Source: an uncultured Propionibacteriaceae bacterium
Lineage (GTDB): Bacteria > Actinomycetota > Actinomycetes > Propionibacteriales > Propionibacteriaceae
DNA: 64,000 bases
Assembly: GCA_945911015.1 (NCBI GenBank)
Contig: CAMDZW010000005.1
Span: 1-64,000, forward strand
Direction: 5' to 3'
The notes below the pieces were generated by a model that was not told the origin of the DNA, made no database searches, and saw nothing but the letters and a program-made list of their open reading frames with translations. Below, piece after piece: positions 1 to 64,000 of this stretch; position 1 is the first letter of the stretch; each line of letters begins with the position of its first letter. A program made the position numbers and the translations under genes.

Positions 1-54
1 TACTACGGCCGTGAGGGCATCTCCAAGCCCGAACAGATCTGGTTCAGCGAGTGA
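1..54 (+). CDS. C-terminal tail of an unidentified protein (partial)
   Basis: An open frame enters from the left edge and ends in TGA at 52-54, giving 17 residues that end in QIWFSE. Codons are GC-rich at the third position, as in the neighbours. It converges on the GntR gene and overlaps its last 11 bases. The fragment is too short to identify, and nothing in it shows a function. Confidence 0.45.
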   Translation, partial: YYGREGISKPEQIWFSE

Positions 55-739
55 GGTGACCCCAGGCCTGGTCCCAGCCTTCGGGGACCGTGCCGTCCCC
101 GTGGAACGCGAGCAATTCCTCGGCGGTTGACTTCAGGTGGAGCCGCATCGCCTCGGCGGCGGCAGCAGGATCACCGGCCTCGATCGGCTCGAGGATCTGA
201 CGGTGCTCCTCAACCAAATAGCTCCATGACTGCTTCGGACTGTCGACCGACACACCGCGACCGAAGATCGAGTCGCGCGCATCCCGTACGGCCTTGGCCG
301 CGCGAGGGTTTCCTGCCAGGGCGAGAATCTCGTCATGGAACAAGCGGTCGGCGACCATCAGACCGAGATGGTCGCCGTCCGTGGCGGCCGTCGTCAGCGC
401 AGTGAAATGTGTCCGCAGCGCGGTCAGGTCCCCACCATCAGTGGCGGCCCGGGCGGCGGCGGCCACTTCGAGAGCGAGTCGCACCTGGAAAGTGGCGCGG
501 ACATCATCGACCGACACCGGGATGACGGTGAATCCGCGGCTCGGGTGGAACTCCACCAAACCGGCCTCGGCCATCTGCAGCAGCGCCTCCCGTACGGGGG
601 TGCGTGACACTCCCAGCTGGGTGGCAATGCCGTTGGCGCCGTAGAGCTGGCCAGCCACGATGCGGCCAGCCAGCATCTCGTCGCGGATCCGGGCACGGAC
701 CTGGTCCACCAGGCTCTCTCGGACAATCGGTTCCCCCAC
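44..739 (-). CDS. GntR-family transcriptional regulator, FCD (FadR-type) subgroup
   Basis: A 231-residue DNA-binding repressor or activator. A winged helix-turn-helix lies at about residues 8-70 (GVSRTPVREALLQM is the classic GntR recognition stretch), followed by an all-helical FCD ligand-binding domain. Typical FCD metal-ligand positions are visible: RLFHDEI with a following GNP, then EEHRQIL, then a late MRLHL. The start is GTG at 739, nine bases after the tmm stop codon, so the two genes are probably one transcript. Family knowledge says FCD regulators sense small acids or metabolites. Control of tmm is inferred from position only. Confidence 0.9.
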   Translation of the reverse strand: MGEPIVRESLVDQVRARIRDEMLAGRIVAGQLYGANGIATQLGVSRTPVREALLQMAEAGLVEFHPSRGFTVIPVSVDDVRATFQVRLALEVAAAARAATDGGDLTALRTHFTALTTAATDGDHLGLMVADRLFHDEILALAGNPRAAKAVRDARDSIFGRGVSVDSPKQSWSYLVEEHRQILEPIEAGDPAAAAEAMRLHLKSTAEELLAFHGDGTVPEGWDQAWGHLTR

Positions 740-748
740 GGTCTCAAC

Positions 749-2110
749 CTAGCCGACCGGAGCGTCCTCGCGGACGATCGAGGTGTCCAGATAGCGTTCC
801 ATGCTGTCGTCCAGCTCGGTCAGCCACGGCGTGTGGTGCTGGACGGCCATGGTCCCGGTCATCACCGAGCGGTAGCTCTGGTCCCGGTAGCCCATGATGT
901 CGGCGCTCTTGTGGTCCTTCCACTCCACGAAGATGTCCTCCACTGCCACCACGTCGAACTCGGGGTAGTCGGTGCGGCCCATCAGGTCGCGCAGATGTGA
1001 ACCTTGGAAGCGGATCTCCTCCTCGGCGCTGGTCAGCGCATCCGCACGGGCCACCCACATGTCGATCTCGGCCTGCCGCTCGGCGTTGTCGGGCAGGGTG
1101 ATCCGTCCCATGATGACGTCGCGGACATACCAGGCCTGCAGATCGAACATGTTGAAGGTGAACCACTGATCCTGGGCTCCGATGTAGAACAGCCCGGGAT
1201 CGTCCTGCCACACGACACCCTTGTACAGGCCCTGCGGCCAGACACAGTTCGGGCCCGACAGCGACAGCTCCGAGGGCAGATACGGGTACTTGTGCAGATA
1301 GCCGGTGCACAGGATGATCACGTCGTAGGTGTCGGTCGTCCCGTCGGCGAAATGTGCTGTCGAGCCGACAAAGCGTTGCACCAAGGGCCGTTCGTCGAAG
1401 CCGTCGGGCCAGTCGTAGCCCATCGGGCTGGTCCGGTAGGTGCCGGTCACCAGCGCGGCGCCCATCTTGTAGGCTTGGCTGCCGATGTCCTCGGCAGAGT
1501 AGCTCGAGCCCACCAGCAGGACCTTGAGGCCGTCGTACGACTCCGCGCCCCGGAAGTCGTGGGCGTGGAGGACCTGACCGGGGAAGGACTCGAGGCCGTC
1601 GATGGTCGGCAGGTTCGGCGACCAGAAGTGGCCCGAGGCCACGATCACATGGTCGAAGACCTCTCTGGTGGTCCGGCGCTGCACCAGGTCCTCGCTGACC
1701 ACGAGGAAGGTGTCGTCGCTGGCCCGGTCGATCCAGCGGACCACGGTGTTGAACCGGACGTGACGTCGTACCTCGGAGTTCGCCAGACGTCCGTTGATGT
1801 AGTCCCACAGGACCGGCCGCGGCGGGTAGGACGAGATGGGACGACCAAAGTGCTCGTCGAAGGTGTAGTCAGCGAACTCGAGGGCTTCCTTCGGCCCGTT
1901 GGACCACAGGTTGCGGTACATGCTGGAGTGGACCGGTTCGCCGTGTGCGTCGCATCCGGTCATCCAGGTGTAGTTCCACTGGCCGCCCCAGTCGGACTGC
2001 TTCTCGAAGCAGACGATCTCGGGGACCTCGGCACCCTGAGCCTGTGCTGCTTCGAAGGCCCGGAGCTGGGCCATCCCGCTGGGCCCTGCACCGATGATCG
2101 CAACGCGCAT
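749..2110 (-). CDS. tmm: Trimethylamine monooxygenase (flavin-containing monooxygenase)
   Basis: A 453-residue class B flavin monooxygenase, predicted to oxidise trimethylamine to trimethylamine N-oxide using FAD, NADPH and O2. The FAD-binding GAGPSG is at residues 7-12. The FMO-identifying motif FPGQVLHAHDF is at 176-186, and the NADPH-binding GSSYSAEDIG is at 201-210. CTGYLHKYP is the late ATG-like motif. Stretches such as MYRNLWSNGPKE and DQWFTFNMFDLQAWYVRDV match what I remember of characterised bacterial Tmm proteins much better than generic FMOs. ATG at 2110 has a GAGGAGA ribosome site; the frame extends 52 codons further upstream but that part looks non-coding. Substrate specificity is inferred from similarity, and a broader tertiary-amine or sulfide range is possible. 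Confidence 0.85.
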   Translation of the reverse strand: MRVAIIGAGPSGMAQLRAFEAAQAQGAEVPEIVCFEKQSDWGGQWNYTWMTGCDAHGEPVHSSMYRNLWSNGPKEALEFADYTFDEHFGRPISSYPPRPVLWDYINGRLANSEVRRHVRFNTVVRWIDRASDDTFLVVSEDLVQRRTTREVFDHVIVASGHFWSPNLPTIDGLESFPGQVLHAHDFRGAESYDGLKVLLVGSSYSAEDIGSQAYKMGAALVTGTYRTSPMGYDWPDGFDERPLVQRFVGSTAHFADGTTDTYDVIILCTGYLHKYPYLPSELSLSGPNCVWPQGLYKGVVWQDDPGLFYIGAQDQWFTFNMFDLQAWYVRDVIMGRITLPDNAERQAEIDMWVARADALTSAEEEIRFQGSHLRDLMGRTDYPEFDVVAVEDIFVEWKDHKSADIMGYRDQSYRSVMTGTMAVQHHTPWLTELDDSMERYLDTSIVREDAPVG

Positions 2111-2206
2111 GTTCAGTTCTCCTCGTTTTTCACTTGAGTCATCACCTTGTTCCGAACCGTCGACGCTAGCAGTGCGTAGCGATCGGGCCCGTTCGGCCGG
2201 GGCGCT

Positions 2207-2235
2207 TTGGCCTGGCGGGTCCGGTCCGTTAGAGT
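2207..2235 (+). promoter_or_regulatory. Candidate housekeeping promoter of the rpsF operon
   Basis: TTGGCC (2207-2212) and TAGAGT (2230-2235) are separated by exactly 17 bases, a reasonable sigma-70-type pair about 100 bases before rpsF. It was found by eye and no transcription data support it. Confidence 0.4.
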
Positions 2236-2283
2236 GGTTCGCTGGCTGACTTCGATGGTCGGCCAAAGCATGTACGCCCTCCT

Positions 2284-2304
2284 GCCACGGGGCCGTCCCG
2301 TGGC
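2284..2304 (+). promoter_or_regulatory. Hairpin in the rpsF leader
   Basis: GCCACGGG (2284-2291) and CCCGTGGC (2297-2304) form a perfect 8-bp stem with loop GCCGT, ending 13 bases before the AGGAGG ribosome site (2318-2323). Leaders of rpsF operons in several phyla bind the S6:S18 complex for feedback control. This hairpin is a candidate for that role, but the known motif's internal CCG loop is not clearly reproduced. Confidence 0.35.
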
Positions 2305-2334
2305 CGATACAGACCAGAGGAGGTGGAGTTGCGT

Positions 2335-2622
2335 ATGCGTAAGTACGAAGTCATGGTGATCCTGGATTCCGACGTCGACGACCGTCAGGTGCAGCCCACG
2401 ATCGATGGACACCTCAAGACGATCACTGACGAAGGCGGGACTGTCGACAACGTCGACATCTGGGGCCGTCGGAAGTTCGCCTACGAGATCAACAAGAAGC
2501 CGGAAGGCATCTACGCCGTGCTCGACATCACCTGCGAGCCGGCGACCGTCAAGGAGATGGAACGCCTGATGTCCATCAACGAGTCGGTCGTCCGCACCAA
2601 GGTGCTGCGTCCCGGCAAGTGA
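2335..2622 (+). CDS. rpsF: 30S ribosomal protein S6
   Basis: A 95-residue small-subunit protein that pairs with S18 on the 30S platform. The MRKYEVMVILD start, the IWGRRKFAYEI segment and the NESVVRTKVLR end are typical of S6, and the length matches the family. An in-frame GTG at 2323 lies inside the ribosome site AGGAGGTG, so ATG at 2335 (11 bases after AGGAGG) is chosen. It is the first gene of the rpsF-ssb-rpsR-rplI operon. Confidence 0.97.
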   Translation: MRKYEVMVILDSDVDDRQVQPTIDGHLKTITDEGGTVDNVDIWGRRKFAYEINKKPEGIYAVLDITCEPATVKEMERLMSINESVVRTKVLRPGK

Positions 2623-2709
2623 GCCACCGGACCGTCACGGACTGAAACTGTCAGACCCCTGCGGTTTGATGGTTGCCCGAGGTAAACCCACTCACGCCGG
2701 GAGACAGAC

Positions 2710-3261
2710 ATGGCAGGCGAGACAATCATCACTGTGGTCGGCAACCTGACCGCCGACCCCGAACTGCGCTTCACCCAAGGTGGTGCGGCCGTGGCGAACT
2801 TCACCGTCGCCTCGACCCCCCGCACCTTCGACCGCCAGACCAACGAATGGCGCGACGGCGAAGCCATGTTCCTCAACTGCTCGGTCTGGCGTCAGGCCGC
2901 CGAGAATGTCGCCGAGTCCTTGCAGAAGGGCATGCGCGTCATCGTCCAGGGACGACTCAAGTCCCGCTCGTACGAGACCCGTGAAGGCGAGCGCCGCACG
3001 GTCATCGAGCTCGATGCGGACGAGGTCGGCCCGGCCCTGCGTTATGCCACGGCCAAGGTCACCAAGACGACCGGCGGTGGTGGCGGCAGCTACTCCGGAG
3101 GCAACTCCGGTGGTGGTGGCGGCTACAACGCTGGTGGCGGCGGCGGTCAGAGCCGTGGCGGCGACGATCCTTGGGGTGGTGGTGGTTCCGGTGGCGGTGG
3201 CAACCGCGGCGGAGGCAGCGATCCCTGGGCGACCCCGCAGAACGACGACCCCCCATTCTGA
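2710..3261 (+). CDS. ssb: Single-stranded DNA-binding protein
   Basis: A 183-residue SSB that coats single-stranded DNA during replication and repair. The OB fold covers about residues 1-115 ([16 protein letters not shown] at the start, [13 protein letters not shown] in the core). A flexible glycine-rich linker with repeated GGGG runs follows at about 120-175. The acidic tail DDPPF is the universal hook for SSB partner proteins. ATG at 2710 follows GGGAGA. The position between rpsF and rpsR is the normal actinobacterial order. Confidence 0.97.
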
Positions 3262-3364
3262 CCGGCCCGTTCCGACAGGTTTGGTCTGATCCACAACTGA
3301 ACACACACCAAGCACACACAAGGCACATTCCGACGTACGTCGGGCTTCTGGAAGGAGCACCACA

Positions 3365-3601
3365 ATGGCCGCTGCACCCAATCGCAAGCCGAAGAAGAAG
3401 ATCGCGCCGACCAAGACCACCCGGATCGGGGAGGTCAACTACAAGGACGTCACCCTGCTGCGGAAGTTCATCTCCGAGCGTGGGAAGATCCGCGCCCGTC
3501 GGGTCACCGGACTGTCGGTCCAGGACCAGCGCAAGGTCGCCATGGCGATCAAGAACGCCCGTGAAATGGCGCTGCTCCCGTACGCGTCGACCGCACGCTG
3601 A
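3365..3601 (+). CDS. rpsR: 30S ribosomal protein S18
   Basis: A 78-residue small-subunit protein. [25 protein letters not shown] is the conserved S18 core and [10 protein letters not shown] is near the end. The protein contains no cysteine, so it is the zinc-independent form. Some actinobacteria carry a CxxC (zinc) version in this operon and a cysteine-free paralogue under zinc control elsewhere. Here the operon copy itself lacks the zinc site. The ribosome site GAAGGAG lies just upstream of ATG 3365. Confidence 0.95.
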
Positions 3602-3624
3602 GAAGAAGGACCCAGGAGAATTCC

Positions 3625-4074
3625 ATGAAACTCATCTTGACTGCTGAGGTTCCCAAGCTCGGCCTGGCCGGTGACATCGTCGAGGTCAAGGACGGCTACG
3701 GGCGCAACTACCTCTTGCCGCAGGGCTACGCCATCGCCTGGACCAAGGGCGGCGAAACCCAGATCGAGGGCATCAAGCGCAGCCGCGACGCCCGCGAGAT
3801 CCGCGACATCGACCACGCCAAGGAGGTCCGCGACCAGATCGAGGGCCTGACCGTTCAGCTGACTGTTCGGTCCGGGGAGAACGGCACCCTCTTCGGTGCG
3901 GTCACCCCCGCACTGGTCTCGTCGGCCATCCGCAAGGCGGGCGGCCCGAGCGTCGACAAGCGCAACATCGAGATCGGCAAGCCGATCAAGACGGTGGGCA
4001 CCCACACCGTCGGCGTGAAGCTGCATGAGGGCGTCACCGCCCACTTCGCACTCGGAGTCGTGGCTGAGGGCTAA
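3625..4074 (+). CDS. rplI: 50S ribosomal protein L9
   Basis: A 149-residue large-subunit protein with the standard two-domain length. The N-terminal domain carries the signature GLAGDIVEVKDGYGRNYLLPQGYA, then comes a long connecting helix rich in Arg, Asp and Glu. The C-terminal domain has the TLFGAVTPA segment. AGGAG precedes ATG 3625. It ends the ribosomal operon and is followed by a strong hairpin terminator. Confidence 0.97.
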   Translation: MKLILTAEVPKLGLAGDIVEVKDGYGRNYLLPQGYAIAWTKGGETQIEGIKRSRDAREIRDIDHAKEVRDQIEGLTVQLTVRSGENGTLFGAVTPALVSSAIRKAGGPSVDKRNIEIGKPIKTVGTHTVGVKLHEGVTAHFALGVVAEG

Positions 4075-4091
4075 TCCTCACCACACCTCGC

Positions 4092-4135
4092 CCACAGGCC
4101 CGTCCGGATCTTCCGGGCGGGCCTGTGGCGTTTCT
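4092..4135 (+). terminator. Hairpin terminator after rplI
   Basis: CCACAGGCCCG (4092-4102) pairs perfectly with CGGGCCTGTGG (4118-4128). A T-G wobble and a further CCGG/CCGG helix extend it to a 16-bp stem with loop ATCTT. A short T-rich stretch (GTTTCT) follows. It ends the rpsF operon. Confidence 0.75.
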
Positions 4136-4260
4136 GTGAGCCAGCCCCCACCCCCAGCCCAGCCACCGCTCACCGAGGATTCGTTGCGAAAAACGCCTGT
4201 GGAACGTGTCAATCGTGTCTTCTCGCAACGGAACCTTGTGGGAGGGGCCACCATGGATAC

Positions 4261-4542
4261 ATGAGTGAGCTGCATTGTCCGGCACGGTTCATCGTCTTCT
4301 CCGATGCTGACGCGCCGCCAGTCGTCGCCGCTCTGGGCCGGGAACGGGTTGCCCTGCAGATCAGTGCCGCTGACGAACCTCGGCTCGGCTCGGCGAGGAC
4401 AGTCGGCGAGGCGCTCGACGACATCGCTGACCGCTACCGCGGTGAGTGCGTCGCGGTCCAGCTCGACCCTGCCGTACGGGAGGCTCTCGCCCCCCAGCTC
4501 GCTGGGGTGACTGCTGACCGTACGGTGGTGGTGGTGGACTGA
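4261..4542 (+). CDS. Small hypothetical protein
   Basis: A 93-residue soluble protein of unknown function. It begins MSELHCPARFIVFSDAD and ends with a hydrophobic strand (TVVVVD). It is rich in Ala, Arg, Asp and Val, with no signal peptide or membrane segment. Third-position GC is high, as in real genes here, and GGGAGGGG lies about 12 bases before ATG. An ATG at 4253 is out of frame and hits a stop at once. It follows the ribosomal operon terminator, so it probably has its own promoter. I do not recognise the family. Confidence 0.6.
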   Translation: MSELHCPARFIVFSDADAPPVVAALGRERVALQISAADEPRLGSARTVGEALDDIADRYRGECVAVQLDPAVREALAPQLAGVTADRTVVVVD

Positions 4543-4547
4543 GTCGG

Positions 4548-4919
4548 CTACGGCCCGCCCAGAGGAGGTGGCGATTCTATGAACTCCGCCGCGTTCGGTT
4601 GGGTCGGACCGCGAACCTTTCGATTGCCGACAGGATCTCGCAAGACGATCGAGAATCGATTCGCAACGGGAGTGATGGTGGGGCATGATTTGCCGGTTGT
4701 GGGATGGAGCCTGATCTGAATGATCACATCCGTGGCCGTCTCCTTGACCACTGGCCCGTCAAGGCGGTCACGTGTGGACGAAGTCACCGTAACGACAATG
4801 ATGGTGTCCGACGTTCCTGGTGACCAGTAGTCGATGTACGCATCTGGTGCGCCGCTGCAGCTGGCGAGACTTGGGGCCAAGCAAAGGCATGTCAGCAACG
4901 CAGCCAAGCGCCATCTCAC
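4548..4919 (-). CDS. Small secreted lipoprotein coupled to the S1 protease
   Basis: A 123-residue lipoprotein. A short charged start (VVRWR) and hydrophobic stretch lead to the lipobox LASC at about residues 18-21. The mature part has a beta-strand-like pattern (IIVVTVTSS, DVIIQIRL) and no recognised domain. The chosen start is GTG 4919, which overlaps the TGA of the upstream protease as GTGA and has a strong GGAGGG site inside the protease end. A longer in-frame start at 4997 would lie within the protease gene and spoil the signal peptide. Translational coupling suggests a shared role, for example a surface partner or inhibitor of the protease; that is inference. Confidence 0.7.
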   Translation of the reverse strand: MRWRLAALLTCLCLAPSLASCSGAPDAYIDYWSPGTSDTIIVVTVTSSTRDRLDGPVVKETATDVIIQIRLHPTTGKSCPTITPVANRFSIVLRDPVGNRKVRGPTQPNAAEFIESPPPLGGP

Positions 4920-6193
4920 GACTTCAGCCCTCCAGGGAATGCGCTGTTTGCATCTCGGATGTCGGTGAAGATGTTGCGACACGGGGTTTCCGGCCACACC
5001 GTCTTGTTGTCACTTCCGCCGATGCCTTTGGCGCCGCTGATGATTCCCTTGGCGAGGATCTGGTTCGACCCTACGACCGTGTAGACCGGCCCGCCAGAGT
5101 CGCCGCCGATGATGCACAGGCCATACTTCTCGCCTCGCCAAACACGGCGGGCTATCTCGCCGGAACCCGAGTATGTGTAGTTTCCGGCGGCACTCCACTT
5201 CACTGACCAGCCACACTGCTCGCCGGACATCATCCCCCCGGTGCAGTACTGGTCGCCGAGGTTGGGGCTACGGCTCCACATGCCAGTCAAGCCGCCGCTG
5301 GAGTTGGATCCTGGACCCCCTCGGTATACGGAGTATCCAGCCAACCTGCTGCCTGTCATCTCGATCAGAGCGAGGTCTCCCCGATAGGTGGACTGTCCCG
5401 TCAGGTATTGCGTGCCGACTCCTGTCGTCCAATTCTCTCTTGAGCCCGACGTCACCTTTCCCATAGCTTGGCTCGGCGTTGCAACACTGGTGCTGCCAGT
5501 TGGGTAGCAGTGGCCCGCAGTGAGCATCATCTCGGTTGATCCGGACTTCCACGGGAAGCCAGTTGTGCACCCGACAGTGAGCCTTGCGCCACCCCAGAAG
5601 GGAGACGTGTCATTGTTGCGAGCTGCTGGCAGGAGGTCCTCGGGCTCATCCGGGACTGTGCGCACGGCGATCGACTTGGGATCGATGCGTGCCGCAAGTG
5701 AGTCCAGGTATGCGTCGGTGTAGCGAGGCATCTCGAGGATAACCCGGTTGTTCTCTGGATCCTGGTACGAGGCGACGATCATGAGCCCGCCCGGCTGGGC
5801 GCCGATCAGTTCGTCCATAATAGCGTCAAGTAGTGCCCGTGGCCGATCCACGATGCGGATCTTCGTCGGGACCGCGTCGGTGGTTTCGGGTAACTTGGCA
5901 ATGATCGATGAGGCTTCGGCCTGAGTCGTTGCCGTGATGACTACAACGTCCTCGTCAATGTCGTAGTACGGATAGGCCGTGCTCTCTGACAGTTCCTCCG
6001 TCAGGTCCCGTGCCGCTGCCACGATGGTGGCGATGTCGTCTGGCATGGGCTTTAGATCGGGCAGGGGGTCGCGGAGGATGTCGATTCCTGACCGGTGTGT
6101 GTCCTGCGGTGAATCAGCATAAGCGGGCTGGCTGGCCAGTGTCACCGCTAGAAGACCCGCTGCGAGGGCGACGAAGCTGCGACCGACTCTCAT
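4916..6193 (-). CDS. Secreted trypsin-like serine protease (S1, streptogrisin-like)
   Basis: A 425-residue exported protease. The signal peptide is residues 1-26 (cleavage near AYA-DSP). A pro-region of about 165 residues follows, as in streptogrisin and alpha-lytic proteases. The catalytic triad is visible: His228 in LTAGHC, Asp273 in GDLALIE and Ser366 in GGDSGGPV. Paired cysteines flank the His and Ser loops. Start ATG 6193 has GGAGTAG upstream. The pro-region probably acts as an intramolecular chaperone. The substrate is unknown. It overlaps the start of a lipoprotein gene by four bases. Confidence 0.9.
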   Translation of the reverse strand: MRVGRSFVALAAGLLAVTLASQPAYADSPQDTHRSGIDILRDPLPDLKPMPDDIATIVAAARDLTEELSESTAYPYYDIDEDVVVITATTQAEASSIIAKLPETTDAVPTKIRIVDRPRALLDAIMDELIGAQPGGLMIVASYQDPENNRVILEMPRYTDAYLDSLAARIDPKSIAVRTVPDEPEDLLPAARNNDTSPFWGGARLTVGCTTGFPWKSGSTEMMLTAGHCYPTGSTSVATPSQAMGKVTSGSRENWTTGVGTQYLTGQSTYRGDLALIEMTGSRLAGYSVYRGGPGSNSSGGLTGMWSRSPNLGDQYCTGGMMSGEQCGWSVKWSAAGNYTYSGSGEIARRVWRGEKYGLCIIGGDSGGPVYTVVGSNQILAKGIISGAKGIGGSDNKTVWPETPCRNIFTDIRDANSAFPGGLKS

Positions 6194-6306
6194 TGCTACT
6201 CCTTTGTGCGAAGCGAGTGATTATCGGAACCATATTGATCGAGCCAGAGCTCGTCAAGGCCTGACTGATCTTGCCTGTCGCCTGTAGGTCTCGGTGTGGG
6301 CTGTTC

Positions 6307-7740
6307 TCAGACGTGGCCAGCGACGGGCTGCTGGTTGGGATGAGGCTTGTCACCGAAAGACTCCTGGTGGCGCCGCAGCCGCTCGATGAGCTCCTGGCGT
6401 ACCTCTTCGTAGTGGGGATCGTGGAAGACGTTGACCAGCTCGTGCGGATCGGCCTCGAGGTCATACAGCTCCCACTCCGGCGGGAAGGTCTTGGTCGAGG
6501 TGCCCGGCAGACCCAACCCGTCGTTGTAGAAGTAGATGATTTTGTGGCGCTCGGTCCTCAGCCCGTAGTGGGCCAGAGTGGCGTGTTCAGTCTCGTCGTT
6601 CTGCCAGTACCGGTAGTACGCCTCGCCCTCCTCGGGGTCATCGGCCTGGCCGGTCAGCTGCGGCCAGAAACTCTCACCCTGCATCCGCTCATGTGGCTCA
6701 ACCCCGGCAGCCTCCAACAGGGTCTTGGCGAAGTCGACATTGGTGACGATCTTGCGTACGGGTTCCGAGGCGGCCGGGATCCGGGACGGACAGCTGACCA
6801 GGAAGGGCATCCGCAGTGACTCCTCGTACATGAACCGCTTGTCGAACCAGCCGTGGTCGCCGAGGAAGAAGCCCTGGTCGGACACATAGCTCAGCACCGT
6901 GTCGTCGTACTGGTCGTGCTCGTCCAGCCAGTCGATCAGTCGCCCGACGTTGTCGTCGACCGAGGCCACGCAGGCCAGGTAGTCCTCGAGATAGCGGCGA
7001 TACTTCCACTTCGCCAACTCGACATGGTCCAGACCGGGTGGGGGAGTCTGCTTGAGGTCTCGTTCGGTGAGGTCGTCAGCCACTCGCATCAACGCTCGCT
7101 GGGCTGCGCTGCTGCGGGTCGCGTAGTCGTCGAAGAAGGTTTCCGGCAGCGGGATCTCGGCGTCGGCATACATCCCGGCGTGCTTCTCGTCGGGCTCCCA
7201 GGGACGGTGCGGTGCCTTGTGGTGGACCAACAGGCAGTACGGCTGGTCAGCGGGCAGGCTCTCCACCCACTCCAGGGCCATGTCGGTGATGATGTCGGTG
7301 GCATAGCCGCTCACCTGGATCGGTCCGTCCTCGGTGAGGAATTGCGGGTCGTGGTAGTCACCCTGTCCAGGTAGTACCGCCCACTTGTCGAAGTCGACCG
7401 GACTGTGGCCGAGGCCTTCGCCGAGATGCCACTTGCCGAAGATGGCGGTGGCGTAGCCGGCCTTCTTCAACTGGGACACGAAAGTCGGTTGGTTCGACAA
7501 CATCGGTGTGGCCAAGGTGAAGACACCGTTGACATGCGAATGGGTGCCGGTCAGGATCGACGCCCGACTTGGCGTACAGATCGAGTTCGTGACATAGCAA
7601 CGGTCCATCCGTCTGCCGCGTGCGCCGATCTCGTCCAGGCGCGGGGTCTGGTTGACCCGTGAGCCGTAGGCGCTGATTGCGTGGGCGGCATGGTCATCGG
7701 TGAGGACCATGATGATGTTCGGACGACGGCGTTCGGTCAT
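6307..7740 (-). CDS. Type I sulfatase
   Basis: A 477-residue alkaline-phosphatase-fold sulfatase that removes sulfate esters from an organic substrate. The N-terminal metal-site motif is IIMVLTDDHA. Cys55 in CTPSRASILTG is the residue converted to formylglycine by the maturation enzyme. GKWHLG and the second-half metal residues (SDQGFFLGDHGWFDK) are present. There is no signal peptide, so it is probably cytoplasmic. The C-terminal ELYDLEADPHELVNV is typical of the arylsulfatase/choline-sulfatase group. The substrate cannot be read from sequence. No anaerobic sulfatase-maturating gene or FGE is in the window. Confidence 0.88.
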   Translation of the reverse strand: MTERRRPNIIMVLTDDHAAHAISAYGSRVNQTPRLDEIGARGRRMDRCYVTNSICTPSRASILTGTHSHVNGVFTLATPMLSNQPTFVSQLKKAGYATAIFGKWHLGEGLGHSPVDFDKWAVLPGQGDYHDPQFLTEDGPIQVSGYATDIITDMALEWVESLPADQPYCLLVHHKAPHRPWEPDEKHAGMYADAEIPLPETFFDDYATRSSAAQRALMRVADDLTERDLKQTPPPGLDHVELAKWKYRRYLEDYLACVASVDDNVGRLIDWLDEHDQYDDTVLSYVSDQGFFLGDHGWFDKRFMYEESLRMPFLVSCPSRIPAASEPVRKIVTNVDFAKTLLEAAGVEPHERMQGESFWPQLTGQADDPEEGEAYYRYWQNDETEHATLAHYGLRTERHKIIYFYNDGLGLPGTSTKTFPPEWELYDLEADPHELVNVFHDPHYEEVRQELIERLRRHQESFGDKPHPNQQPVAGHV

Positions 7741-7757
7741 GGACCGACTCTAGGGGT

Positions 7758-9101
7758 TCACGCTCCCGTGCGGAGCCAGCGATCACCCACCGCGCGCACC
7801 CCCAGCGTCACCAGCCTGGCCACCATGAACCCGGTGTAGGCGATCCACAGCCACACCAGTCCCGATGGGCCCATCCCGCCGGCGAAATGATGCACCGCCC
7901 AGGCCAGGAGGAGGTAGGTCCCGGTGGCGATCATCCCGGCCAGGGCCAGGTAGCGGGCATCGCCGGCCCCGATCAGGACACCGTCGAGGACGAAGACCGC
8001 CGCACTGACCGGGGTGACCACCGCGACCACCAGCAACACCCGGCCGAGCAACTCCTGCACGGCCGGGTCGGGGCTGAAGAAGCCGGCATACGCCGGATGG
8101 GTCAGCCAGACCAGGATGCCGAAAGCGACCCCGGCGACCACACCCCACCACAACATCCGTCTGGTCAGCAGGCGAGTGACGGTGACATTGCCGGCGCCGA
8201 GGTAGCGCCCGATGATGGCCTGGGCTGCGATCGCCACCGCGTCGAGCATCATCGCCAACATCATCCACAACGCATTGGTGATCTGGTGTGCTGCGATCGC
8301 GATGGTGCCGAAGCTGGTCGCCAGCACGGTCGTCGTGGTGACCGCGATCTGCAGGCTGAGCGTACGCAACACCAGCCAGCCACCCTGGCGCGCGTTCTCC
8401 AGCACCCCGGACCGAGTCGGCCGCAACGGTACGCCTTCGCGTCTGGCTTTCACCGTGACGATGGCGGCGAGCAGCAGCCCGCCGCTGATCTGGGCGATCG
8501 CCGACCCGATGCCCGCGCCTGCGATCCCGAGGCTGGTCCCGTGCACCAGGCTGATGGTGAGGATCGCGTTGGCGACATTGATCCCGATCGCCACCCACAG
8601 TGGCGTACGGGTGTCCTGCAACCCGCGCAGCACTCCGGTCGAGGCCAACATCATCAACAGGCCGAACAGTCCCAGCGCGGCAAACCGCAGATACCGTACG
8701 GATTCGGCGGCGACTTCCGGCCCCGACCCGTACAGGCTGACCAGGAACGGTGCGGCCAAGCTCATCCCGACCGCGAGCACGACGCCGAGCCCAGCCCCCA
8801 GCACGATGCCGTCCAGGCCACTGCGCAGTGCACGGTCACGATGTCCGGCCCCCAGCTGCCGCGCGACACTGGCGGTGGTCCCGTACGCGAGGAAGATGCA
8901 CAGCCCGACCGGGATGCCGAGCAGGTTGGCGGCGATCCCGAGCCCGGCCAGGGACACGGTCGACAGGTGTCCGACCACGGCGGCATCGACCATCACCATC
9001 GCCGGCTCGGCGACCAGCGTGGCAAAGGCTGGGATGGCCAGGGCCAGAACCTCGCGGGTCAGGCCGCGTGGGGCCGAGGCATCGGGCGACACAGTGGGCA
9101 C
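7758..9101 (-). CDS. MATE-family multidrug/metabolite efflux transporter (DinF-like)
   Basis: A 447-residue membrane protein with about twelve hydrophobic segments in two homologous halves. LAIPAFATLVAEPAMVMVDAAVVGHL opens the first half, the common opening of DinF-type MATE transporters. These use Na+ or H+ gradients to export cationic compounds. It starts at GTG 9101 with a weak ribosome site. It lies 17 bases upstream (minus sense) of the sulfatase gene, so the two may be cotranscribed. The substrate is unknown. Confidence 0.88.
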   Translation of the reverse strand: MPTVSPDASAPRGLTREVLALAIPAFATLVAEPAMVMVDAAVVGHLSTVSLAGLGIAANLLGIPVGLCIFLAYGTTASVARQLGAGHRDRALRSGLDGIVLGAGLGVVLAVGMSLAAPFLVSLYGSGPEVAAESVRYLRFAALGLFGLLMMLASTGVLRGLQDTRTPLWVAIGINVANAILTISLVHGTSLGIAGAGIGSAIAQISGGLLLAAIVTVKARREGVPLRPTRSGVLENARQGGWLVLRTLSLQIAVTTTTVLATSFGTIAIAAHQITNALWMMLAMMLDAVAIAAQAIIGRYLGAGNVTVTRLLTRRMLWWGVVAGVAFGILVWLTHPAYAGFFSPDPAVQELLGRVLLVVAVVTPVSAAVFVLDGVLIGAGDARYLALAGMIATGTYLLLAWAVHHFAGGMGPSGLVWLWIAYTGFMVARLVTLGVRAVGDRWLRTGA

Positions 9102-9160
9102 CGATCCATTGTCATGGTGCGCCCGGCCGGGCTGAGGGCAGTCCCGTCCCGCGGGCTCGT

Positions 9161-9982
9161 TCAGCGTCCCCGAACACGCATCGCGGCGTTGGCCAGCACC
9201 GGCAGCGACTCACGGGCTTGGGCGATGCGGTCGCGGTCGAGGTCCACCACCAGCAGCTGCGGGTCGGGTCCGGCCTCGGCGACGATCCGGCCGAGTGGGT
9301 CGACCACCATCGAGTGGCCCACGCCCAGGGGTGCGGTGCCACTGACCTCCACCTGGGGCACGGCCTGGTCGCAGGCGATCACCCAGCAGGTGGTGTCGAG
9401 TGCGCGAGCGGCGGCCAGGGTGCGCCACTGCTCGAGCTTTCCCTCGCCAGCCCCCCAGGAGGCCGAGACGAGCAACAGCTCAGCACCGGCGTCGGCGTAG
9501 CCGGTGAACAGCTCCCCGAAGCGCAGGTCATAGCAGATCGCCACGCCGGTCGCCCATCCGCCGAGGGTGAGCTGCAGGGGCTGTGAGCCAGGGCTGACGC
9601 TGTCGGACTCACGGTGTCCGAAGGCATCGAAGAGGTGGATCTTGTGGTAGCGGTGCTGGAAGGCACCGTCGGTGACCAGCAGTGTGTTGTGGACCCGCGA
9701 TCGCTCGACCGGCGAACCTGCGGCGGGGGCGGCCGTGGTGAACATCCCCACCGCAACGGTCATGTCGTGGCGTCGGGCGATGGCGGCGACCTCATTGGCC
9801 CACGGCCCTTCGGCGTCCTCGGCGGAGGCCGCTGGATCGGCATCGAACCAGGCCATGGTGGCCTCGGGGAAGACGACCAGATGGGACCCGGCCGCGGCGG
9901 CACGGGCAGTCCAGTCCTCGACCAGGGCGAGATTGGCCTGAGGGTCCGGCCCGCTGGTCAGCTGGGCGAGGGCAACACGCAT
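9161..9982 (-). CDS. Carbon-nitrogen hydrolase (nitrilase superfamily, Nit-like amidase)
   Basis: A 273-residue cytoplasmic hydrolase with the Glu-Lys-Cys triad of the superfamily: Glu40 in VVFPEA, Lys114 in YHKIHLFD and Cys150 in GVAICYDLRF. The length and the YDLRFGELF segment fit the Nit/omega-amidase group, which acts on small amides such as deaminated glutathione or alpha-keto amides. ATG at 9982 follows a GGAGG-like run (CCGGAGGTGACCC). It sits after crgA in the same direction. The exact substrate is open. Confidence 0.85.
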   Translation of the reverse strand: MRVALAQLTSGPDPQANLALVEDWTARAAAAGSHLVVFPEATMAWFDADPAASAEDAEGPWANEVAAIARRHDMTVAVGMFTTAAPAAGSPVERSRVHNTLLVTDGAFQHRYHKIHLFDAFGHRESDSVSPGSQPLQLTLGGWATGVAICYDLRFGELFTGYADAGAELLLVSASWGAGEGKLEQWRTLAAARALDTTCWVIACDQAVPQVEVSGTAPLGVGHSMVVDPLGRIVAEAGPDPQLLVVDLDRDRIAQARESLPVLANAAMRVRGR

Positions 9983-10000
9983 TGGGTCACCTCCGGTGCT

Positions 10001-10075
10001 GCGCGTCTACTTCCATCGCGCGGTCCCGCGCGTCTACTTCCATCGCGCGGTCCCGCGCGTCTACTTCCACTGCGT
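10001..10075. repeat. 27-bp tandem repeat (about 2.7 copies) containing the crgA stop codon
   Basis: Two identical 27-bp units (10001-10027, 10028-10054, each starting GCGCGTCTACTTCCATCGCG) are followed by a partial third that merges into the crgA 3' end. Read on the minus strand, each unit repeats TGGAAGTAG, the last two codons plus stop of crgA. It looks like a slippage duplication of the gene end into the crgA-nitrilase spacer. Confidence 0.9.
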
Positions 10076-10651
10076 TGCGACGATGAACGAGACGGCCATC
10101 AGGCCCATCCCGATCAGGATGTTCCAGTTGCCGAGCTGCATCATGAACGGAAGGACCGCCGACGCCTCGGGGTAGTAGGAGACGATGTAGTAGACGACCA
10201 GCCACAGTGCGCCGAGCACGAAGGCGGTGACGAAGGTCGGCGCCACCCAACGGCGGGCGGACGGCAGTCGCCGGGCTGCTGGCTGGGGGGTCTTCTTGGC
10301 GGCGACACCGCGACGTTCAGCGGTCGTACGGCGTCGGGTCGTGTCCCTGCTTGCCGGCTTCTTTGCGGGCTCCCTGTCGGCCTTGCTGGTCCTGTCGGCC
10401 TTGCTGGTCCTGTCGGCCTTCTCAGCTTTCTCGGCCTTGTCCGATTTGTCGCTCGACTTCTTGGCCTTCTTCTCCGCTTCGGCCTTCCGCTCGGCGAGTT
10501 CTGCCCGGCGTTCGGCGCGACGACGCTCAGCCGCAGTGGGTGTGGTGGCTTCGCGCTCGGCCTCGTTCTCGGCCTGGCGTTCGGCAGTCTTGCGCTTGGC
10601 TGCGACCCGCTTCTTCTGGTCGGCTGCCTTGCGTGTCCTGGACTGGGGCAC
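10061..10651 (-). CDS. crgA: Cell division protein CrgA with long charged N-terminus
   Basis: A 196-residue membrane protein of the divisome; CrgA recruits FtsZ/FtsI-linked factors in actinobacteria. The C-terminal 85 residues are classic CrgA: WVAPTFVTAFVLGALWLVVYYI and LGNWNILIGMGLMAVSFI form two membrane helices, ending TQWK. Residues 1-110 are an unusual Lys/Glu/Ala/Arg-rich tail with tandem KADRTS repeats; typical CrgA proteins are about 80-95 residues. GTG 10651 has AAGGAG upstream and is preferred over an in-frame ATG at 10696. It is divergent from a DUF881 gene, as in mycobacteria. Confidence 0.9.
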   Translation of the reverse strand: MPQSRTRKAADQKKRVAAKRKTAERQAENEAEREATTPTAAERRRAERRAELAERKAEAEKKAKKSSDKSDKAEKAEKADRTSKADRTSKADREPAKKPASRDTTRRRTTAERRGVAAKKTPQPAARRLPSARRWVAPTFVTAFVLGALWLVVYYIVSYYPEASAVLPFMMQLGNWNILIGMGLMAVSFIVATQWK

Positions 10652-10731
10652 TCGATTCTCCTTGCGTCTGATGGGTAGCGTAGTCAACGACAGCACTCGA
10701 TGAAACTTCTGACCATGGCATGAGGTACCAG

Positions 10732-11514
10732 ATGTCCGGACAGGATGCGGCCCGACGGGGTCCGCGCGCGCTGGTGCGGCGCCTGTTCCGGCCCGGCCGC
10801 AGGGGCCGTCGAGTGCCTCTGCGTAGCCGTCTGGTGACCGGTCTGGTGTGTCTGCTGGCCGGGCTGATGATCACCGGTAGTGCCCTGATGGCGCGTGGGG
10901 TCGACCTCCGGCCCGACCGCAACACCGATTTGGTCGATCTGTTGAATGCCGAGAAGAACCGCAACGGTGATCTCGCCGATGAGGTTGCTCGGATGAGGGC
11001 CGAGGTTGACCGGTTGACCTCGCAGCGGCAGCCGGGTGGGGGCAACGATGACCTCACGGAGTTGCAGCGACAGGGGGCGCTGGTCCCGGTGTCCGGTCCG
11101 GCGCTGACGATCACCCTGACCGATGCACCGCCTGACATCCACCCGCCCGGGGTCGGCGACGATGCCTTGGTGGTGCACCAGCAGGACATCCAGGCCGTGG
11201 TCAATGCACTGTGGTCCGGTGGCGCCGAAGCGATGACAATCCAGGGGCAACGGGTCATCTCCACGACCGGCATCAAGTGTGTCGGCAACACGGTCGTGCT
11301 GCACGGTGTCCCGTACGCTCCGCCCTATGTGATCACCGCCATCGGCGATCCCAACCGGCTGCTCGCCGCTCTCGACTCCGACACCAACATCCAGATCTAC
11401 AAGCAGTATGTGGCCGCCTACGGTCTGGGCTGGCGTCAGCAGCGTTCCGAACGGGTCGTGCTTCCGGCCTATGACGGGCTGATCGGACTGGACCACGCCA
11501 CGGTCCCCGGGTGA
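10732..11514 (+). CDS. DUF881 family membrane-anchored protein
   Basis: A 260-residue protein. A basic N-terminus and one membrane helix (LVTGLVCLLAGLMITGSALMA) are followed by a coiled-coil segment (NAEKNRNGDLADEVARMRAEVDRL) and the DUF881 domain with GAEAMTIQGQRVISTTGIKCVGNTV. Homologues sit beside crgA and the pknB cluster throughout actinobacteria, but their molecular job is unknown; a link to division or envelope assembly is inferred from context. Two starts are possible. ATG 10732 is chosen because GAGGT lies six bases upstream, while ATG 10720 lacks a ribosome site. Confidence 0.85.
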   Translation: MSGQDAARRGPRALVRRLFRPGRRGRRVPLRSRLVTGLVCLLAGLMITGSALMARGVDLRPDRNTDLVDLLNAEKNRNGDLADEVARMRAEVDRLTSQRQPGGGNDDLTELQRQGALVPVSGPALTITLTDAPPDIHPPGVGDDALVVHQQDIQAVVNALWSGGAEAMTIQGQRVISTTGIKCVGNTVVLHGVPYAPPYVITAIGDPNRLLAALDSDTNIQIYKQYVAAYGLGWRQQRSERVVLPAYDGLIGLDHATVPG

Positions 11515-11664
11515 GCCGACTTGTCACGGATCGCAATAAGTTCTATCGGATTCATCGCATTCCGTTGATCTGAGTGGAGATCGTCGCCGAACCCTGACAA
11601 GCTGGAGTTCGTCAATCCAGATCACTCACAAGAGCTGGTGTTCCAGGTGTTCCGACCTTAGAAA

Positions 11665-11685
11665 GTTGTGGCCAGTGGCCACGAC
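11665..11685. promoter_or_regulatory. Inverted repeat upstream of the fused ABC exporter
   Basis: GTTGTGGCC (11665-11673) and GGCCACGAC (11677-11685) form 9-base arms with one wobble and an AGT spacer. It lies 114 bases before the GTG start, within a 285-bp spacer that otherwise shows no gene. It could be a repressor operator or a leader hairpin. Confidence 0.35.
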
Positions 11686-11799
11686 CTTCACCCCTTCCCG
11701 ACCTTCGCCCACTCGCGGCGCCCCCTTTCCTGCGGCTCTGGTCGAGCCCGATTCCGGTGGTTTCCGGAACAGTTTTTTCTTCCCATCTTGGAGTTTCCT

Positions 11800-14700
11800 G
11801 TGTCCGCGTCCGTCTTCCGGACCCGCACGTCCCTGTCCACGTCCACTTTTGCCAGGCGGATCCGCACGGTCACCCGAGCGCGGGCTACCGCAGACTCGGG
11901 GCCCGCATCGAGCGGTCCCACCTGGCGGCGCCGGCTCCTGCCCGTGCTGGCCAGGCACCGCTGGCTGCTGGTCATCACCGCGGTGCTCGCCGCCACCCAT
12001 GCCGGCATCACCGCGCTGCTGCCCCTGATCCAGCAGAACATCGTCGACAACGCGATCATCGCCCACACCACACCGTTGATGCCCTGGTTGATCACGCTCG
12101 CAGTCGCTGCGATCACGGTCGGCTGCCTGTCGGCGCTGTGGCGCTACCTGTCGGCCACGGCTGCGCTGCGGGTCCAGCACGACATCCGCAACAAGATCTA
12201 CGACACCCTCCAGGGACTCGACGCTGCTGGGCACTCCCAGTTGCAGGGAGGTCAGATGATTTCTCGCGCCAGCTCGGACCTGCGGTTCGTGCAGGTGCTG
12301 ATCGGATTCGTCGCCGAGCTCGCCGCCACCTGTGTCGCGATCGTCGTCTCGCTGGTGGTCATGCTCCGGCTGTCGCCCGGACTGGCCGGCATCGTGATCG
12401 CGATCATCGTCGTGATCTTCCTTGTCACACAGAGAATGCGCAAGCGGGTCCGTGCCGCCGGCTGGGATGCGCAGCGGTCCGAGGCCGAGCTGATGACCGA
12501 GATCGAGGAGTCGGTCATGGGCGTGCGGGTGGTGCGTGCATTCGGCCAGGAGGGTCGCGAGACCCGGCGACTGCACCACGCCTTGGTCGACATGTTCCGG
12601 GCGCGGGTCCGCGCTGTCCGGCTGCGGGCCCCGTTCTTCGCCTCGATGATGGCCGGTCCGCAGATCGGTCAGGTCGTGATGCTCGGTCTCGGTGGCCTGA
12701 TGGTGATCAGCGGCCACCTGACCATCGGCGTCTTCCTTGCCTTTGTGAGCTACCTGGCCACTCTGGCCGGGCGCGCCCGCACGATCGGCAACATCCTCAC
12801 CAACTTGCCGCAGTGTCAGGCTGCGATTGACCGGATCGGCGAGATCCTCGACCTGCGCCCTGACCTCACCGACCCGGCCAAGCCGGTCACCCCCACCGAG
12901 ACTGGTGGCCGCATCGAGTTCGACCAGGTCAGCTTCGGCTATGTCGACGGTGAGGGCGAAAAGGTGTTGGGGAAGCTGTCGTTGACGGTGGAACCGGGCG
13001 AGACGGTCGCTCTGGTCGGCCCGTCAGGCTGTGGCAAGTCGACCGCCCTGCAGCTGATCCCGCGCTACTTCGACACTGACTCCGGTGTGGTCCGGGTCGA
13101 CGGTGTCGATGTTTCTCGCCAGTCGCTGTCGGCGCTGCGCGGCCGGGTCGGGATGGTCTTCGAGAACAGCTTCCTGTTCTCCGACACGGTGGGACGCAAC
13201 ATCGCGTACGGGCGCCCCGACGCCACCCAGGACGAGATCGAGAAGGCTGCGCGGGCCGCAATGGCGCACGACTTCATCATGGCCCTCGATGAGGGCTACG
13301 ACACCGTCATCGGTGAACAGGGCATGACCCTGTCGGGCGGTCAGAGGCAGCGTGTCGCGCTCGCCCGGGCCCTGCTGATCAACCCCCAGATCCTGCTCCT
13401 CGACGATGCGACCAGCTCGGTCGACACCGCTGTGGAGCATGAGATCCACGCCAACCTGGAGCCGTACCTGTCGACCAGCACCGCCATCATGGTGGCCTAC
13501 CGCGAGTCGACCGTACGGATGGCTGACCGCATCGTCGTGATGGACGCCGGGCGGGTCGTCGACACCGGCAGCCATGACGAGTTGTTTGCCCGCAGCGAGC
13601 TCTACCGGGATCTGTTCGGCGAGCTCGAATCCGACGAGATCGATCCGGCAGCCGAGCTGTTGCCGGCCGCTCGTCGTGGCGAGTTCACTGCCACCGCCAA
13701 GGTGTGGGACCCCGATCGGGTTCCGGCTCACATCGATGAACAGGTGCCGGCGCACCTGGCCGCCGACATCGCCGCACTGCCCGGCCACCGGGATCAGCCG
13801 GAGCTTGACCTGGTCGCCGAGGGCAACCGCAGCGAGCCGTTCAAGCTGTTGCGCTTCGTCAAGCCCTACTGGGCGGGTCTGCTGATTGGTCTGTTGCTGG
13901 TCGCTGCTGAAGCGATGCTCGGTCTGGTCAACCCGTTGATCATCCGTGAGGGTGTCGACGGCGGCATGCTCGACGGCCACCTGCCGATCCTCGGCCTCGC
14001 CTGTGCTGCGGCCGCGGTGACGGTGATCCTGCTCTTCTTCGTGCAGCGCGGATCCCTGCTGTGGACCCAGCGCACGACCGAGCGTTTGCTGGTCGCCCTG
14101 CGAGCCCGCGTGTACGGCCAGCTGCAGCGTCTGGGGGTTGACTTCTACGACCGCACCCAGGCCGGTCGGATCATGACCCGGATGACCTCCGACATCGACG
14201 CGATCTCCGAGCTCCTGCGGGTCGGTCTGATCAACCTGCTGACCGCATTGCTGACCTTCGCCGGCATGTCGGTCGTCGTGGTCGCGCTGGACCCACGACT
14301 GGCGCTGAGCCTGTTGGCGGTCATCCCGCCCGCGGCCGTCGCGACCGTCTGGTACCGCAAGCGTGCCGCGGTGGCCTATGACGAATCGCGCGAACGCACG
14401 TCGATGATCAACTCGAACCTCCAGGAATCGCTGACCGGGATGAAGGTCACCCACGCCTACCGGCGCGAGGCCCACAACCTGGGTCGCTTTGCCGATCTGG
14501 GGGAGCAGTTCATGTTCTGGTCGCGGCGCAGTGCCTTCGCCACCGGCACCTATGTCGGCATCATCGAGGTCCTCAGCATCGGTGCCACCGTCGCCGTACT
14601 CGGTCTCGGCGCTCGGTTCGTGGCTGCGGAGACGCTGGCCATCGGCACTTTGTTGGCCTTCCTGCTGTACCTCACCCAGGTCTTTGCGCCGGTCCAGCAG

Positions 14701-15525
14701 CTGGCCTCGGTCTTCGACGTCTACCAGCGAGCCCGTGCCGGCCTGGTCCGGGTCTCCGAGCTGTTGGCGGAGAAGTCCTCCACTCCGGTCGCCTCCGATG
14801 CTCGCCCGGTCGGTGAGATCGACGGCGAACTGCGTCTCGAAGGCGTCCGGCTGCGGTATGCCGGCACGTCATCGGACGCGCTGAAGAAGGTTGATCTGGT
14901 CATTCCGGCCGGACAGCGGGTCGCTTTCGTCGGACGGACCGGAGCCGGAAAGTCGACCACGGTCAAGCTGGTGTCGAGGTTCTACGATCCGACCGAGGGC
15001 AGGATCCTGGTCGACGGCGTCGCCCTCGACGAACTGGACCTGATCTCGTACCGTCGCCGCCTCGGCTACGTGCCACAGGAACCGCACCTGTTCACCCGGT
15101 CGGTCCGCGACAACATCGCGTACGGGCGCCCCGACGCCACCGATGCCGAGGTGGAGGCCGCAGCGCGGGCGGTGGGAGCGCACGAGTTCATCTCCCGCAT
15201 GCCCGGTGGCTACCACCACCGGATCACCGATCGTGGACGTTCCCTGTCGGCCGGTCAGCGCCAGCTGCTCTGCCTGGCCCGGGCACTGCTGGTGGACCCG
15301 GCCATCCTGATCCTGGACGAGGCAACCTCGAACCTGGATCTGGCCAGTGAGCGAAAGGTCAACCAGGCGATGCGGACAGCAGCCCTGGGGCGGACTACGC
15401 TGGTGGTCACCCACCGGCCACAGTCGCTCCAGTGGGTCGAGCGGGTGCTCGAGGTGTCGGCCGGCGAAATCATCGCCGACCGCTCCGCTGAGCGCCATCT
15501 GGCCCGGATCGCTGCCGCGGCCTGA
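11800..15525 (+). CDS. Fused ABC exporter (two half-transporters in one polypeptide)
   Basis: A 1241-residue TMD-NBD-TMD-NBD exporter of the type IV (multidrug) class, resembling mycobacterial Rv0194. NBD1 has Walker A GPSGCGKST (about 407), signature LSGGQRQRVALARA (about 511), Asp536 where the catalytic Glu normally sits, and Tyr567 where the switch His sits. NBD2 is intact in those positions (Glu1174, His1205) but has signature LSAGQ. So one ATP site is degenerate, as in heterodimeric exporters. The start is GTG 11800 with GGAG seven bases upstream; the frame is open earlier (ATG-less, from 11668) but that part reads as non-coding. The substrate is unknown. Confidence 0.88.
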   Translation: MSASVFRTRTSLSTSTFARRIRTVTRARATADSGPASSGPTWRRRLLPVLARHRWLLVITAVLAATHAGITALLPLIQQNIVDNAIIAHTTPLMPWLITLAVAAITVGCLSALWRYLSATAALRVQHDIRNKIYDTLQGLDAAGHSQLQGGQMISRASSDLRFVQVLIGFVAELAATCVAIVVSLVVMLRLSPGLAGIVIAIIVVIFLVTQRMRKRVRAAGWDAQRSEAELMTEIEESVMGVRVVRAFGQEGRETRRLHHALVDMFRARVRAVRLRAPFFASMMAGPQIGQVVMLGLGGLMVISGHLTIGVFLAFVSYLATLAGRARTIGNILTNLPQCQAAIDRIGEILDLRPDLTDPAKPVTPTETGGRIEFDQVSFGYVDGEGEKVLGKLSLTVEPGETVALVGPSGCGKSTALQLIPRYFDTDSGVVRVDGVDVSRQSLSALRGRVGMVFENSFLFSDTVGRNIAYGRPDATQDEIEKAARAAMAHDFIMALDEGYDTVIGEQGMTLSGGQRQRVALARALLINPQILLLDDATSSVDTAVEHEIHANLEPYLSTSTAIMVAYRESTVRMADRIVVMDAGRVVDTGSHDELFARSELYRDLFGELESDEIDPAAELLPAARRGEFTATAKVWDPDRVPAHIDEQVPAHLAADIAALPGHRDQPELDLVAEGNRSEPFKLLRFVKPYWAGLLIGLLLVAAEAMLGLVNPLIIREGVDGGMLDGHLPILGLACAAAAVTVILLFFVQRGSLLWTQRTTERLLVALRARVYGQLQRLGVDFYDRTQAGRIMTRMTSDIDAISELLRVGLINLLTALLTFAGMSVVVVALDPRLALSLLAVIPPAAVATVWYRKRAAVAYDESRERTSMINSNLQESLTGMKVTHAYRREAHNLGRFADLGEQFMFWSRRSAFATGTYVGIIEVLSIGATVAVLGLGARFVAAETLAIGTLLAFLLYLTQVFAPVQQLASVFDVYQRARAGLVRVSELLAEKSSTPVASDARPVGEIDGELRLEGVRLRYAGTSSDALKKVDLVIPAGQRVAFVGRTGAGKSTTVKLVSRFYDPTEGRILVDGVALDELDLISYRRRLGYVPQEPHLFTRSVRDNIAYGRPDATDAEVEAAARAVGAHEFISRMPGGYHHRITDRGRSLSAGQRQLLCLARALLVDPAILILDEATSNLDLASERKVNQAMRTAALGRTTLVVTHRPQSLQWVERVLEVSAGEIIADRSAERHLARIAAAA

Positions 15526-15533
15526 CCTGAGCT

Positions 15534-15569
15534 CCTCCTGGGGCCGTGCCCACCCACGGCCCCGGGAGG
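15534..15569. terminator. Bidirectional hairpin between the ABC exporter and hrpB
   Basis: CCTCCTGGGGCCGTG (15534-15548) pairs with CACGGCCCCGGGAGG (15555-15569) with one wobble, 15 bp in all, around loop CCCACC. It sits between two converging genes. No T-tract follows, so it is a structural stop rather than a textbook intrinsic terminator. Confidence 0.65.
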
Positions 15570-15587
15570 TCAGGGTCTGCGGCCCCC

Positions 15588-15651
15588 CTCGTGCCAATCA
15601 GCTCTCGTGCCAATCAGCTCTCGTGCCACTCAGCTCTCGTGCCGCTCAGCG
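15588..15651. repeat. 16-bp tandem repeat, four copies, covering the hrpB stop
   Basis: Four contiguous 16-bp units (CTCGTGCCAATCAGCT and variants) run 15588-15603, 15604-15619, 15620-15635 and 15636-15651. The first two are identical and the last two diverge by one to a few bases. The last unit contains the hrpB stop codon. Each unit carries a TGA on the minus strand, and because 16 is not a multiple of three the copies place stops in all three frames. Confidence 0.9.
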
Positions 15652-18135
15652 GTGAGGCTTCGTACGGGCGGTCGCCTGCGCGGTCCACGGATTCTCGGGC
15701 CAGGGATGTTTTGGATAGCGGCCCCGCATCTGTTTGCGCACCTCGGCATATGGCCCGTCCCAGAAGGAACGCAGGTCACTGGTGACAGCCAGTGGGCGCC
15801 GGGCCGGGGAGAGCAGATGGAACAGGATCGGCACCCGCCCGTCGACCAATCGCGGTGTCTCGGCCAGCCCGAAGACCTCCTGCAGTTTCACCGCCACCAC
15901 TGGCTGATCGGGCTCGACCCCGGGCTCGGGGTAGTCAATCCGGATCGTCGAACCGGACGGCACGGCCAGCCGCTCAGGGGCCAACTCATCCAGTCGGGAG
16001 GCTTGCGGCCACGGCATCAGGCCACGCAGCAGCCCGACCAGGTCGATCCCGGCCAGGGTGCGAGGTGGGTCGAGGGCGATCCGTTCGGCGACCACGGCCA
16101 GAAGGGATTCATCGTCGACCGCAGGCCACGGATCCCCCATTTCCTTGTGGAGCAGGGAAAGTCGCCGTCGCAGGCTGGTGGCGGCCGCGGACCAGACAAG
16201 GGCATCCACTCCGCGTGAGCTGAGCTCGGCGGCCAGGACCGGACCGGTGTCCTCAGGGCGGGTGGCCACCGGTGTCGAGGACAGGATGATTGCACCCAGA
16301 CGGCGGACCTGACGGACTCGCACCTCGCCGCTGTCGGCGACCGCTTCTCGCGCCGTGGTCACCAAGTGCTCCCCGGTCGCGAGCGCATCCTCCTGCGACA
16401 AAGGAGCGGCCAACCGGATCACCGCCCCGGTGCCGTCGGCGACCTGACCGGCAGCCCGCTGCACCTCCCACACAGCCAGCCATTCCTGACCGAGCAGGCT
16501 GCTCGTCCCGGGCAGGGCCGCACGGGTGCCGCTGGCGAGCAGATAGGACCGCGACCCGTCACCGGTGCGACGGGCGATCCGGTCCGGGCGGGCCAGCGCA
16601 ACCACCCGGCCGGGTGAGGCGGAGCCGGGACGGTCCGGCCTCTCGGTCGTGGCGATCCGGGTCAGGCGGGCAGATTCTCGTTGCCACGCGCGACTTCCCG
16701 GGGCCCGTCCCGAGCGCAGATCAGCGAGCAGTCGGGACAGATCTGCTTGTGGGCAACGATGATCCCCGGTCATCGCTGCGACCGTTTCGGCGACGGTATG
16801 CCGATCTCCGTCGGCGTCGACCAGGGCGCGGGCGGGCCGAACGCCGATCGGCATGCGGGCGACCCGGCGTCCGAGCGCCGTCGGATGGCCGGCCCGGTCG
16901 ACCAGGTCCAGGGCTTGCAGGATGTCGACCGCCTGGGTCATCGATTCGGCCGGGGGTGGGGTCAGCCAGGACAGGCCAATACCGGCCGGGGTGCCCCAGA
17001 CCGCGAGCAGCAGAGCCGTGTCGGTCAGGTCGGCAGCCATGATCTCCGGCGCGGCGACCGCCGGTAGGTGGGCGACATCGGACTCGGGAAAGACCCGGAC
17101 CGCCCGACCCGGACCGAGTCGGGCCGCCCGACCTGCCCGTTGTTCGAGACTGGCCCGTGAAGCACTCACCGTCACCAGCCCGGTCATGTCACGGCCGCGA
17201 TCGCGACGGATCTCCCGGGAGAGGCCGGCGTCGACCACCAGCTGCACCCCGGGCACGGTCAGGGAACTCTCCGCAATCGCTGTGGACACGACGATCCGCG
17301 GGGAGGCGTCGGAGGCGCGACCCCGTACGGCATGGTCCTGGGCCCGGGCGTCGAGCTGGCCGTGCAGCGGCAGGACGTCAACACCATCGGTGGTGGCGGC
17401 CAGAAGCCGTACGAGAGTGTCGACCTCCCGTGCGCCCGGGACGAAGACCAGGGCGTCGGAGCCTTCCTCGGTGTGCGCCCGGGCCGTGACCTCTGCCAGA
17501 TGGAGGAGGTATTCCTGGCTCACTCCACGTGCATCGAGCCGGGGTCCACGGCTGGGCTGGTGGTCGATCCGCAGCGGATGGAGGGCCCACGGCAGATCCA
17601 CCACCTGAGCGCCGATCAGGGCGGCGACCGCGTCTGCATCGACGGTCGCCGACATGGCAGTGACCATGAGGTCCTCGCGCAGCGTGCGGACCTCGGCCAG
17701 CAGGGCCAGCAGCAGATCGGTCTCGACCGAGCGCTCATGGACCTCGTCGATGACCACGGCAGAGACGGACTCAAGGCCCGGATCGGCCAACAGGCGACGG
17801 ATCAGGATGCCGGGGGTGACGAACTCGATGCGAGTGTCGGCGCTGACCGCACGCTCTCCGCGGACGGTGAAGCCCACGGGACCACCCACCGGTGACCGGT
17901 CGAGCTCGGCGACGCGGCGGGCGGCGGCCCGGACTGCGACCCGACGAGGCTGGGTGACCACGACCCGACCTTCGGTGAGCTGGGCGAGCAGGGGTGGCAC
18001 GAAGGTCGTCTTCCCGGTGCCGGGTGGGGCAGAGACGACCAGGGCGCCACCTGTGGCTGCTTCCCGGAGGGTGTCCTCGGCTGTGGCGACGACCAGTCCG
18101 GCGCCGATGCGGGCGAGGTCGAACTGGTGCGGCAT
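15646..18135 (-). CDS. hrpB: ATP-dependent helicase HrpB (DEAH-box family)
   Basis: An 829-residue superfamily 2 helicase. Walker A PPGTGKTT is at about 37-44, the Walker B/DEAH-type box reads DEVHERS, and motif III is MSAT. The C-terminal HrpB domain is present (PCQADLSRLLADLR-like helicase-associated region, then WP-rich end). The length is typical of HrpB (about 810-850). The cellular role is poorly defined; homologues are linked to mRNA processing or stress. It starts 12 bases after the SIP gene and may be cotranscribed with it under the iron box at 18963. Confidence 0.92.
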   Translation of the reverse strand: MPHQFDLARIGAGLVVATAEDTLREAATGGALVVSAPPGTGKTTFVPPLLAQLTEGRVVVTQPRRVAVRAAARRVAELDRSPVGGPVGFTVRGERAVSADTRIEFVTPGILIRRLLADPGLESVSAVVIDEVHERSVETDLLLALLAEVRTLREDLMVTAMSATVDADAVAALIGAQVVDLPWALHPLRIDHQPSRGPRLDARGVSQEYLLHLAEVTARAHTEEGSDALVFVPGAREVDTLVRLLAATTDGVDVLPLHGQLDARAQDHAVRGRASDASPRIVVSTAIAESSLTVPGVQLVVDAGLSREIRRDRGRDMTGLVTVSASRASLEQRAGRAARLGPGRAVRVFPESDVAHLPAVAAPEIMAADLTDTALLLAVWGTPAGIGLSWLTPPPAESMTQAVDILQALDLVDRAGHPTALGRRVARMPIGVRPARALVDADGDRHTVAETVAAMTGDHRCPQADLSRLLADLRSGRAPGSRAWQRESARLTRIATTERPDRPGSASPGRVVALARPDRIARRTGDGSRSYLLASGTRAALPGTSSLLGQEWLAVWEVQRAAGQVADGTGAVIRLAAPLSQEDALATGEHLVTTAREAVADSGEVRVRQVRRLGAIILSSTPVATRPEDTGPVLAAELSSRGVDALVWSAAATSLRRRLSLLHKEMGDPWPAVDDESLLAVVAERIALDPPRTLAGIDLVGLLRGLMPWPQASRLDELAPERLAVPSGSTIRIDYPEPGVEPDQPVVAVKLQEVFGLAETPRLVDGRVPILFHLLSPARRPLAVTSDLRSFWDGPYAEVRKQMRGRYPKHPWPENPWTAQATARTKPHR

Positions 18136-18147
18136 GGAGCCAGTGTG

Positions 18148-18960
18148 TCAGTCATCCTCGTCGTCGGGGACGTGGTGGTCGAGGTTGACGGTGCCGGCCT
18201 TCCAGTAGCCGTCGACGTCCATCCGCTCCTTCGCCAGCCCGACCTCGCGGCGCAGCCAACCGCGGATCGGCTTGATCGCGCCGGCCTCGCCTGCGACGAA
18301 GGCGAACCAGTCATCATGGTCAGGCAGGTCCACCCGGCGTACGGCTTCGGCCAGGTCGTCGGCGCCGACCCAGTGCAGGTCGACGCTCGCGGCACCGGTC
18401 AGTGTCTGGGGTTCTCCGGAGGCAATGACGGTGGCGGTCGCAGTCGCCGGGAGTTCCTCAACCCACCGGCCGATCGCCGGCAGCGCGGTCTCGTCGCCGG
18501 CGATGAGGTACCAGCGGTAGTCGGTGGGGAAGTGGTGGGTGCCGCGTGGGCCCAGCACCCCGAGCTGGTCACCGATCTCGGCCCGGCTGGCCCAGACGCC
18601 TGCGATGCCGTGCTCGTGCCGGACGAAGTCGATGGTCAGCTCTCGGGCCGCGGCGTCGAAACCTCGGACGGTGTAGTCGCGGAAGATCGGCCTCGGGCCG
18701 TCCGGATCGATCTCCATCCCCCGGTCACCGACCCGGGGTACGACGAGTTCGCCGGTCTCCGGGTGCGGGAAGCACAGTTTCACGTGATCATTGACATGCA
18801 TGGTGAAGAAGGGGAAGTCCTCGCCCAGGTCGTCTCCGGCGAGCGTGATGCGTCGCATCCGAGGCGTCACCTCCACCACACGGGCCACGGAAAGGATCCG
18901 TCGGCCCACGGGCAGGAACTCGATGCGGACCGTACGGGGTGAGGTTTCTGTCTCAGTCAT
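18148..18960 (-). CDS. Siderophore-interacting protein (FAD-dependent ferric-siderophore reductase)
   Basis: A 270-residue cytoplasmic reductase of the SIP/ViuB family, predicted to reduce Fe(III)-siderophore to release iron. The FAD-binding barrel is at about 15-130 with RDYTVR as the flavin-contact motif and DFVRHEHG-GVWA following. The C-terminal NAD(P)H-like domain contains YLIAGDETALPAI and FVAGEAGAIKPIR-WLRRE, both hallmark SIP segments. It is preceded within three bases by a 19-bp iron box (18963-18981), so its transcription should rise in iron starvation. It is divergent from the sirtuin gene and upstream of hrpB on the same strand. Confidence 0.92.
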   Translation of the reverse strand: MTETETSPRTVRIEFLPVGRRILSVARVVEVTPRMRRITLAGDDLGEDFPFFTMHVNDHVKLCFPHPETGELVVPRVGDRGMEIDPDGPRPIFRDYTVRGFDAAARELTIDFVRHEHGIAGVWASRAEIGDQLGVLGPRGTHHFPTDYRWYLIAGDETALPAIGRWVEELPATATATVIASGEPQTLTGAASVDLHWVGADDLAEAVRRVDLPDHDDWFAFVAGEAGAIKPIRGWLRREVGLAKERMDVDGYWKAGTVNLDHHVPDDEDD

Positions 18961-18962
18961 GG

Positions 18963-18981
18963 TGAGGGCAGCCTATCCTGC
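18963..18981 (-). promoter_or_regulatory. IdeR/DmdR1-type iron box upstream of SIP
   Basis: On the minus strand the 19 bases GCAGGATAGGCTGCCCTCA match the DtxR/IdeR consensus TTAGGTTAGGCTAACCTAA at 13 of 19 positions, including the central TAGGCT and CCT. It ends two bases before the SIP start codon, a blocking position. The second box (23171) lends support. Confidence 0.65.
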
Positions 18982-19033
18982 CCTTGGGTAGGTGGGCGTG
19001 GACGCGGACACCCGAAGGTGATCTACTCCCCTC

Positions 19034-19714
19034 ATGCGGATTGTGGTGCTGACCGGGGCAGGCATCTCCGCCGAGAGTGGCCTGGCAACCTTTCGCGATG
19101 CGGGTGGGCTCTGGGAGGGGCATCGGCCCGAGGACGTTGCGACCCCGGAAGCCTTCATGGCCGATCGGGCCCTGGTGCAGCGCTTCTACGATGCTCGTCG
19201 TGCCGAACTCGCCACCGTGTCACCCAATCCCGCCCACCGGGCGCTCGCCGAGCTGGGCCACCGGATCGGCGACGACCTGGTGCTGGTCACCCAGAACGTC
19301 GACGACCTCCACGAACGGGCCGGTTCGAGCGCGGTCATCCACATGCACGGTGAGCTGCTCCGAGCACGGTGCGAGGCCTGCAGTGGCCAGCCCCACTGGG
19401 ACGGGCCCCTGGCCGATGAACCGGACTGTCCGATCTGTGGTGTCGCCGCCCTGCGCCCCGATGTGGTCTGGTTCGGTGAGTTGCCCTACCAGATGGAGCG
19501 GATCGATCAGGAGCTGAAACGCTGTGACCTGTTCGTCGCGATCGGCACCTCCGGTCAGGTCTATCCGGCGGCCGGCTTCGTCGAGCAGGCTCGGCGACAC
19601 GGCGCCCGGACGGTCGAGCTCAACCTGGAGGCCACTGAGTCCCGGTTCACTGAGTCGATCGTCGGCCCGGCAGGTCAGACCGTGCCGGCATGGGTGGCGC
19701 AGATCCTCGGCTGA
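19034..19714 (+). CDS. NAD-dependent protein deacylase (class III sirtuin, CobB-like)
   Basis: A 226-residue Sir2 protein that removes acyl groups from lysines using NAD+. GAGISAESG (8-16) and FRDAGGLW bind NAD, TQNVDDLHERAG follows, and His105 in HMHGEL is the catalytic base. Two cysteine pairs (CEAC, CPIC) hold zinc. Tyr52 and Arg55 (FYDARR) form the class III YxxR pocket that accepts succinyl or malonyl lysine, so desuccinylase activity is likely beside deacetylation. It diverges from a SIP gene and its stop abuts the stop of an ABC gene (shared palindrome TGATCA). Confidence 0.92.
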   Translation: MRIVVLTGAGISAESGLATFRDAGGLWEGHRPEDVATPEAFMADRALVQRFYDARRAELATVSPNPAHRALAELGHRIGDDLVLVTQNVDDLHERAGSSAVIHMHGELLRARCEACSGQPHWDGPLADEPDCPICGVAALRPDVVWFGELPYQMERIDQELKRCDLFVAIGTSGQVYPAAGFVEQARRHGARTVELNLEATESRFTESIVGPAGQTVPAWVAQILG

Positions 19715-21496
19715 TCAGTGGCTGGACCAGGCCGCCCACAGCTGCGCATAGCGGCCACTGAGCGCCAGGAGTGCGTCGTGACTGCCCTGCTCGACGATGT
19801 CGCCGTGCTCGAGGACGATGATCCGGTCGGCGGTACTCGCCTGGCTCAGCCGGTGCGCCACCACCAGTCCACCGCGCCCCACGAGAACCGACGACGCGGC
19901 AGCCTCCAGATCCTTGGATCCAGCTGAGCCGGCCTCAGCGGTCGCCTCGTCAAGGACCACGAAGTCGGGGTCGGCGACCAAGATCCGGGCCAGCGCGATC
20001 TGCTGGGCCTGGACTGCGGTGAGGGTTTCGCCGCCATCGCCGACCGGGGTCTCGATGCCGCGCGGCAGAGCGCTCACCCAGCCATCGGCGCGGACCCGAC
20101 GCAGCACCTCCCACAGCTCGTCGACACCGGTGTCGGGCCGGGCCAGACGGATGTTGTCGGCCACGGCCGCGGCGAAAGTGTGGACCTCTTGCGACACCAG
20201 GCAAACATGGCCCCGCAAGGAGTCCTCGGCGACAGCCGAGACCTCGATCCCACCCAGCTGGCAGGACCCGCCGGTGGGAACGATGATGCCGGCCACGATC
20301 CGCGCCAGGGTCGTCTTGCCCGAACCGGTCGATCCGACCACGGCGACCACTTCACCGGGGGCGATGTCGAGGTCGACCCCGTGCAGCACCTCATGCCCGG
20401 GCACGTAGCTGTGACGGATGTCGCGCGCGACGAAGCGATGCCGGCCGGCCGGGACCACCGCGCTTCGGGCAGCGACCGGTGCCTGGGCGACGCCGACCAT
20501 CCGCGACAGAGAGGCAGCCGCTGACTGGACCTCGTCGAAGAGCACCACCAGTGCGCCGAGGGGGTTGAAGAGTCGGTGGAACAACAGCGCTGCGGCCGCC
20601 ACCGCCCCGGCGGTGACCCAGCCTGCCCACACCAGGACGAAGCCACCGCCCAACAGCAGGCCGAGGGTGACCGCCTCGGCCCGGTTGTTGCGGCCATTGA
20701 GGCGGGTCAGCAACCGGAACACCCCGATCGACAGGTCCCGAGCCCGGGCCGACGAGTGGTTGATCCGGTCCAACTCGACCTGTTCGGCGCCGAAGGCCCG
20801 CAGTGTTCGCGCACCGGTGATGCCGCCCAGCAGATGACCGGCTCGCTCGCCGAAGGCGGCTCGCTCGGCGGCGTACACCGGTCCTGACCGAGGCAGATAC
20901 CAGCGCAGGGATGCGGCATACATCGGGATCGCGATGAGTCCGATCAGCCCGAGCCGCCAGTCCAGAGCGAGCATCCCGACCCCGGTGGTGACGACTGCGG
21001 TCACGGCCGACAGCAGATGGGGCACCAGCGAAGAAGTGGCCGATGCCACCACCCGTGAGTCCTCGGCGACCCGCGACACCAGGTCACCGTTGCCGGCTCG
21101 TTCGATCTGGGCCGAGTCGAGCCGCAGTGCACGATCCACCACCTCCTCACGAAGGTCGGCAACGGCATGTTCGCCGATCCGAGCCGTGGCCAACATTCCC
21201 AGCCAGGTGAAGATGGCCCCCACCAGACCGGCCGCGACAGTCACCACGGCAGCGGTGACCACTGGTCGTACGGCGTCGGGTCCCGCCCCCACGGTGGGCA
21301 GCACATCCACCAACCAGCCCAGCACCATCGGCGCCACCAGGCCGGCCACCCCGGCCGCCAATGAGGCAACGACCACCACGACCAGGAGCGCCGGCCGGGA
21401 CCGCAGCAGCCGCCACGCCGCCCGAACAGTGGTCCGGCTGTCGGCAATCGGCAGGATGTCCTTGCCTGCTTCGGAAATCTCGGTGCTGGTGCTCAT
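19715..21496 (-). CDS. ABC transporter half (TMD-NBD) with degenerate signature motif
   Basis: A 593-residue exporter-fold half transporter. About six membrane helices occupy residues 25-320. The NBD has Walker A GSTGSGKTTL, Walker B FVVLDEATAEAG with the catalytic Glu, and a normal H-loop (VVAHRLSQ). The signature reads LTAVQAQQ instead of LSGGQ. It pairs with the upstream half, whose defects are complementary. ATG 21496 overlaps the partner's TGA as ATGA. Siderophore-linked importers with this fold (mycobacterial IrtAB, YbtPQ) are the best functional model, because SIP genes and iron boxes flank the pair. Confidence 0.88.
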   Translation of the reverse strand: MSTSTEISEAGKDILPIADSRTTVRAAWRLLRSRPALLVVVVVASLAAGVAGLVAPMVLGWLVDVLPTVGAGPDAVRPVVTAAVVTVAAGLVGAIFTWLGMLATARIGEHAVADLREEVVDRALRLDSAQIERAGNGDLVSRVAEDSRVVASATSSLVPHLLSAVTAVVTTGVGMLALDWRLGLIGLIAIPMYAASLRWYLPRSGPVYAAERAAFGERAGHLLGGITGARTLRAFGAEQVELDRINHSSARARDLSIGVFRLLTRLNGRNNRAEAVTLGLLLGGGFVLVWAGWVTAGAVAAAALLFHRLFNPLGALVVLFDEVQSAAASLSRMVGVAQAPVAARSAVVPAGRHRFVARDIRHSYVPGHEVLHGVDLDIAPGEVVAVVGSTGSGKTTLARIVAGIIVPTGGSCQLGGIEVSAVAEDSLRGHVCLVSQEVHTFAAAVADNIRLARPDTGVDELWEVLRRVRADGWVSALPRGIETPVGDGGETLTAVQAQQIALARILVADPDFVVLDEATAEAGSAGSKDLEAAASSVLVGRGGLVVAHRLSQASTADRIIVLEHGDIVEQGSHDALLALSGRYAQLWAAWSSH

Positions 21497-23148
21497 CGCA
21501 GCACCAGCTCCGCGTAGTGCGGCGAGCTGGTGACCAGCTCGGCATGGGTGCCGTCGACCTGGCCGTCGCGGCCGATCAGGATCACCCGATCTGCCACGGC
21601 ACACAGGGCCGGGCTGGAGGTGATCACGATTGTGGACCGGCCTGTCCGGGCTCGGCGCAAGGAGGTGGCAATGTGTTGCTCGGTCACCGCATCGACTGCG
21701 GTCGTCGGATCACACAGCACCAGGATCTCGGGTGCGGCATAGATCGCCCGGGCGAGGGCGATCCGCTGTCGCTGGCCGCCGGACAGATTCGTGCCGTCGG
21801 CCGAGATCTCGTGGTCGAGGTCGTCGGGAAAAAGCTCCAACAGTTCGGTGCAGGCCGATGCCTCCAGTGCCTCACTGAGCCGGTTCTGGTCGACGGCGGA
21901 TCCGAGAATCACGTTGTCACGCAAGGATCCGGCGAAGATGTCCACCTTGTGCGGGGCGACCGCCAGGGTGCCGCGCACCGACAACTCGGTGCGCGGGGTC
22001 CCGCCGAGCAGCACCTGCGCGGCCTGGCCCGACTCTCCGGCCAGGGCTGCGCTGAGAGCATCCCCCGTACGAGGGGAGGCAACCACCACGGCGACCAATT
22101 CGCCAGGTGTCACGGTGAATCGGCCCGATTCGCCCAGGTCGACACTGAGTTCCGAAGAGACAGCCGCTGCCGCGCTGGAGGCGATCAGATCCGGCTGGCC
22201 CAGGAAGGCACCGATCCGCCGTGCCGAGGCGACGGAGAAGAACAGCAAGGGAATCGAGGCGACCACCGTCGAGAGAGGTTCGGCCAGGAAGACCGCCAAA
22301 CCGACCACGGCGATCAGGTCGCCGATGCCCAGATGTCCTTGCAGCAGGCGGATCCCGCCGACCAACACCACGGCGGCGATCAGCAGGGCGAGGATCGTCT
22401 GTTGTGCACCGTCGACCACGGCCATGCCCGATGCGGTGCGGACCCCGGCGTCGCGGGCCTCCCTGCTGGACCGGCCATACTGGGTGCGGACTGCCGGCTC
22501 GGCTCCGATGCCCTTGATCACCCGAAGGCCCCGGACCAGGTCAGTGGCCATGCCCGAGGCGCGGGCGATGGTGGCTTGCATGGTGTGGCTGTGTCGCTCG
22601 ATGGGTTGTGAGACCAGATGGCTCAGAACCAGGGTGAGGGCGACACCGCCGAGGACGACGAGCCCGACGATGACATCGGTCAGCAGCAGATAGATCGCCC
22701 CAGCCACGACACCGATCACGGCCGACCCCATCAGGGCAACCCGGCGCAGTACGAAACTGGTCACGTCCGCATCGGCGGTCGCCACTGACAGCACCTCGCC
22801 GGGCATCAGCTCGGTGCGCACGCCCGACGGTGACAGGGTGCGCGAGGCGACCTCCACCCGCAAATCATGGGTCTCCCGGTTCAGTGCCCGGTTCGCCAGC
22901 CGTGCACCGAAGCGGTATCCCAACGACAAGATCACAAACAGCACGGCAACGCAGGTCAGGCCCACAGCCAGGGCGGGCCAGGACTGGGTGACGACCGCAT
23001 GGTCGACCACCAGGCCGATGAGCACCGGGACGGCCGCCTCGCAGGCCTGCCAGACGCACAGGATGACCAGCCCGGGGATCAGCAGTCGCCGCTGCCGGGT
23101 GATGGTGCGGCGCAGCACGGCAGGGCCGTTGTCCGGCGGGGAAGTCAT
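21493..23148 (-). CDS. ABC transporter half (TMD-NBD) with non-catalytic nucleotide site
   Basis: A 551-residue partner half transporter. The TMD covers about residues 15-300. The NBD keeps an intact signature (LSGGQRQRIALARA), but Walker A is missing (VVASPRTGDALS replaces GxxGxGKS/T), Walker B reads LVLCDPTTAVD with Pro at the catalytic Glu position, and the H-loop His is Ser (VITSSPAL). Joined with the downstream half, the dimer would have one catalytic site made from that half's Walker motifs and this half's signature. GGGAG precedes ATG 23148, and an iron box lies 22 bases upstream. It is predicted to move a ferric siderophore or export one. Confidence 0.86.
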   Translation of the reverse strand: MTSPPDNGPAVLRRTITRQRRLLIPGLVILCVWQACEAAVPVLIGLVVDHAVVTQSWPALAVGLTCVAVLFVILSLGYRFGARLANRALNRETHDLRVEVASRTLSPSGVRTELMPGEVLSVATADADVTSFVLRRVALMGSAVIGVVAGAIYLLLTDVIVGLVVLGGVALTLVLSHLVSQPIERHSHTMQATIARASGMATDLVRGLRVIKGIGAEPAVRTQYGRSSREARDAGVRTASGMAVVDGAQQTILALLIAAVVLVGGIRLLQGHLGIGDLIAVVGLAVFLAEPLSTVVASIPLLFFSVASARRIGAFLGQPDLIASSAAAAVSSELSVDLGESGRFTVTPGELVAVVVASPRTGDALSAALAGESGQAAQVLLGGTPRTELSVRGTLAVAPHKVDIFAGSLRDNVILGSAVDQNRLSEALEASACTELLELFPDDLDHEISADGTNLSGGQRQRIALARAIYAAPEILVLCDPTTAVDAVTEQHIATSLRRARTGRSTIVITSSPALCAVADRVILIGRDGQVDGTHAELVTSSPHYAELVLR

Positions 23149-23170
23149 GTCGCTCCCGAGGTGAGATCAA

Positions 23171-23189
23171 TGAGGTCAGGCTGCCCTAA
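23171..23189. promoter_or_regulatory. IdeR/DmdR1-type iron box in the divergent ABC/SIP promoter
   Basis: TGAGGTCAGGCTGCCCTAA matches the DtxR/IdeR consensus TTAGGTTAGGCTAACCTAA at 15 of 19 positions. It lies in the 94-bp space between the divergent ABC pair and SIP2, so a single iron-loaded repressor could control both. Confidence 0.75.
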
Positions 23190-23242
23190 CACTTTACAGT
23201 GGTGGTCCCGCTCGCCCTCACCGCCACCCTGCTGGAGGCATC

Positions 23243-24142
23243 ATGATGAAGTTCCACCACGCCGACGTCACGACCGTGCAGCAACTGACTCCCGGCATGA
23301 TCCGAGTGACCCTCGCCGGGGAGGGGCTGACCGGATGGAAATCGACCGGTGTCGGGGACGAGTACGTACGGACCTTCTTCCCGCCGGGCGAGGATCGTAC
23401 CGAGGTGCCGCTGCCGATCCCGACCGAGAAGGGCTGGGAGTGGCCCGAGGGAGAGACCTCCTCGCCGATGCGCAACTACACCATCCGCGCACACCGGCCG
23501 GAGACCGGCGAGGTCGACATCGACTTCGTCGTCCACGACGGCGGTGTCGCCGCAGCCTGGGCACTGGAGGCCGCGCCCGGCGAAAGGATCGGCATCAACA
23601 CCCCAGCAGGGCTGTACGAAGCCCCCGACGACCTGAAATGGCAGCTGCTGGTTGCTGACCAGACCGGGCTCCCGGCTGCTCTGCGCCTGGCCGAGACCGC
23701 GCCGACCGGGGTCCGGACCCGAGTCGTCCTCGAGGTCCCCGACGCTGAACACGAGCAGCCCTGTGGCGACCCGAATGCCGAGATTCGCTGGGTCCACGGC
23801 GGCAACGGACACGGCCCGAGCAGGCTCGACGAGATCGTCCGGGCCTCACTCTCGGAACTGACCGGTGACGAGGGGGAGCTGCCGGGTGGCTATGTCTGGG
23901 TCGCCGGTGAGACCAAAGTGCTGCGGGCTGTACGCAAGCACCTGCGCCATGAGCTGAAGCTCCCCTCCACCCCGTACAAGGTCGTCGGCTACTGGACCGA
24001 ACGGGCCGAGGAGTGGCGTGAGCGCTTCCAGGCGCTCGATGACACCGTACGGGCAGAGCTCTCCCAGATGTGGTCCGAGGACCGCGACAAGGACGAGATC
24101 GAGGACGACTACACCGCCAAACTGGAGTCGCTCGGCCTCTGA
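23243..24142 (+). CDS. Siderophore-interacting protein (second copy)
   Basis: A 299-residue FAD-dependent ferric-siderophore reductase, about 30 residues longer than the first copy because of an acidic C-terminal extension (DRDKDEIEDDY). The flavin motif is RNYTIR, followed by DFVVHDGGVAAAWA. The NAD(P)H-side segments LVADQTGLPAALRL and YVWVAGETKVLRAVRKHLRHEL are typical of SIPs. GGAGG precedes ATG 23243. It is transcribed away from the ABC pair across the iron box at 23171. The two SIPs are divergent in sequence and probably serve different siderophores. Confidence 0.92.
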   Translation: MMKFHHADVTTVQQLTPGMIRVTLAGEGLTGWKSTGVGDEYVRTFFPPGEDRTEVPLPIPTEKGWEWPEGETSSPMRNYTIRAHRPETGEVDIDFVVHDGGVAAAWALEAAPGERIGINTPAGLYEAPDDLKWQLLVADQTGLPAALRLAETAPTGVRTRVVLEVPDAEHEQPCGDPNAEIRWVHGGNGHGPSRLDEIVRASLSELTGDEGELPGGYVWVAGETKVLRAVRKHLRHELKLPSTPYKVVGYWTERAEEWRERFQALDDTVRAELSQMWSEDRDKDEIEDDYTAKLESLGL

Positions 24143-24160
24143 TCCCTCAGGCCTGAGCTC

Positions 24161-24799
24161 TCAGGCCGACATCAGCGGTGACAGGCCGGCGGCCCGAGTC
24201 GGGGCGTCGGCGTCACCGCATGCGGTCAGCCAGTTGGCCAACAGCTGGTAGCCGTGCTCGGTCAGCACTGACTCCGGATGGAACTGGACCGCCTCGATCG
24301 GTAGTTCCCGGTGCCGCAACGCCATGATCACGCCGGTGTCGGTCCGCGCCGTCACCTCGAGGACCGCCGGGACACTGTCCGGCTCGAGCGCCAGCGAGTG
24401 GTAGCGGGTTGCGGTGAACGGCGACGGCAGCCCGGCGAACACGCCACGGCCGTCGTGGCTCACCGGCGAAGTCTTGCCGTGCAGCAGCTCCGGAGCCCGG
24501 TCGACCACCCCGCCGTACGCCACGGCGATCGACTGCAGCCCGAGACAGACACCGAAGATCGGGATTGATCCTGCCTTCGACCGCACCACGTCGATGCAGA
24601 CCCCAGCAGCCTCCGGCGTGCCCGGGCCGGGCGACAGCAGCACACCGTCAAAACCGTCGGCCCAGTCGGTGGCCTCGAACCGGGAGTCGTCGTTGCGCCA
24701 GACCTCGACCTCGGCGCCGATCTGGGCAAGGTACTGCACCAGGTTGTAGACGAAGGAGTCGTAGTTGTCGACGACGAGGATCCGGGCCATGTGATCCAT
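24161..24799 (-). CDS. trpG: Glutamine amidotransferase (anthranilate/aminodeoxychorismate synthase component II)
   Basis: A 212-residue class I glutamine amidotransferase that supplies ammonia to chorismate-using synthases (tryptophan or folate synthesis). It begins ILVVDNYDSFVYNLVQYL. The LSPGPGTP segment, Cys85 in GVCLGLQ and the His174/Glu176 pair in FHPES complete the catalytic triad. ATG 24799 is chosen; ATG 24790 is equally possible. It sits 25 bases after pknB in the same direction, the standard actinobacterial position annotated trpG. No synthase partner is in the window. Confidence 0.93.
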   Translation of the reverse strand: MDHMARILVVDNYDSFVYNLVQYLAQIGAEVEVWRNDDSRFEATDWADGFDGVLLSPGPGTPEAAGVCIDVVRSKAGSIPIFGVCLGLQSIAVAYGGVVDRAPELLHGKTSPVSHDGRGVFAGLPSPFTATRYHSLALEPDSVPAVLEVTARTDTGVIMALRHRELPIEAVQFHPESVLTEHGYQLLANWLTACGDADAPTRAAGLSPLMSA

Positions 24800-24824
24800 G
24801 ATCCCACCGATCCCGGCGGTCGGC

Positions 24825-26777
24825 TCAGGGCGTCTCGTTGCCGCCGTCGCCGTCACCGGTCTGCTCGGTCTCGTCTCCGGTCGGAGTTTCGGTCGGGTCG
24901 TCCGAGGGGTCACCCGGCGGCGGAGTGGTCTCCGGCGGATCCGAGGTCTCCGGCGTCTCCGGCGGCTTCTGGATGCCGATCGTCAACGTGATCGTGGTGC
25001 CCCAGTCCCGCAGCTCGCCCTCGGGGATGTCCTGGGCGATGACCGTGTTCACCATGTCCGGGTCGTCGACCTCTTCGGTCACGAACTCCACGTCGAAGCC
25101 GTCCGCCATACCTTCGGCGCCGGACCTCGACTGGCCGACGAAGTTGGGGACCTTGCCCTGACCGGTGGCGATCGTCAGGGTGATCTCGTCCTCGAAGGCG
25201 ACGTCCTCGCCGGTGGGGCTCATGTCGAGGACCTCGCCCTTGGTGCTGCCGGGAGGCTCGTTGGTGGCGTCCTCGGTGGTGACATTCTCGAAGCCGGCAT
25301 CCTTCAGCTTCTGGATCGCTTCGTCCTCGGACAGGCCGCGCACATCAGGGACATTGCCGGACTCGGGACCGAGATTGATGGTGATCGTCACCGTGCCACC
25401 GACCGGGAGCTGCTGCCCGCCGGCCGGGTTCTGGTCGATCACCTGACCGACCGTGCTGTCGTCGGGGCCGTGTTCCTCCTTGACCTCGACCTTCAGGTTG
25501 CGGCCCTCAATCTGGTTGCGCGCCTGGGTCTCACTGGAACGGATCACATCCGGGACATCGACCATCTCGACGGCCGGGGTCGACGGTGGCGGCGGGGCTG
25601 GCGGCTCCTGGTTCACCCACCAGATGCCAGCGCCGACCGTGGCCAGAGCCAGCACCAGGACGATGATCAGCACGACCATCACACCGCGCCGCTTCGGCTC
25701 CTCCTCCTCGTCGACACCTTCGAGGACACCATCGCCACCCACCGGGGCAACCGGTTCGGTGACTCGGGTGCTCTCGGCCAACGCGGCCGCGGCGGGGCCA
25801 GCACCGGGCTGGGCATCGGGCACCAACACCGTGGTCGGCGCCTCGGTCGGAGTCGGTGAACTCGCCGCCGTACTGGCCAGAGCCAACGGCGGCTGCCCCT
25901 GCAGCAGACGCTGCAGATCGTCCTTCATCTGCCGGGCCGACTGGTAACGGTCATTGGGATCCTTGGCCAGCGACCGCATCACCACCGCATCCATGTCGGT
26001 GGTGATCTCGGAGTCGTGCTGGCTGGGGGGCCGAGCCTCTTCCCGTACGTGCTGATAGGCGACGCTGACCGGGGAGTCACCGGTGAACGGTGGTCGGCCG
26101 ACGAGCAGTTCGTACAACAGGCAGCCGGCGGAGTAGATGTCGGAGCGCGCGTCGACCGTTTCGCCGCGGGCCTGCTCCGGCGACAGATACTGCGCGGTGC
26201 CGATCACCGCAGCCGTCTGGGTCATCGTGGACTGGGTGTCGGCGACGGCGCGGGCAATGCCGAAGTCCATCACCTTCACATCACCGGTCGGCGTGAGCAT
26301 CACATTGGCCGGCTTGATGTCACGGTGCACGATCCCGGCGCGGTGGCTGTAGCTCAACGCATCCAGCACACCGGCGGCCAGCTCGAGCGCCCGCTCGGGC
26401 AGGATCTTGCGTCCGTCGCGCAACACATCACGCAGCGTGACGCCTTCGACCAGCTCCATCACGATGTACGGGATCCGCACCCCGGTCTGGGGGTCGGGCT
26501 CCTCGCCAGTGTCGTAGACCGCCACGATCGTGGGATGGTTCAACCCAGCCGCGGACTGGGCCTCCCGGCGGAACCGGGCCTGGAAGACCGGATCCCCGGC
26601 AAGGTCGGTGCGCAGCTCCTTCACCGCGACCGGACGGTTGAGCCGGGTGTCGACGGCACGATGGACCTCGGCCATGCCACCGCGGCCCAACAACTCGCCG
26701 ATCTCGTAGCGGTTGCCGACCCGTCGCGGGGTCCGTGGCTCCGCCGGGGAGTCGGCGCCGCGCGTCTCGTCGGTCAT
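24825..26777 (-). CDS. pknB: Serine/threonine protein kinase with PASTA domains
   Basis: A 650-residue membrane kinase that couples peptidoglycan state to growth and division. The kinase domain is at about 20-285: GRGGMAEV loop, VAVKEL Lys, HRDIKPANV catalytic loop, MDFG and the APE-like SPEQ. A Pro/Ala-rich juxtamembrane region leads to one helix (VLIIVLVLALATVGAGIWW), then three PASTA repeats (VPDVIRSS, VPDVRGLS, VPNFVGQS) and a Thr/Pro/Glu-rich tail. Mycobacterial PknB has four PASTA repeats. The start is ATG 26777 (GTG 26780 is also possible). It has no pknA neighbour. Confidence 0.96.
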   Translation of the reverse strand: MTDETRGADSPAEPRTPRRVGNRYEIGELLGRGGMAEVHRAVDTRLNRPVAVKELRTDLAGDPVFQARFRREAQSAAGLNHPTIVAVYDTGEEPDPQTGVRIPYIVMELVEGVTLRDVLRDGRKILPERALELAAGVLDALSYSHRAGIVHRDIKPANVMLTPTGDVKVMDFGIARAVADTQSTMTQTAAVIGTAQYLSPEQARGETVDARSDIYSAGCLLYELLVGRPPFTGDSPVSVAYQHVREEARPPSQHDSEITTDMDAVVMRSLAKDPNDRYQSARQMKDDLQRLLQGQPPLALASTAASSPTPTEAPTTVLVPDAQPGAGPAAAALAESTRVTEPVAPVGGDGVLEGVDEEEEPKRRGVMVVLIIVLVLALATVGAGIWWVNQEPPAPPPPSTPAVEMVDVPDVIRSSETQARNQIEGRNLKVEVKEEHGPDDSTVGQVIDQNPAGGQQLPVGGTVTITINLGPESGNVPDVRGLSEDEAIQKLKDAGFENVTTEDATNEPPGSTKGEVLDMSPTGEDVAFEDEITLTIATGQGKVPNFVGQSRSGAEGMADGFDVEFVTEEVDDPDMVNTVIAQDIPEGELRDWGTTITLTIGIQKPPETPETSDPPETTPPPGDPSDDPTETPTGDETEQTGDGDGGNETP

Positions 26778-26883
26778 CACTCAGCCTTCCAGTCCGGTCG
26801 GGAGGGGAAAGCGGCTCCCGACGTCCTCACCACGATAGCGGGAGAGGTCTCGTGAACAGTCACAGCAACTCGGTTCGTGCTGA

Positions 26884-28326
26884 TCACAGCAACGCCTCCA
26901 GTACGGCCTTGGCGATCGGCGCCGCCAGTCGTCCACCCGAGATCTCATTGCGTTCGATGTCGGCATCCTCGATGAAGACCGTCACCGCCAAGGTCCGGTC
27001 GCCGGCTCGTACGTAGGAGGTGTACCAGGCGTACGGGGGTCGTTCCGGGGTGGTGTTTGCGGTGCCGGTCTTGCCGCCGACCTCGTAGCCGGCAATCTGT
27101 CCGTTGCGGCCGGTGCCGTCGTTGACCACGGTCTGCATCCAACGCTGCAGGGTGCGCGCATTCGACACCTCCATCGCCCGGCCGAACTCCTCGGGTCGGG
27201 TCGTCGAGATCGGCGTCAGATCTGCACCCCGGATGCCGGAGACCACGTACGGCTTCATCACCACACCGTCATTGGCAATACCGGCGGTCACCATCGCCAT
27301 CTGCAGCGGGGTCGCGGCCACGTCGAACTGGCCGATCGCACTCAAGGCCGTCTGCGCCGGGTCCGGGTTGTCGGGGAATCGGCTGGCGACTCCGTTGAGA
27401 TCGGCGAGCTGACGGGCATCGAAGCCGAACTTCTCCGCCTGCTCCTGCAAAGCGTCGGCACCGACGGCGATCCCGACATTGGCGAAGGCGGTGTTGCACG
27501 ACACCTTGAGGGCCTGTTCCAGATTGATCTTGTCCCCACCGCAGGAGCTCTCATTGGGCAGGTAGGTGTCGGTGTTGGGCAGCTTCAACTTTTCGGGTGC
27601 GTCCCACTCCTCGTCGGCCGAGTGGCCGTTCTCCAGGGCAGCCGCAGCCGTGACCAGCTTGAAGGTCGAGCCGGGCGGGTAGATCTCCCGTACGGCCCGG
27701 TTCCGCAACGGCTCACCGATTGCATCGAGCAGCGCCTGCCAGGCCTTGCCCGCCTCACCGTCGTTGCCGATGTCGTGGCTGGCCAGCGCATTGGGATCGT
27801 ACGACGGGGTGCTGACCAACGTCAGGACCGCACCGGTCTTGGCATCGACTGCGACGACGGCTCCGCGGTACTTGCCCAGGCCGGCATGGGCGACCTCCTG
27901 GGCCTTGGCGTTGATCGTGGTCTGTACGGTGGCGCCGGTCGGGGGCCGGTTGGTGATCAGGTCGAGCAGCCGCCGTACGAACAATGAGTCATCGGTCCCG
28001 GCGAGCTGCCCGTTGTAGGTGGCCTCCAACCCGGAGGTGCCGTAGTCGAAGGCGTAGTAACCGGTGACCGCGGCATAGAGCTCACCGTGCGGATAGACCC
28101 GCTGGTAGCGGAACCGGTCCTCGGACGGCTCGGTCTCGGCGATCGGGGAGTTGCCGACCAGGATCGCGCCTCGGTCCTGGCCGAACTCGGCATCACGGAC
28201 CCGACGGTTGTCCGGGCGGGCATTCAGGTTGCTCTCTCGTACGACGACACTGAACGTTGCGTTCACCAACAACAGGGCGAACATCACCATCACCACCACC
28301 GAGGTGCGGCGCAGGGGCTTGTTCAT
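26884..28326 (-). CDS. pbpA: Penicillin-binding protein A (class B transpeptidase)
   Basis: A 480-residue peptidoglycan transpeptidase. One N-terminal membrane anchor (VVVMVMFALLLVNATFSVVV) is followed by a dimerisation domain and then the catalytic domain with Ser220-x-x-Lys223 (PGSTFKL), Ser276-Cys-Asn278 and Lys419-Thr-Gly421. It acts outside the membrane, cross-linking stem peptides for elongation or septation, paired with the adjacent RodA glycosyltransferase. ATG 28326 overlaps the rodA stop as ATGA. PknB is expected to phosphorylate it, as known in mycobacteria. Confidence 0.95.
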   Translation of the reverse strand: MNKPLRRTSVVVMVMFALLLVNATFSVVVRESNLNARPDNRRVRDAEFGQDRGAILVGNSPIAETEPSEDRFRYQRVYPHGELYAAVTGYYAFDYGTSGLEATYNGQLAGTDDSLFVRRLLDLITNRPPTGATVQTTINAKAQEVAHAGLGKYRGAVVAVDAKTGAVLTLVSTPSYDPNALASHDIGNDGEAGKAWQALLDAIGEPLRNRAVREIYPPGSTFKLVTAAAALENGHSADEEWDAPEKLKLPNTDTYLPNESSCGGDKINLEQALKVSCNTAFANVGIAVGADALQEQAEKFGFDARQLADLNGVASRFPDNPDPAQTALSAIGQFDVAATPLQMAMVTAGIANDGVVMKPYVVSGIRGADLTPISTTRPEEFGRAMEVSNARTLQRWMQTVVNDGTGRNGQIAGYEVGGKTGTANTTPERPPYAWYTSYVRAGDRTLAVTVFIEDADIERNEISGGRLAAPIAKAVLEALL

Positions 28327-29723
28327 CGCGCGGCTCCGATCAGTTGGGTGCGTTCGGTGTCGGGATCGATCTCGGGGATCGTGGCCACCGGCTTGCGGAA
28401 CTGGTGGGAGATCACCATCAACAGCCCGATCAGGATCCAGTTGCAGATCAGTGACGATCCTCCTTGGGAGAGGAAGGGCGTGGTCAGCCCGGTCAGGGGC
28501 AGCAACCGGGTGACGCCGCCGACGATGATGAAGACCTGCAGGGCAAAGGTGAACGCGAGACCGGCGGCGAGCAATTTGCCGAACGGTTCCTTGCCCATCA
28601 GGGAGGTCCGCAGGCCGCGGGCGGCGACCAGCGCATAGATCATGATGACCGCCATCAGCCCGGTCATGCCGAGCTCCTCGCCGATGGCAGCGGTGATGAA
28701 GTCACTCTTGACCACCGGGATCAGCGCCGGACGGCCCAGTCCCAGACCGCGACCGAGCAGCCCACCCCAGGCGATCCCGTACTGACCCTGGATGATCTGG
28801 TACGACGCGTCCGGGGTGGCGAACGGGTCCAGCCAGGCATCGACCCGAACCTGCACATGGGAGAAGAGGAACCACCCGGCGAGCGCGCCGCCAGCGAACA
28901 GGATGGTGCCGAGGATGGCCCAGCCGGGACGTTCGGTGGACACGTACAGCATCATCACGAACATGCCGAAGAAGAGCAGTGAGGTGCCGAGGTCGCGTTG
29001 GTAGACCAGCACCAGCATCGAGGCACCGAACATCAAGGCGATCGGGCCGAGGTCACGCAGTCGCGGCAGATCGACACCGAGCACACGGGCGCCGGCGAGC
29101 GCGAGGACCTCGCGACGCTCGACGAGATAGGAGGCAAAGGCGATGGCGAGCACGACCTTGGCGGCCTCGGCCGGCTGGAAGGTGTAGGGGCCGAGCGCAA
29201 CCCAGATCCGTGCGCCGTACTCCTCATGGCCGATGACCGGCAGCAAAGGCATCAGCAACAAGACGATGCCGACCAGACCCAGCAGGTACGGGAACCGCTG
29301 CAGTGGGCGGTGGTCCCGCAGCACGATCAGCACGATCAGGAACAGCGCCACACCCAGCCCGGTCCACATGAACTGGGTCGGTGCGCTCTGGGCCTTCATC
29401 GACAGGTCCAGCCGGGCGATCATGGCCAGCCCGAGCCCGTTCAGCAGGACCACACAGGGCAGCATCACCGGGTCGGCATAGGGGATGCGCCAGCGGACCA
29501 CGATGTGTGCCACGGCCGCCAATGCCACTGAGACCCCGACCACCATGGGCCAGTTCTCGGGGATCGCGTTGAAGACGTTGAGATGGGTGATGAACCAGGC
29601 GCCGAGCCCGACGGCGAGCGCGACCAGCAGCAACACCAGTTCGGTGTTGCGGCGTTTGCGGGGCACGACCACGGTCCCCGGGGTCGGAGCCAGCGGTGGG
29701 CCCGTGGCGATGTCGCGGGCCAC
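28323..29723 (-). CDS. rodA: SEDS peptidoglycan glycosyltransferase RodA/FtsW
   Basis: A 466-residue polytopic protein of the SEDS family, which polymerises lipid II. About twelve hydrophobic segments are visible, with conserved blocks GPYTFQPAEAAKVVLAIAFASYL and a late LPLTGLTTPFLSQGGSSL, the family signature loop. It starts at GTG 29723, two bases after the pstP stop, and its end overlaps the pbpA start, so the two are translationally coupled. It works with PbpA as a polymerase-transpeptidase pair. Confidence 0.95.
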   Translation of the reverse strand: MARDIATGPPLAPTPGTVVVPRKRRNTELVLLLVALAVGLGAWFITHLNVFNAIPENWPMVVGVSVALAAVAHIVVRWRIPYADPVMLPCVVLLNGLGLAMIARLDLSMKAQSAPTQFMWTGLGVALFLIVLIVLRDHRPLQRFPYLLGLVGIVLLLMPLLPVIGHEEYGARIWVALGPYTFQPAEAAKVVLAIAFASYLVERREVLALAGARVLGVDLPRLRDLGPIALMFGASMLVLVYQRDLGTSLLFFGMFVMMLYVSTERPGWAILGTILFAGGALAGWFLFSHVQVRVDAWLDPFATPDASYQIIQGQYGIAWGGLLGRGLGLGRPALIPVVKSDFITAAIGEELGMTGLMAVIMIYALVAARGLRTSLMGKEPFGKLLAAGLAFTFALQVFIIVGGVTRLLPLTGLTTPFLSQGGSSLICNWILIGLLMVISHQFRKPVATIPEIDPDTERTQLIGAAR

Positions 29724-29725
29724 AG

Positions 29726-31216
29726 TCAGCAGTCCTCGTCGGGGCCTGCGCGGCTGTCGCGGCAGTCCTGGGCAAATCCTCGTAGCTCATTGACCGTGGC
29801 CCGGGCGTCGTCGAGGCTCTTGCTCACGATCTTGTCGACCACCTGTTTGCGGCGGTAGGCGGGCAGGTCGTCGAGCGGGATGTCGTCGGCCACTTCGATC
29901 ACGCGGGAGAGGGGGAGGCCGAGGACGTTCTGTGGCAGGCCCTGGTAGATCGCCACCTTCTCATCGGAGACACCGACGTAGTACTGGGTGCTGCCCCAAG
30001 CCACGGCCGCCGTCGACGCTCCGGCCAGGACGACCAGGCTGATCAGGACGATGATCAGTGGGCGGAGCCATCGCAGTCGTGGTTCCGGGCCGATCGCATA
30101 GCGCAGGTCTTCCTCGTCGTCCTCCATCGGCTCGGGGGCCTCGGGGCGTACGGGGGCGTCGGGGTCGGCGGCGTCGGGCTCGTCATCGCCCAGGTCGATC
30201 GAACGGGGTGCGATCTCGGGGATCTCGACCGTGGTCACCGCACCGACCCTGGCCGGCTCGTGCGGGGGATCCGGCTCGGTGTCGGTGACCTCGGCCAGGA
30301 TGACGGTGATATTGTCGAGACCCCCGGCCTCGAGAGCGGCCTCGATCAGGGACTCGCAGCCCTCGTCGAGGGATTCGCTGAGGGCACGGGTGCGGATGCC
30401 CTCGTCGTCGACGAAACCGCACAACCCGTCGGAGCACACCACCAACCGGTCCCCCTTGCGCAGTTCCACCAGGCTGGTGTCGGGCACATTGGTCGGGTGG
30501 CCGTTGAGGACCTTGAGCAACAGGCTGCGATGTGGATGGACCGCAGCCTCCTCCTCGCTCAGGTTGCCCTCGTCGATCAGGGACTGCACCCAGGAGTGGT
30601 CATGGGTCAACGGCTCGATCTCCTCATCGCGGATGAGGTAGATCCGGGAGTCGCCGATGTGGCACACGCCGAAGCGGTGGCCGTCGAACAGTCCCCCCGA
30701 GACGGTGGTCCCCATGCCTTCGAGCGAGTGGTCGTCGGCCACCAGGTCGGCAAGTCTGTTGTTGGCCCGACGCACGATGTCGCTCAGCTCGTCGAGCATC
30801 GCCGCGCCGGACACCGGCTGGTCCGGATCGGTCGGGTCACCTTCGAGGGCCGTGGTCACCGCGACCGTCGAGGCGAGGTCACCGGCTGCCGCGCCGCCCA
30901 TGCCGTCGGCCACGAGCAGCATGGTCGGGCTGGCATAACCGGAATCCTGGTTGTTCTTGCGGATCCGGCCCACGTCGCTGGCGATCCGGTAGTCGAGATG
31001 GAGCCGTGGATCCGCTTCGGCCGGGTCGTTCTCCGGCCGGGCTTCGTCAGGGGCGGTGTCCGCGGGTTCGGTCTCCTCGGGCTCGGTCTCGTCGGGCTCG
31101 GTCTCGTCAGGCTCCGTGTCCGGTTCGGCCTTGTCAGGCTCGTCGGCCAGGTCGAACAGCGTGTCCTGCAGATCCGGATCCGCCGTGGTCGGGGAGGTGG
31201 GGGTGTTCGGTGGCAT
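29726..31216 (-). CDS. pstP: PP2C-type serine/threonine phosphatase
   Basis: A 496-residue phosphatase that reverses PknB signalling. The PP2C domain is at about 75-310: SDVGRIRKNNQDSGY, LLVADGMGGAAAGDLAS (metal-binding Asp-Gly), CHIGDSRIYLIRD, CSDGLCGFV and GGLDNITVIL. After an acidic linker, one membrane helix (LIIVLISLVVLAGASTAAVAW) leads to a short outer segment. The first 70 residues are an acidic Glu/Pro/Asp repeat region (TEPDETEPDETEPEETEP) that mycobacterial PstP lacks. Its ATG shares a base with the fhaB stop (TGATG). Confidence 0.95.
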   Translation of the reverse strand: MPPNTPTSPTTADPDLQDTLFDLADEPDKAEPDTEPDETEPDETEPEETEPADTAPDEARPENDPAEADPRLHLDYRIASDVGRIRKNNQDSGYASPTMLLVADGMGGAAAGDLASTVAVTTALEGDPTDPDQPVSGAAMLDELSDIVRRANNRLADLVADDHSLEGMGTTVSGGLFDGHRFGVCHIGDSRIYLIRDEEIEPLTHDHSWVQSLIDEGNLSEEEAAVHPHRSLLLKVLNGHPTNVPDTSLVELRKGDRLVVCSDGLCGFVDDEGIRTRALSESLDEGCESLIEAALEAGGLDNITVILAEVTDTEPDPPHEPARVGAVTTVEIPEIAPRSIDLGDDEPDAADPDAPVRPEAPEPMEDDEEDLRYAIGPEPRLRWLRPLIIVLISLVVLAGASTAAVAWGSTQYYVGVSDEKVAIYQGLPQNVLGLPLSRVIEVADDIPLDDLPAYRRKQVVDKIVSKSLDDARATVNELRGFAQDCRDSRAGPDEDC

Positions 31217-31695
31217 CAGACCTCCAGCCTCATCACCGTACGACCGATTCTCACGGTGTCCTCGAGACCGATCGTGGTGGGCTGGGTGATCCGCTGACCA
31301 TTGACGTAGGTGCCGTTGGTGGAGCCGAGGTCCTCGATGTAGAAACCGGAGTCACCGGCATTGACGCGGGCGTGACGGGTCGAGACGTAGTCGTCCTCGA
31401 GGATCAGCTGGCAGTCAGCGGACCGGCCGATCTGGACCGTGCCGCCAGCGAGATCGGCCGAGGTCCCGGCCAACTCGCCATTGGTGATCGTGAACGTACG
31501 GGGAGTGCCCCGGTCCCTGCGTCGGATCCTGGTGTTCGTCCTGGGCGCCTCGCCGAGTTCGGTGGGGGGTGCGGTGCCAGCTGGGACCGTGCGGCCGAAC
31601 ATGTCACCACGGATCACCGAGGCCACCGCGAGGATGAAGATCCACAACAGCGCCAGGAACAGGACCTTGATGAGCATGACGGCGATCTCGGACAT
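31216..31695 (-). CDS. fhaB: Membrane-anchored FHA-domain protein FhaB (FipA-like)
   Basis: A 159-residue phosphothreonine reader. An N-terminal membrane helix (VMLIKVLFLALLWIFILAVASVI) is followed by a flexible linker (with PRTNTRIRRRDRG) and a C-terminal FHA domain: VQIGRSADCQLIL, DDYVSTRHARV, DLGSTNGTYVNG. In mycobacteria the homologue links PknA/B signalling to FtsZ-FtsQ. It ends one base into the pstP start and begins three bases after the fhaA stop, so it is in the middle of the wall-signalling operon. Confidence 0.94.
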   Translation of the reverse strand: MSEIAVMLIKVLFLALLWIFILAVASVIRGDMFGRTVPAGTAPPTELGEAPRTNTRIRRRDRGTPRTFTITNGELAGTSADLAGGTVQIGRSADCQLILEDDYVSTRHARVNAGDSGFYIEDLGSTNGTYVNGQRITQPTTIGLEDTVRIGRTVMRLEV

Positions 31696-31698
31696 GGC

Positions 31699-32400
31699 TC
31701 ACCCACCCTGTGGGGCATGGACCAGCATCCTGGTCGACCCGATCTCGATCCGAGTGCCGTCACTGACATCGGCCTCACGAACCCGTTCTCCGTCGACGAC
31801 GATGCCGTTGGTGGAGCCGAGGTCGACGATCCGGATCTGACCGCCGTCGTGGACCTGGAACTCGGCGTGACGCCGGGAGATGCCGGGGTCGTTGATCCGC
31901 AGGTCGGCATCCGAACCGCGGCCGATGGTGAAGCCGGGCGGCTTCAACGGATGGCGCATCCCATTGACCTCGACCACCAGACGGGCCGCTTTGATCAGTG
32001 CCGTGTCGGCCGGGCTGTCGGTGGCCACGCCAGCGACGGCCGAGGAGTCCACGGTGAAGCGTCCGGTTGGCAGTGACCGGTCGACCTCGAGGGTGATGCT
32101 GATCGGCCCGTTGAAGATGTAACCGCGCTCCTTGGCGTGGTCGGTCAACTCCGGGATGATCTCGGCGTTCAACGTCTTGCCGTACGGGGTGAGTCGGTCG
32201 TAGTCGTGCTGGGAGAGTGTCACCACGAAATCATTGGGGACCAGCCGGCGCTTGCGCGACATCAGCTTGGCCTCGGCATCGAGCTCGCGGAGCAGTCGCG
32301 CGGCGATCTCGACGGGCTGCACATCCCCCTTGAAAGCGCGCGCGAAGACACCGTGTACCGCTCCTTCGAGTTTCTTCTCGAAGCGATCCAGACGTCCCAT
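31699..32400 (-). CDS. fhaA: FHA-domain protein FhaA with N-terminal DUF3662 domain
   Basis: A 233-residue cytoplasmic protein. The N-terminal domain (about 1-115) begins MGRLDRFEKKLEGAVHGVFARAF, the standard FhaA/DUF3662 start, and a C-terminal FHA domain follows (FTIGRGSDADLRIND, ISRRHAEFQV, DLGSTNGIVVDG). The middle linker is about 30 residues, much shorter than in mycobacterial FhaA (527 residues). ATG 32400 has a strong GGGAGGTG site. It probably binds phosphorylated wall-synthesis proteins such as MurJ. It is the first gene of the operon. Confidence 0.94.
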   Translation of the reverse strand: MGRLDRFEKKLEGAVHGVFARAFKGDVQPVEIAARLLRELDAEAKLMSRKRRLVPNDFVVTLSQHDYDRLTPYGKTLNAEIIPELTDHAKERGYIFNGPISITLEVDRSLPTGRFTVDSSAVAGVATDSPADTALIKAARLVVEVNGMRHPLKPPGFTIGRGSDADLRINDPGISRRHAEFQVHDGGQIRIVDLGSTNGIVVDGERVREADVSDGTRIEIGSTRMLVHAPQGG

Positions 32401-32510
32401 TCCCGCACCTCCCGGCGATGATCCGCCCCCGATACTATGCGGCGGCGCCGCTCGGGACACTCCGCAACGCCTCGCGGACACCTCAGTTGGTCGGCTCGGA
32501 CGGCGTTGCG

Positions 32511-32583
32511 TACCAATTCTGCCGCTGTGTGGCGAGATAACCGCTGTGCGGGGCTGTCGAGGCTGTGGGCGGCAGAATTGGTA
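32511..32583. repeat. 15-bp perfect inverted repeat with 43-base loop
   Basis: TACCAATTCTGCCGC (32511-32525) is exactly complementary to GCGGCAGAATTGGTA (32569-32583). The intervening 43 bases repeat CGCTGTG and GGCTGTG words. The arms are noticeably AT-richer than the surroundings. It lies between the AraC stop and the fhaA start, and no gene is encoded there. The loop is too long for an intrinsic terminator; an operator, RNA structure or a tiny mobile remnant are possible. Confidence 0.85.
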
Positions 32584-32620
32584 TGAAAACGGTCGATGAC
32601 CTTGTGGAGCCAGTGCCGGA

Positions 32621-33364
32621 TCACTCGCCGCGCACCTGCCGCGGTGAACGGCCGGTCTCCTGACGGCAGGCCTTGTTGAGGGTCTGCAGGTCGTGGAATC
32701 CGGTGGCTGCGGCGACCGCTGCGATCGACATCGAGGTGTTCTGCAGCAGATGCACCGCCCGGCTCACGCGCCGATGGCGCAGGTGGGCCACGACCGTACG
32801 GCCGGTGTGGCTGCGCACCAAGCGGGTCAGATGGGTGTGGGACAGGCCCACCGCTGCGGCGATCTGTGGCACGGTCACCGGTTCGTCGAGATGGGTCTCG
32901 ATCCATTGGATGGCCCGGGCGACGTGTGCGGTTGCCTCGGTCGGCTCCGGACGCTCGGCGGTGATCCGTTGCAGGGCGAGCCACAGCTCGGCGCGGGTCC
33001 GCTCCGGTCGGAGGGTGGCGTGGGCCACCGCGCTGCTGAAGTGTTCGGTCAGTGTGGTCTGGTCATGTCCCGGAGGCAGCACGAGCGGCTCCACGGTGCC
33101 GGTGTCAGCGGCCCTCAGGTGGGCGTAATGGTGAGTACTCGGCCCCCGGTAGCGGTACTCGGTCACTGCCCGCGGTGGAATCAGCGACACCGAACCAGGT
33201 CGGATCTGATGCGCGGTCCCGTCGATGACCAGTTCGGCGGCATAGCCGTACAGGTGCACCGCCCACAGCTCGGGCAGCCAGTAGCGATCCTGCGAGCGTC
33301 CCACGCCGTGGGTGGCGACGCCACAGTTCACCACCACGGGCGGGCTGGACAGGTCGATCGGCAT
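32621..33364 (-). CDS. AraC-family transcriptional regulator
   Basis: A 247-residue regulator. The N-terminal cupin-like sensing domain (about 1-130) contains GYAAELVIDGTAHQIRPGSVSLIPPRAV. Two helix-turn-helix motifs follow at about 150-245, ending with the signature GFHDLQTLNKACRQETGRSPRQVR. It is transcribed away from a phytanoyl-CoA dioxygenase family gene across a 72-bp spacer, so that gene is its probable target. The sensed molecule is unknown. Domain order matches sugar-responsive AraC regulators. Confidence 0.92.
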   Translation of the reverse strand: MPIDLSSPPVVVNCGVATHGVGRSQDRYWLPELWAVHLYGYAAELVIDGTAHQIRPGSVSLIPPRAVTEYRYRGPSTHHYAHLRAADTGTVEPLVLPPGHDQTTLTEHFSSAVAHATLRPERTRAELWLALQRITAERPEPTEATAHVARAIQWIETHLDEPVTVPQIAAAVGLSHTHLTRLVRSHTGRTVVAHLRHRRVSRAVHLLQNTSMSIAAVAAATGFHDLQTLNKACRQETGRSPRQVRGE

Positions 33365-33423
33365 GGTGAAATTGAACCAGCAGATGGTCGATGGAGACTA
33401 CGGATGTGTGGGCCGGTCTCACT

Positions 33424-33438
33424 ATGGTCATTGACCAT
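33424..33438. promoter_or_regulatory. Palindrome at the PhyH start codon
   Basis: ATGGTCA (33424-33430), one base, TGACCAT (33432-33438): perfect 7-base arms in the AraC/PhyH divergent spacer, overlapping the ATG at 33437. It could be an operator. AraC proteins usually bind direct repeats, so another regulator is possible. Confidence 0.4.
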
Positions 33439-34312
33439 GAGTACACTCGTGGAGCGCAAACATCTGCTGACGTCGGTGGAAATGGCGCAGTTCGTGGCTC
33501 GGGGAGTCATCATCCTCAACGGTGCCGTCCCCGATGAAGTGAACGCGCAGGCCGTCGAGGTCTTCGACGCCGGTCTGTCCGGACATCCGTACGGCACCGC
33601 CTTCGACACCGCCTATCCTCGCGGATCCTTCGTCCGGGAGTTGTTGGACGTGCCAGCGGTCGCCGGTGCGGTGCAGAGCCTGGTCGGCCCGGAGCCGAGG
33701 ATCGACCACCAGGCGGTCCATGTCCGTCCTCCGCGCGGCGGCACGGCGCAGAACATGCATGCCGATGCGGTCATTGACACCCGTGCCGAGGGATTTGATG
33801 TCCAGCTCATGTACTACCCCAAGGAGGTCACCCTCGAACAGGGCGGCACCTTGAGTGTGCCCGGTACGCATCTGCGACGGGTCAACGAGTCCCAGATCGG
33901 TCGCTATCAGAACCTCGCCGGTCAGACCCGATTGGTCTGCCCGGCCGGCACCGTCGCCTTCGTCCATCACGGCATCTGGCACGGCGGTCGGCGCAATGAC
34001 TCCGACGTGGCGCGTTACATGTTCAAGATCCGGTTCAATCCGACCGTGCGCCAGATCCGGCTGTGGAACACCGACGACATCGACGCCCCCGAGGTCATGC
34101 AGGCCCTGCACGAACGGCAGGACTGGATGCCGTACGCGGAGAGCCGACTGGAGCTGATCAACCGAGCGAAGCTGTGGCGCTTCCTCACCGCTGACCCACT
34201 GTTCGACATCGACTACTACCTCAGCCGCGAGGCGATGCGCCCGAGCGTGATCGCGCCCGGGGCCTCCGACCCACGCCTGGGCATGGCTGGGGTCGGGGAC
34301 GGCTGGAACTGA
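33437..34312 (+). CDS. Phytanoyl-CoA dioxygenase (PhyH) family Fe(II)/2-oxoglutarate oxygenase
   Basis: A 291-residue non-haem iron oxygenase. The metal triad is visible: His108-x-Asp110 in NMHADAV and His182 in FVHHGIWHGGRR, followed by the Arg that holds 2-oxoglutarate. The length fits the bacterial PhyH group, whose members hydroxylate very varied small molecules. Gene context suggests a sugar- or carboxylate-related substrate controlled by the divergent AraC gene. No clear ribosome site precedes ATG 33437; in-frame codons further upstream are poor. Confidence 0.88.
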   Translation: MSTLVERKHLLTSVEMAQFVARGVIILNGAVPDEVNAQAVEVFDAGLSGHPYGTAFDTAYPRGSFVRELLDVPAVAGAVQSLVGPEPRIDHQAVHVRPPRGGTAQNMHADAVIDTRAEGFDVQLMYYPKEVTLEQGGTLSVPGTHLRRVNESQIGRYQNLAGQTRLVCPAGTVAFVHHGIWHGGRRNDSDVARYMFKIRFNPTVRQIRLWNTDDIDAPEVMQALHERQDWMPYAESRLELINRAKLWRFLTADPLFDIDYYLSREAMRPSVIAPGASDPRLGMAGVGDGWN

Positions 34313-34342
34313 CCACACACCACAGGACATGAGGAGAAACCG

Positions 34343-34702
34343 ATGAGCATGATGATGGAAGAATCGCCGACCGGCGTGGGGCCCGATGTGGTCAGCCCGC
34401 AGGAGTCCTTCGCCCAGCCGCTGGCCGAGCCGGATCTGCGCCAGCAGGTGTTGGTGCTGCAGCTGAGTGGATCGGGTCTGGACAGCGCCGTGGTCGGCTG
34501 GTCCCGCTATGACGGTACGGGTCGCTCGCACCCCACGATGGGCGACTCCGACGACCCCCCGTACGAGACAGGGGTGGCAGCACTGCAGGACGGGTGGCGT
34601 CTGCTGCAGGCGGCCCAACTGGTCCCGCCACTGCCCGGTCACGAGCACGATGTGTCGTACTTGCCCAACGAGTTCTGGCTCACCCGCCTGGTCCGGATCT
34701 GA
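34343..34702 (+). CDS. Hypothetical protein downstream of the PhyH oxygenase
   Basis: A 119-residue soluble protein starting MSMMMEESP, with AGGAG before ATG 34343, 30 bases after the oxygenase. A central strand VLVLQLSG and a late segment ETGVAALQDGWRLLQAAQLVPP, then DVSYLPNEFWLTRLVRI, give it an alpha/beta character. I do not recognise the family. The close spacing says it is cotranscribed with PhyH and may assist the same pathway. Confidence 0.75.
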   Translation: MSMMMEESPTGVGPDVVSPQESFAQPLAEPDLRQQVLVLQLSGSGLDSAVVGWSRYDGTGRSHPTMGDSDDPPYETGVAALQDGWRLLQAAQLVPPLPGHEHDVSYLPNEFWLTRLVRI

Positions 34703-34809
34703 GGCGCACAGCGGGCCCGGATCCGCCGTGGTGGGTCAGTTTGTGTTCACCCGGCGGTGTCGTGTTATCGTTCTCTCCGGCTCGCAGGGATGCGGGACTA
34801 ACTGTGCAA

Positions 34810-34893
<84 letters not shown>

Positions 34894-34901
34894 CAGGATG
34901 A

Positions 34902-34930
34902 GGGGCTCCCGGTCGGGGGCCCCTTTTGTT
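34902..34930 (+). terminator. Intrinsic terminator after tRNA-Leu
   Basis: GGGGCTCCC (34902-34910) pairs with GGGGGCCCC (34915-34923) with one wobble, loop GGTC, directly followed by TTTTGTT. This is the clearest textbook intrinsic terminator in the window. Confidence 0.9.
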
Positions 34931-34944
34931 CGTAGGGGGCAGGG

Positions 34945-36018
34945 ATGGGCAAGGGATCGAGGTCGGCGCCGACCCAGACCGACATTGCCAAACTGGCCAA
35001 GGTCTCGCAGTGGGCGGTCTCGGTCACCCTCAATGATCGGCCCGAGGCGCAACGGGTGCCCGAGGCGACCCGGCAGCGGATCCTCACCATCGCCGACGAG
35101 CTCGGCTACGTGCCGAACGCCGCAGCGCGCAACCTCCGCGTCGGCCGGAACAATCTGATCGGTCTGTTGGTCTACCAGAAGCGGTTGACCCTCACCGATG
35201 GGTCACCGAACCTGGCCTATCTGCGCGGCGTGGAGCGAGCCGCAGCGGCACACAAGTTCGACATCGTGTTGTTCACCTCGTCGTTGGCGAACCCGCGTCT
35301 CGAGTCGGATCGGGCCTCGACCCGTCGCAGCCAGAACAATCGACTCCACCTGGCCGACGGCACCATCGTCTTCGGCGTCGAGTCCGACCTGGACGAACTC
35401 GACCGGCTGAGCGACGAGGGCTATCGCTTCGTCTATCTCGGACCCCGGGCTGACCGGCGTGGTCGCCCGCTTGCCGCGGTGTGCCCTGACTACGCCACCG
35501 GTGTCGGGTCGGTCGTCGCGGCGCTCGCCGAGCGGGGTCACCGCCACCTCGGATTCGTTGCCTCCCATCCGCTGGACGGGGCCGCCGATCCCCAGTCGGG
35601 GCGTCGTCGCGTGTTCCACGAGCAACTCGCAGCCCATGGCCTGCCGGGCGGGGTCGAGATTGCCGTCGACGATCTCGACCGTGACTGGCTCAGCTCCCAG
35701 CTCGAGAACGGGCTCAGCGGACTCGTAGTCACCGACGAACCCGCGCTGGTCCCGCTCCGCGCCATTGCCCGAGCCGAAGGGATCGACATTCCCGCCCAAC
35801 TCTCGGTGGGCATCCTGGAGCAGGTGCCCGGAGGTCCTCGGCCAGGTGTGAACTGGGCGTACACGCCGATCCCGCGGGAACGCATCGGGGAACGGGCGAT
35901 TGAGATGCTGATCGAACTGCTCGATGGGCCTTGGCCCAAGCCGGCTGATCTGCCCGCCGAGTGGATCCCGTGCGACCCACTGATCGGCGACACCATCGTG
36001 GCGGCGCCCGGCTGGTGA
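34945..36018 (+). CDS. LacI-family transcriptional regulator
   Basis: A 357-residue sugar-type repressor. The N-terminal LacI HTH (about residues 10-60) contains TDIAKLAKVSQWAVSVTLNDRPEAQRVPEATRQRI and the hinge helix NAAARNLRVGR. A periplasmic-binding-protein-like domain follows, with GLSGLVVTDEPALVPLRAIARAEGIDIPAQLSVGIL. ATG 34945 lies just after the tRNA terminator, with AGGGATG-like weak ribosome binding. Nearby genes do not reveal its regulon; a decayed sugar-binding-protein gene lies at 40089, but the link is speculative. Confidence 0.92.
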   Translation: MGKGSRSAPTQTDIAKLAKVSQWAVSVTLNDRPEAQRVPEATRQRILTIADELGYVPNAAARNLRVGRNNLIGLLVYQKRLTLTDGSPNLAYLRGVERAAAAHKFDIVLFTSSLANPRLESDRASTRRSQNNRLHLADGTIVFGVESDLDELDRLSDEGYRFVYLGPRADRRGRPLAAVCPDYATGVGSVVAALAERGHRHLGFVASHPLDGAADPQSGRRRVFHEQLAAHGLPGGVEIAVDDLDRDWLSSQLENGLSGLVVTDEPALVPLRAIARAEGIDIPAQLSVGILEQVPGGPRPGVNWAYTPIPRERIGERAIEMLIELLDGPWPKPADLPAEWIPCDPLIGDTIVAAPGW

Positions 36019-36056
36019 CTTGGTGCCACTCTCAGTCGAGTGGGGCCCCCGTACGA

Positions 36057-37562
36057 TCAGAAGATCAGTCTCAGCAGCAGGACTCCGCCGGCGCCGATGG
36101 CCGCCGAGGCGGGCAGGGTGACCAGCCAGGCCAGACCGATCGGGCGCATCAACTTCCAATTGGCCGACCGGTTCACCATGCCGACGCCGAGCACGGCGCC
36201 GATCAGGATGTGGGTGCTCGACACCGGCAGACCAAAGATCGATGCCGCCATCACCATTGCGGCGGCGGCGAGTTCGGCGGCAAAGCCCGATGACGGATGC
36301 ATCGAGGTCAGGCCGTGCCCGACCGTGCGGATCACATTGCGGCCGACGAACCACAGACCTGCCACCAGCGCGATGCCCAGGGCAATCAGGGCTTCGGTCG
36401 GCACTGGCGCGGTCTCGTTGATCGCGCCGGTCTTCAACACATCCAGGACCGCGGCGAAGGGCCCGATCGCATTGGAGATGTCGTTGCTGCCGTGGCTGAA
36501 GGCGAAGGCCGAGGCGGTGAAGACCTGCATCCAGCTGAACAGAGTGAAGGTCGCCTTGGACAATTTGCGATGCTGCTGTGACTTGGCCAAGGTGAAGATC
36601 GCCATCCAGGCGGCCACCGCCGCGACGACGATGACGACGATGTTGTCAGTCAGGCTGAGTCCCAGCTCCAGGTTCTTCAAGCCCTTGAACAGCAGCATGC
36701 TCGCGATGATCACGGTCGCACCGGCACCGATCAACGGAACCCAGGTCACCAGGCGGCGGCGGGCATGGGCCTTGTCGGCCTCACCGATCGCGGTGTTGGA
36801 GTAGGCGCCGCGCTGCAGTTCGCTGATCCGGCTGCCGCCGCCGGTCTCCTCCTCCTCTTCGTCGTCATCGATGGTCAGCTTGGTGATCGACTTGTTCTTG
36901 TACGCCAACAGGTGACGCTTGATGAAGCCGAACAGCAGGTACGAGGCGACGCCGCCGAGCAAAGGGGAGAGGACCCAGGAGGTGGCGATCTGACCGATCT
37001 GCCCCCACTGGATCAGTTCCAGACCGCCGACGCCGGTGACCAGCCCCGAAGTGATGGCCGCCCCGACGATGCCGCCGATCACCGAGTGGGTGGTCGAGAC
37101 CGGTAGACCCATTTTGGTGGCGATCAGCAGCCAGGCCCCGGCGCCGAGCAGGGCTGACATCATGATGTAGACCAGTTCGAGCGGCTCGAACGAGGAATGA
37201 CTCAGATCAAGAATCCCGCCGCGGACCGTGTCGGTGACTGCACCGCCGGCCAGGATGGCACCGGCGACCTCGAAGACGGCAGCCACGACGAGCGCCTGCT
37301 TCATGGTGAGCGTGCCGGCCCCCACACTCGTGCCGAAGGAGTTGGCGACGTCGTTGCCGCCGATGTTGAAGGCCATGAACAGGCCGAAGGCCAAGGCGGT
37401 GATCAGGATCACCGGGCTGGCATCGGCTCCGACATAACCGATTGACCAGACGATGAAACCGACGGTGCCGAGCACCATCAGGGTGCCGAAACTGAGATGC
37501 CAGTTGCGGTCGGGGCCGAGAAACTGTTTGGCCGGCGGGGTCTCCTGTTGCTCAACCGACAT
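36057..37562 (-). CDS. pit: PiT-family low-affinity phosphate transporter
   Basis: A 501-residue membrane transporter driving phosphate uptake with a cation gradient. Two inverted homologous halves each carry the family motif: GGNDVANSFGTSVGAGTLT and GSNDISNAIGPFAAVL. About ten to twelve hydrophobic helices are present. A central cytoplasmic acidic loop (DDDEEEEETGG) joins the halves, typical of the larger PiT proteins. It stands alone between a LacI gene and ddh. No PhoU-like partner is adjacent. Confidence 0.94.
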   Translation of the reverse strand: MSVEQQETPPAKQFLGPDRNWHLSFGTLMVLGTVGFIVWSIGYVGADASPVILITALAFGLFMAFNIGGNDVANSFGTSVGAGTLTMKQALVVAAVFEVAGAILAGGAVTDTVRGGILDLSHSSFEPLELVYIMMSALLGAGAWLLIATKMGLPVSTTHSVIGGIVGAAITSGLVTGVGGLELIQWGQIGQIATSWVLSPLLGGVASYLLFGFIKRHLLAYKNKSITKLTIDDDEEEEETGGGSRISELQRGAYSNTAIGEADKAHARRRLVTWVPLIGAGATVIIASMLLFKGLKNLELGLSLTDNIVVIVVAAVAAWMAIFTLAKSQQHRKLSKATFTLFSWMQVFTASAFAFSHGSNDISNAIGPFAAVLDVLKTGAINETAPVPTEALIALGIALVAGLWFVGRNVIRTVGHGLTSMHPSSGFAAELAAAAMVMAASIFGLPVSSTHILIGAVLGVGMVNRSANWKLMRPIGLAWLVTLPASAAIGAGGVLLLRLIF

Positions 37563-37668
37563 CGAGGTGACCTTCCGATGTCGTGGGGTGTTCGCCTGCG
37601 GGGGTTATGAACCTCACGGGCCGATCTTCTCACGCAGTGACCGGCCCGTGTCCAACCGCTGTCTCGGG

Positions 37669-38658
37669 TCAGAGGTCCTCGGCGCGCAACTGCTCGGGCG
37701 ACTTCGGCGAGAGCAGGCCCGGGGCGACGTCAAAGACGGTGAGCGCGCCGGTGACGCCCTCCCGGTGCAGTCGGTGGACCGCACGGGCGTAGGCGACGAG
37801 CACACTGGCGGTGAACTCCGGGTTGCTGCCCAGTGTCAGGGAGTACTCCACGGTCTGGGTGTTGCCGCTCCCAGTCCGTCCACTGCGCAACACGAAACCA
37901 CCGTGGGGCATGCCGGCATGGTCGCGGGCGAGCTCCTCTGCGGTGACGAAGGTCACCGTGGTGTCGTAGTCGGCGAAGTAGTGGGGCATGGTCACGATGG
38001 CCGCGCGCACCTGCTCCGGATCGGCGCCGTCAGCGAGCACGACATAACAGTCACGGGTGTGCTTGTCCCGGGTGGCCAGTTCCGGCAATGAACCGTCACG
38101 CACCCGGTCGACCGCTTCGCGGGCCGGGATCGTGTACTGGACGGCATCGGCGACACCCTCGACACGGCGTACCGCATCGGAGTGGCCCTGGCTGACCCCA
38201 CGCCCCCAGAAGGTGTAGGTGCCCCCGCGGGGCAGGATCGCCTCGCCGAGGATCCGGTTGATGGAGAACATGCCCGGATCCCAGCCCGAGGAGATCAAGG
38301 CGGTGGTGCCGGCCGCTCGTGCGGCAGCGTCGACCCGGTCGAAATGGGCAGGGATCTCGGCATGGGTGTCGAAGCTGTCCACCGTGTTGAACTGGGCGGC
38401 CAGCTCAGGGCCCTGTTCAGGTAGGTCGGATTTCGACCCGCCACAGAGGATGATGACGTCGATCGCATCGCGGTGATCGGCCAGGGTGGACCAGGCGCGG
38501 ACGGTGGTCGCCGGGTCGAGCGGGGTGACGGTGTCGGGCTCGCGTCGGGTCCACACTCCGCTCAGGGTCAGGTCGCTGGTGGCGGCCACTGCCGCCTCGA
38601 CGCCACGGCCGAGGTTGCCGTAGCCGGCAATGCCGATCCGGATCTTCTCATCGCTCAT
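37669..38658 (-). CDS. ddh: meso-diaminopimelate D-dehydrogenase
   Basis: A 329-residue NADPH-dependent enzyme that makes meso-diaminopimelate from tetrahydrodipicolinate in one step, for lysine and wall synthesis. The Rossmann motif GIAGYGNLGRGVE is at the start, and SSGWDPGMFSINR, TFWGRGVSQGHSDAVRR, MPHYFADY and GMPHGGFVL match Corynebacterium Ddh block by block. The length is typical. Its presence implies meso-DAP chemistry in the wall. It may supplement the standard succinylase pathway, whose genes are not in the window. Confidence 0.94.
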   Translation of the reverse strand: MSDEKIRIGIAGYGNLGRGVEAAVAATSDLTLSGVWTRREPDTVTPLDPATTVRAWSTLADHRDAIDVIILCGGSKSDLPEQGPELAAQFNTVDSFDTHAEIPAHFDRVDAAARAAGTTALISSGWDPGMFSINRILGEAILPRGGTYTFWGRGVSQGHSDAVRRVEGVADAVQYTIPAREAVDRVRDGSLPELATRDKHTRDCYVVLADGADPEQVRAAIVTMPHYFADYDTTVTFVTAEELARDHAGMPHGGFVLRSGRTGSGNTQTVEYSLTLGSNPEFTASVLVAYARAVHRLHREGVTGALTVFDVAPGLLSPKSPEQLRAEDL

Positions 38659-38765
38659 TGCTCCACCCTAAGGGCTGGATTCTCGTGCCTGCATCTCGCC
38701 ATGTGACACGAATCGATGATGATCTCGCGGGACTTCGTACCCGTGGACAGATGGCTCTGGTCACC

Positions 38766-38787
38766 GGAGGTGTTCAGATGAGTGGAC
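38766..38787 (+). repeat. Left terminal inverted repeat of the IS
   Basis: The left end reads GGAGGTGTTCAGATGAG then TGGAC. The right end on the other strand has C for the T at the single mismatch. Confidence 0.88.
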
Positions 38788-38793
38788 TAACCT

Positions 38794-39842
38794 GTGGAGG
38801 TGGCTGCTGTGAAATTGCGCGCAGGGGCGCACTTCCCGCGATCGACCGGCGAGTTCCGTGCGTGGTTCCCCACGGATGAGGACTGCCTGGACTACGTGGA
38901 CTGCTCCGTTGGCCCGACGGATTCTGCTGCCCGGCCTGCGATCATGTCGGAGGGTGGCGGATCGGCGATGCCCGATACAAGTGCACCCGGTGTGGTGCTC
39001 GGATCTCGGCGACTGCGGGGACCCTGTTCGACCGACGGCGTACGCCGCTGACCGTCTGGTTCGAGGCATGTTGGTTGGTCGCCACCAGCAAGGACGGCGT
39101 GTCGGCGCTGAGTCCGCAGCGCACCCTCGAGATCGGCTCATATCCCACAGCGTGGGCCATGCTGCATCGACTGCGGTCGGTGATGGTGAACCCGGACCGC
39201 ACCCAGCTGTCCGGCACTGTGGAGGTCGACGAGATCCGTCTCGGCGGGGGGACTCGAGGCCGCGAGGGGAGCAGCCCGATCGTGGTCGTGGCCGCCGAGG
39301 CGGCAGGCGAGAAGCACACGCTCCCCGGTCGGTGTCGCATGAAGGTGCTGCCAGACCGCTCGGCTGCGAGTCTGCGCCCGTTCGTGACTGACCAGGTGGC
39401 GCCCGGATCGGTCGTGATCACCAACGGGTGGAGTGGCTATCACGGTCTCTCCACCTGGGGGTACGACCATCACCCCCGTCGTCGTCGCCGCGGTGCAGGC
39501 GAGCGGGATCAGATCGGACCGCTGTTGCAGGGGGTGCATCCCGTGGCGCTCCTGGTCAACCGTTGGTTGCTCGGAACCCACCAGGGGTCGGTCGACGAAG
39601 CACACCTCCAGGGATATCTCGACGAGTTCGTCTTCCGCTTCAACCAACGCAGAGCGGTCAGTCGCGGTGCACTGTTCCATCGTCTGCTGGAACTGGCCGT
39701 GGCGCACGCCCCGGTCCGGTACCGCGACCTGGTGGCCGACCCGAGGCCCAAGACGCGTCCACCCGTCGCACCGACAGCTGAGGGACGCCACCCGCCCAGC
39801 CTGGAACGCCCCCGAGCGAATCGCCCGTGGCGAAACTCCTAG
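38794..39842 (+). pseudogene. IS1595-family transposase, frameshifted
   Basis: The coding begins in one frame (GTG 38794, with FPRSTGEFRAWFPTDEDCLDY) and continues in another after about 38903, where one G appears to be lost from GACTG-CTCC. Restoring it gives a continuous protein with a zinc ribbon (CCPAC, then CTRCGARIS) and the ISXO2 domain: VEVDEIRLGG (first Asp), VITNGWSGYHGL (Asn in place of the second catalytic Asp), and VNRWLLGTHQGSV-LQGYLDEFVFRFNQR. Both the frameshift and the Asp-to-Asn change argue that it is inactive. ATG 39075 could still make a C-terminal fragment. Confidence 0.85.
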
Positions 39843-39876
39843 GGCCTGGCCCCAACCTGCTCCGACGGAACAGCCG

Positions 39877-39898
39877 GTCCGCTCATCTGAACACCTCC
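39877..39898 (-). repeat. Right terminal inverted repeat of the IS
   Basis: GTCCGCTCATCTGAACACCTCC is the reverse complement of the left end apart from one base. Confidence 0.88.
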
Positions 39899-40088
39899 TT
39901 GTCGACATGGCCACATCGCCGGCCGTCGGCGCGGCGAGCTTTCCAACAATGCTTGAAGAGTGGGTTGTCAGTGCCTCGTCCGCACCCCTAGGTTCAAAGG
40001 TGACGACCCGGGCTGTACCACGGCCCGTACGAGTCCACCTCTCGACGGCGAGAGGTGCCTGTCGAGCTGTGTTGAGGAGACCAGGACC

Positions 40089-40975
40089 ATGACAGGAATG
40101 ACGCGCCGCGCCGCGCTCGGTGCCGGACTGGCAACGGCGGTGGCCGCAGCCACCGCAGGTTGTCGTACCGATGATGTCGAGGACCCGGACATCGGTGACG
40201 AGACCACAGAATCGGCCAAGGATGTCCGGCCGGTCTATGTCGCCTACGACGGCCCGAAGGCCGATCTCCCCGGCGATGCCACCACTGGTGTGCCGGACGC
40301 CTACTTCTCCTACCCTGATCCTCCACCGAGCACAGGCCGGATTCCCTTGGGTGTCAGTGATCCGGTCTCGTTCATGACCAGCGGAGCCAACTCGTGGTAC
40401 CCGGAGTTGGCCAAGAACGGTCGGTGGCAGCAGCTCAACGCCGACGTCGGCACCGAGGTGTCGGCCACGGTCATCGCCACCGACTACCTGGCGAAGTTCC
40501 AGGCGTCCGTGGCGGCCGACTCGATCAGCGACTTCACCCTGATCGTTCCTGCCCCCGACCTGCCCCCGACCTGCCCGAGCTGCTCGAGTCACGCTTCACC
40601 GACCTGACCCCGTACCTCGCGGGTGACAATGTGAAGAAGTATCCGAACCTGGCCGGGTTCCTCACCGGTTCGGCGCCGGCCACCTGGCGAGAACGGCTCC
40701 ACCTCGAGCATGCCCGGAACTTCCATGCCCTGACCGATGGCCGTGCCAAGTACGTGTGGGTCACCGACGACGGTCGCGAACACTTCTTCGACCTGGTCAA
40801 CGATCCTCAGGAACGTCATGACCTGACCCGTGACCCGACCCGCGCCGATGAGATCGCCAGGTGGCGCCAGCACCTGGTCGAGGCGCTCCGCGACCGACCC
40901 GAGGGGTTCATGGTCGGAAACGAACTCCAACCCGGCCGAGAGTACGGCGGCATGATCCCGCACCCACCTGCCTGA
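40089..40975 (+). pseudogene. Chimeric pseudogene: solute-binding lipoprotein N-half joined to sulfatase C-end
   Basis: The first part encodes a Tat/lipoprotein signal (TRRAALGAGLATAVAAATAGC) and an extracellular sugar-binding-protein N-half ending DFTLIVPAPDLP. There an 11-bp direct duplication (CCCCCGACCTG at 40552-40562 and 40563-40573) shifts the frame. Removing one copy restores PELLESRFTDLTPYLAGDNVKKYPNLA, still binding-protein-like. Then, near 40660-40675, it switches abruptly to an arylsulfatase tail (TWRERLHLEHARN, DGREHFFDLVNDPQERHDL) that ends at TGA 40975. The catalytic part of the sulfatase and the rest of the binding protein are gone, pointing to an internal deletion. Confidence 0.85.
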
Positions 40976-41025
40976 CCGTCACATCCACCCGAGCCACCAC
41001 CTGAGTGCCGATCCGAGAGAGAGCC

Positions 41026-41998
41026 ATGATTGACTCCACCACTGACCTGAGACTGATGCAGTACAACCTGCTGGACCTGTACATGCATGACACTGCCGCC
41101 GAGCGGGAGCGCTGGACCAAGGTCTACGACGTGATCAACAAGCACCAACCCGATGTGCTGGCGGTGCAGGAACTGGCAGCTCGGCGAACCGACGAGTTCG
41201 GTGACAGCCACCCTGACCCGGAGCTGGCCGGACGTCGGCTGGTTGAGTTGGCCGACGCGGTGGGGATGCAATGCACGGTTGAGAATCCGGCGCTCGGGGG
41301 GTCGAGGGCCACGGTGGGCATCTCTCCACTGGGCTACCACGTGGGTCTGTTGTGGCGGGATGGGATCGAGCCGATCCCGCGGACCTGGCGACACTTCGGG
41401 CGTAGCTCGGGTCTGTGGCACTCCCTGGCCACGATCACCTTCGACTTCGGTGGCCACCCGGTCACGGTGTTGAACTACCACTGGTCACCGTTCAGCAGCG
41501 TGTGGCGGGGCACCGAGGCGGCGCGGTTGGCGATGGCGACCTACGGCAAGCGTCACTGTATTGCCATGGGGGATGCGAACCAGTTCGGCTCGGATGTGGT
41601 GACTCTGCCCGACGGATCGCGACGCTACTACGACCAGGATCGTCTCGACCGGTCCCACACCCGTGTCATGAGCCATCTGGCCCCGACCGGTGATCCACTC
41701 ACCGGTGAGGTGGGCCTGGAGATCGACCGCACCCCGGCCCGGCTGGTGCGTCAAGGTGCCGGGATGACCGATGTCGCCGCGGCGCTGGACGCTGCGTGGG
41801 AGCCGACGGGTCGGGCACTGGCCGGGCACCTCGGAGCTCGGTCCGCGGAGGCTGGACCAGACCCTGGTCACCGCCGGAGTGGTCCCCGCGCTGCGCTCGT
41901 ACCAGGTCGATTCCAGTGACCTGGCCAAAGCCGCCTCTGATCATCTCCCCGTGGTCATTGGCATCGACCCGACACAGATCGTCGACGACAACGCCTGA
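41026..41998 (+). pseudogene. Endonuclease/exonuclease/phosphatase-family gene, frameshifted
   Basis: ATG 41026 (GAGAGAG upstream) begins a DNase I-like fold: RLMQYNLLDLYM, HQPDVLAVQEL (metal Glu), VTVLNYHWSP, and CIAMGDANQFGSD (Asp-x-Asn). The frame runs to 41919 with nonsense after about residue 263. The true C-terminus (RRLDQTLVTAGV and the catalytic SDHLPVVIG) lies in another frame to TGA 41998. One extra G in the GGG at 41813-41815 explains it: removal gives TGRHWPGTSELGPRRLD. A sequencing error is possible, but it lies beside two other broken genes. Confidence 0.75.
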
Positions 41999-42200
41999 TC
42001 CGATGCCGGCGGCACGGGCGATGAACACTCATCGCGTGCGTTTGTGGACGCGGTCTCGCCAGAATTGTGGTTCTTCGAGAAAGCAGACATTTTTGGGTCC
42101 GGGCACATTGAGGTGACTCAACTATGGCCATGGGCGGCATGGGCCTCTATTGTTGAGCGCGTAGGTCCATCATGTTCTGAGCGGCGGGAAGGTTGTTCAC

Positions 42201-42548
42201 ATGGCGCGGAAGGTCATCACACAGGTGATTGACGACATGACCGGGGAGACCGTCCCTGACGGTATGGCGGAGACGATCCGCTTCTCCATCAACGATGTCG
42301 GCTACAGCATCGATCTGGGGCCAGAGAGTGCTCGCGCATTTCGCGAGACACTGGCTCCTTACACCGAGCGTGCCGAACGGCAGACCGGGACGAAGCGGTC
42401 CAGCATTGCACCCCGGCGTAGTTCACCGCGGATTGACCCGGCGCAGTTGCGGGCCATCCGGGAATGGGCACGCAACAACGGCTACAAGGTGAGTGACCGT
42501 GGCCGAATTGCCGCCACTGTCATTGAAGCCTATGAGGCGGCCCACTGA
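42201..42548 (+). CDS. lsr2: Nucleoid-associated protein Lsr2
   Basis: A 115-residue actinobacterial xenogeneic silencer that bridges AT-rich DNA. The N-terminal oligomerisation domain starts [18 protein letters not shown]. The C-terminal DNA-binding domain contains [30 protein letters not shown] with the RGR minor-groove hook. GGAAGG precedes ATG 42201. The 200 bp upstream are less GC-rich than the surroundings. The 3' end overlaps the convergent amidohydrolase gene by 19 bases. It sits directly beside the decayed IS region. Confidence 0.95.
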
Positions 42549-43789
42549 AGTTGGCCATCGCTCACGACACGGGTGCCGGACCGCAACACCTCCCGTACGG
42601 TGCCCAATCGGTTAGTTGATGCGCCATCGAGCACGACCAGGTCGGCCACCAGGCCCGGCCGGATCCGTCCGACCTGGCCGCCGAGTCCAATGGCCTCGGC
42701 GGCCAGGGAGGTCGACATGGCGATCGCCTCGGCCAGGGTGCAGTCGAGTGCGATCATCGCGGCGTGCACGCTGTCGGTGAAGTTCCGGAATGGGGTGAAA
42801 CGCACGCCGGCATCGCTTCCGACCACCACCGGGATTCCGGCTCGAAGCAGCTTTTGTGCCCAGGAGAAATCAGTACGGAGATCCCCGGTCGGCGAGATCG
42901 CCAGGGCATCGGTACGTTCCTGATCGGTGAATCCGACCGCACCCGGCACCAGAGCCCGCTGGATTCCGGCCAGGGTGAGAACAACGGTTGACCGCGAGCC
43001 CGTGAGCAGATCCACCAATGTGCGCGGATCGGCCGGGCTCCCATCTGACTCACGCCACAGACAATGTTCGATCGTGTCCACCCCAGCCAACACCGCACCT
43101 CGAATGCTGGCGACATTCTGCGCATGAGCAGCGACGGGAAGCCCGTGACCATGGGATGTACGAACGGCCACCGCCACCTCGGCATCGCCGAACTGTGCGG
43201 TGAACGGGTCCGATTCACGGGTCATGTTTCCACCGCTGGTCATGATCTTGACGACATCGGCTCCCGCATCGGCCAACTGACTGATCACCGCGACAATCCC
43301 GTCCTCGCCGGAGGTGCCATTGCCGCACCAGTGCAGATGACCACTCGGCGTGGTCACCGGCGCTCCTGCGCTCAGGATCCGCGGGCCGGCCAGTGAGTGG
43401 GCATTGATCCGATCCCGCAGTCCCATGACCAGGTTGCGGGTGTCGCCAAGATCGCGGACCGTGGTGACTCCGCCCAGCAGGCATTCGACGGCATTCTGCT
43501 CACCGATCGCGGTCAGTGTCGCGTCGTCGGAGGTCTCGAATCGTGTCCTGGTCCGCTCATGGTCGGTGTCGCAGCTGAACAACAGATGGACATGGGCATC
43601 GACCAGTCCCGGGATCAGCGTGGAGTTCGGAAAGGTCCGCACCGAGGCATCGGGCCGCAGGTCGTCGGTGGCCACCTCGGCCACGATCAGATTGTCCTTG
43701 ATACCGACCGCACGATCGTGGCGAGGCGGAGCGCCCGTCCCGTCGTGCAGGGTGTCGACAGCAAGCCATTGGTCCACCTCGGGAGTCAC
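42530..43789 (-). CDS. Metal-dependent amidohydrolase (imidazolonepropionase/prolidase-like)
   Basis: A 419-residue amidohydrolase-superfamily enzyme. His66 and His68 (DAHVHL), Lys181 (VVKIMTSG, probably carboxylated), His in PVAAHAQN, His in IEHC and Asp in VGSDAG form the binuclear metal site in the usual order. The group includes Xaa-Pro dipeptidases, imidazolonepropionases and organophosphate hydrolases, so only 'cyclic amide or peptide hydrolase' is safe. GTG 43789 overlaps the upstream hydrolase stop as GTGA. It is the last gene of the iclR-hydrolase-hydrolase minus-strand unit. Confidence 0.88.
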
Positions 43790-44610
43790 GAATCGCCCTT
43801 CTGTTGTGGTGTGGAAGGAAATGTACGGTCAAAGGTGCCGCCCAGCACGAGGGCCCGTTCGTCCGCTGAGACGGACTCCAGTGCCGTGGTGATCGCGGTC
43901 AGCGCCGTGGAAAGGTCGTCGCCCGACCCTGGCCAGTCCGATCCCCACATGACTCGCTCGGCTCCGAACAGCTCCACCACATGATGGGTGTACGGGATGA
44001 GGTCGCGATGGGGTGGTGGCTGGGTGGAGTGATGGGGCGCATTCGGCATCTTGATCCGGGTGTTCGGCAAGGCGGCGAGTTGGTCGAGGTGGGGGTCGAA
44101 CCGATGCGGATCGCTCAGATCGGGTCGGCCGCCATGGTCGAACAGGACCGTGAGTCCGGGATGGCGGCGGGCGTAACGCGTGGCGGCGGCCAGATCAGGG
44201 GCCGCAGCATGGAGGCATGCCACCGCCCCGTGGCGGACGAGCGCGTCGGTGAGTGCGGTGGTGTGGGCGTAGTCGAGCCATTCGGGGTCGCCGGTGGGCA
44301 TGAACCGCATCCCGGCGAATCCTTGGTCCAGGAGTGCCTCCAGCTCCGCCACGGTGGCATCGACCCTGAGTCGGGCGATGCCGACGAATCGATCAGGGTG
44401 GGCGGCAAGGGCGGCGGCGGTGATCGAGTTGTCCCCGGCCCGATTGCTCGGCGTCACCACACAGGCACGGCTGATCCGATGGGCGTCCATCTGGCTCAGG
44501 AAATGCTGAAGTCCGCCGTCAGGGCCGTGGTGCTCATCCCGGCCGAAGTGGAGGTGCGCATCATTGATCCTCATCCCAGTCCCGCTGTTCCTCTCGGTCT
44601 CGATGGTCAT
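43786..44610 (-). CDS. Amidohydrolase-2 family hydrolase/decarboxylase
   Basis: A 274-residue TIM-barrel metal enzyme of the ACMSD/lactonase type. NDAHLHFG gives the HxH, a central DHGGRPD and a late WGSDWPGSG (Asp) complete the site. Relatives open lactone rings or decarboxylate. The start is ATG 44610 (a second candidate, ATG 44574, begins MRINDAHLHF). An 18-base direct repeat surrounds the start (44598-44647). It is cotranscribed with iclR and the amidohydrolase. With the KdgD-like lyase across the divergent promoter, a lactonase step in sugar-acid breakdown is plausible. Confidence 0.85.
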   Translation of the reverse strand: MTIETERNSGTGMRINDAHLHFGRDEHHGPDGGLQHFLSQMDAHRISRACVVTPSNRAGDNSITAAALAAHPDRFVGIARLRVDATVAELEALLDQGFAGMRFMPTGDPEWLDYAHTTALTDALVRHGAVACLHAAAPDLAAATRYARRHPGLTVLFDHGGRPDLSDPHRFDPHLDQLAALPNTRIKMPNAPHHSTQPPPHRDLIPYTHHVVELFGAERVMWGSDWPGSGDDLSTALTAITTALESVSADERALVLGGTFDRTFPSTPQQKGDS

Positions 44611-44647
44611 CTCAGTCCTGCTGTCTCGATCTCGATGGTCATCTCAG
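44598..44647. repeat. 18-bp direct repeat (period 32) at the iclR stop/hydrolase start
   Basis: TCTCGATGGTCATCTCAG occurs at 44598-44615 and 44630-44647. The copies carry, on the minus strand, the iclR TGA with an overlapping ATG, and then the hydrolase ATG. The first ATG opens an 11-codon mini-ORF that stops just before the true start. It looks like a duplication that separated an originally overlapping stop/start. Confidence 0.85.
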
Positions 44648-45409
44648 GGCCTGTCCAATCTCGGTAGCGGTGGTCGTCAGGACCTCCACAATCTCGGCCT
44701 GTCGGGTCGGGGTGAGTCGGGCGGCCGGGACTGAGCAACTGATCGCATCGCGGATCGGCGTCCCGTGACGTGGCGGTGCAATGGCCACTCCGATGCAGTG
44801 CAGCCCGGGCGTGTTCTCGTCGAGATCGAGTCCCCAGCCGCGTTCGCGGGTGCGGGCCAGATCGGTGCGCAGTTCGTCGGGGTCGGTGATGGTCTGTTCG
44901 GTCAGCGCCGGAAGTGGGGTGCCCAGTCGTACCAGTGCAGTGTCAAGCTCATCATCGGGCAGGCTGGCCAACAAGGCCTTGCCCAGTGAGGTGGCGTGAG
45001 CGGGGAGGCGGCGGCCGACGCGGTTGATGACCCGGAGGTACTGGGTTGACTCACGGGTGGCGAGATAGACGACCTCGGTGCCGTCGAGGCGCGCCAGGTG
45101 GATGGTCTCGTCGAGCTCGGCCCGGAGCCGATCCAGCCACGGTTGGATCAGAGGCACGCGACGATCTGTGTCGAGATAGCTGACACCGGCGATGAGGGCG
45201 CGGATCCCCACCCCGTAGAGCATCCCGGTGGGGTCGCGCTCAACCCAGCCGAGTTCGGACAGGGTCTGCAACAAGGCGTAGGCGCTGCTGCGGGGGATGC
45301 CGGTGGCCGCAACGATGTCGCGGATCCTGGCCGGGTCGTCCTGGCGTGAAGCGAGATATTCGAGCACCGCGACGGTGTGCTCAGCGGACTTGACACTGCG
45401 AACGGCCAC
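44639..45409 (-). CDS. IclR-family transcriptional regulator
   Basis: A 256-residue regulator. A winged HTH is at about 5-65 (IRDIVAATGIPRSSAYALLQTLSELGWVERD) and the IclR effector domain at about 75-255 includes HATSLGKALLASLP and GWGLDLDENTPGLHCIGVAIA. IclR proteins often control aromatic or sugar-acid breakdown and respond to small carboxylates. GTG 45409 faces the KdgD-like gene across a 75-bp spacer holding a palindrome, so it most likely controls both directions. Confidence 0.93.
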   Translation of the reverse strand: MAVRSVKSAEHTVAVLEYLASRQDDPARIRDIVAATGIPRSSAYALLQTLSELGWVERDPTGMLYGVGIRALIAGVSYLDTDRRVPLIQPWLDRLRAELDETIHLARLDGTEVVYLATRESTQYLRVINRVGRRLPAHATSLGKALLASLPDDELDTALVRLGTPLPALTEQTITDPDELRTDLARTRERGWGLDLDENTPGLHCIGVAIAPPRHGTPIRDAISCSVPAARLTPTRQAEIVEVLTTTATEIGQALR

Positions 45410-45445
45410 ACAACGATGCTAGCGTATGACTACGGATGTGGATGG

Positions 45446-45463
45446 CAGCTACGTATGTAGCTG
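45446..45463. promoter_or_regulatory. Palindromic operator candidate between iclR and the kdgD-like gene
   Basis: CAGCTAC (45446-45452), GTAT, GTAGCTG (45457-45463) form perfect 7-base arms in the divergent spacer. The size and position suit an IclR-type operator controlling both units. Binding is inferred. Confidence 0.55.
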
Positions 45464-45484
45464 TGCGATGGAGAGGTTGAGGTC

Positions 45485-46426
45485 ATGGAGATCGCAGAAC
45501 GCGCCGAGAACCTGCGGGCCCGGATGGCGGACCAGATGCAACAGGGAGTGCTGGCCTTCCCGCTGACGTCGTTCACCGAGGACGGAGAGCAGGTCGACGT
45601 CGAGGGCTTCACCCGACACATTCGTCGCCACATCGACACCGGCGCGGCCGCGCTCTTCGTCGCCTGTGGGACCGGTGAGTTCCCGTCGCTGACCGAGGAC
45701 GAGTTCCGCACCGTCGTACGGGCAGCGGTCGCCGAGGCCAAGGGGGAGGTGCCGGTGTTGGCCGGCGCCGGTTACGGCTGGACACAGGCTCGGCGGTTCG
45801 CCCAGATCGCTGCTGAAGAAGGAATCGAAGGCCTCCTGGCGATGCCGCCCTACCTGGCTCGCGGATCGCAGGCCGGCATGGTCGAACACATCCGCCGGAT
45901 CGCCGTGGCCAGCCCGCTTCCACTGATCGTCTATCAGCGCGACCTGATGGCGCTCACCGCGGCATCGGTCGCCGAGCTGTCCCGGTTGGATGCAGTCATC
46001 GGGCTCAAGGACGGCCACAGCAATTTCCTCGAACTGCAGCGGATGCAGCTGGCCACCGACGACACCTTCTTGTGGTTCAACGGGTCCCTGACCGCCGAGA
46101 TGCAGTACCGGCCCTATGCGGCCGTCGGCATCGCCCCCTACTCCTCGGCTGTGCAGTCCTTCCTGCCGGAGGTGTCGCGCGCCTTCTTCCTGGCCGCCCG
46201 CGACGGTGACCAGTCACGGATGGACGAGCTGCTCACCGGTTTCTTCTCCCCGTTGGTGGAGATCCGCGACCGGGTCCCCGGCTATGCCGTCGCCCTGGTC
46301 AAGGCCGGCGCCCGGCTCCGCGGTGAACAGGTCGGTCCGGTCCGCGCCCCGCTGGTCGAGCCGAACGGCACCGACCTGGATGACCTGGCCGCGCTCATCG
46401 AGACCGGGCTGGCCCTGGTCCGATGA
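45485..46426 (+). CDS. DHDPS/NAL-superfamily lyase, 5-dehydro-4-deoxyglucarate dehydratase-like
   Basis: A 313-residue TIM-barrel Schiff-base enzyme. Tyr150 (IVYQRDL) and Lys175 (GLKDG) are the conserved catalytic pair, and GTGEFPSLT is the pyruvate-type carboxylate loop. The GVLAFPLTSF start and YQRD block resemble KdgD, which converts 5-keto-4-deoxyglucarate to 2-oxoglutarate semialdehyde with loss of CO2. ATG 45485 has GGAGAGG upstream. It overlaps the next gene by four bases. A different keto-acid substrate is possible, because no partner semialdehyde dehydrogenase is nearby. Confidence 0.82.
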   Translation: MEIAERAENLRARMADQMQQGVLAFPLTSFTEDGEQVDVEGFTRHIRRHIDTGAAALFVACGTGEFPSLTEDEFRTVVRAAVAEAKGEVPVLAGAGYGWTQARRFAQIAAEEGIEGLLAMPPYLARGSQAGMVEHIRRIAVASPLPLIVYQRDLMALTAASVAELSRLDAVIGLKDGHSNFLELQRMQLATDDTFLWFNGSLTAEMQYRPYAAVGIAPYSSAVQSFLPEVSRAFFLAARDGDQSRMDELLTGFFSPLVEIRDRVPGYAVALVKAGARLRGEQVGPVRAPLVEPNGTDLDDLAALIETGLALVR

Positions 46427-47445
46427 CCGATCCCGTACGGGCGCGTGAAGCCCTCGCCGATCTGCCACGGGTGAGCCTTGCCGAGTTGCCCACCCCACTG
46501 ACCGACTGTCCTCGACTCTCCGAAACCCTTGCTGGACCAAGGATCCTGGTCAAACGTGACGACTGCACCGGGCTTGCCTTCGGCGGCAACAAGGTCCGTC
46601 AGCACGAGTTCGTGCTTGGGGACGCACTGGCTGCGGGAGCTGACTGCCTGGTCCAGGGCGCGGCGGCTCAGTCGAACCACTCCCGTCAACTCGCAGCGGC
46701 CGGTGCCCGGCTCGGGATCGAGACCCACCTGTTGCCGAAGGTGGCCGACGACACCGTCCTGCAGGGCAACTATCTGGTGGACCATCTGCTCGGTGCGCAG
46801 ATCCACCCGATCCGCCCCGACCAGTCGACGATCGAGGCGAAACAGGCCCTGGCTGAGGAGCTCCGGGCGGCGGGACGAACCCCGTACGTGATCGGGATGG
46901 GCGCCGAACGCGCCCTGGTGATGGCCGCCGTCGCCTACATCAACGCCGCACTCGAACTGGCCAACCAGGTCGATGAACCGCCGACCGCGATCATCACCAC
47001 CTCTCAGGGCAGCACCCAGGCCGGCCTGTTGGTCGGCTGCCGGATGCTGGGCTGGGACACCAAGGTCATCGGCATCTGTCCGATGCCCCCGTCCCATGAG
47101 GCCTGGAATGCCCCCGAGGCGATCGCCCAGATGGCCCGCGATGCCGCCGCGGTGATCGGGCTCGACTGGCCCGCCGACAGCTTCGAGATCGAGTTGCGGC
47201 AGGATTTCGTCGGTCAGGGGTACGGTCTGGCCTCGCCGGCCGGACTCGCGGCGATGGCTCTGCTGGGCCGCACCGAAGGGATTCTGCTCGACCCGGTCTA
47301 CACCTCCAAGGGATTCTCCGGGCTCCTCGCCGATGTGCGTGCCGGCCGGTGGGGGACTGAGGACACGGTCATCTTCTGGCACACCGGTGGGCTGCCGGCA
47401 CTCTTTGCGCAGCCGGAGGCGGTGTTGGAGGCGAGTCGGTCATGA
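46423..47445 (+). CDS. PLP-dependent D-cysteine desulfhydrase/ACC-deaminase family enzyme
   Basis: A 340-residue fold-type II PLP enzyme. Lys57 in FGGNKVRQ binds PLP. QGAAAQSNHSRQLAAAGARLG is the substrate loop, and TTSQGSTQAGLLVGCRMLG binds the phosphate. Relatives include D-cysteine desulfhydrase (DcyD), ACC deaminase and the L-cysteate sulfo-lyase CuyA, all producing ammonia and a keto acid. ATG 46423 overlaps the lyase stop (ATGA). In this cluster it probably deaminates an amino-acid-like intermediate that the KdgD-like enzyme then handles; this is inference. Confidence 0.85.
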   Translation: MTDPVRAREALADLPRVSLAELPTPLTDCPRLSETLAGPRILVKRDDCTGLAFGGNKVRQHEFVLGDALAAGADCLVQGAAAQSNHSRQLAAAGARLGIETHLLPKVADDTVLQGNYLVDHLLGAQIHPIRPDQSTIEAKQALAEELRAAGRTPYVIGMGAERALVMAAVAYINAALELANQVDEPPTAIITTSQGSTQAGLLVGCRMLGWDTKVIGICPMPPSHEAWNAPEAIAQMARDAAAVIGLDWPADSFEIELRQDFVGQGYGLASPAGLAAMALLGRTEGILLDPVYTSKGFSGLLADVRAGRWGTEDTVIFWHTGGLPALFAQPEAVLEASRS

Positions 47446-48374
47446 GGCTTGCGGTCGTCGGCGCCGGCTGGGCCGGGCACCGGCAGTGCGTGGCCATCTG
47501 CGGACATGCCACGGCCGAACTGGTGGCGGTGATCGACCCGGACATCGATCGGGCGACAGGACTCGCCGACTCGTACGGGTCCACCTCGACCGTGGTGGGT
47601 GCGGATCTGGCCGCTGTCGGCGAGGTCGACGGGGTTGTGCTCTGCTCACCGACTGCGCTCCACTTCGACCAGACCATGGAGTTCGTGGCGCGCGGGATCC
47701 CCGTGCTGGTGGAAAAACCGTTCACCCAGACGCTGGACCAGGCCCGTACGATCGCCGCCGCTGCCGGTCACGTCCCGGTGATGGCCGCGCAGATCCTGCG
47801 ATCCATGCCGATGTTCACTCTGGCTGCGGACCTGATCGCGGCAGGGCGTCTCGGGCAGGTCGTGCAGGTGGTCGAGCGGCGCCTCGAGGATCGCCAACGG
47901 GCCCATCCGTGGTGGGCCGATGTTCCCGGTTTCCTGATCTCCCACTGGGGGAGTCACAGCATCGACCTGGTCAGCCACCTCTTCGCGGCTCCGGTCTCGG
48001 ACCAGGTGGCGTGCGCCGGCTCATCGGTGCGGCACACCGGGGTGATGGACACCTTCAACGCCCAGCTCGGTTTCGTCGGCGGCCCGGTGATGACCACGAC
48101 GATGTCGTTGGCCTCCACGTACCAGACCCACGACCTGGTCATGGTGGGCACCGAGGCAACGGTGTCCTTCGACTGTTATCGCCGGGTCCGGCTCGACGAC
48201 GAGGTCCTTCTCGAACTGGACGAGGACGAGATGGTCACCGCAGGTTTCGCGACCCAGCTGGCGAGTTTCGTCGAGGCGATCGAGACCGGTGTGGTGACGG
48301 TCGGGACGCCGGGATCAGTGGTCCGCAGCACCGAGGCGGTCGAGGCCGCAGTCAGGGCCGCGCTGCCCGGCTGA
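47442..48374 (+). CDS. Gfo/Idh/MocA-family NAD(P)-dependent oxidoreductase
   Basis: A 310-residue dehydrogenase. The Rossmann motif VVGAGWAGHRQ is at the start, and EKPFTQTLDQA is the family's Glu-Lys-Pro nicotinamide motif. The second half is the usual alpha/beta substrate domain (SHWGSHSIDLVSHL holds the catalytic His-x-x-x-Asp). Relatives oxidise or reduce sugars and cyclitols. ATG 47442 overlaps the previous stop (ATGA), so lyase, PLP enzyme and dehydrogenase form a tightly coupled operon. No transporter belongs to the unit. Confidence 0.9.
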   Translation: MRLAVVGAGWAGHRQCVAICGHATAELVAVIDPDIDRATGLADSYGSTSTVVGADLAAVGEVDGVVLCSPTALHFDQTMEFVARGIPVLVEKPFTQTLDQARTIAAAAGHVPVMAAQILRSMPMFTLAADLIAAGRLGQVVQVVERRLEDRQRAHPWWADVPGFLISHWGSHSIDLVSHLFAAPVSDQVACAGSSVRHTGVMDTFNAQLGFVGGPVMTTTMSLASTYQTHDLVMVGTEATVSFDCYRRVRLDDEVLLELDEDEMVTAGFATQLASFVEAIETGVVTVGTPGSVVRSTEAVEAAVRAALPG

Positions 48375-48403
48375 CCCGGATCTGCGACACCTTTGCGCAA
48401 GGA

Positions 48404-48433
48404 TGCAACCAGGACGCTCCCTCACACCTATGT
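48404..48433 (+). promoter_or_regulatory. Candidate ECF-type promoter of the fused sigma gene
   Basis: TGCAACC (48404-48410) is followed after 17 bases by CTATGT (48428-48433). The same TGCAACC word stands in the same place before the split sigma gene (52379). GCAAC-type -35 elements are known for ECF sigma factors. Autoregulation is inferred. Confidence 0.45.
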
Positions 48434-48468
48434 GAAGTGTCCCAGTCAGTTCGGCGTCCGGAGGAATC

Positions 48469-49803
48469 GTGGATGAGGCAGCGTTCAACGCCCTGTACCA
48501 GCGGAGCTATCACCGCATCGCGGCACATGTGTACCTGATGTGCGGCAACCTCAACGAGGCCGAGGAGTGTGCCCAGGAAGCCTTCGCCGTGGCATGGCAG
48601 TCCCGGGGCAGTCTCCGCGTCGATGACCACCCCGAAGCCTGGCTGCGCACGGTTGCCCGCCGTGTCAGCATCGGCCGTTGGCGAAAGGCCCGCCGCATGG
48701 TGTCCGTCCCAGAACCTCTTGACCGTCCGGCAGAAGCTGGCGATCCGATCGACCGGATCGCCGTGCAACGAGCGCTTGCCGAGCTGCCCGTGGCACAGCG
48801 CGAGGCGATTGTGCTGCACCATTTCTGTGACCTGCCGATTGCCGACATTGCCGCCGAGACGGGGAACCCGGAGGGGACGGTGAAGGCTCGGCTGGCCCGG
48901 GGGCGGGCCAAGCTCGCTCAGCTGCTCGGCGAAGGGGATGCTGCGGTCAGTGCCGCACTGCAGGAGATCGCACAACCTGCGTACGGGCTGGTGAGGCCGA
49001 CGCTGGAGCAGATCAAGCAGCGTCGGGTGGCCGGGCAGCGGCGCAGGACCGTGTTCGGGATCGTCGGTGGGGCGGTCGCTGTGGGGCTCGCCCTGGTGTT
49101 GGTGCTGGTGGTCATCCGATTGCCACAGTGGCGTGCCGACGACCCGGTCACCGTGACCACTCCGGATCCGGGGCAGTCACCGTCGCCGTCGGTGCCGCCG
49201 ACCAGTGACACTCCGGCCGTGCCGAACTGGGATCGGCTGCCGGTCGAGGAGGAGGTGTCCTTCGTGGAGCCGGGCGACATGGGCCACACCGAGGACATCG
49301 AAGGGCTTCCCGAGGACCTGTCAATCTGCGCCGTCGATGTCCCGTCCTTGGGCCCCACCGGGACGTTGACCCGGATGTTCACCAACTCCGATCGGATCTG
49401 GGAGGCCGCCGTGCTGTTGGAGTTCGCCACTGCCGAGCAGGCCACAGCGGCCCGCGAAGCGATCCGCAACGCCTACTTCAACGGCTGTGAGCCGTCCGGA
49501 TTCAAGGAGGGGCCCCAGTTCCTGTGGTCCGACGACATCCCGGTCGACGACCAGGCGCGGCCCGGGGAGATCTTTGCCGATCTCCACCGCGCCAGCTGGG
49601 CCACCATCGAGGGAGAGCCGAACCAGGAGCAGGTCGGCGGCAACGAGCTCGCCGTCGTGGTGCAGGTCGGCAACCGACTGGTCTGGTTGGTGCAGCATCT
49701 GGAAGGTTTCCCGGAGTACACCTGCTACGCCGTCGATGACAACGGCGGCGAGATCTGTGGTCTGGTCCGACAGGTCCCGGATGTGGTCAAGCGACTGCTT
49801 TGA
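48469..49803 (+). CDS. ECF sigma factor fused to a membrane-anchored extracytoplasmic domain
   Basis: A 444-residue protein. Sigma region 2 (about 5-75: NALYQRSYHRIAAHVYLMCGN) and region 4 (about 100-155: LPVAQREAIVLHHFCDLPIADIAAETG) form a normal ECF factor. A linker and one membrane helix (about 194-216) follow, then a Pro/Ser/Thr stalk and an external domain of about 195 residues with cysteines (SICAVD, NGCEPSG, EYTCYAV, EICGLV). GTG 48469 has GGAGGA upstream. Membrane tethering means that proteolysis or conformational change must link the outside signal to transcription. No separate anti-sigma gene is adjacent. Confidence 0.88.
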   Translation: MDEAAFNALYQRSYHRIAAHVYLMCGNLNEAEECAQEAFAVAWQSRGSLRVDDHPEAWLRTVARRVSIGRWRKARRMVSVPEPLDRPAEAGDPIDRIAVQRALAELPVAQREAIVLHHFCDLPIADIAAETGNPEGTVKARLARGRAKLAQLLGEGDAAVSAALQEIAQPAYGLVRPTLEQIKQRRVAGQRRRTVFGIVGGAVAVGLALVLVLVVIRLPQWRADDPVTVTTPDPGQSPSPSVPPTSDTPAVPNWDRLPVEEEVSFVEPGDMGHTEDIEGLPEDLSICAVDVPSLGPTGTLTRMFTNSDRIWEAAVLLEFATAEQATAAREAIRNAYFNGCEPSGFKEGPQFLWSDDIPVDDQARPGEIFADLHRASWATIEGEPNQEQVGGNELAVVVQVGNRLVWLVQHLEGFPEYTCYAVDDNGGEICGLVRQVPDVVKRLL

Positions 49804-49920
49804 CCTGGCCGGTGCTGACCCGAAGTCATGGATTCATCATTGACTGCCCGGGTCCGGGCACGAGATTGGCCTCTGCTGCCTAGAATGATCCCGGATGCCT
49901 GATCTACGGAGGAGCACGAC

Positions 49921-51087
49921 ATGGGTCTGATGGACAAGCTCAGAGGCGAACTGGTCGACATCATCGAGTGGATCGATGATTCCCGTTCGACGCTGGCCTG
50001 GCGGTTCCCCCGCTACAACAACGAGATCAAGAACGGCGCACAACTGATCGTGCGTGAGGGCCAGGAAGCGGTGTTTGTCTACCGCGGCCAGCTCGGTGAC
50101 CGGTTCGGCCCGGGGCACTACGAGCTCTCCACCGAGAACATGCCGATCATGTCGACCCTGCAAGGGTGGAAGCACGGCTTCAACTCGCCGTTCCGCTCCG
50201 AGGTCTACTTCATCAACACCCGACCGGTCACCGACCTGCGATGGGGCACCGCCAACCCGGTCACCGTCCGGGACCCGGACTTCCGGATGGTCCAGGTCCG
50301 CGCCAACGGCCTGTGCGTCGTCCGGGTCGAGGATCCGACCATCTTCCTGCGTGAGGTCATCGGCACCGACTCGGTGGTCGACATCTCCGAAGTGTCCGAG
50401 CTGCTGCGCCGGGTCATCACCCTGGCCTTCTCCGACATGGTCATGGAGACCAAGCTGGGCGTCATCGATCTGCAGGGGCGGCAGGTCGAGCTGTCGGACA
50501 AGCTGCGGGACTTCGTGGCTGAACGGGTCGACGATGAGTACGGCCTGGCGATCGAGTCGATCACGATGAACATCTCGCTGCCGGAGGAGATCACCCAGGC
50601 CATGACCCGCGGTGTGGCGCGCGGTGTCGAGGAGTCCGGTTGGGTCAACAACCTCGGTGACATGCAGCGTTACCAGCAGGCCAAGGCCGCCGATGCGATG
50701 ACCACTGCCGCCGGCAACCCCAATGGCGGCGCCATGGGTCAGATGATGGGTGCCGGGATGGGCTTTGGGATGGGTTCCCAGATGGCAGGCGCCATGGGTC
50801 AGGCCGCTGCCCCGGCTGCGGCACCGCCGCCGCTGCCCTCAGCGCAGGCCGCTGCCTACCATGTCGAGATCAACGGTGCCGCCGCTGGCCCGTACGATCT
50901 CGCGCAGCTGCAGGGATTCGTGGGCAATGGTCAGGTCAGCCGGGAGTCCCTGGTGTGGACCAACGGCATGGCGGGCTGGGCCAAGGCCGGTGAGGTCGAT
51001 GACCTGGCCGGGCTCTTTGCTGCTCCGCCGCCGCTGCCCGGGGCCGGTGCCACCCCGCCGGCACCGCCTGCGGCTCCTCAGCAGTGA
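49921..51087 (+). CDS. SPFH-domain protein with C-terminal GYF_2 domain
   Basis: A 388-residue cytoplasmic or membrane-associated scaffold. The SPFH/Band 7-type core (about 20-250) resembles the YdjI/'virion core' group: REGQEAVFVYRGQLGDRFGPGHYELST, then LREVIGTDSVVDISEVSELLRR. A Met/Gly/Ala-rich linker leads to a GYF_2-type module (YHVEINGAAAGPYDLAQLQGFV-WTNGMAGWAKAGEV) and a Pro-rich tail. No signal peptide is seen. GGAGGAG precedes ATG 49921. It is 20 bases upstream of a zinc-ribbon membrane protein, a pairing like YdjI-YdjG in Bacillus. Confidence 0.85.
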   Translation: MGLMDKLRGELVDIIEWIDDSRSTLAWRFPRYNNEIKNGAQLIVREGQEAVFVYRGQLGDRFGPGHYELSTENMPIMSTLQGWKHGFNSPFRSEVYFINTRPVTDLRWGTANPVTVRDPDFRMVQVRANGLCVVRVEDPTIFLREVIGTDSVVDISEVSELLRRVITLAFSDMVMETKLGVIDLQGRQVELSDKLRDFVAERVDDEYGLAIESITMNISLPEEITQAMTRGVARGVEESGWVNNLGDMQRYQQAKAADAMTTAAGNPNGGAMGQMMGAGMGFGMGSQMAGAMGQAAAPAAAPPPLPSAQAAAYHVEINGAAAGPYDLAQLQGFVGNGQVSRESLVWTNGMAGWAKAGEVDDLAGLFAAPPPLPGAGATPPAPPAAPQQ

Positions 51088-51107
51088 GTTGAGGCCGAGC
51101 AGAACCC

Positions 51108-52352
51108 ATGACGCAACCACCTCCGCTGCCGGGGCAGTCCGAACCCCAGGGCAGCCCGCCGCCGCTGCCCGGGCAGAGCTGGGACGAGCCCCTGCCGGAT
51201 CCGGGTCCGCTGCCTGACCCGGGACCGCTCCTCGATCCGGCCGTGCTGCATGCCACTGAGCAGACCCGCACCTATCCGTGTCGGGCCTGCGGCGGCCTGC
51301 TGGTCTTCGATCCGGACTCGGCCGGGATGTTGTGTGTGAGTTGCGGAAGCCAACAGCCGGTCGTCGAGGTCGGTGGCACGGTCGCGCGTCACGACCTGCG
51401 TACCACGATGCGGCAGCTCGAGCAGGCCCGACGGGCCGCGGGCAAGCGCCTCATCTCGGCGGACTCGCAGAAGGAGATCGTCTGCCAGTCCTGTGGTGGC
51501 CACACCTCCTTCACTGGGACATTGACCGCGATCCGCTGTCCCTACTGCAACACCCCGATCCAGCGCGACGACCTGCAGGACGCGCCCGTACGTCTTCCGG
51601 TCGACGGTGTGCTGCCGTTCATGGTGGGCGAGAAGGTGGCCCATGAGCAGATCGAGAAGTGGATCAACAGCCGTTGGTTCGCGCCGAACGAGTTCAAGAA
51701 GTACCGCACGCTCGGTTCGTTCTCCAGCATCTATCTGACCTACTTCGCCTACGACGCGGACACCACGACCGACTACCACGGCCAGCGCGGCGACCACTAC
51801 ACCGTGACCGTCGGTTCCGGCGAGAACCGGCGTACGGAGACTCGGACCCGGTGGCGTCCGGCCTCAGGTCGGGTGGGATCACAGTTTCGTGATCTACCGG
51901 CCCTGGCCAACACCAACCTCGACGAGGGGAAGGTTGCTGCTCTGGAGCCCTGGCCGACCGCCCAGACCAAGCCGTACACGCCCGAATATGTCAGTGGCCA
52001 TCTGAGCCGCACCTACGACCAGGACGCCGGGCAGACTTTCGATCGAGTCGCCCGGCCCCGGATCGACAGCACCATTGAGTCACAGGTCCGTCGCGACATC
52101 GGCGGTGACGTCCAACGGGTCAGCAGCATGAACACGACCTTCCACCTGCTCAACTTCGCCCACATCCTGATGCCGGTGTGGTTGTTGACCGTCACCTACC
52201 AGCAGAAGCCATACCAGGTGTTCATCAACGGCGCGACCGGTGAGGTGCAAGGCCAGCGGCCCTACAGCGCGGTCAAAATCACCCTCGCCATCATCGCCGC
52301 GGTGCTGGTGATCGGGGTTTGTGTCGGGCTCTACATCTACTTCGGCGACTGA
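51108..52352 (+). CDS. Double zinc-ribbon protein with C-terminal membrane anchor
   Basis: A 414-residue protein. The first 50 residues are Pro/Leu/Gln-rich (PPPLPGQ repeats). Two zinc ribbons follow: CRACGG-15-CVSCGS and CQSCGG-16-CPYCN. The middle domain has WFAPNEFKKYRTLGSFSSIYLTYFAYDA, typical of the TFIIB-like zinc-ribbon proteins that accompany SPFH scaffolds, and a last hydrophobic helix (VKITLAIIAAVLVIGVCVGLYIYF) anchors it tail-first. It is cotranscribed with the SPFH-GYF gene; both share Pro-Leu-Pro motifs that a GYF domain could bind. Confidence 0.83.
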   Translation: MTQPPPLPGQSEPQGSPPPLPGQSWDEPLPDPGPLPDPGPLLDPAVLHATEQTRTYPCRACGGLLVFDPDSAGMLCVSCGSQQPVVEVGGTVARHDLRTTMRQLEQARRAAGKRLISADSQKEIVCQSCGGHTSFTGTLTAIRCPYCNTPIQRDDLQDAPVRLPVDGVLPFMVGEKVAHEQIEKWINSRWFAPNEFKKYRTLGSFSSIYLTYFAYDADTTTDYHGQRGDHYTVTVGSGENRRTETRTRWRPASGRVGSQFRDLPALANTNLDEGKVAALEPWPTAQTKPYTPEYVSGHLSRTYDQDAGQTFDRVARPRIDSTIESQVRRDIGGDVQRVSSMNTTFHLLNFAHILMPVWLLTVTYQQKPYQVFINGATGEVQGQRPYSAVKITLAIIAAVLVIGVCVGLYIYFGD

Positions 52353-52378
52353 GGCAGGACCGCAGCAGTTCAGATCGC

Positions 52379-52407
52379 TGCAACCGAACGCCCGTACCGA
52401 TCGTCAT
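52379..52407 (+). promoter_or_regulatory. Candidate ECF-type promoter of the split sigma module
   Basis: TGCAACC (52379-52385), 16 bases, then CGTCAT (52402-52407). It shares TGCAACC and spacing class with the promoter of the fused sigma gene. The downstream ATG is 37 bases away. Confidence 0.45.
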
Positions 52408-52443
52408 CACAGTAAACGACGATGGTAACGGGAGGTAGCAGCG

Positions 52444-52965
52444 ATGGATGCACCGGCGTTTGACGCGTTCTATGCAGAGTCGTTTCCCAGACTCGTCGGT
52501 CAGATCTACGCCATGTGCGGTGATTTGGTTGAGGCCCAGGACTGTGTGCAGGAAGCGTTCGTCCGGGCATGGTGTCGACGGAACCAACTCGCTGACCTCC
52601 ATTCCCCAGAGGCATGGATACGGACTGTGGCATGGCGACTTGCGGTGAGTCGTTGGCGCCGTACACGCCGTTCGCGGCTGCCAGCGGACAGGTCTCGCCT
52701 GCCTGCGCCACCACCTGTACCGAACCCGGACCGAGTCGCGCTCATCGCCGCACTTGCCCAAATCCCAGCGCGTCAACGCCGGGTGATCGTGCTCCACCAC
52801 ATCTGCGACATGGCGGTGAAGGATGTCGCGACCGAGGTCGGGGCGCCGGTTGGAACCGTCAAGGCCTGGTTGTCTCGTGGGCGTGCCTTGCTGACGTCGT
52901 TGCTCGATGAGAGTGAGCCGCAGGATGAGCTCAATCCCAAACAGGAGGAGATTGGCCATGCATGA
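52444..52965 (+). CDS. ECF sigma factor (stand-alone form)
   Basis: A 173-residue sigma factor. Region 2 (AFDAFYAESFPRLVGQIYAMCGDLVEAQDCVQEAF) and region 4 (QIPARQRRVIVLHHICDMAVKDVATEVGAPVGTVKAWLSRGRA) match the fused factor at 48469 closely. GGGAGG lies nine bases before ATG. It overlaps the next gene (52958) by eight bases, so the membrane protein is coexpressed and is its probable regulator. Confidence 0.9.
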   Translation: MDAPAFDAFYAESFPRLVGQIYAMCGDLVEAQDCVQEAFVRAWCRRNQLADLHSPEAWIRTVAWRLAVSRWRRTRRSRLPADRSRLPAPPPVPNPDRVALIAALAQIPARQRRVIVLHHICDMAVKDVATEVGAPVGTVKAWLSRGRALLTSLLDESEPQDELNPKQEEIGHA

Positions 52966-53815
52966 TCCAGACGTTGATCGGCTGACCGAACAGATGCGAG
53001 CGCTGGCCGAAGACGGCAGCAGACAGGCCGTCGGATTGCCCAGTGAGCAGGTTCGCGCACTCGGTGTGCGTCGAAACCACCGACAGGTCGCGTCGCGGAC
53101 CTTGTTCGTTGTCATTGTCGCGGTGGCTCTGGTGGGAGGGGTCGCGACAATGACCGGACGTCTGCCCGGCATTTCCGTGATGCCAGCGGCTCCGCCACCT
53201 AGCACAATCCCAACAGAGCTGGCACTTGACGCGAATCCTCCCGCCGACATCAATGCGGACCTCACCGAGGGCCCAGGTGAGGGCCTCGTCCTTCGTCGAT
53301 TTGCGCCGTGTGACCCCGATGCCCATGCCAGCTTGGTACAACTGCCTCAGGACTGGGTACTCATCGACAGCACCACCATGGCCGATCAGGTTCGCGGCAT
53401 CCACTACCAAGATGCCGACCTTGACCAGGTCCGCTTGGTGCAGCTGTACGGTGACGTCTCAGTTGCGGAGCGGGTCATGCAGCAGGTCCGCGACGCCGTG
53501 GCCTCCTGCCCGACCATGGAACGTCAGGGACCCAACGGCACGGTGGAACGCAACGACTTCACTGTGGTGGACGCTGATGTCGGAGACGACGGTGTCCTCA
53601 CCACATCCCGTTGGTTTGCCGGCGACGGAACGCAGGCTGTCCCTGGAGCAGAGCTGCGTTACATCGTTCGGGTCGGCTCAGTGATTGTCATGGTGAGCGA
53701 ACTCAATCGCGGCATCACCGATCCGGCGGCCCTAGCCCAACTGGCGGCCGAGCTGCAGCGAACTGCGGAAGGACTCGTCGCTGAGCTGTGTGCCTTCGCT
53801 GACCGGCCGTGCTGA
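52958..53815 (+). CDS. Membrane protein partner of the ECF sigma factor (sensor/anti-sigma-like)
   Basis: A 285-residue single-pass protein. The short cytoplasmic part (1-46) has SEQVRALGVRRNHRQVASR before a membrane helix (about 47-65), and a 200-residue outer domain follows a Pro-rich stalk. The layout and short blocks (for example ERVMQQVRDAVASC versus AATAAREAIRNAYFNGC) parallel the C-terminal half of the fused sigma protein at 48469. It has no ZAS/HRDC-like anti-sigma zinc motif (HxxxCxxC). AGGAGGAG precedes ATG 52958. An earlier in-frame GTG/ATG at 52907 lies within the sigma gene and is rejected. Confidence 0.85.
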   Translation: MHDPDVDRLTEQMRALAEDGSRQAVGLPSEQVRALGVRRNHRQVASRTLFVVIVAVALVGGVATMTGRLPGISVMPAAPPPSTIPTELALDANPPADINADLTEGPGEGLVLRRFAPCDPDAHASLVQLPQDWVLIDSTTMADQVRGIHYQDADLDQVRLVQLYGDVSVAERVMQQVRDAVASCPTMERQGPNGTVERNDFTVVDADVGDDGVLTTSRWFAGDGTQAVPGAELRYIVRVGSVIVMVSELNRGITDPAALAQLAAELQRTAEGLVAELCAFADRPC

Positions 53816-53882
53816 CCCCGGTTCGCACAACAGATCTCTGAGAAGGACATCGGGTCCTTCCAGATCCTCAAGGAGGAGCAAC

Positions 53883-54371
53883 ATGACCACATCTAAGACA
53901 TCGCCGATTGTCGCCGCAATTGCGACGCTGGCAATCTCGGCTGGCTCTCTGATGGGAGCGAGCACTGCAGCTGCCGGAGGCGCACCCATCGGACCCCAGG
54001 GAGACTACGACTCCCTCTGCGTAGGACAGGGTCAGAACCACTCGGTTCGGCTCTACTACGCCAGCGATGGCTCCTTCAAGATCCTACGTTGCGGTACTAC
54101 GTCGGGTTGGGGGTATCGCTACATCGACGCGTACCATGGAGATGGCTTCGACAGTCTGCTGGATGCCAGCATCGAGAACACACTCCAATACGGTGCCGCC
54201 AACAACATGGGTGGTGGAGAGTACTGGTGGGTGTACGCGGGGTTCATCGTAATGATCAATAACAACGGTGCAGGTGATGGCGCACCGATCGGGATCATTC
54301 ACGCGCGAAGCAACGCAGCACCGTTGATTGAATCGCTCGGACTCAAGGACGGAGCGAACGAACAACAGTAG
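53883..54371 (+). CDS. Small secreted protein downstream of the sigma module
   Basis: A 162-residue exported protein. The signal peptide is residues 1-31 (cleavage near STAAA-GGAP). The mature part is Gly/Asn/Tyr-rich (WGYRYIDAYHGDGF, NNMGGGEYWWVYAGFIVMINNNGAG) with two cysteines (SLCVGQ, LRCGTT) that could form a disulfide. AAGGAGGAGC precedes ATG 53883. Its base composition is less GC-rich than its neighbours. No family is recognised. The 67-base gap after the sigma partner suggests a regulon member or an antagonist delivered outside. Confidence 0.75.
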   Translation: MTTSKTSPIVAAIATLAISAGSLMGASTAAAGGAPIGPQGDYDSLCVGQGQNHSVRLYYASDGSFKILRCGTTSGWGYRYIDAYHGDGFDSLLDASIENTLQYGAANNMGGGEYWWVYAGFIVMINNNGAGDGAPIGIIHARSNAAPLIESLGLKDGANEQQ

Positions 54372-54398
54372 ACAAGTGCACGCCCCGCCACGATGACC

Positions 54399-54420
54399 CT
54401 CGCCAAGATTCTTTGGCGAG
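54399..54420. terminator. Bidirectional hairpin between converging genes
   Basis: CTCGCCAA (54399-54406) pairs exactly with TTGGCGAG (54413-54420), loop GATTCT, between the secreted-protein gene and the MFS gene. It is short, and no clear T-tract follows. Confidence 0.6.
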
Positions 54421-54435
54421 TGATCCCGTACAGAA

Positions 54436-55938
54436 TCAACTGCGGTGCCGCTTGATCGGGGCGAAGAACAGGGTGACCACAAAGCCGACCAGCAGGCAGC
54501 CGGCCGGCAGCAGCATCGACTGACCCATCGCCACCGAGAACGGTTCGGCGATCGCGGCCGGCAAGGAACCGGCGCCCTGCAGCTGACCGGCCTGGTCGTC
54601 GGAGACGCCGAGCTCGGCGCCGAGTCGGGCTGCCATCACTGCAGCGATCGCGGCCGAACCGAGGACGCTACCGATCTGGCGGGTGGTGTTGTACACCCCG
54701 GAACCGGCGCCGGCACGGTCCGAGGACAGGTTGTAGGTCGCACTCATCGACAGCGGCGACCAGACGAACGAGTTGCCCACCCCGGTGAAGGCGGCCGGGA
54801 TGATGAACCAGGCGATCGGCATGTCAACGTGGAGCAGCAAGAAGTAGCCGGCGATCGCCAGCGAGGAGACCGCGAACCCGATCATCGCCAGGAACCGTGG
54901 ATCGACCTTGCCGACGAGTTTGCCGACCGGTCGGGCCAGCACGAACGACATGACCGCCATCGGGATGAACAACAGCGCTGACTGGGTCGGACTGTAGCCG
55001 CGGGCCAGCTGCAGGTACAGCGTCAGGGGCAGCGCGAAGCCGGTCACCGCGAACCCCATGGTGGCGATGGCGATGTTGGCGACGGAGAAGTTGCGGTCGG
55101 CGAACAGGCTGAGTGGGACCAGTGGTTCGCGGCGGTTGACCGCCTGCCACGCAATGAACGCGGCCAGGGCGACGATGCCGGCAATGATCAGGCCCGGCAC
55201 CGAGATCGGGATGTGGGTCTGCAGGCCGAGGATCGTCAGGTTGTCGGTGATGCTGCCCCAGTTGTAGGTCTCGCCCTCCTGGATGCCGAACACCAGCAGG
55301 AACATCGCGACCGCACTGATCACGACGCCGAGCCAGTCGAAGCTGTGGGAGTGGATCGGGAAGCGGGGGACGTGCCGCATGGCCAGGATGAAGCCGACCA
55401 GACCGACCGGGATGTTGACGAAGAAGATCCATTCCCACCCGGCCGCATCGGTGAGCACGCCGCCCAGCAGCGGACCGACCAGCGTCGCCACGCCGGCAGT
55501 GGCACCCCACACGGCCATGGCCGGGCCCCGCTTCTCACCGGGGAACAGCCGGGTGATCACCGTCATCGTCTGCGGTGTCATGGCAGCTGCGCCGAGGCCT
55601 TGGACGATGCGGGCCAGGATCAGCATCCCGATGGTTCCCGACAGACCACACCACAGGCTGGCCCCGGTGAAGATGACCAGACCGATCAGATACATCGTCT
55701 TCGGACCGAGGCGGTCGCCGAGTCGGCCGGTGATCAGCAGCGGTACGGCGTAGGCCAGCAGATAGGCGCTGGTCACCCAGATCGCGCCGTTGATGTCGGT
55801 CTCGAGGCCCTCCATGATCCGCGGCATCGCGACACTGACGATCGTGGTGTCGACCAGAATCATGAAGAAGCCGATCACCAACGACCACAGGGCGGGCCAG
55901 GGACGTTCCAATCGGGGATCGGGAGAGCGTTCAGTCAC
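54436..55938 (-). CDS. MFS drug/metabolite efflux transporter, DHA2 (EmrB/QacA) family
   Basis: A 500-residue membrane protein with 14 predicted helices. Motif A-like GRLGDRLGPKTMYLIG follows helix 2, motif C-like GPLLGGVLTDAAGWEWIFFVNIPVGLVGF is the DHA2 antiporter signature, and VDTTIVSVAMPRI is the helix 1 acidic motif D1. It exports hydrophobic or cationic compounds using the proton gradient. No TetR regulator is adjacent. ATG/GTG at 55938 begins MTERSPDPRLERPWPALWSL. Confidence 0.92.
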   Translation of the reverse strand: MTERSPDPRLERPWPALWSLVIGFFMILVDTTIVSVAMPRIMEGLETDINGAIWVTSAYLLAYAVPLLITGRLGDRLGPKTMYLIGLVIFTGASLWCGLSGTIGMLILARIVQGLGAAAMTPQTMTVITRLFPGEKRGPAMAVWGATAGVATLVGPLLGGVLTDAAGWEWIFFVNIPVGLVGFILAMRHVPRFPIHSHSFDWLGVVISAVAMFLLVFGIQEGETYNWGSITDNLTILGLQTHIPISVPGLIIAGIVALAAFIAWQAVNRREPLVPLSLFADRNFSVANIAIATMGFAVTGFALPLTLYLQLARGYSPTQSALLFIPMAVMSFVLARPVGKLVGKVDPRFLAMIGFAVSSLAIAGYFLLLHVDMPIAWFIIPAAFTGVGNSFVWSPLSMSATYNLSSDRAGAGSGVYNTTRQIGSVLGSAAIAAVMAARLGAELGVSDDQAGQLQGAGSLPAAIAEPFSVAMGQSMLLPAGCLLVGFVVTLFFAPIKRHRS

Positions 55939-56010
55939 TCGCTGAACCCTACGCCCGCCATGCTGAGGACCCGAAGCTTGATGCGCAACCCGCCCAACTG
56001 ATCCCCGGCA

Positions 56011-57072
56011 TCAGAAGGACAACACGGCGGCCGGGAACTGTCCTCTCTCCGGTCGCCCGTCCAGCGGCCAGGACCACTCCTCGTCGAGGGTGGGGGTGAG
56101 CGCGGTCAACCGCCCTGCCGGGCCGGGGGCGGTCATGCTCAGCGCAAAGAGGGATTCGCCGGAGAAGTCGAGGGCGCGCAGTCCTTCGGCGACCTCGACG
56201 CTGGACAGCTCACCGGTGGCCAGCTCGATCCGGGTGACGAAGCTGGGTGTCTCGAGCCGGTCGTCCCCGTCGGGGACGTGGAAGGCCGTGTGTCCGATCC
56301 ACAGCTGTTCGCCGTCGGTGGCCAGCAGTGCCGGATCAGGTGCGGGCAACGCGACCGTGGTCTGGGAGCCGGTGTCGAGGTCCACCACACCGAGCGCTCC
56401 GGCGGTCGGGTCGCCGACCAGTGGCAGATGGAGCGTCCGGCCCACCATCACCGCATCCTTGGGGGCGCGGGTGGTGTTGTCGACCCGCTGGTCGTCGAGA
56501 ACGGCAAGGCCGGCATCGAGCCGCAGCAGCACGCAGCCGTCACCGTCATCGGCCAGTGCCACCAACTGCGCGCCGTCAGCGACCAGGCACTGGATCGCGA
56601 TGTCACCGAACTCCTGCTCGGCCAGTCTGGCGCCCTCATCGTCATGGCACTGCAGCATCGACCCGTCGACGGTGACGGAGGCGGAGACGACACCGCCATC
56701 GATTTCGGCGACCGAGGAGACCACACCGTCGACCCGGAACGGATCGCCGCCGCAGATGATGCCTGACCACTGGGTGAGCCAGCTGCGGCCGTCGTCCGGA
56801 GTGACCACCCACGGGCCTCGTCCAGGACTGGCCTGCCTGATCGGTGGTGCCGGGATCCCACCGCGCGGGAAGTCAAAGGGCTCGCTCCACGGTGGCTCGC
56901 CGCCGTCGGGGCGATGGCGGACCTGCACACTGTTGGTCTCCTCCGACACCCACAGGATGCCGACATCCCAACTACCTGCCGGGCATTCGTACGGGCCGCG
57001 ACATCCGATCAGGCCGACGGCGGGCAGCACTGCCCCTGCGGCCAACAACTGACGACGACTGAACAGCGACAT
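56011..57072 (-). CDS. Tat-exported lipoprotein with WD/PQQ-like repeats
   Basis: A 353-residue surface lipoprotein. The signal is twin-arginine (SRRQLLAAGAVLPAVG) with lipobox LIGC at about residues 21-24. The mature protein has repeated beta-strand blocks ending with WPLDG or similar (VVTPDDGRSWLTQW, LVALADDGDGCVLLRL, LLATDGEQLWIGHT), suggesting a beta-propeller. No enzyme motif is seen. It starts at ATG 57072 and is divergent from a Gfo/Idh dehydrogenase. The function is unknown. Confidence 0.8.
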   Translation of the reverse strand: MSLFSRRQLLAAGAVLPAVGLIGCRGPYECPAGSWDVGILWVSEETNSVQVRHRPDGGEPPWSEPFDFPRGGIPAPPIRQASPGRGPWVVTPDDGRSWLTQWSGIICGGDPFRVDGVVSSVAEIDGGVVSASVTVDGSMLQCHDDEGARLAEQEFGDIAIQCLVADGAQLVALADDGDGCVLLRLDAGLAVLDDQRVDNTTRAPKDAVMVGRTLHLPLVGDPTAGALGVVDLDTGSQTTVALPAPDPALLATDGEQLWIGHTAFHVPDGDDRLETPSFVTRIELATGELSSVEVAEGLRALDFSGESLFALSMTAPGPAGRLTALTPTLDEEWSWPLDGRPERGQFPAAVLSF

Positions 57073-57176
57073 CGCATGAGTCTAGAAGTTGTTCGGGTCA
57101 TTGGCGAGGGCATCAGTGGTTGGCTGCGCGGGTCCGGTAGCGTCTCTCCCGTACGCCGAGTTGAGGAGTCGATGAC

Positions 57177-58232
57177 ATGACACTGCGAGCACTGGTGATC
57201 GGATGCGGCAACATGGGTGCGAGCCACGCCCGGGCCTATCACGCGAATCCAGGCTATGAACTGGTCGGCCTGGTGGCGCGGTCCGCCCGGCGGCGAGCCC
57301 CGCTGGCCGCCGAACTCGGTGGTGTCGCCGAGTATGACGACGTCGCGACCGCGATCGCCGAGACCAAGCCAGATGTGGTGGCGGTCAACAGCTATCCCGA
57401 CACCCATGTCGAGTACGCCAAGCTCGCGCTCGAGGCGGGTGCGCACGTCTTCTGTGAGAAGCCGTTGGCCGAAACCGTCGAACAGGCCCAGGAGCTGGTC
57501 GACCTGGCGACCGCAAAGGATCGCAAGCTGGTGGTCGGCTACATCCTGCGGGTCCATCCGGTGTGGCAGGACTTCATCGTCCGTGCCCGCCAGCTCGGCA
57601 AGCCTCTGGTGATGCGGATGAACCTGAACCAGCAGAGCGACGGCGAGATGTGGGACCTGCACCGCAACCTGATGACGACGATGAGCCCGATCGTCGACTG
57701 TGGTGTGCACTATGTCGACGTGATGTGCCAGATGACCCAGGCGCAGCCGACCCGGGTGTACGCGATGGGCGCTCGACTCAGCGATGATCTGCCGGACGGC
57801 ATGTACAACTACGGCAACCTGCAGGTCCATTTCGACGACGGATCGGTTGGCTGGTACGAGGCTGGCTGGGGTCCGATGATGAGCGAGACTGCCTTCTTCG
57901 TCAAGGATGTCGTCGGGCCGCTCGGCTCGGTGTCCATCGCTGACTCGGCCTCCGGATCGGACGACATCGGCGGCCACACCCAGACCAACTCCATGATCGT
58001 CCACCACGCGGAACTGGTCGACAACCGCTTCGCCCGCGAGGACGAGATCATCTCCTCCGAGGGTGAACCCGACCACCAGGCACTGTGTGACGCCGAGCAG
58101 CAGTTCCTGCTCGAGGCGATCACCGAGGACCGCGATCTCACCGACCACATGCGCGATGCGGTGAACAGTCTGCGGATCGTGCTCGCCGCCGACCAGTCAG
58201 TGCGGACGGGCCAGGTCATCCCGCTCGACTGA
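57177..58232 (+). CDS. Gfo/Idh/MocA-family oxidoreductase (second)
   Basis: A 351-residue NAD(P)-dependent dehydrogenase. The Rossmann motif VIGCGNMGASHARAY and the CEKPLAETVEQAQ (Glu-Lys-Pro) motif are clear. The catalytic region DCGVHYVDVMCQMT has the His-x-x-Asp pattern. It lacks a signal peptide, so it is cytoplasmic. Differences from the one at 47442 (longer by about 40 residues) point to a different sugar or inositol substrate. GAGGAG precedes ATG 57177. It may be cotranscribed with the TauE/SafE gene 16 bases downstream. Confidence 0.9.
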   Translation: MTLRALVIGCGNMGASHARAYHANPGYELVGLVARSARRRAPLAAELGGVAEYDDVATAIAETKPDVVAVNSYPDTHVEYAKLALEAGAHVFCEKPLAETVEQAQELVDLATAKDRKLVVGYILRVHPVWQDFIVRARQLGKPLVMRMNLNQQSDGEMWDLHRNLMTTMSPIVDCGVHYVDVMCQMTQAQPTRVYAMGARLSDDLPDGMYNYGNLQVHFDDGSVGWYEAGWGPMMSETAFFVKDVVGPLGSVSIADSASGSDDIGGHTQTNSMIVHHAELVDNRFAREDEIISSEGEPDHQALCDAEQQFLLEAITEDRDLTDHMRDAVNSLRIVLAADQSVRTGQVIPLD

Positions 58233-58248
58233 GCTTAATCTGGCCTGC

Positions 58249-58983
58249 ATGGAATGGTGGGCGACGGCACTCTTCGGGATCATGATGCTCCTCGGTGTCG
58301 TCGCCCAGCGCACCGGTGGGCTGGGATTCGCGATGGTCTGTTCCCCTGCACTGGTGGCACTGCTGGGGCCACTGAACGGTGTGGCGGTGATCAACCTGTT
58401 CGCTGTGCTGACCTCGGCGACCGTGATCTGGCCAGTGCGTCGCAACATCGAATGGCGCAAGGCCATCACCATGTTCATCCCGGCGGTCTGTCTGGTTGTG
58501 CCGGGTGCATTCCTGGCCCGCAGCGCGCCGGAGGGGCCATTGTCGATCGTGATCGGTGTGATGATCTTCATCGCCATGGGCCTTGCGCCGTTGGGAAAAC
58601 ACCTGAAGGGGATCGACGGCACCGGCGGTCTGATCGTTGCCGGAGGCATGTCCGGTTTCATGAATGTCATGGCCGGCACCGGCGGGCCGCCGTTGACCGC
58701 CTATGCGGTGGCGAGCAGTTGGCGGCAGGACAAATTTGCCGCCACACTGCAGCCCTACTTCGTCGGGGTCGGCACCTGCTCGCTGCTGATGCGGTGGCAG
58801 TGGCCCGCGCTTTCCCTGCTGCAATGGGGGATTGCTGTTGGTGCGGTGGTGATCGGGCTGATCATCGGGAACGCGTTGGCCCACCGGATCCCGTCGACCA
58901 TCGTGCGTCGCTTCGTCGTCGTGCTCGCCCTCGTGGGCGCCACCATCGTGGTCATCAAGGGTGTGCTGATGGTCCTTGCCTGA
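58249..58983 (+). CDS. TauE/SafE-family anion permease
   Basis: A 244-residue membrane protein with about eight helices (AMVCSPALVALLG, GGLIVAGGMSGFMNVMAGTGGPPL, VVLALVGATIVVIKGVLM). The TGGPP loop is the family hallmark. Members export sulfite, sulfoacetate or other anions, or import related acids. It has no strong ribosome site, but ATG 58249 is the only good start and follows the dehydrogenase by 16 bases. The substrate is not defined. Confidence 0.9.
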   Translation: MEWWATALFGIMMLLGVVAQRTGGLGFAMVCSPALVALLGPLNGVAVINLFAVLTSATVIWPVRRNIEWRKAITMFIPAVCLVVPGAFLARSAPEGPLSIVIGVMIFIAMGLAPLGKHLKGIDGTGGLIVAGGMSGFMNVMAGTGGPPLTAYAVASSWRQDKFAATLQPYFVGVGTCSLLMRWQWPALSLLQWGIAVGAVVIGLIIGNALAHRIPSTIVRRFVVVLALVGATIVVIKGVLMVLA

Positions 58984-58993
58984 TCGGTGGAGG

Positions 58994-59536
58994 TCAGGTC
59001 CACTTCTGTGCCACGGTGGTGATCACGCGGGCATTGCGCGACGTGGCGGTCCCAAAAGTGCGTTCGACCTGGTCGTTGGTCAGTCTGCTGGAGTGGTAGC
59101 CGTCTCGTGCGGAGAGCAGGATGTGGACGGCCTTCTCGGTCACCACGGCCCACTCGTCGCCGTCCCAACGTTGGGCGAAGTCAGCGGCAGTCTGAGGGTC
59201 GGGTGTCTGCTGCAGCAAGGACACGTAGTGCGCGCCGAGATCTGCTGCGCTGGCAGCGATCTGGGTGGTTTCGGTTGCCAGCTCGGCGAGCTGGTCGAGG
59301 GTCAGTACGACGGTGGGCACCGCGAAACCGGCGGCTTCCTCGTACGCCTTCTCCAGGTCCTTGCGGACCGCAGCGACGGATCGGCGGCTGGAGGTGAGAC
59401 GTACGTTGCCGGTGTTCAGCCACGATGCGACGTTGGTGCCGCCGGCAGCCTCTGTTGCGGCGGTCACCGCCTCCTTGGCGAACTTGCGTCGGGCGCCGAG
59501 ATTGATAGCCCGCAAGAAAGCCACATAGTCCGGCAT
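58994..59536 (-). CDS. DUF1697 family protein
   Basis: A 180-residue soluble protein of the DUF1697 family. AFLRAINLGARRKF at the start and LNTGNVRLTSS then RKDLEKAYEEAAGFAVPTVVLT are its hallmark. The function is unknown in all characterised genomes I know of. ATG 59536 is chosen because it lies one base after the epimerase stop, fitting an operon; the frame opens further upstream (59575) inside that gene. Confidence 0.88.
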   Translation of the reverse strand: MPDYVAFLRAINLGARRKFAKEAVTAATEAAGGTNVASWLNTGNVRLTSSRRSVAAVRKDLEKAYEEAAGFAVPTVVLTLDQLAELATETTQIAASAADLGAHYVSLLQQTPDPQTAADFAQRWDGDEWAVVTEKAVHILLSARDGYHSSRLTNDQVERTFGTATSRNARVITTVAQKWT

Positions 59537-59537
59537 G

Positions 59538-60353
59538 TCACGCGTTCTGTGCGTCGAAGATGATCGAGAAGTCAAGCACGCAAGGCGACTCGGGCGTCAC
59601 CAGCTGAAGGTGAGGGCCGTCGATCGGGCCGTCGGGAGCGGTCCACGGCTCGACGCAGAATCCGGGCCCCTGGTCGTACGTGACCCAGATCTCGGTGTTG
59701 GAGGTCAGGGTCAACGATGGCCCGTCCGGCCAGCTGATGGTCGGGTTCTGGGCGATCTGGTCGAAGACGCCGTTGCGGAGCTTGGTCGGGGCGGCTGGGA
59801 TGGTGCGCTGCCGGTTCTCGTCCATCTCGAGGCGGCGGCCCGGTCGGAAGTCGACCACCGCTTCGCGGGCAGGATCATCGCCGAGCCTGGTGATGAACCA
59901 CGGGTGGAATCCTGCCGAGGCAAGGAATTCGTCGCCGTGGCTGTGCACGGCGAGCTGGGTGATGAGCATGGTGTCGGTCAACTCGTAACGGTGGGTGACG
60001 AATCCACGCCAGGGCCACTGGTCGGGCTGGTCGGGTCCGATCTGGATCGACTGTTCGACGGCCTGTGCGGTGACCGCGTCGACCTGGAACGGCCAGGAGT
60101 GGACCAGGCCGTGCTGGCCCGCCAGGGCGCCTTGACGTACATCGCGGACGATGTCAGGTGTTCCGGTGAGGCTGCCGCACCACGGTGCGAGCGGGAAGGA
60201 GCCCCGATAGAAGTCGGCGGCGGTGCGGCGCTCCACAGCGGCGACGACCTCGGTGCCGTCGACGACCAGGGAGACCAGACGGCCGCCGGCTGAGGGCTCG
60301 ACGGCCGCAGTGGTGCGGCCATCAGGGGAGGTGAGCGTGACCAACTCTGTCAT
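59538..60353 (-). CDS. Aldose 1-epimerase family protein
   Basis: A 271-residue galactose mutarotase-like protein of the beta-sandwich fold. The substrate-site His residues are suggested by GLVHSWPFQV and SAGFHPWFIT, and a late acidic residue lies in LVTPESPCVLDFS. Relatives interconvert alpha and beta anomers of free aldoses. ATG 60353 begins MTELVTLTSPDGRTTAAVEPSAGG. It lies upstream of the DUF1697 gene in the same direction. Confidence 0.83.
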   Translation of the reverse strand: MTELVTLTSPDGRTTAAVEPSAGGRLVSLVVDGTEVVAAVERRTAADFYRGSFPLAPWCGSLTGTPDIVRDVRQGALAGQHGLVHSWPFQVDAVTAQAVEQSIQIGPDQPDQWPWRGFVTHRYELTDTMLITQLAVHSHGDEFLASAGFHPWFITRLGDDPAREAVVDFRPGRRLEMDENRQRTIPAAPTKLRNGVFDQIAQNPTISWPDGPSLTLTSNTEIWVTYDQGPGFCVEPWTAPDGPIDGPHLQLVTPESPCVLDFSIIFDAQNA

Positions 60354-60387
60354 GGCCGAGACCCTACCGTGAGGTGAGCGCGAAGCC

Positions 60388-60432
60388 AGCAGGGTCCGGC
60401 GATCACAGCAGAGTCCAACGGTCACAGCAGGG
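60388..60432. repeat. 19-bp tandem repeat (about 2.3 copies) covering the chrA stop
   Basis: Units start AGCAGGGTCCGGCGATCAC (60388-60406) and AGCAGAGTCCAACGGTCAC (60407-60425), 15 of 19 matching, then the first seven bases of a third. Each full unit carries TCA, i.e. a minus-strand TGA, and the second holds the chrA stop. Confidence 0.75.
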
Positions 60433-61636
60433 CGATGAGAGGGCCTCCGACCGCGCCGAGGATCACCACCAGCCAAGGCGGCGCCTTCCAAGCGACCAGG
60501 GCAACGAAACAGACCAGGGCCAGCGCAAGTTCAGCGGGCCCGGTGATCGCGGTGGTGACCACCGGTTGGTAGAGCGCTGCGGCGAGCACGCCCACCACGG
60601 CGGCATTGGCTCCCCGCATCATCGAACGCGCCCAGACCCGGTCGCGCAGGGCGTCCCAGAACGGCAGGACTCCCAACAGCAGCAGGAATCCCGGCAGGAA
60701 GATCCCAGCCAACGCGATCGCGGCACCGGCGACCGATCCGGGTCCGGTCGTCGACACCGCCCCCAGGTGGGCGGCCACCGTGAACAGCGGACCGGGCACG
60801 GCCTGGGCGCCGCCGTAACCGGCCAGGAACTGCTCCGGTGTCACCCACCCGGTGTCGACGATTCCGGTCTGCAGCAGCGGCAGCACGACATGCCCGCCGC
60901 CGAAGACCAAGGCACCCGCTCGATAGAAGGCGGCGAACAGGTCGAGCTCCTCGATGCCGGTGAGCCGGGCAGCGATCGGTGAACCGACCAGCAGGACCAC
61001 GAACGCCGTCAGGCACGCGATCCCAGCTGTCCGGCTGACGCCGAATCTGACGGATGTGGCGGCTGAGTCATCTCCGGTACGGCAGAACAGCCAACCCGCG
61101 AGCGCGCCGAGGACAATGACGCCGAGATGGGTGACCGGCGACAGCACGAGCAACACAGCGACCGCGGAGAGAGCGGCGATCGCCGCCCGCTGCCGGTCCG
61201 GGGCGAGCGAGCGTGCCATGCCCCAGACGGCCTGGGCGATGATCGCCACCGCCACGATCTTGAGTCCGGTGAGGATGCCGGTCCCGATTGAGCCGCTGAA
61301 CCAGCTCGCTCCTGCCGCGAAGGCGAGCATGAGGATCGCCGATGGCAGAGTGAAACCGACGAATGCGGCCAGTGCGCCGCCGATCCCGGCCCGGCGCAGC
61401 CCCACAGCGAAGCCGACCTGGCTCGACGCCGGTCCCGGCAGGAACTGGCACAACGCCACCAGATCGGCATACTCGTCATCGGTGAGCCACGTGCGACGCT
61501 CGACGAATGCCGTACGGAAATAGCCCAGATGGGCGATCGGCCCACCGAACGAGGTCAATCCGAGCAGCAGGAAGGCGCGGAAGACCTCCCACACAGTGCC
61601 GTGGGCGGGGGCGCTCGGCGCAGAGGTGTCCGTCAC
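60422..61636 (-). CDS. chrA: Chromate transporter (CHR family, two-domain)
   Basis: A 404-residue membrane protein with two tandem CHR halves (FLLLGLTSFGGPIAHLGYF opens half one; an equivalent FRAGALVFGGGHVVLPLL opens half two). LALCQFLPGPASSQVGFAVGL is the family's proline-rich loop. It exports chromate and gives chromate resistance; related sulfate transport is possible. The start is GTG 61636. The stop codon lies within a tandem repeat. Confidence 0.92.
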   Translation of the reverse strand: MTDTSAPSAPAHGTVWEVFRAFLLLGLTSFGGPIAHLGYFRTAFVERRTWLTDDEYADLVALCQFLPGPASSQVGFAVGLRRAGIGGALAAFVGFTLPSAILMLAFAAGASWFSGSIGTGILTGLKIVAVAIIAQAVWGMARSLAPDRQRAAIAALSAVAVLLVLSPVTHLGVIVLGALAGWLFCRTGDDSAATSVRFGVSRTAGIACLTAFVVLLVGSPIAARLTGIEELDLFAAFYRAGALVFGGGHVVLPLLQTGIVDTGWVTPEQFLAGYGGAQAVPGPLFTVAAHLGAVSTTGPGSVAGAAIALAGIFLPGFLLLLGVLPFWDALRDRVWARSMMRGANAAVVGVLAAALYQPVVTTAITGPAELALALVCFVALVAWKAPPWLVVILGAVGGPLIALL

Positions 61637-61693
61637 CGGGGCATTGAACCACGCGCCGATGACGGTCGGGTGTCGCTTGCTCGACCAGGTGGG

Positions 61694-61909
61694 TCAGCGA
61701 CCCAGGCGGCGCAGATTCCGCAGGGTGAACGCGCCGGCGGCGATGGCCGCGGCACCGATGCAGACGCCGAGGATCACCAACAGGCCACGCTCGCCCTGGG
61801 CGTAGAACCAGACACCGACGCCCGCGACGATGACGCCGATGATGATCAGGACCACCGAGGTTCGCTTGTCACGTGCGGCCGTCGCGGGATCAATCGGTTG
61901 GTTCGACAC
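61694..61909 (-). CDS. Small two-helix membrane protein
   Basis: A 71-residue protein with a short polar start (SNQPIDPATAARDKR) and two membrane helices (TSVVLIIIGVIVAGVGVWFYA and LLVILGVCIGAAAIAAGAF), ending with a basic tail. The start GTG 61909 lies four bases after the stop of the FAD reductase, consistent with an operon. It has no recognised family and is small enough to be a modulator of a larger membrane protein. Confidence 0.65.
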   Translation of the reverse strand: MSNQPIDPATAARDKRTSVVLIIIGVIVAGVGVWFYAQGERGLLVILGVCIGAAAIAAGAFTLRNLRRLGR

Positions 61910-61913
61910 CGGT

Positions 61914-63038
61914 TCAGTGTGGCACAGGCTTGTGGTCGGCGATGAGCTGCTTGCCGCAATCGTCGTCGTCATAGTGATTGCTGGTCAGCACGCCGACACA
62001 GACGCCGTCCTTGCCGTACCAAACCGTCCAGCCCTCGTCGTCCTCCGTGCCGTGGTCGGTGTCGAAGCCGTCACCCCAGCCGGCCCACTGCAGCGGATGG
62101 TCCCCGAGATCGGACCAGAAGCTCGGGATCTCTTGCCAGGCACGGTCCTGGCCGGCCGCGTTCTGCCCCGCGATCGTGCCCTGAGTGGTGGCATCATCCC
62201 AGTGTTCGGTGGCGATCCGGCGCCCGGCGACCGCGTGGTGGGCCAGCACACCGTCACCGGCCGCCCACACGCCGGCCACTCCGGTGGCCAGATGATCATC
62301 GACCAGGATCCGGCCGTGCTCCACCGCCAAGCCGCTGCCGAGATCACCGTTCGGGGTGATGCCGAGCGCGGCCAGCACCAGATCGGCGCTGAGTACCTCG
62401 CCGCCGTCGAGAGTGACCGTGGTCCCGGTTGCCCCGGCGACCGCAGCCTCTGTTCGTACGGTCACCGATGCGTCAGTGAGCCACTGGGTGATCCGGGTGG
62501 AGGCGAACTCGCCGACCCGATCGATCTGGGGCGCTGCCGAACGGGTCACCAAGGTCACCGCGATGCCGCGACGGGCCAGCGACATGGCCGCCTCACACCC
62601 GATGAACCCGGAGCCGACCACGATCGCCGACTTCGCGTTCTCCGCGCCCGCGATGAGCGTGCGCGCCTGGCTGAGGCTGCGCAGCACCCGTACCTCCTCG
62701 CCCTGGTCGGGCAGACGGATCGGGCTTGCCCCGGCACAGAGCACCAACTTCTCGTACGGGATCTGTTCGCCCGATGCGGTGGTCAGCAGATGGGTTGTCG
62801 TGTCGATCCCGGTCACGGTGGTGTCGAGGCGGACATCGACCCCGGTCAGGTCGGCATCGATCGGGGTCGGATCTGCCGCGTCGCCAGCGAGGACCTCCTT
62901 GGACAGGGGTGGTCGCTCGTACGGTGAGGCACCGTCGGTGCTGAGCAGGGTGATCGGCCCCGGGCCGCCTGCATCGCGATAGGCCGTTGCGGCAGCAACG
63001 CCAGCGGGACCACTTCCGACAACTACGAGTCCGGTCAT
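61914..63038 (-). CDS. FAD/NAD(P)-dependent ferredoxin/rubredoxin reductase-like oxidoreductase
   Basis: A 374-residue flavoprotein. VVVGSGPAGVAAATAYRDAG binds FAD, YERPPLSKEVL is the conserved early block of ferredoxin reductases, IVVGSGFIGCEAAMSLARRG binds NAD(P)H, and GVWAAGDGVLA is the late FAD motif. Electron transfer to a ferredoxin, rubredoxin or nitrile/cytochrome partner is expected. No such partner is in the window, so the exact donor-acceptor chain is open. The start is ATG 63038. Confidence 0.9.
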   Translation of the reverse strand: MTGLVVVGSGPAGVAAATAYRDAGGPGPITLLSTDGASPYERPPLSKEVLAGDAADPTPIDADLTGVDVRLDTTVTGIDTTTHLLTTASGEQIPYEKLVLCAGASPIRLPDQGEEVRVLRSLSQARTLIAGAENAKSAIVVGSGFIGCEAAMSLARRGIAVTLVTRSAAPQIDRVGEFASTRITQWLTDASVTVRTEAAVAGATGTTVTLDGGEVLSADLVLAALGITPNGDLGSGLAVEHGRILVDDHLATGVAGVWAAGDGVLAHHAVAGRRIATEHWDDATTQGTIAGQNAAGQDRAWQEIPSFWSDLGDHPLQWAGWGDGFDTDHGTEDDEGWTVWYGKDGVCVGVLTSNHYDDDDCGKQLIADHKPVPH

Positions 63039-63077
63039 CCTGCCAGCATGGCACTCATCGCGCCTGGGTGGAACCCC

Positions 63078-64000
63078 TCAGCTGCCGAGCGGTTGGTTCA
63101 GCCAGGCGTCGAGAGCCAATGCTGCCGATGCGCGGGGCCAGCTCGTGATCGTGTGGCTGTCGATCCGAGTGTCCGTGCCGGTGATCGTGCGATACCGGTC
63201 CAGCGCGGTACCGGCGCAGGCTTCCCACTCCGCTTCGTTCATGGCGGCCCGGATGATCGTCAGTTCAGGTTCGTACATCCTGATCACGGCCGGAAGCACC
63301 CGACCCAGATGCAGAGCCCGCTCGAGATAGAGCGGCTCGAGGGCAGGCAGACGTTCCTCCGGTGATCCACTCATGATCAGCAGCGGGGTTTCCGGGGGCA
63401 GCAGTCCCTGTCGTACGGCGGCAGAGTGGAGAGCGAAGTTGCCACAACTCGCCTCGACGCAGCCGCATTGACCACAGCTGCAGGGCTGGGTTGCACCTGG
63501 CACGATCAGGTGGTCGATCGAACCGCCCCGGCCGAATCGGCCCAGTTGGAGAGCGTCATGACGCATGTGGGCGATGCCGATGGAGCGGCCGACGAAGAGG
63601 GTCAACACATCGCCATCGATGTGTTCCCACCAGTGCTGCTCCAGGGCAAGGGCATGGACATTGGTGTCGACGGTGACCGGCGCGGACATCCTCGGTGTCA
63701 GGATCTGCTCGATCTCCTGGATGCGCCATTGATTCGCTCCGGTCTGGTCACCGCCCTGCCAGCCGCCACCGGTGGCGACCCCGATTCCGACGGGCGTGCC
63801 GGGCACACCCGCGAGCAGCTCATTGGCGATCTCGGCTGCACCCGCGACGGTGCTGGTGAAGTCCTTCGTCGGGTCGTCGGCCGACAGCGGCTGCCTGTGG
63901 ACCACCGACGCCAACTCCTCGCCGCGCAGCGTGTGCACGCTCACCGTGATCCGATTGAAGTAGAGGTGGATGCCGACCACGACCCGATCCGGAGACAGCT
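63078..64000 (-). CDS. ROK-family transcriptional regulator or sugar kinase (5'-truncated by window edge)
   Basis: At least 307 residues, open to the right edge. GIHLYFNRITVSVHTLRGEEL begins a ROK nucleotide/sugar fold. CSCGQCGCVEASCG is the ROK zinc motif, preceded by LGRFGRGGSIDHLIV. GTG 63980 could be a start, but the frame continues without a stop (LSPDRVV) to 64000, so an N-terminal HTH domain probably lies outside, as in NagC/XylR-type ROK repressors. No sugar operon is visible. Confidence 0.82.
   Translation of the reverse strand, partial: LSPDRVVVGIHLYFNRITVSVHTLRGEELASVVHRQPLSADDPTKDFTSTVAGAAEIANELLAGVPGTPVGIGVATGGGWQGGDQTGANQWRIQEIEQILTPRMSAPVTVDTNVHALALEQHWWEHIDGDVLTLFVGRSIGIAHMRHDALQLGRFGRGGSIDHLIVPGATQPCSCGQCGCVEASCGNFALHSAAVRQGLLPPETPLLIMSGSPEERLPALEPLYLERALHLGRVLPAVIRMYEPELTIIRAAMNEAEWEACAGTALDRYRTITGTDTRIDSHTITSWPRASAALALDAWLNQPLGS

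Follow-up and report, generated by a model that had tools for sequence, protein, structure and literature searches.

A SigE-like sigma factor fused to its one-pass membrane partner, derived from an order-wide family of overlapping gene pairs

The window analysed here, the initial 64 kb of contig 5 of a 3.72-Mb draft genome, carries two loci of an order-wide family in which a SigE-like ECF sigma factor is paired with a partner protein that crosses the membrane once. At one locus the two proteins form a single polypeptide; at the other they are encoded by two overlapping genes. The split pair is ancestral, the 444-aa fused protein arose once in this genus, when such a pair became joined in frame, and a second fusion is found in another family. 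Our full reading of both loci, in which family membership and in-frame joining are combined with a sigma factor that is held at the membrane and freed by proteolysis, is in our judgement reasonably probable.

The fused form is a GTG-started open reading frame on the forward strand (48469–49803) that encodes 444 aa in one gene, with exactly the coordinates and length given in the original prediction of an ECF sigma factor joined to a membrane helix and an outer domain. Its sigma part (aa 1–155; 48469–48933) is SigE-like, and TIGR02983 is its best family (E = 4.9e-37, 127.3 bits against a curated cut-off of 141.55). The cytosolic segment that follows (aa 156–197; 48934–49059) is the counterpart of the partner's N-terminal Arg-rich module, here eroded, and leads into a transmembrane helix (aa 198–216; 49060–49116; hydropathy maximum 3.04 at aa 198) and a putatively PknH_C-like outer domain (aa 246–444; 49204–49800), which scores 61 bits with an HMM of the split partners of other genera.

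The split pair follows on the same strand after a gap of 2,640 bases and has the same parts in two genes, as predicted. A SigE-family sigma factor of 173 aa (52444–52965; TIGR02983, 149.5 bits, above the cut-off) is followed by a partner of 285 aa (52958–53815; ATG at 52958, with a longer open frame beginning at 52907), and their 8-base overlap, ATGCATGA (52958–52965), holds both the partner start codon and the sigma stop codon. The partner consists of a cytosolic module (aa 1–48; 52958–53101) with the motif EQVRALGVRR, which scores 20.4 bits with the cytosolic HMM described below, a transmembrane helix (aa 49–67; 53102–53158; hydropathy maximum 2.36, at aa 49) and an outer domain (aa 86–285; 53213–53812). 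A hydropathy scan found a single strong hydrophobic segment in the fused protein and in the split partner alike. Sigma regions 2 and 4 exceed the Pfam cut-offs at both loci (PF04542 and PF08281), TIGR02937 gives 68 and 60 bits for the two sigma parts (cut-off 42.9), and these are 45% identical over 161 aa (BLASTP, E = 5e-40). The predicted lack of a classical zinc anti-sigma factor was borne out: Pfam and NCBIfam gave no zinc-finger anti-sigma domain in the fused protein and no anti-sigma family in the split partner at E up to 1, and Cys is absent from both cytosolic segments.

Two genes lie between the loci, on the same strand (49921–52352): one encodes an SPFH/Band-7 protein that has a GYF_2 domain, the other a protein that combines CxxC zinc-ribbon motifs with a C-terminal helix. 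On the other side of the fused gene, 43786–48374 holds a catabolic-looking cluster that, judged by translations only, comprises an amidohydrolase-like protein, an IclR-type regulator, a DapA-like aldolase, a D-cysteine desulfhydrase-like protein and a Gfo/Idh-like oxidoreductase. The SPFH, zinc-ribbon, oxidoreductase and desulfhydrase genes were not found in the 37 loci of relatives examined, and anti-phage defence models gave no match. Directly 3′ of the split pair, 53790–54371 encodes a small protein with a likely signal peptide, whose part from 53880 has no Pfam match; it is a possible target of the split sigma factor.

We searched 198 genomes of the family, 293 of the order and 394 of the class with the fused protein as query. 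The fused form that makes up a single clade is limited to the window's genus, with three copies in two genomes: the window's own, a second full-length protein on contig 15 of the same genome (42% identical to the window's) and a third in a congener, G001 (46% identical). Elsewhere the query matched essentially the sigma part only, with a few alignments crossing a stop codon into the cytosolic module; the exception is the separate fusion in genome G274, from another family. The relatives include Tessaracoccus sp. SD287, which makes Propionibacteriaceae a likely, though not proven, identity for the family. Of the 48 loci examined, 45 have a partner gene after the sigma gene (44 distinct pairs, as L047 and L078 are identical in sequence). 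These partners share one layout: about 40 aa in the cytosol, a single helix at around aa 40–60, a Pro/Ser-rich linker and an outer domain, which is PknH_C-like in most members and of another kind in some. The partner starts 8 bases inside the sigma gene (ATG at −7) in 33 of the 45 pairs, 11 bases inside in seven, 4 bases inside in four and more than 100 bases downstream in one, so the window's split pair has the overlap that is standard for the family. Long frames in G121 and G066 run out of frame within the sigma gene; we excluded them as broken or low-quality.

An HMM of the cytosolic module, built from the family's own partners, matched most partners in three other families at 14–30 bits, with no match in the four most distant partners; among the reported shuffles the highest score was 7.3 bits. 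The HMM also recognized the sister fused proteins, L048 and L049 (27 and 21 bits), which retain the full module and, inside the fused frame, a partner-like start Met, as well as the G274 fusion (30.3 bits). The window's fused protein scores 1.6 bits, and its segment is recognizable by position: LQEIAQ..LEQIKQRRVAGQRRR aligns with LDRLAA..SEIRRRGNRRR of the partners, and its Arg motif has three additional residues (RRV; within 48934–49059). This degeneration may reflect relaxed constraint after fusion. One partner, in G039 (L062:5268-6518), has the same cytosolic module and helix with a BNR-repeat-like outer domain. The G039 protein indicates that outer domains are exchanged; the module is kept when a BNR-like domain takes the place of a PknH_C-like one and is therefore what stays constant in the partner.

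These features suggest how the system might work. The cytosolic module of a split partner would act as a non-zinc anti-sigma factor that keeps its sigma factor at the membrane; a signal sensed outside would lead to a first cleavage, after which a site-2 M50 protease would set the sigma factor free. The fused protein would undergo the same events in cis, with one polypeptide acting as sensor, anchor and sigma factor, although inhibition in the window's copy may come from tethering alone, given that its module is degenerate. Release of this kind has precedents: the sigma domain of IutY is released by Prc and RseP (PMC5411451), and proteolytic release has been proposed for the membrane-tethered groups ECF48, ECF52 and ECF53 (PMC8999054; PMC5826349). 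The genome encodes one M50 site-2 protease, but M50 proteases occur in 14 of 14 control genomes, so its presence proves little. AlphaFold models built from three-row alignments (the window and L047) were poor, with mean pLDDT of 44.7 and 51.1, and gave no trustworthy docking of the cytosolic module on the sigma domains.

Two other accounts of control have to be weighed here. The tethered sigma factor might work, or stay, at the membrane and be controlled by conformational change passed through the helix, with no proteolysis at all. The eroded module of the window's copy and the varying linker between sigma part and membrane among the fused proteins would fit such control, and ECF41-type extensions do work by conformational change (PMC8999054). 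A single helix with a small receptor offers no obvious lever, however, and the sole characterized membrane-fused sigma factor is proteolytically released (PMC5411451); we therefore regard this account as unlikely, if worth keeping in mind. Alternatively, the partner might be a membrane sensor or activator that is merely co-expressed with the sigma factor and does not inhibit it, as could be expected of a cytosolic module of about 40 aa that matches no known anti-sigma family. The conserved overlap and the repeated fusion point instead to a direct partnership, and it is precisely the cytosolic module that is conserved across partners with differing outer domains; we regard this second account as distinctly unlikely. 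We retain membrane retention followed by proteolytic release as the preferred reading.

The original prediction also held that the outer halves share short blocks. Direct BLASTP of the fused against the split outer half gave E = 0.094, within the Pro/Ser low-complexity linker, which is not significant; the relationship emerged through the profiles of relatives. A first common HMM, initially taken as proof of shared outer domains, was rejected: fused and split proteins had matched different halves of it, because it included partners with two tandem outer domains. Such tandem PknH_C-like domains are seen in the partners L056:4620-6011 (G055) and L058:5370-6878 (G037). The common HMM was replaced by domain-by-domain profiles. 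In the L019 partner (G055), each of the two tandem outer domains is matched by the split outer domain (24.3 and 23.1 bits), and the second outer domain of G037 gives 12.4 bits with the split outer domain and a weak 9.3 bits with the fused one. In profile–profile comparison, the fused-side and split-side sets aligned collinearly (P = 8.6e-6 to 5.3e-5, probability about 65%), so that the profile homology set beforehand as the test of the prediction is present. Eight column-shuffled controls gave P of at least 0.68, and two further partner sets gave 0.058 and 0.35; when the profile was limited to the three fused outer domains, it did not reach the split set (P = 0.24). By sequence, then, the case is supportive, if not overwhelming, that the outer domains of the window are remotely homologous members of one PknH_C-like family.

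The family's resemblance to PknH_C itself is weak. Five of 22 family members match PF14032 at E up to 0.5 (best E = 3.2e-5), and the L058 partner scores 24 bits (E = 3.9e-5); all matches lie below the curated cut-off of 27 bits, and the window proteins themselves give none. The family matched TiME (PDB) at E = 0.013. A Foldseek search with one AlphaFold model returned no match at E of 0.001 or better, with LpqN and TiME among the weak matches; coming from a weak model, this list can serve as a hint only.

Trees of the sigma and partner parts establish the direction of change. The three fused proteins make up one clade (UFboot 100), whose nearest neighbours are split pairs of other genera. In the tree of sigma plus partner this clade lies among split pairs and adjoins that of G021 (UFboot 97, corrected for a one-node label shift on rerooting); the support drops to 75, read by bipartition, once L116, from the same genus as G021, is added. 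Because the fused clade is nested among split pairs, it originated by fusion and not by fission. Fission is further disfavoured by distribution, given that the split form is order-wide and the fused form is confined to one genus and one independent case. In the two genomes of the genus nearest the fused clade, the partner starts more than 100 bases past the sigma stop codon (offsets 125 and 152) and the overlap is lost, and the likely course ran from a split pair through loss of the overlap to in-frame fusion. Third codon positions vary more than second positions in the fused frame, which therefore looks maintained.

Duplication followed by fusion or fission had been proposed for the window; of this, fusion stands and fission is disfavoured. 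A local tandem duplication, after which one of two sister loci was fused or split, would suit their distance of 2.6 kb on the same strand and the 45% identity of their sigma parts, and the sigma parts alone do not reject sisterhood (AU test, p = 0.30). The partner alone is marginal (p = 0.074), and sigma plus partner rejects it (p = 0.019). Moreover, both sigma parts have closer relatives among the split sigma factors of other genera, and the fused outer domain, which reaches its 61 bits with partners from other genera, matches nothing in the neighbouring split partner. The window's split pair is itself unstable, changing position between two concatenated trees. We consider local duplication quite improbable.

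The second fusion lies in another family, at L102 (G274:C13:74000-82000), where a frame of 636 aa comprises a sigma part and a two-domain partner. At the junction, G274 reads CATGCCGAC and a congener with a split pair, G317, reads CATGCCTGA; the codons are AAC CAT GCC GAC and CAC CAT GCC TGA, respectively. The T of the sigma stop codon is lost in G274, and the frames are thereby joined. This is apparently an independent fusion through loss of one base in the overlap, but with a single base in a single genome as its basis it may also be a sequencing error. It is scarcely credible that errors in sequencing or assembly produced the window's own fused frame from a split pair: one lost base can join overlapping pairs, as the single G274 genome illustrates, but there are three diverged fused copies from two assemblies, with differing linkers and open frames.

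Beyond the preferred reading, we tentatively propose, as a possibility that falls short of an even chance, that the module of about 40 aa, [EQ][IV]RxxGxRRR, represents an undescribed, minimal non-zinc class of anti-sigma factor that is spread across the order and carries interchangeable outer domains. On this view sigma factor and partner would have undergone fusion at least two times, in one case because the conserved 8-base overlap is such that deletion of a single base brings the frames together. The control of many actinobacterial ECF sigma factors that have no recognizable anti-sigma factor is unexplained, and this family offers a candidate partner whose cytosolic module is conserved and whose outer domains can be exchanged. 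Its natural fusions point to joint action of sigma factor and partner and to the order in which the parts evolved, and they are ready single-chain constructs for studying how the module holds the sigma factor.

Signalling by a tethered sigma factor had been predicted to be unusual. Unusual it is, but tethering itself is already known, from IutY and from ECF48, ECF52 and ECF53 (PMC8999054); the new elements are a cytosolic module without zinc, an outer domain of PknH_C-like kind and the fact that an overlapping gene pair has become fused more than once. A close parallel in layout is IutY of Pseudomonas putida (ECF243), which joins a cytosolic ECF sigma domain, a membrane segment and an outer regulatory domain in one polypeptide and, like the window's fused protein, unites what two genes normally encode. 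It differs in belonging to another sigma group and in sensing aerobactin via an outer-membrane receptor in a Gram-negative bacterium, and the window proteins have no Pfam match to a FecR-type outer domain of its kind. Release by Prc and RseP is proven for IutY, whereas in the window's family release is inferred. ECF48, ECF52 (SCO4117 of Streptomyces coelicolor) and ECF53 have a zinc-finger anti-sigma domain, whereas this family is without a zinc motif; the outer domain of ECF52 is carbohydrate-binding, and that of the window's family is probably PknH_C-like. The cytosolic module recalls class II CnrY, a short non-zinc helical anti-sigma segment that wraps its sigma factor (PMC7406223), in an analogy confined to size, layout and the lack of zinc. 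With PknH_C, LpqN and TiME of mycobacteria, the outer domain shares a conserved Cys, a strand–helix unit and C-terminal strands, alongside the weak profile and fold matches; those domains sit on Ser/Thr kinases or envelope proteins, whereas here they would sit on a sigma-factor system.
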